From NCBI GenBank assembly GCA_031279615.1, contig JAITIE010000103.1, positions 1 to 8,737 of the forward strand: a stretch of DNA of 8,737 nt, written 5' to 3'. The first letter of the stretch is position 1, and each line of letters starts with the position of its first letter. This document shows positions 1 to 8,737 of the stretch, in pieces. A program made the translations under genes and the position numbers. The DNA is from Candidatus Margulisiibacteriota bacterium. Its GTDB lineage: Bacteria > Margulisbacteria > Termititenacia > Termititenacales > Termititenacaceae. The notes beneath the pieces are model-generated. The model had not been told where the DNA came from and did not search any database. It was given only the letters and a program-made list of their open reading frames with translations.

Positions 1-632
1 ACCACCACCGCGTGCACCAGCGGCGCGAGAGCGCGCACCTGCGCGGCGCTGTTTATGCCAAAACCGCCGTACACTTCGTGATTCTTGGTCAAACTGGCCA
101 AAAACTTTTTGGTGTCCGCAGAAATTTTGGTCTCCGCGCCGGTCGTGCCGCCGCGCAGTGAAATATAGAGCTTGCGGTACGGCTCCAATAAACGCAGCCT
201 GCGCTCCGGCATACCGGCTATGCCGACCGGCACCGGCGCAATATTATTTTGCCGCGCGAGTTTGTAAAAACCATCCTCGTCTTCTACCGGCAGGTCCGGC
301 ACGATCAAGCCTTCCACACCGGCTTTTTTCAAATCGATAATGTATTTTTTAATCCCATAGCGGTAGGGAATATTCGCGTAAGTCATGACAAAAATCCTTT
401 GAAAACCAGCTTCCTGCGCGGCGCGGATATATTGAAAAATGTCTTTGACTTTGAAACCAGCGCGCAGGGCGGCTTCACTGGCCAGCGTGATTGCCGGGCC
501 GTCCGCTGTCGGGTCGGAAAAAGGTATCTGGATCTCCAGTATTTCCGCGCCGCCGGCGCGCAAAGCCCGCGCCGCTTCCGCAAAACCAGCCAGCGACGGA
601 AAACCCGCAATCAAATGCACCATCAAGCGCAT
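1..632 (-). CDS. trpA: Tryptophan synthase alpha chain, 3' end beyond the window
   Basis: TrpA cleaves indole-3-glycerol phosphate to indole and glyceraldehyde 3-phosphate and passes indole to TrpB in the alpha-beta complex in the cytoplasm. About 210 codons are visible; the C-terminus lies beyond base 1. The active-site block ILEIQIPFSDPTADGPAI carries Glu33 and Asp44, the counterparts of E. coli Glu49 and Asp60. Further on are IVPDLP, the substrate loop RGGTTGAET, and YGGFGI, all typical of the TIM-barrel alpha chain. I chose the ATG at 632 because AGGAGA (plus positions 643-648) lies about 10 nt upstream. A second in-frame ATG at 623 overlaps the trpB stop as TGATG and is a possible alternative, but it is about 20 nt from that site. 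The N-terminus is shorter than in E. coli TrpA. The gene overlaps trpB by 10 nt, suggesting translational coupling. Confidence 0.95.
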   Translation of the reverse strand, partial: MRLMVHLIAGFPSLAGFAEAARALRAGGAEILEIQIPFSDPTADGPAITLASEAALRAGFKVKDIFQYIRAAQEAGFQRIFVMTYANIPYRYGIKKYIIDLKKAGVEGLIVPDLPVEDEDGFYKLARQNNIAPVPVGIAGMPERRLRLLEPYRKLYISLRGGTTGAETKISADTKKFLASLTKNHEVYGGFGINSAAQVRALAPLVHAVV

Positions 633-1843
633 AAACGTTCTGTCTCCTGCCGTAAAAATTCCGTCCAGTCCTTTTTGTACAGCTCTGCCGCCGTGATAAA
701 AATATCTTTGTCCCCGCGGCCAGACATATTGATCACAGCAATTTTATCTTTGGGCAAACGCGGTATTATTTTCAGCGCGGCGGCGGCGGCGTGCGCCGAC
801 TCCAGCGCAAACAACAACCCTTCTGTCCGCGCCAGATATTGGTAGGCGCGCAGGGTTTCTTTATCGCCGGCCGTGGTAAATTCCACGCGGCCAGTCTCGG
901 CCAGCGCGGCCAGCTCCGGCCCAATGCCGGTGTAGTCCAATCCCGCGGAGATAGAATGGGTAGGCATAACCTGCCCGTCGTCCGTTTGCACGAAGCGTGA
1001 CTTGTAACCCTCGATAATCCCGATTGGACTGCGGGAACAGACGCGCGCGGCATGCTGTCCGGCTTTTTTGCCAAGCCCGCCGGCTTCGACAGCAACAAGG
1101 CGGATTTTTTTATTGTCGATGAATGGCGCGAACATGCCGATCGAGTTGGAGCCGCCGCCACAGCAGGCGATTAAAACATCTGGCAGTTTTTTTTCTTTTG
1201 CCAGCAATTGTTGTTTTATTTCACGGCCAATGACGCTCTGAAAAAATTTCACCATATCGGGATAAGGATACGGCCCCAGCGCTGAGCCGATCAAGTAATG
1301 CGTGTCTGCCGCGCGCGCCGTCCAATTTTTGAGACAGGCGTTGACCGCGTCTTTGAGTGTGCGCGTGCCGTCATTAACGATATGCACCCGCGCGCCGTAT
1401 TGTTTCATCAAAAAAACATTTGGCTGCTGGCGCGCCGCGTCAACCGCGCCCATAAAAATCTCGCACTTCAGCCCCAGCCGCGCGCAGGCCGCGGCTGCGG
1501 CCACGCCATGCTGTCCGGCGCCGGTCTCGGCGATGATTTGTTTTTTGCCCATTTTTTTGACCAGCAGAGCCTGTCCCAGCGCGTTGTTGATTTTGTGCGC
1601 GCCGGTATTGGCCAGACCCTCTAGTTTGATATAGGTTTTGGCGCCTTTTAACTCACGTGTGAGATTTTCAGCATACAGCAACGGCGTTGGCCGGCCGGCA
1701 TAATCGGCTAGCAAACCGGCATATTCCGCCAGAAAATTTTTGTCCCGTCTGTACCTGGCAAAAGCCGCGGCCAATTCGTCCAGCGCCGGACGCAAAACCT
1801 CGCCGACATACTGGCCGCCGTACTGTCCGAAATATTTAGGCAC
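623..1843 (-). CDS. trpB: Tryptophan synthase beta chain
   Basis: TrpB condenses indole with L-serine to make tryptophan using PLP. At 406 aa it has the normal length for the TrpB1 type. Visible motifs are TGAHKINNAL with the Schiff-base lysine Lys84, ETGAGQHG with the catalytic Glu106 (E. coli Glu109), the PLP-phosphate loop CGGGSN at 228-233, LESAHA at 347-352, and NMSGRGDKD near 372-380. The start codon is GTG (1843-1841), supported by a strong GAGG six nt upstream inside the end of trpCF. The 8-nt overlap GTGCCTAA joins the two genes. The segment before the lysine reads KLEGLANTGAHK rather than the enterobacterial KREDLLHGGAHK; His83 and Lys84 are kept, so activity is expected. TrpA follows directly, as needed for complex assembly. 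Confidence 0.97.
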   Translation of the reverse strand: MPKYFGQYGGQYVGEVLRPALDELAAAFARYRRDKNFLAEYAGLLADYAGRPTPLLYAENLTRELKGAKTYIKLEGLANTGAHKINNALGQALLVKKMGKKQIIAETGAGQHGVAAAAACARLGLKCEIFMGAVDAARQQPNVFLMKQYGARVHIVNDGTRTLKDAVNACLKNWTARAADTHYLIGSALGPYPYPDMVKFFQSVIGREIKQQLLAKEKKLPDVLIACCGGGSNSIGMFAPFIDNKKIRLVAVEAGGLGKKAGQHAARVCSRSPIGIIEGYKSRFVQTDDGQVMPTHSISAGLDYTGIGPELAALAETGRVEFTTAGDKETLRAYQYLARTEGLLFALESAHAAAAALKIIPRLPKDKIAVINMSGRGDKDIFITAAELYKKDWTEFLRQETERLCA

Positions 1844-3188
1844 GCGCCACCTCTTTTAAGAACAATTTTATTTTCCGCGCGTCTTTCTGTCCAACGCTTT
1901 TTTCCACGCCGGAACTGATATCGACCAGCCCGGGCTGAATTCTTTTGATCAAGCCGCGCACATTTTGCGGCGTCAGACCGCCGGCCAGCCACTGGCCATA
2001 AATACATTTATGCGCGCGTGCCGGAATCCGCCGCCCCCGGCGCATAGACTTTGTCTTTGGCGCGTCGTAGAGAGTGATTGGCAAAGCGCGCCGGCGCAAG
2101 TCGGCGGTAACGAGATACGCGTTTCCTGTCAGAGTGTAAATGTCCGTTTCATTATAAGTTTGCGCCGCGTCGATCAAGCCGGCGCGCAGCAGTTTTTTTA
2201 TTTGCGGCGTCACTGCTTTGACCACGGCAACCTTGAAAATTTTCACGTTTTTTACCGCGCGCAACAACTTCTCGTCCGCGCAACGCGGCGACTCCGGCAC
2301 GAAAACAAAACCGGCAATATCCGCGCCAGACCTGGCGGCTAACTCCACATCGGATTTATTGGTCAGACCGCATATTTTAACGTAAACATTTTTTTGCCGC
2401 GCGTATAGTTTGGTAAAAAAATTTGGCTTTTGCGACGCGCCGCGACGCAGCCCGGCGCTGAAAGCGCGGGTAGTCTTCACTCTATCTTGCGCGCGCACCG
2501 CCGCTTCGCCGATCAGCGCGGCACGAAATCCTGCGTTGCCAATAATTTCCAGCAAATAATCGCTGTCCACGCCGGACTCATAGACCACCGGAATGTTTTT
2601 AGGAATATACGCCTTTAAACGCAACGGCTGGTCGGACTGAATCTGAAAAGTTTTTAAATCGCGGGAATTCAGGCCAATAGCGTCGGGCGGATTTTTGAGC
2701 CGCAAAATTTTTTGCAAAGACCGCAGACTGTACGCTTCAGCCAAAACCTGCAATTTGTATTTATGCGCTTCATTAATTAACTCCTGCAAAAGCCTGGCGG
2801 ATAAAATTTCTGCAATCAACAGCACCGCATCCGCGCCGGCTTGATAGGCCTGCGCAATATCCGCGCGGCAAAACAAAAAATCTTTGCGCAAAAAAGCGCA
2901 GCGTGGATACTTTTGTTTGAGCTCGTGCAAATCCTGTAGCGAGCCGCGAAAATAATTTTGCTCGGTCAGGACAGAAAAATTGCGGATGCCCGCGGCGTAA
3001 TAATCCCGCGCCAGTTCCTCATGCGAACAAACGCTGATTCTTTTCCGTGTTGGCGAAGAACGCTTGAACTCCGCAATGACAAAAGGTTTTTGGCCGAAGA
3101 AAGGCGCGGGCGGAGCGGAGCGCGGCGGGAAATTACCAAGCTGAAAACTCCGGCGCCGCGCGGCGACTATTTGCTCCAGAATATTCAT
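1836..3188 (-). CDS. trpCF: Fused indole-3-glycerol phosphate synthase / phosphoribosylanthranilate isomerase
   Basis: This is a 450-aa bifunctional enzyme, close to the length of the E. coli fusion. Residues 1 to about 255 are the TrpC barrel: AEFKRSSPT (Glu40, Lys42), FLRKDFLF (general acid Lys102), VLAEAYS (Glu151), GLNSRDLKTF (Asn174, Arg176) and YESGV (Glu204, Ser205) are all present. Residues from about 265 to 450 are TrpF: KICGLTN with catalytic Cys273, GFVFVPESPR, LYDA with the likely catalytic Asp375, WLAGGLTPQNV and VDISSGVE. TrpF is divergent in the middle. The usual QLHGDE reads QTYNETD, and the GG-T/S-GKTFDW loop is missing in frame at 381-399 (see findings). The ATG overlaps the trpGD stop as TAATG. 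No clear Shine-Dalgarno site is visible, so reinitiation is likely. Isomerase activity is less certain than synthase activity. Confidence 0.93.
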   Translation of the reverse strand: MNILEQIVAARRRSFQLGNFPPRSAPPAPFFGQKPFVIAEFKRSSPTRKRISVCSHEELARDYYAAGIRNFSVLTEQNYFRGSLQDLHELKQKYPRCAFLRKDFLFCRADIAQAYQAGADAVLLIAEILSARLLQELINEAHKYKLQVLAEAYSLRSLQKILRLKNPPDAIGLNSRDLKTFQIQSDQPLRLKAYIPKNIPVVYESGVDSDYLLEIIGNAGFRAALIGEAAVRAQDRVKTTRAFSAGLRRGASQKPNFFTKLYARQKNVYVKICGLTNKSDVELAARSGADIAGFVFVPESPRCADEKLLRAVKNVKIFKVAVVKAVTPQIKKLLRAGLIDAAQTYNETDIYTLTGNAYLVTADLRRRALPITLYDAPKTKSMRRGRRIPARAHKCIYGQWLAGGLTPQNVRGLIKRIQPGLVDISSGVEKSVGQKDARKIKLFLKEVARA

Positions 3189-4777
3189 TAGAACAGCCGC
3201 TCAACGCAGTCGGTTAATTTAAGTTCTTTAAGGTCGCGTGACACTCTGGCGTAGCCAGCTTGAATAGTTTTTACTTTGCCGAACAGGTATAACGCGGCGC
3301 CGGCGTTCAGAGCCACGGCCGCGGCCAGCGCTTTATCTTTGCGCGTGTTGACACCGCGCTGAATAATCTGCAAAAACATCTCCGCGTTTTGTCTGGCCGT
3401 GCCGCCGCGCAAATCCTCACTTTTAAAACCCCTAATGCCGAAATCCTGCGGGTTAAGTTTGTACGCTTTAATTTTTCCGGCGGCAGTCAGCTCGCGGACC
3501 TGCGTTTTGCCGCAAATGCTGATCTCATCGATACCGGACTCCGCATGCACGACCAAAGCGCGTTTCAGCCCTAGTTTTTTCAAGGTCTGGATAAACAAAT
3601 CCAGCAGGGACGGCTCGTAAACGCCGATCATCTGGCAGCCCACCTGCAAAGGATTGATCAGCGGCCCCAGCAGATTGAACACCGTGCGAAACTTGACTTC
3701 CTGCCGCACGCGGCCGACATATTTCATCGCGGGGTGGTACAGCGGCGCAAAGAAAAACGCAAAATTATTTTTGCGCAGGCTTTTTAAATTGGCCGGCAGG
3801 TCGCCGTCGGTCTTGACCTGCAAAGCCTGCAAAAAATCAAAACTGCCCGAGGACGAGGTAAAGGCGCGGTTGCCGTGCTTGGCGACCGGCGCGCCGTAAT
3901 GCGCGCAGACTAGCGCCGCCGCGCTGGATATATTAAAGGTATGCTGTCCATCTCCGCCGGTGCCGACAATATCCAGCGCATCCGGTCTTTTTTGTTTGCT
4001 GGTCATTTTTTGGCGCATCGCCAGCGCAAAGCCGGACAATTCCTCCGGTGAAATGCCTTTGACCGCGTACCCGCCCAAGAAAGCGCCAAGTTGGCTGTCC
4101 GTCAACTCACCGTCCGTTATTTCGTCCATGATTACCGCCGCTTCTTTCTGCGTCAGGCTTTCGCCCAAAGACAGCTTGCGCAACAGAGTTAATTTTTGCG
4201 AGCCGGCGCGTTTGTATTTGAGAAAATTTTCCAGCAGTTTCAAGCCTTGCTCCGCGCCAAAAGATTCGGGGTGAAACTGCACGCCCTCGATTTGATATTT
4301 TTTGTGGCGCACCGCCATGATCGCCTGATCGCGCGCCGCAAAAGCCGTGGCCGCCAAACAGTCCGGCAGCTTGGCCGGATTGGCAACCAGCGAATGATAA
4401 CGCACGATGGTCAAACCCTGCTTGAGATTGCGGAATACACCGCCTTCATCATGCTGTATGGTATCGGTCTTGCCGTGAATGATCTGCGGCGCGCCGATAA
4501 TTTCTCCGCCGAAAGCCTCCACGATCGCCTGATGTCCCAGACACACACCGAGCAGTGGAATTTTTCCAGCAAAACGCTGGATCACTTTGACGCTAATGCC
4601 GGCCTGCGCCGGACTGCCGGGGCCAGGCGAGATGACAATATGTGATGGCTGTAGTTTTTCGATCTCCGCCGGTGCGATCGCATCATTGCGCACGGTCTTG
4701 ACCGTTTGTCCCAGCATTTGTAAATACTGCGCCAAATTATAGGTAAACGAATCATAATTATCGATGAGCAAAATCAT
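3188..4777 (-). CDS. trpGD: Fused anthranilate synthase glutaminase / anthranilate phosphoribosyltransferase
   Basis: This is a 529-aa fusion. Residues 1 to about 190 form the class I glutamine amidotransferase TrpG, which supplies ammonia to TrpE. It shows DNYDSFTYN, the oxyanion loop SPGPGSP, GVCLGHQA with nucleophile Cys79, and VQFHPES with His169 and Glu171. Residues from about 195 to 529 form TrpD, which transfers the phosphoribosyl group of PRPP to anthranilate. It shows VGTGGDGQHTFNIS at 271-284, AKHGNRAFTSSSGSFDFL near 299-316, a KFRTVFNLLGPLINP stretch at 362-376, and GIDEIS at 415-420. The ATG overlaps the trpE stop as ATGA, with GGGAG seven nt upstream. The same fusion order is known in E. 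coli and Thermotoga. All catalytic residues I looked for are present, so both domains are expected to work with the neighbouring TrpE. Confidence 0.97.
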   Translation of the reverse strand: MILLIDNYDSFTYNLAQYLQMLGQTVKTVRNDAIAPAEIEKLQPSHIVISPGPGSPAQAGISVKVIQRFAGKIPLLGVCLGHQAIVEAFGGEIIGAPQIIHGKTDTIQHDEGGVFRNLKQGLTIVRYHSLVANPAKLPDCLAATAFAARDQAIMAVRHKKYQIEGVQFHPESFGAEQGLKLLENFLKYKRAGSQKLTLLRKLSLGESLTQKEAAVIMDEITDGELTDSQLGAFLGGYAVKGISPEELSGFALAMRQKMTSKQKRPDALDIVGTGGDGQHTFNISSAAALVCAHYGAPVAKHGNRAFTSSSGSFDFLQALQVKTDGDLPANLKSLRKNNFAFFFAPLYHPAMKYVGRVRQEVKFRTVFNLLGPLINPLQVGCQMIGVYEPSLLDLFIQTLKKLGLKRALVVHAESGIDEISICGKTQVRELTAAGKIKAYKLNPQDFGIRGFKSEDLRGGTARQNAEMFLQIIQRGVNTRKDKALAAAVALNAGAALYLFGKVKTIQAGYARVSRDLKELKLTDCVERLF

Positions 4778-6153
4778 AAACTCACTCCCAGAGCGCGGAT
4801 TGTCGCGCGGGCTTTGTTCAAAGTTTCGGTATATTCTTTTTCCGGCACGGAATCATAAACGATGCCCGCGCCGGACTGCGCGATAAATTTACGTCCCTGA
4901 TGCAACACCGCGCGGATCGTAATGCAGGAATCAAAACTGCCGTTCACATCAAAATAGCCGATCAGTCCGGCGTAAGGTCCGCGCCGCACCGGCTCCTGCT
5001 CGGCAACCAGCTCTATGGCCTTAATTTTGGGCGCGCCAGAAACCGTGCCGGCGGGGAACACACTGCGGATAATATCCGCCAGACCGGTGGCGGGCAGTTT
5101 TTGCGCGCGCACCTCGGAAACGATGTGCATGACATAAGCGTAACGCTCGATAAAAAACGCCCTGGCGACTTTGACCGAACCCGGCGCCGCCACGCGCCCC
5201 GCGTCGTTGCGCGCCAGATCGATGAGCATCAAATGCTCCGCGCGCTCTTTTTCGTCGGCCAGCAAATCTTTTTCCAGCGCGACATCCTCGCTGGGTGTCT
5301 TGCCGCGTGGCCGTGTGCCGGCTATCGGCTTAATGGTCACCACCTCGCCGGACAATTGCACCATAATTTCTGGCGAGGCGCCAAACAATTGAAACTCCGC
5401 AAAATCAAAATAAAAAAGATACGGCGAAGGATTTTCGCGGCGCAGACGGCAGTAGGCTTCGAAAGGCGGCAGGTCAGAATCAACTATCAACTGCTGGGAC
5501 AACACGCCCTGAATTAAGTCGCCGCGCACAATCGCTTTTTTGATCTCCTCAACGCCCTGCAGATACGCGGTTTTATTTTTATGCAACTCAGCCTGTGCCG
5601 GATAAATAGTCTGATCCGGCGTGTAAGCGCGGTAATCATTGTCTTTAAGTATGGCCAGATAACCGGCAATTTTGTTCTCCAGAGCCGCAGGGTCGGCGCC
5701 GATCGCCACGACATGCAAATCATCGCGGTAATGATCAAAAACAATGAACGCGCCGCCGAAAAGAAAACAGGCTTCCGGTGTTTCGATAGACGCCGGTTTT
5801 TCCGCAATCTTGATCGTGTCGCAAAAACGGCAAAACTCATAACTCAAATATCCTACACCGCGCGCCGGCAGCGGAAACGGCAGTTCTTCAAGCGTGATCT
5901 CCCGGCCTTTGTCTATAATCATATCCAAAAATTTCCGCGGGTCTTTTTCGACCAGCATCTCCCGTCCGGCGGCGGTTTCCACAATGCCGGCCTTGGTCAG
6001 GGACAGTTTACTGTTAGTTTCCAGCAGAATAAAAGAATAACGGTTAGTGCCTTCCAGCACGGCGGACTCCAGCAGCGCGGCGCCCCGTAGTTTTTTGAAG
6101 ACGATGACCGGCGTGTAACTGTCCGCGTTAATAGTTTTGTAAAGGCACTGCAT
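4774..6153 (-). CDS. trpE: Anthranilate synthase component I
   Basis: TrpE converts chorismate and ammonia to anthranilate, the committed step of the pathway, and pairs with the TrpG domain of the next gene. The protein is 459 aa, somewhat shorter than many TrpE proteins (roughly 490-520). The chorismate-binding core is intact: PIAGTRPRG (277-284), ERAEHLMLIDLARND (303-317), YVMHIVS with His343, FPAGTVSGAPKIKA (366-379), GLIGYF, and the final SGAGIVYDSVPEKEY block. Feedback-inhibition elements are visible: LLES at 27-30, RYS at 38-40 and NPSPYLFY at 241-248, so tryptophan inhibition is likely. The ATG is preceded by AAAGGA with 11 nt spacing. It is the first gene of the operon, directly behind a strong promoter and a palindromic operator candidate. 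Confidence 0.97.
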   Translation of the reverse strand: MQCLYKTINADSYTPVIVFKKLRGAALLESAVLEGTNRYSFILLETNSKLSLTKAGIVETAAGREMLVEKDPRKFLDMIIDKGREITLEELPFPLPARGVGYLSYEFCRFCDTIKIAEKPASIETPEACFLFGGAFIVFDHYRDDLHVVAIGADPAALENKIAGYLAILKDNDYRAYTPDQTIYPAQAELHKNKTAYLQGVEEIKKAIVRGDLIQGVLSQQLIVDSDLPPFEAYCRLRRENPSPYLFYFDFAEFQLFGASPEIMVQLSGEVVTIKPIAGTRPRGKTPSEDVALEKDLLADEKERAEHLMLIDLARNDAGRVAAPGSVKVARAFFIERYAYVMHIVSEVRAQKLPATGLADIIRSVFPAGTVSGAPKIKAIELVAEQEPVRRGPYAGLIGYFDVNGSFDSCITIRAVLHQGRKFIAQSGAGIVYDSVPEKEYTETLNKARATIRALGVSL

Positions 6154-6169
6154 AAACTTAAAATTCCTT

Positions 6170-6189
6170 TGTTTCTATATATAGAAACA
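6170..6189. promoter_or_regulatory. Perfect 20-bp palindrome, candidate trp operator
   Basis: The sequence TGTTTCTATATATAGAAACA is its own reverse complement. It touches the -10 box of the trpE promoter and spans the predicted transcription start about 17-36 nt upstream of the trpE start codon. A bound dimer here would block RNA polymerase. I do not recognise it as the E. coli TrpR site. The regulator is not in the window. Confidence 0.65.
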
Positions 6190-6217
6190 GAATAACATGT
6201 TTCCGCCGCAAAGTCAA
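6189..6217 (-). promoter_or_regulatory. Sigma-70-type promoter of the trp operon
   Basis: On the minus strand TTGACT (6217-6212) is followed by a 17-nt spacer and TATTCT (6194-6189), with an extended -10 TG one base before the -10 box. The predicted start lies near 6182, giving a leader of roughly 30 nt. This leaves no room for a leader peptide with attenuator, a T-box or a TRAP site. Confidence 0.75.
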
Positions 6218-6245
6218 ACCCCAACAATCAGGTTAAACTTTTGCC

Positions 6246-6281
6246 ATGAAAATCGCGGCAGGTTTAAGCGGCGGCGTGGAC
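6246..6281 (+). repeat. 36-bp direct repeat, left copy
   Basis: Identical at 35 of 36 positions to 7644-7679. The only mismatch is C at 6259 against T at 7657. Similarity stops at the ATG on one side and after codon 12 on the other. The pair flanks the ATPase gene. Confidence 0.95.
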
Positions 6282-6287
6282 GCCTAA
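6246..6287 (+). pseudogene. Truncated duplicate of the mnmA start (13-codon stub)
   Basis: This short frame encodes MKIAAGLSGGVDA and then TAA. The first 36 bases match the first 12 codons of the full mnmA at 7644 with one difference (GCA against GTA, codon 5). It contains the start of the ATP-binding loop SGGVD but nothing else, so it cannot be functional. Its TAA (6285-6287) overlaps the TAG of the ATPase gene on the other strand (6286-6284). There is no Shine-Dalgarno site. A weak -10-like TAAACT (6234-6239) ends 6 nt before the ATG, almost the same layout as at the intact gene. It is best explained as the remnant of the original mnmA start or as a duplicated end of the ATPase cassette. 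Confidence 0.8.
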
Positions 6288-7507
6288 CTTTGCTCTTCTT
6301 GCAACAGCCAATTTATTACATTGAGCTGTCTGATCCCATTATGCGTCGGTTCTTCGGGATCAAGCGTGAGTAGATATTTTGGGAAATGATCGTTAAGTCT
6401 ATTAAGCGGCGCCAGTTCGCGCGCCAAAGTGTTTTCCTGGCGCACGGTCAGCGCCACTTGATAGTAACCCAGCAGGCCATTCTCATCCTGACAGACAAAG
6501 TCCACCTCGGCCGCCGCGGCTTTACCCACAAAAACATTTTTGTATCTTCTGGCCAGCTCCAGATAAATCAGGTTCTCCAGCAAATGCCCGCGATTGACCT
6601 GCGCATGACGCCCCAGCACAGCCAGCAGCAAACCGGTGTCTGCGACATAATACTTACCCAGCGTTTGCAGCAATTTTTTACCTTTAATATCATAACGCCG
6701 CACATCCGTCAGCAAAAAACCATCCGCTAGATACTGCAGATAATTTTCCACAGTTTGCTTGTTAATTTTTTGGCCGTTTTTGGCCAGCGTTCCGGCAATA
6801 TTATTCGGCGAAACCAGCGAGCCAACCGAGTCAAGCATAAAGCGGAACAGATTTTCAAAGTCAAATCTAGAGCGAATTTTTTTTCGTTTCATTATGTCAT
6901 TTTCCAAAATAGCAGAATAAATACCGGTCAGATAATTGTTAATCTGTGATTTAGCTCGACTGTTTAACATATTTGACGCTTCGGGAAAACCGCCGTACAG
7001 AATAAAATCCTCAAAAAGTTCCGTCTGGTTTCGTGCGGCGGGAGCATTTTGCGCAAACTCCGCAAAAGAAAAGGGCAGCATTCTAATCTCCACGCATCTG
7101 CCGGTGAGCAAGGTCGCTAAATCGGAGGAAAGAAAATTGGCATTGGAACCGGTAAGATACAAGTCTATATACGGCTTAACAAACAAAGAATCGACCAATT
7201 TCTCAAAATTGGGGACATTTTGGATTTCATCAAGAAAAACATAATTTTTCCGTCCAGGCGCACAGTTTTTTAGAATATGCGTGTGCAGAACATGACGGTC
7301 GAGCAAGGCCTCATTTTCCATTTCTTCGAGGTTAATGCTCAAAATATTTTTAGGCTTCACACCGGAGCGCAACAATTCCTGTTGAAATTGCACAAACAGA
7401 GTGGATTTACCGCAACGGCGAATGCCGGTTATGATTTTTATCAGACGCGCGCCGCGCAGCAAACGTAGTTTGGCCAGATATCTTTCCCGTTTTACCATTT
7501 TTTTCAT
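6284..7507 (-). CDS. AAA-family ATPase with C-terminal DUF4143 domain
   Basis: This 407-aa protein has the layout of the widespread AAA_14/DUF4143 family, whose cellular role is poorly known. The N-terminal P-loop domain shows Walker A GIRRCGKST (28-36), Walker B YVFLDEIQ (89-96) with Asp93 and Glu94, and a sensor-like LTGSN (118-122), followed by MLPFSFAEF (143-151). The C-terminal half contains YLQYLADGFLL, GKYYVADTGLL, GHLLENLIYLEL and AEVDFV (333-338), the last resembling the acidic core of a nuclease-like fold. No signal peptide or membrane segment is visible. The ATG at 7507 has no Shine-Dalgarno site; Met4 is an alternative. The gene lies upstream of trpE in the same direction and has no pathway link to its neighbours. 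With direct repeats of the mnmA start on both sides, it looks like an acquired cassette. Members are common accessory genes, sometimes discussed as defence or toxin-like, but that is not shown here. Confidence 0.88.
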   Translation of the reverse strand: MKKMVKRERYLAKLRLLRGARLIKIITGIRRCGKSTLFVQFQQELLRSGVKPKNILSINLEEMENEALLDRHVLHTHILKNCAPGRKNYVFLDEIQNVPNFEKLVDSLFVKPYIDLYLTGSNANFLSSDLATLLTGRCVEIRMLPFSFAEFAQNAPAARNQTELFEDFILYGGFPEASNMLNSRAKSQINNYLTGIYSAILENDIMKRKKIRSRFDFENLFRFMLDSVGSLVSPNNIAGTLAKNGQKINKQTVENYLQYLADGFLLTDVRRYDIKGKKLLQTLGKYYVADTGLLLAVLGRHAQVNRGHLLENLIYLELARRYKNVFVGKAAAAEVDFVCQDENGLLGYYQVALTVRQENTLARELAPLNRLNDHFPKYLLTLDPEEPTHNGIRQLNVINWLLQEEQS

Positions 7508-7518
7508 AATAGCGATAC

Positions 7519-7524
7519 TTTATA
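7519..7524 (-). promoter_or_regulatory. Possible -10 box of the ATPase gene
   Basis: TATAAA on the minus strand ends 11 nt before the ATG, which predicts a leader of only about 5 nt. No convincing -35 box is visible at the usual distance; that region falls in the inverted repeat next door. Tentative. Confidence 0.35.
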
Positions 7525-7535
7525 TTTTTACACAC

Positions 7536-7561
7536 TTTCGCTATTAGCGCAAATAGCGAAA
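7536..7561. repeat. Inverted repeat upstream of the ATPase gene
   Basis: TTTCGCTATT (7536-7545) and AATAGCGAAA (7552-7561) form perfect 10-bp arms around a 6-nt centre. A further copy of AATAGCGA occurs at 7508-7515, directly before the ATPase start. The arrangement fits a dimer-binding operator plus an extra half-site, possibly for autoregulation. No T-run follows in either direction to suggest an intrinsic terminator. Confidence 0.6.
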
Positions 7562-7625
7562 TTTTAAGGTTTTATTCACACATTATATTCTGGCAGCAAG
7601 CATTTTGGTGTTTTTTTAAGGTTTT
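7562..7625 (+). repeat. 12-bp direct repeat in the ATPase-mnmA intergenic region
   Basis: TTTTAAGGTTTT occurs at 7562-7573 and again at 7614-7625, 52 bp apart start to start. It lies in the AT-rich 136-bp spacer between the two divergent starts. Meaning unknown; it may be a regulatory site or chance in AT-rich DNA. Confidence 0.5.
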
Positions 7626-7630
7626 CCGCT

Positions 7631-7636
7631 TATACT
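7631..7636 (+). promoter_or_regulatory. Possible -10 box of mnmA
   Basis: TATACT matches the -10 consensus at 5 of 6 positions and ends 7 nt before the mnmA ATG, so transcription would begin at or next to the start codon. The only -35-like sequence, TTGGTG at 7605-7610, is 20 nt away and weak. Confidence 0.4.
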
Positions 7637-7643
7637 ATCTGTC

Positions 7644-7679
7644 ATGAAAATCGCGGTAGGTTTAAGCGGCGGCGTGGAC
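7644..7679 (+). repeat. 36-bp direct repeat, right copy (start of intact mnmA)
   Basis: Covers codons 1-12 of mnmA and pairs with 6246-6281 (one mismatch). The distance between copies is 1398 bp and the ATPase gene fills nearly all of it. Confidence 0.95.
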
Positions 7680-8737
7680 AGCGCGGTTGCAGCGCTGTTA
7701 TTGCAACAGGCCGGACATGAAGTTGTCGGCATCACGATGTCTATCTGGCAGGCGCCGGCAACTCCGTCAGTTGCCGGCACTTCTGCGGCGGCTTGTAGCC
7801 GCTCGCAGTCGCAAGCCGTTGATGCGTGTTATGGGCCGAATGAAAAAGAAGACATCGCGCTGGCGCAAAAAATCGCGGATATTTTACAAATCCCCTACCA
7901 TGTGCTGGACTGCGCCGCGCCGTACCAAAAAATCGTGCTGGATTATTTCAAAGATGAATATTTAGCCGGACGCACGCCCAACCCCTGCGTGTTCTGCAAC
8001 AGTCAGGTGAAATTCGGCGTCCTGCTCGAGCTGGCCAGACAAAGCGGCATTGGTTTCGATAAATTCGCGACCGGACATTACGCACGTATCGAAAAAATAG
8101 ACACAGGACATTACCCGAACTTAACAAACGCAGCGAAGTTAAGTGAGGGCAACAAGCGCGAAGCGCGAAGTTATGCCAATGTCGAAAAAATAAACAACCG
8201 CTTTGTCCTGAAAAAAGCGCGCGACGCCCAAAAAGACCAGACTTATTTTTTGTACCGCCTGAAACAAGAACAACTCGCGCAGATAATTTTTCCACTCGGG
8301 GATTTGACCAAAGACGAAGTGCGGAAAATCGCGCGAGAAAATAATTTGCCGGTCAGCGCCAAGCCGGACAGTCAGGATTTCTACAGCGGCGACTACAGTG
8401 ACCTTATCGGCGCGCCGGACAAGGCCGGAAATATCGTGGACGCCAGCGGCAAAATATGGGGGACGCACAACGGCTACTGGCATTTCACTATCGGCCAGCG
8501 CAAGGGACTGGGTGTCGCCGCGGAGCGACCGTTGTATGTGCTGGACATCGATGCGGCCAACAATGAAGTGATCGTCGGTTACGAGGAAGAAACTTTGTGC
8601 CGCGGCTTGCTTGCCGACAATATAAACTGGCTCATTGCTGAAAAACCGGAAAGAATATCCGCGCAGATCAAAATCCGTTCGGCACAGCAAGAATTTCCGG
8701 CGGAGATAATTCCGCGTGAGGACAACACTATCGAAGC
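7644..8737 (+). CDS. mnmA: tRNA-specific 2-thiouridylase, 3' end beyond the window
   Basis: MnmA activates U34 of tRNA-Lys, -Glu and -Gln with ATP and inserts sulfur to give 2-thiouridine. The frame is open from the ATG at 7644 to the window end (364 codons plus 2 bases). Motifs: PP-loop GLSGGVDSAV (6-15), ACYGPNEKEDI, NPCVFCNSQVKF with the catalytic Cys118 and CxxC partner Cys115, ATGHYARI (142-149), KDQTYFLYRL (197-206), and FTIGQRKGLG. After KPDSQD (240-245) the sequence goes FYSGDY, where E. coli has GICFIG with the second active-site Cys; no Cys is present there. Two segments look inserted: about residues 37-60 (Ala/Ser/Thr-rich, strong DNA hairpins) and 153-183 (flanked by a duplicated YARIEKID / YANVEKIN). 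No Shine-Dalgarno site; possibly leaderless. The first 12 codons are duplicated at 6246. Confidence 0.95.
   Translation, partial: MKIAVGLSGGVDSAVAALLLQQAGHEVVGITMSIWQAPATPSVAGTSAAACSRSQSQAVDACYGPNEKEDIALAQKIADILQIPYHVLDCAAPYQKIVLDYFKDEYLAGRTPNPCVFCNSQVKFGVLLELARQSGIGFDKFATGHYARIEKIDTGHYPNLTNAAKLSEGNKREARSYANVEKINNRFVLKKARDAQKDQTYFLYRLKQEQLAQIIFPLGDLTKDEVRKIARENNLPVSAKPDSQDFYSGDYSDLIGAPDKAGNIVDASGKIWGTHNGYWHFTIGQRKGLGVAAERPLYVLDIDAANNEVIVGYEEETLCRGLLADNINWLIAEKPERISAQIKIRSAQQEFPAEIIPREDNTIE
7754..7818. repeat. Hairpin-rich segment inside mnmA
   Basis: GCCGGCAACT (7754-7763) and AGTTGCCGGC (7769-7778) form a perfect 10-bp stem with a 5-nt loop. It is followed by GCGGCT/AGCCGC (7788-7793 and 7797-7802), or alternatively CGGCTTG/CAAGCCG (7789-7795 and 7812-7818). 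The DNA encodes a low-complexity Ala/Ser/Thr stretch absent from E. coli MnmA, so it may be an inserted palindromic element that kept the frame open. Confidence 0.65.
8079..8195 (+). repeat. Repeat-flanked in-frame insertion inside mnmA
   Basis: A 24-base unit at 8079-8102 (YARIEKID) is repeated imperfectly at 8172-8195 (YANVEKIN), 93 bp (31 codons) apart. GGACATTAC also occurs twice (8073-8081 and 8106-8114). Between them lies an inverted repeat ACTTAAC/GTTAAGT (8119-8125 and 8138-8144) and a GCGAAGCGCGAAG run. This falls between ATGHYARI and the KDQTYF block, where the family normally has a short loop. Confidence 0.65.

Follow-up and report, generated by a model that had tools for sequence, protein, structure and literature searches.

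A one-gene ATPase cassette inserted at the start of mnmA and the recurrence of its footprint

The start of the tRNA 2-thiouridine synthase gene mnmA in the window, by which we mean the whole 8,737-nt stretch of DNA analysed here, has been entered at codon 12 by a 1362-bp cassette that gave the gene a new upstream region. The insert carries an ATPase gene; its target gene is restored on the right, and the old gene end stands displaced on the left. The same framing recurs around other members of the ATPase family, and we would give a probability of roughly one half to the reading that the ATPase gene, together with 136 bp of upstream DNA, was put into mnmA by an insertion that does without a transposase and is guided by gene ends.

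The mnmA locus and its empty site

The genes trpA, trpB, a fused trpCF, a fused trpGD and trpE all lie on the minus strand of the window (trpA, trpB and trpCF were identified by eye, without a profile search), and trpE, encoding anthranilate synthase component I (4774..6153; Pfam Chorismate_bind 1.5e-84, NCBIfam trpE_most 3.7e-141), is the left neighbour of the insertion. Next come the original trpE–mnmA spacer (6154..6245), which aligns with the spacers of the relatives G005, G004 and G001 and represents the ancestral mnmA upstream region, and the start that mnmA had originally, now a displaced plus-strand stub of 12 codons (6246..6281). The inserted stretch, missing from these three relatives, covers 6282..7643 and holds a minus-strand gene for a DUF4143 AAA+ ATPase of 407 amino acids (6284..7507; PDC-S01 in PADLOC) and, on the cassette's upstream side, 136 bp that now serve as the mnmA upstream region (7508..7643) and in which a simple scan called no promoter-like site. 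The functional mnmA start follows (7644..7679, plus strand), and the gene (7644..8735; NCBIfam PRK00143 2.7e-99) runs off the contig.

A repeat search of the window found one two-copy direct repeat family, 40 nt in length, with copies 1398 bp apart and identical at 38/40 positions (95%). The initial annotation had described the ATPase gene as framed by a 36-bp direct repeat of the mnmA start, and the framing holds: the first 36 bp of the gene occur at 6246-6281 and again at 7644-7679 and differ at one base, although the extent of the repeat had been drawn too short and reaches 4 bp further upstream in both copies (6242-6281 and 7640-7679). The left copy consists of ATG and 11 further codons, followed by GCC TAA, and is a dead stub; the right copy heads the mnmA reading frame, which continues to the end of the contig. 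Only 2 bp separate the ATPase stop codon from the stub. In line with the first description, the DUF4143 ATPase is the sole ORF with a Pfam match between the copies (AAA_14 2.2e-34, DUF4143 9.8e-21); four overlapping antisense ORFs of at least 60 amino acids had no such match. The absence of a visible integrase and of terminal inverted repeats was also borne out, a Pfam search of the ORFs between the copies finding no transposase or integrase domain and the two 60-bp ends of the insert having no inverted 6-mer in common.

Five other genomes of the genus were searched, two of which gave no mnmA match; in all three that did (3/3; G005, G004 and G001), trpE and mnmA are adjacent, and the empty junction that the initial annotation had proposed to look for is thus found in every testable genome. 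In two genomes of the sister genus, mnmA was found, with no trpE within the stretch taken. The left spacer of the window aligns with the spacers of the three relatives at local scores of 65, 100 and 103, the alignment including the block TTTCTATATATAGAAA, whereas the scores for the 136 bp in front of the right copy are 18, 12 and 12, the mean for shuffled sequence being about 16. Since the left spacer aligns and the right 136 bp do not, 6282-7643 has been inserted, leaving mnmA with cassette DNA ahead of its start, much as had been suspected when the ATPase gene was taken for a cassette that had arrived at the 5′ end of mnmA and brought a new upstream region.

The repeat itself is of local origin. 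At 2 of the 36 mnmA positions, both copies share bases that are absent from five orthologs, and with such lineage-private bases in both, the repeat is most simply made from the lineage's own mnmA by a local duplication; at the one position where the copies differ, the functional copy agrees with the orthologs, so the stub has begun to decay. Two further loci give the same picture with more positions, namely asnB, where 5/101 bases are private and common to both copies (three orthologs, three differences), and dapL, with 15/52 (two orthologs, one difference), as does glf, with 5/61 (two orthologs, no differences); at uvrC (1/73, two orthologs, eight differences) and obgE (5/33, one ortholog, five differences), the test of local origin is weak. 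The empty site has one copy of the sequence that is duplicated in the window, as in a target duplication, and the objection, raised at the outset, that 36 bp would be too long for one fails, both copies carrying the same two private bases.

Local origin of both copies speaks for our reading and also for what we regard as its main rival, a long target-site duplication. Under this explanation, two nicks 20-200 nt apart on opposite strands would be filled in after the cassette had joined, and the nicks would likely be made by the DUF4143 protein itself, with its AAA+ and putative PD-(D/E)XK-like domains, making the cassette a self-mobilising one-gene element. For the reasons given along the way below, we consider it the less likely of the two.

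The ATPase family and the recurrence of framing

Judged by its sequence, the gene in the cassette is a match to PDC-S01, a candidate anti-phage family (PADLOC profile PDLC04787, E 2.5e-144, residues 1-404 of 407). PDC-S01 is given as a candidate system, the fourth most common defence across prokaryotes, and as an ATPase fused to a PD-(D/E)XK domain, and the text on PDC-S01 in the same source holds no description of how it moves within genomes (PMC12988326). Among the titles and abstracts listed by literature searches, none dealt with the movement of DUF4143 or PDC-S01 genes, which, with subscription journals and preprints thinly covered, is weak evidence of absence. The fused nuclease-type domain of the published description speaks for a staggered cut by the protein itself, but the window protein offers a point against it: in its subfamily, D336 and Q350 are invariant, and A352 stands where another member has E-x-K, such that, on our reading of the motif, the canonical lysine of the nuclease-like motif would be replaced. 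An AF2 model of the ATPase reached a pLDDT of 91.4, and the top folds matching it in a second look were the archaeal AAA+ ATPases 2qen and 2fna; as the whole-model matches span residues 1-307 only, they have no bearing on the C-terminal domain, which, modelled alone from a single sequence, gave a pLDDT of 44, too poor for a fold search.

The host genome has 14 DUF4143 genes on 1.02 Mb, and seven relatives gave 52 further matches; after one of the 66 rows was dropped, its locus lying outside the family, 65 distinct genes from the eight genomes of the host's family were read. A gene was called framed if its two flanks have a direct repeat with a score of at least 18. By this measure 19/65 genes are framed, 17 of them found in a first scan (next best score 14) and two in a wider one. 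Among genes with enough flank, 17/55 are framed versus 19/2968 cross-paired flanks, and the eight of these 19 matches that were inspected were all between related cassettes. As so few cross-paired flanks reach a score of 18 and the window repeat scores 34, chance is excluded as the source of the framing. Control ORFs from the same loci were framed in 3/164 cases, these being a SoFic gene in the asnB start, a PDC-S13 gene and one ORF with a 20-bp repeat; among the Fic genes listed for the family, 22 in number, five are framed at a score of at least 18, two of them by palindromes. Palindromic repeats also occur at 7/19 framed DUF4143 genes, and with some of these inherited in place, the 19 amount to at most about 16 events. 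The 46/65 genes without a framing repeat at score 18 may be old, decayed or cut by contig ends, or may have come by another route.

Fifteen of the family cases are non-palindromic (12 DUF4143 genes, SoFic at L058, PDC-S13 at L087 and a ParE-type toxin-antitoxin pair at L146), and in 12/15 the repeat covers a gene terminus. With the target genes named from the sequence by eye, the repeat lies at the start of mnmA (window), cmk (L105), obgE (L108), asnB (L058), a metallophosphatase gene (L094) and a glycosyltransferase gene (L069), and at the end of phoR (L047), a tonB-like gene (L057), dapL (L073), hydG (L106), ppdK (L146) and tpiA (L063); in uvrC (L074) and glf (L143/L093) it is an internal piece near the gene end, and the PDC-S13 case at L087 is ambiguous. 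In five of the ten non-palindromic DUF4143 cases of the first scan, the right copy begins -2, 0, 2, 4 and 5 bp from the stop codon of the insert. The copies are 95-100% identical at several loci, which suits a target-site duplication, but the displaced ends range from 21 to 206 bp, and the want of a fixed repeat length does not.

Certain gene ends are occupied by unlike cassettes. The end of glf has DUF4143 genes merely 28% identical in G001 and G003, and G000 has a DUF4143 gene on the 5′ side of glf; the obgE start is occupied by two further DUF4143 genes, from G000 and G001, whose identity over a short stretch is 22%. Inserts have also followed one another at the same site, leaving stubs between them: at the glycosyltransferase gene of G007, the order is Fic, a 206-bp stub, an FkbM methyltransferase gene (L163, 5465-6319), a 23-bp stub, DUF4143 and the gene itself, which reads as two insertions in a row. 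At L146 (16162-16984), a ParE-type toxin gene and a small antitoxin-like ORF lie between two 53-bp copies of the ppdK end, ppdK being named by eye. The footprint is the same around SoFic, PDC-S13 and this toxin-antitoxin pair, so it does not require DUF4143 in cis; inserts without a nuclease bear the footprint of DUF4143 inserts, and these three together with the FkbM methyltransferase, which shows the same repeats, count against a staggered cut by the cassette's own protein.

DUF4143 genes framed by copies of a neighbour's end, which the initial annotation had suggested searching for, are found in the family, and framing direct repeats occur around such genes in other phyla and in phages as well. 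Using an alignment of eight family members, the best 80 of 584 loci were fetched, and 10/80 of their DUF4143 genes are framed versus 4/159 other ORFs, the four being two further DUF4143 genes, one ORF that is ORF6N-like by eye and one other; the ten include L183, a Candidatus Margulisiibacteriota MAG contig from the host's family itself. In the mostly cross-phylum set, 11/90 are framed versus 5/7986 cross-pairings, and in phage contigs 4/56 DUF4143 genes versus 7/3078 cross-pairings. Nine loci from outside the family were read closely; only two of them, both at terL, have the repeat at a recognisable gene end, the remaining seven having it where no conserved gene was recognised, and it is therefore chiefly the family that supports the gene-end rule. 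In the phage contigs L293, L297, L328, L301, L302 and L304, DUF4143-type genes are placed between terL and portal (gene names by eye). From these patterns, it seems likely that framed single genes spread as cassettes of one gene each, with no transposase encoded in the cassette.

Recurrence bears also on a more trivial idea of the repeat, that of an artefact of assembly or a plain tandem duplication beside a transferred gene. The window does come from one fragmented assembly of 165 contigs, and its protein is listed from that contig only; but the 40-bp copies differ by two bases, assemblies made independently of this one, among them a public Margulisiibacteriota MAG and contigs of other phyla and of phages, show framing too, and framing is strongly enriched over controls, and we give the idea very little credence.

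The variety of targets and inserts weighs on explanations of another kind. A recombinase acting in trans, of the tyrosine or Xer type, might use gene ends as attachment sites, with the cassettes carrying the matching gene end. Gene ends are the sites of insertion in the family, the gene is restored, and several SoFic and DUF4143 ORFs have palindromic direct repeats right beside them; however, no sequence common to the targets was seen by eye, and the insert has no integrase domain. Xer/pdif sites were rejected as a basis, as the dif half-site pattern, which we take to be TTATGTTAA / TTAACATAA, is absent from positions 6100-7800 of the window and no half-site was found at seven plasmid loci. 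We hold such a recombinase to be improbable, and the earlier likening of the cassette to a site-specific element has to be given up, since the targets differ from locus to locus and the inserts come from several gene families.

The palindromic direct repeats, of 25-47 bp, are found at several SoFic and DUF4143 genes, close to where these start and stop (L055, 10703-10749/12005-12051; L122; L126; L164, 2169/3171; L098; L191). The palindromes vary from one family to another, and some have been inherited in place in more than one genome. Two conserved palindrome families were considered as mobile element ends and rejected. In the first (L075, L080, L098), the collinearity of L075 extends across the whole locus in L098 and as far as the gene end in L080, so that inheritance in place accounts for at least part of it. 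In the second, L097 is collinear with L055, and L055 and L081 have DNA in common only from the first base of the left palindrome to about 20 bp before the stop codon. The palindromes are kept as a separate class. Inside mnmA, both in the window and in G001, there is a short palindrome-like stretch, GAACTTAACAA..GCGAAGTTAAG, the positions noted being about 8118-8150 in the window, 11024 in L153 and 8025 in L060; GCGAAGTTAAG recurs in a dozen other loci and resembles a palindromic repeat element able to sit in coding DNA. REP-like stretches with AAGGGACAGG or its complement (L077, L160) recur in G005 and G006. Contig C3 of G001 has a CRISPR-like array (L158 from 16831 into L159) with repeats of about 34 bp, TATAACACACTTGAAATTAAGGGTAAGTCAAAAC, and among the matches listed from an unbiased repeat scan are this array and coding tandem repeats of L158-L159. 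In G001, an ORF that looks MazF-like by eye (L097, about 1762) runs across the stop codon of the DUF4143 gene behind uvrC.

Cassette boundaries and a proposed route of insertion

At three loci, the two copies of the gene end part company in a telling manner. At L298, the repeat spans 106 bp of terL with four mismatches, and both copies end in LLFI and a stop, written in different codons (CTACTATTTATTTAA vs CTTTTGTTTATATAG). The functional copy and the two stubs of the glycosyltransferase gene begin with three different codon runs and then agree, and the dapL copies are identical at 51/52 bases and then have different yet homologous tails. Clear recoded ends are found at these three loci only; the uvrC and glf stubs are internal pieces without the last codons of the gene (the continuation of the glf stub was considered as an alternative glf tail and dropped, as it runs into the start of the next gene), and in the mnmA copy of the window no foreign base or codon was recognised. 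A foreign gene end beside a host-derived repeat is not what staggered cutting alone gives, and the recoded ends at terL, dapL and the glycosyltransferase gene would demand of a target-site duplication an extra step; switching to the cassette and back does give such an arrangement. At mnmA, where the start codon is inside the repeat and foreign codons are not visible, a plain staggered cut explains the locus equally well.

The boundaries of the unit were read from 16 pairs of related DUF4143 genes, selected from 142 alignments because the main alignment runs no more than 300 bp beyond the gene on either side; certain genes belong to more than one pair, and for some pairs separate alignments show the flanks to be related. 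The DNA common to a pair ends within 12 bp of the stop codon in 14/16 pairs, a boundary to be expected in part at 77-86% identity, as similarity persists longer in coding DNA, and extends at least 59 bp upstream of the start in 12/16. The stronger cases are two pairs at about 92% identity, both situated between terL and portal of related phages, in which the common DNA ends 7 bp downstream and 172-174 bp upstream. A unit ending at its stop codon speaks for target-site duplication, and a template switch does not predict it.

Under the gene-end-guided insertion that we prefer, the copying of a host gene would switch onto an incoming cassette and then resume on the host further back, by 36 bp at mnmA; a return point 20-200 bp behind would turn the old end into a stub and keep the host gene intact. 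The mobile unit would be one gene with its upstream region, ending at or near the stop codon and sometimes carrying the last or first few codons of its former neighbour, and these carried codons could guide the cassette to the same gene end elsewhere. Such a template switch would be a relative of homology-facilitated illegitimate recombination during DNA uptake. ComEC is present in 8/8 family genomes (and in 10/14 control genomes, so it is common) and Ku in 0/8; these counts prove neither route, but DNA uptake with illegitimate joining fits them better than Ku-type end joining, which the 0/8 rule against.

It is possible, though less likely than not, that SoFic, PDC-S01 and PDC-S13, which count among the commonest candidate defence systems of one gene, together make up a previously undescribed class of one-gene cassettes, having neither transposase nor inverted ends and bounded on the 3′ side by the stop codon, which would insert, guided by codons, at conserved gene ends of cells and phages, leave a host-derived repeat of 20-200 bp and be stackable. 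Whatever their route, the cassettes leave a footprint that any genome can be scored for: a single gene whose stop codon adjoins a stub of a neighbour's end. With it, insertions can be put in order, their targets identified and the empty sites located exactly. It also shows how a housekeeping gene can receive an insert within its coding end and stay intact, and it turns the entry route of solitary PDC-S01-type genes into a testable question.

Comparison with known systems

The cassettes share features with several known systems. Like insertion sequences with long target duplications, they are flanked by direct repeats of tens of bases, but unlike these they were found to have no transposase and no terminal inverted repeats. 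Integrative elements at gene ends, such as prophages and islands, restore the gene with a copy of their own, and the cassettes resemble them in using a gene end as the site, keeping the gene whole and leaving a direct repeat; they differ in lacking an integrase, in consisting of one gene only and in having many different targets. Free-standing homing endonuclease genes are single genes in or beside conserved genes, with recoded flanking codons at some sites, and the same can be said of the cassettes. DUF4143 proteins, however, are of the AAA+ type with a putative nuclease-like domain, and non-nuclease genes leave the same footprint.

The pdif (Xer) modules of Acinetobacter are single-gene modules between short repeats, a layout that the cassettes match, and relatives of the ATPase gene occur in 173 Acinetobacter plasmid records. 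In contrast to pdif modules, the seven plasmid loci examined, five of them from Acinetobacter, have no dif half-sites, and one of the seven has a framing repeat with a score of at least 18 (22 bp). On three Acinetobacter plasmids (L334-L336), near-identical DUF4143 genes lie beside WYL, DUF1819 and DUF1788 genes, a set that is presumably BREX-like.

The T6SS effector arrays of V. cholerae, for which homology-facilitated illegitimate recombination has been proposed as the means of gene displacement (PMC5361080), are the nearest of the published cases consulted. They differ from the cassettes in several ways: the latter enter unrelated housekeeping genes and displace an end of 21-206 bp, their two repeat copies both seem to stem from the host, and the stop codon is often the boundary of the insert. 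The two are nevertheless alike in other points, since the arrays are described with a homologous anchor on one side and illegitimate joining on the other, with displaced gene parts kept and with growth by successive insertion (PMC5361080).
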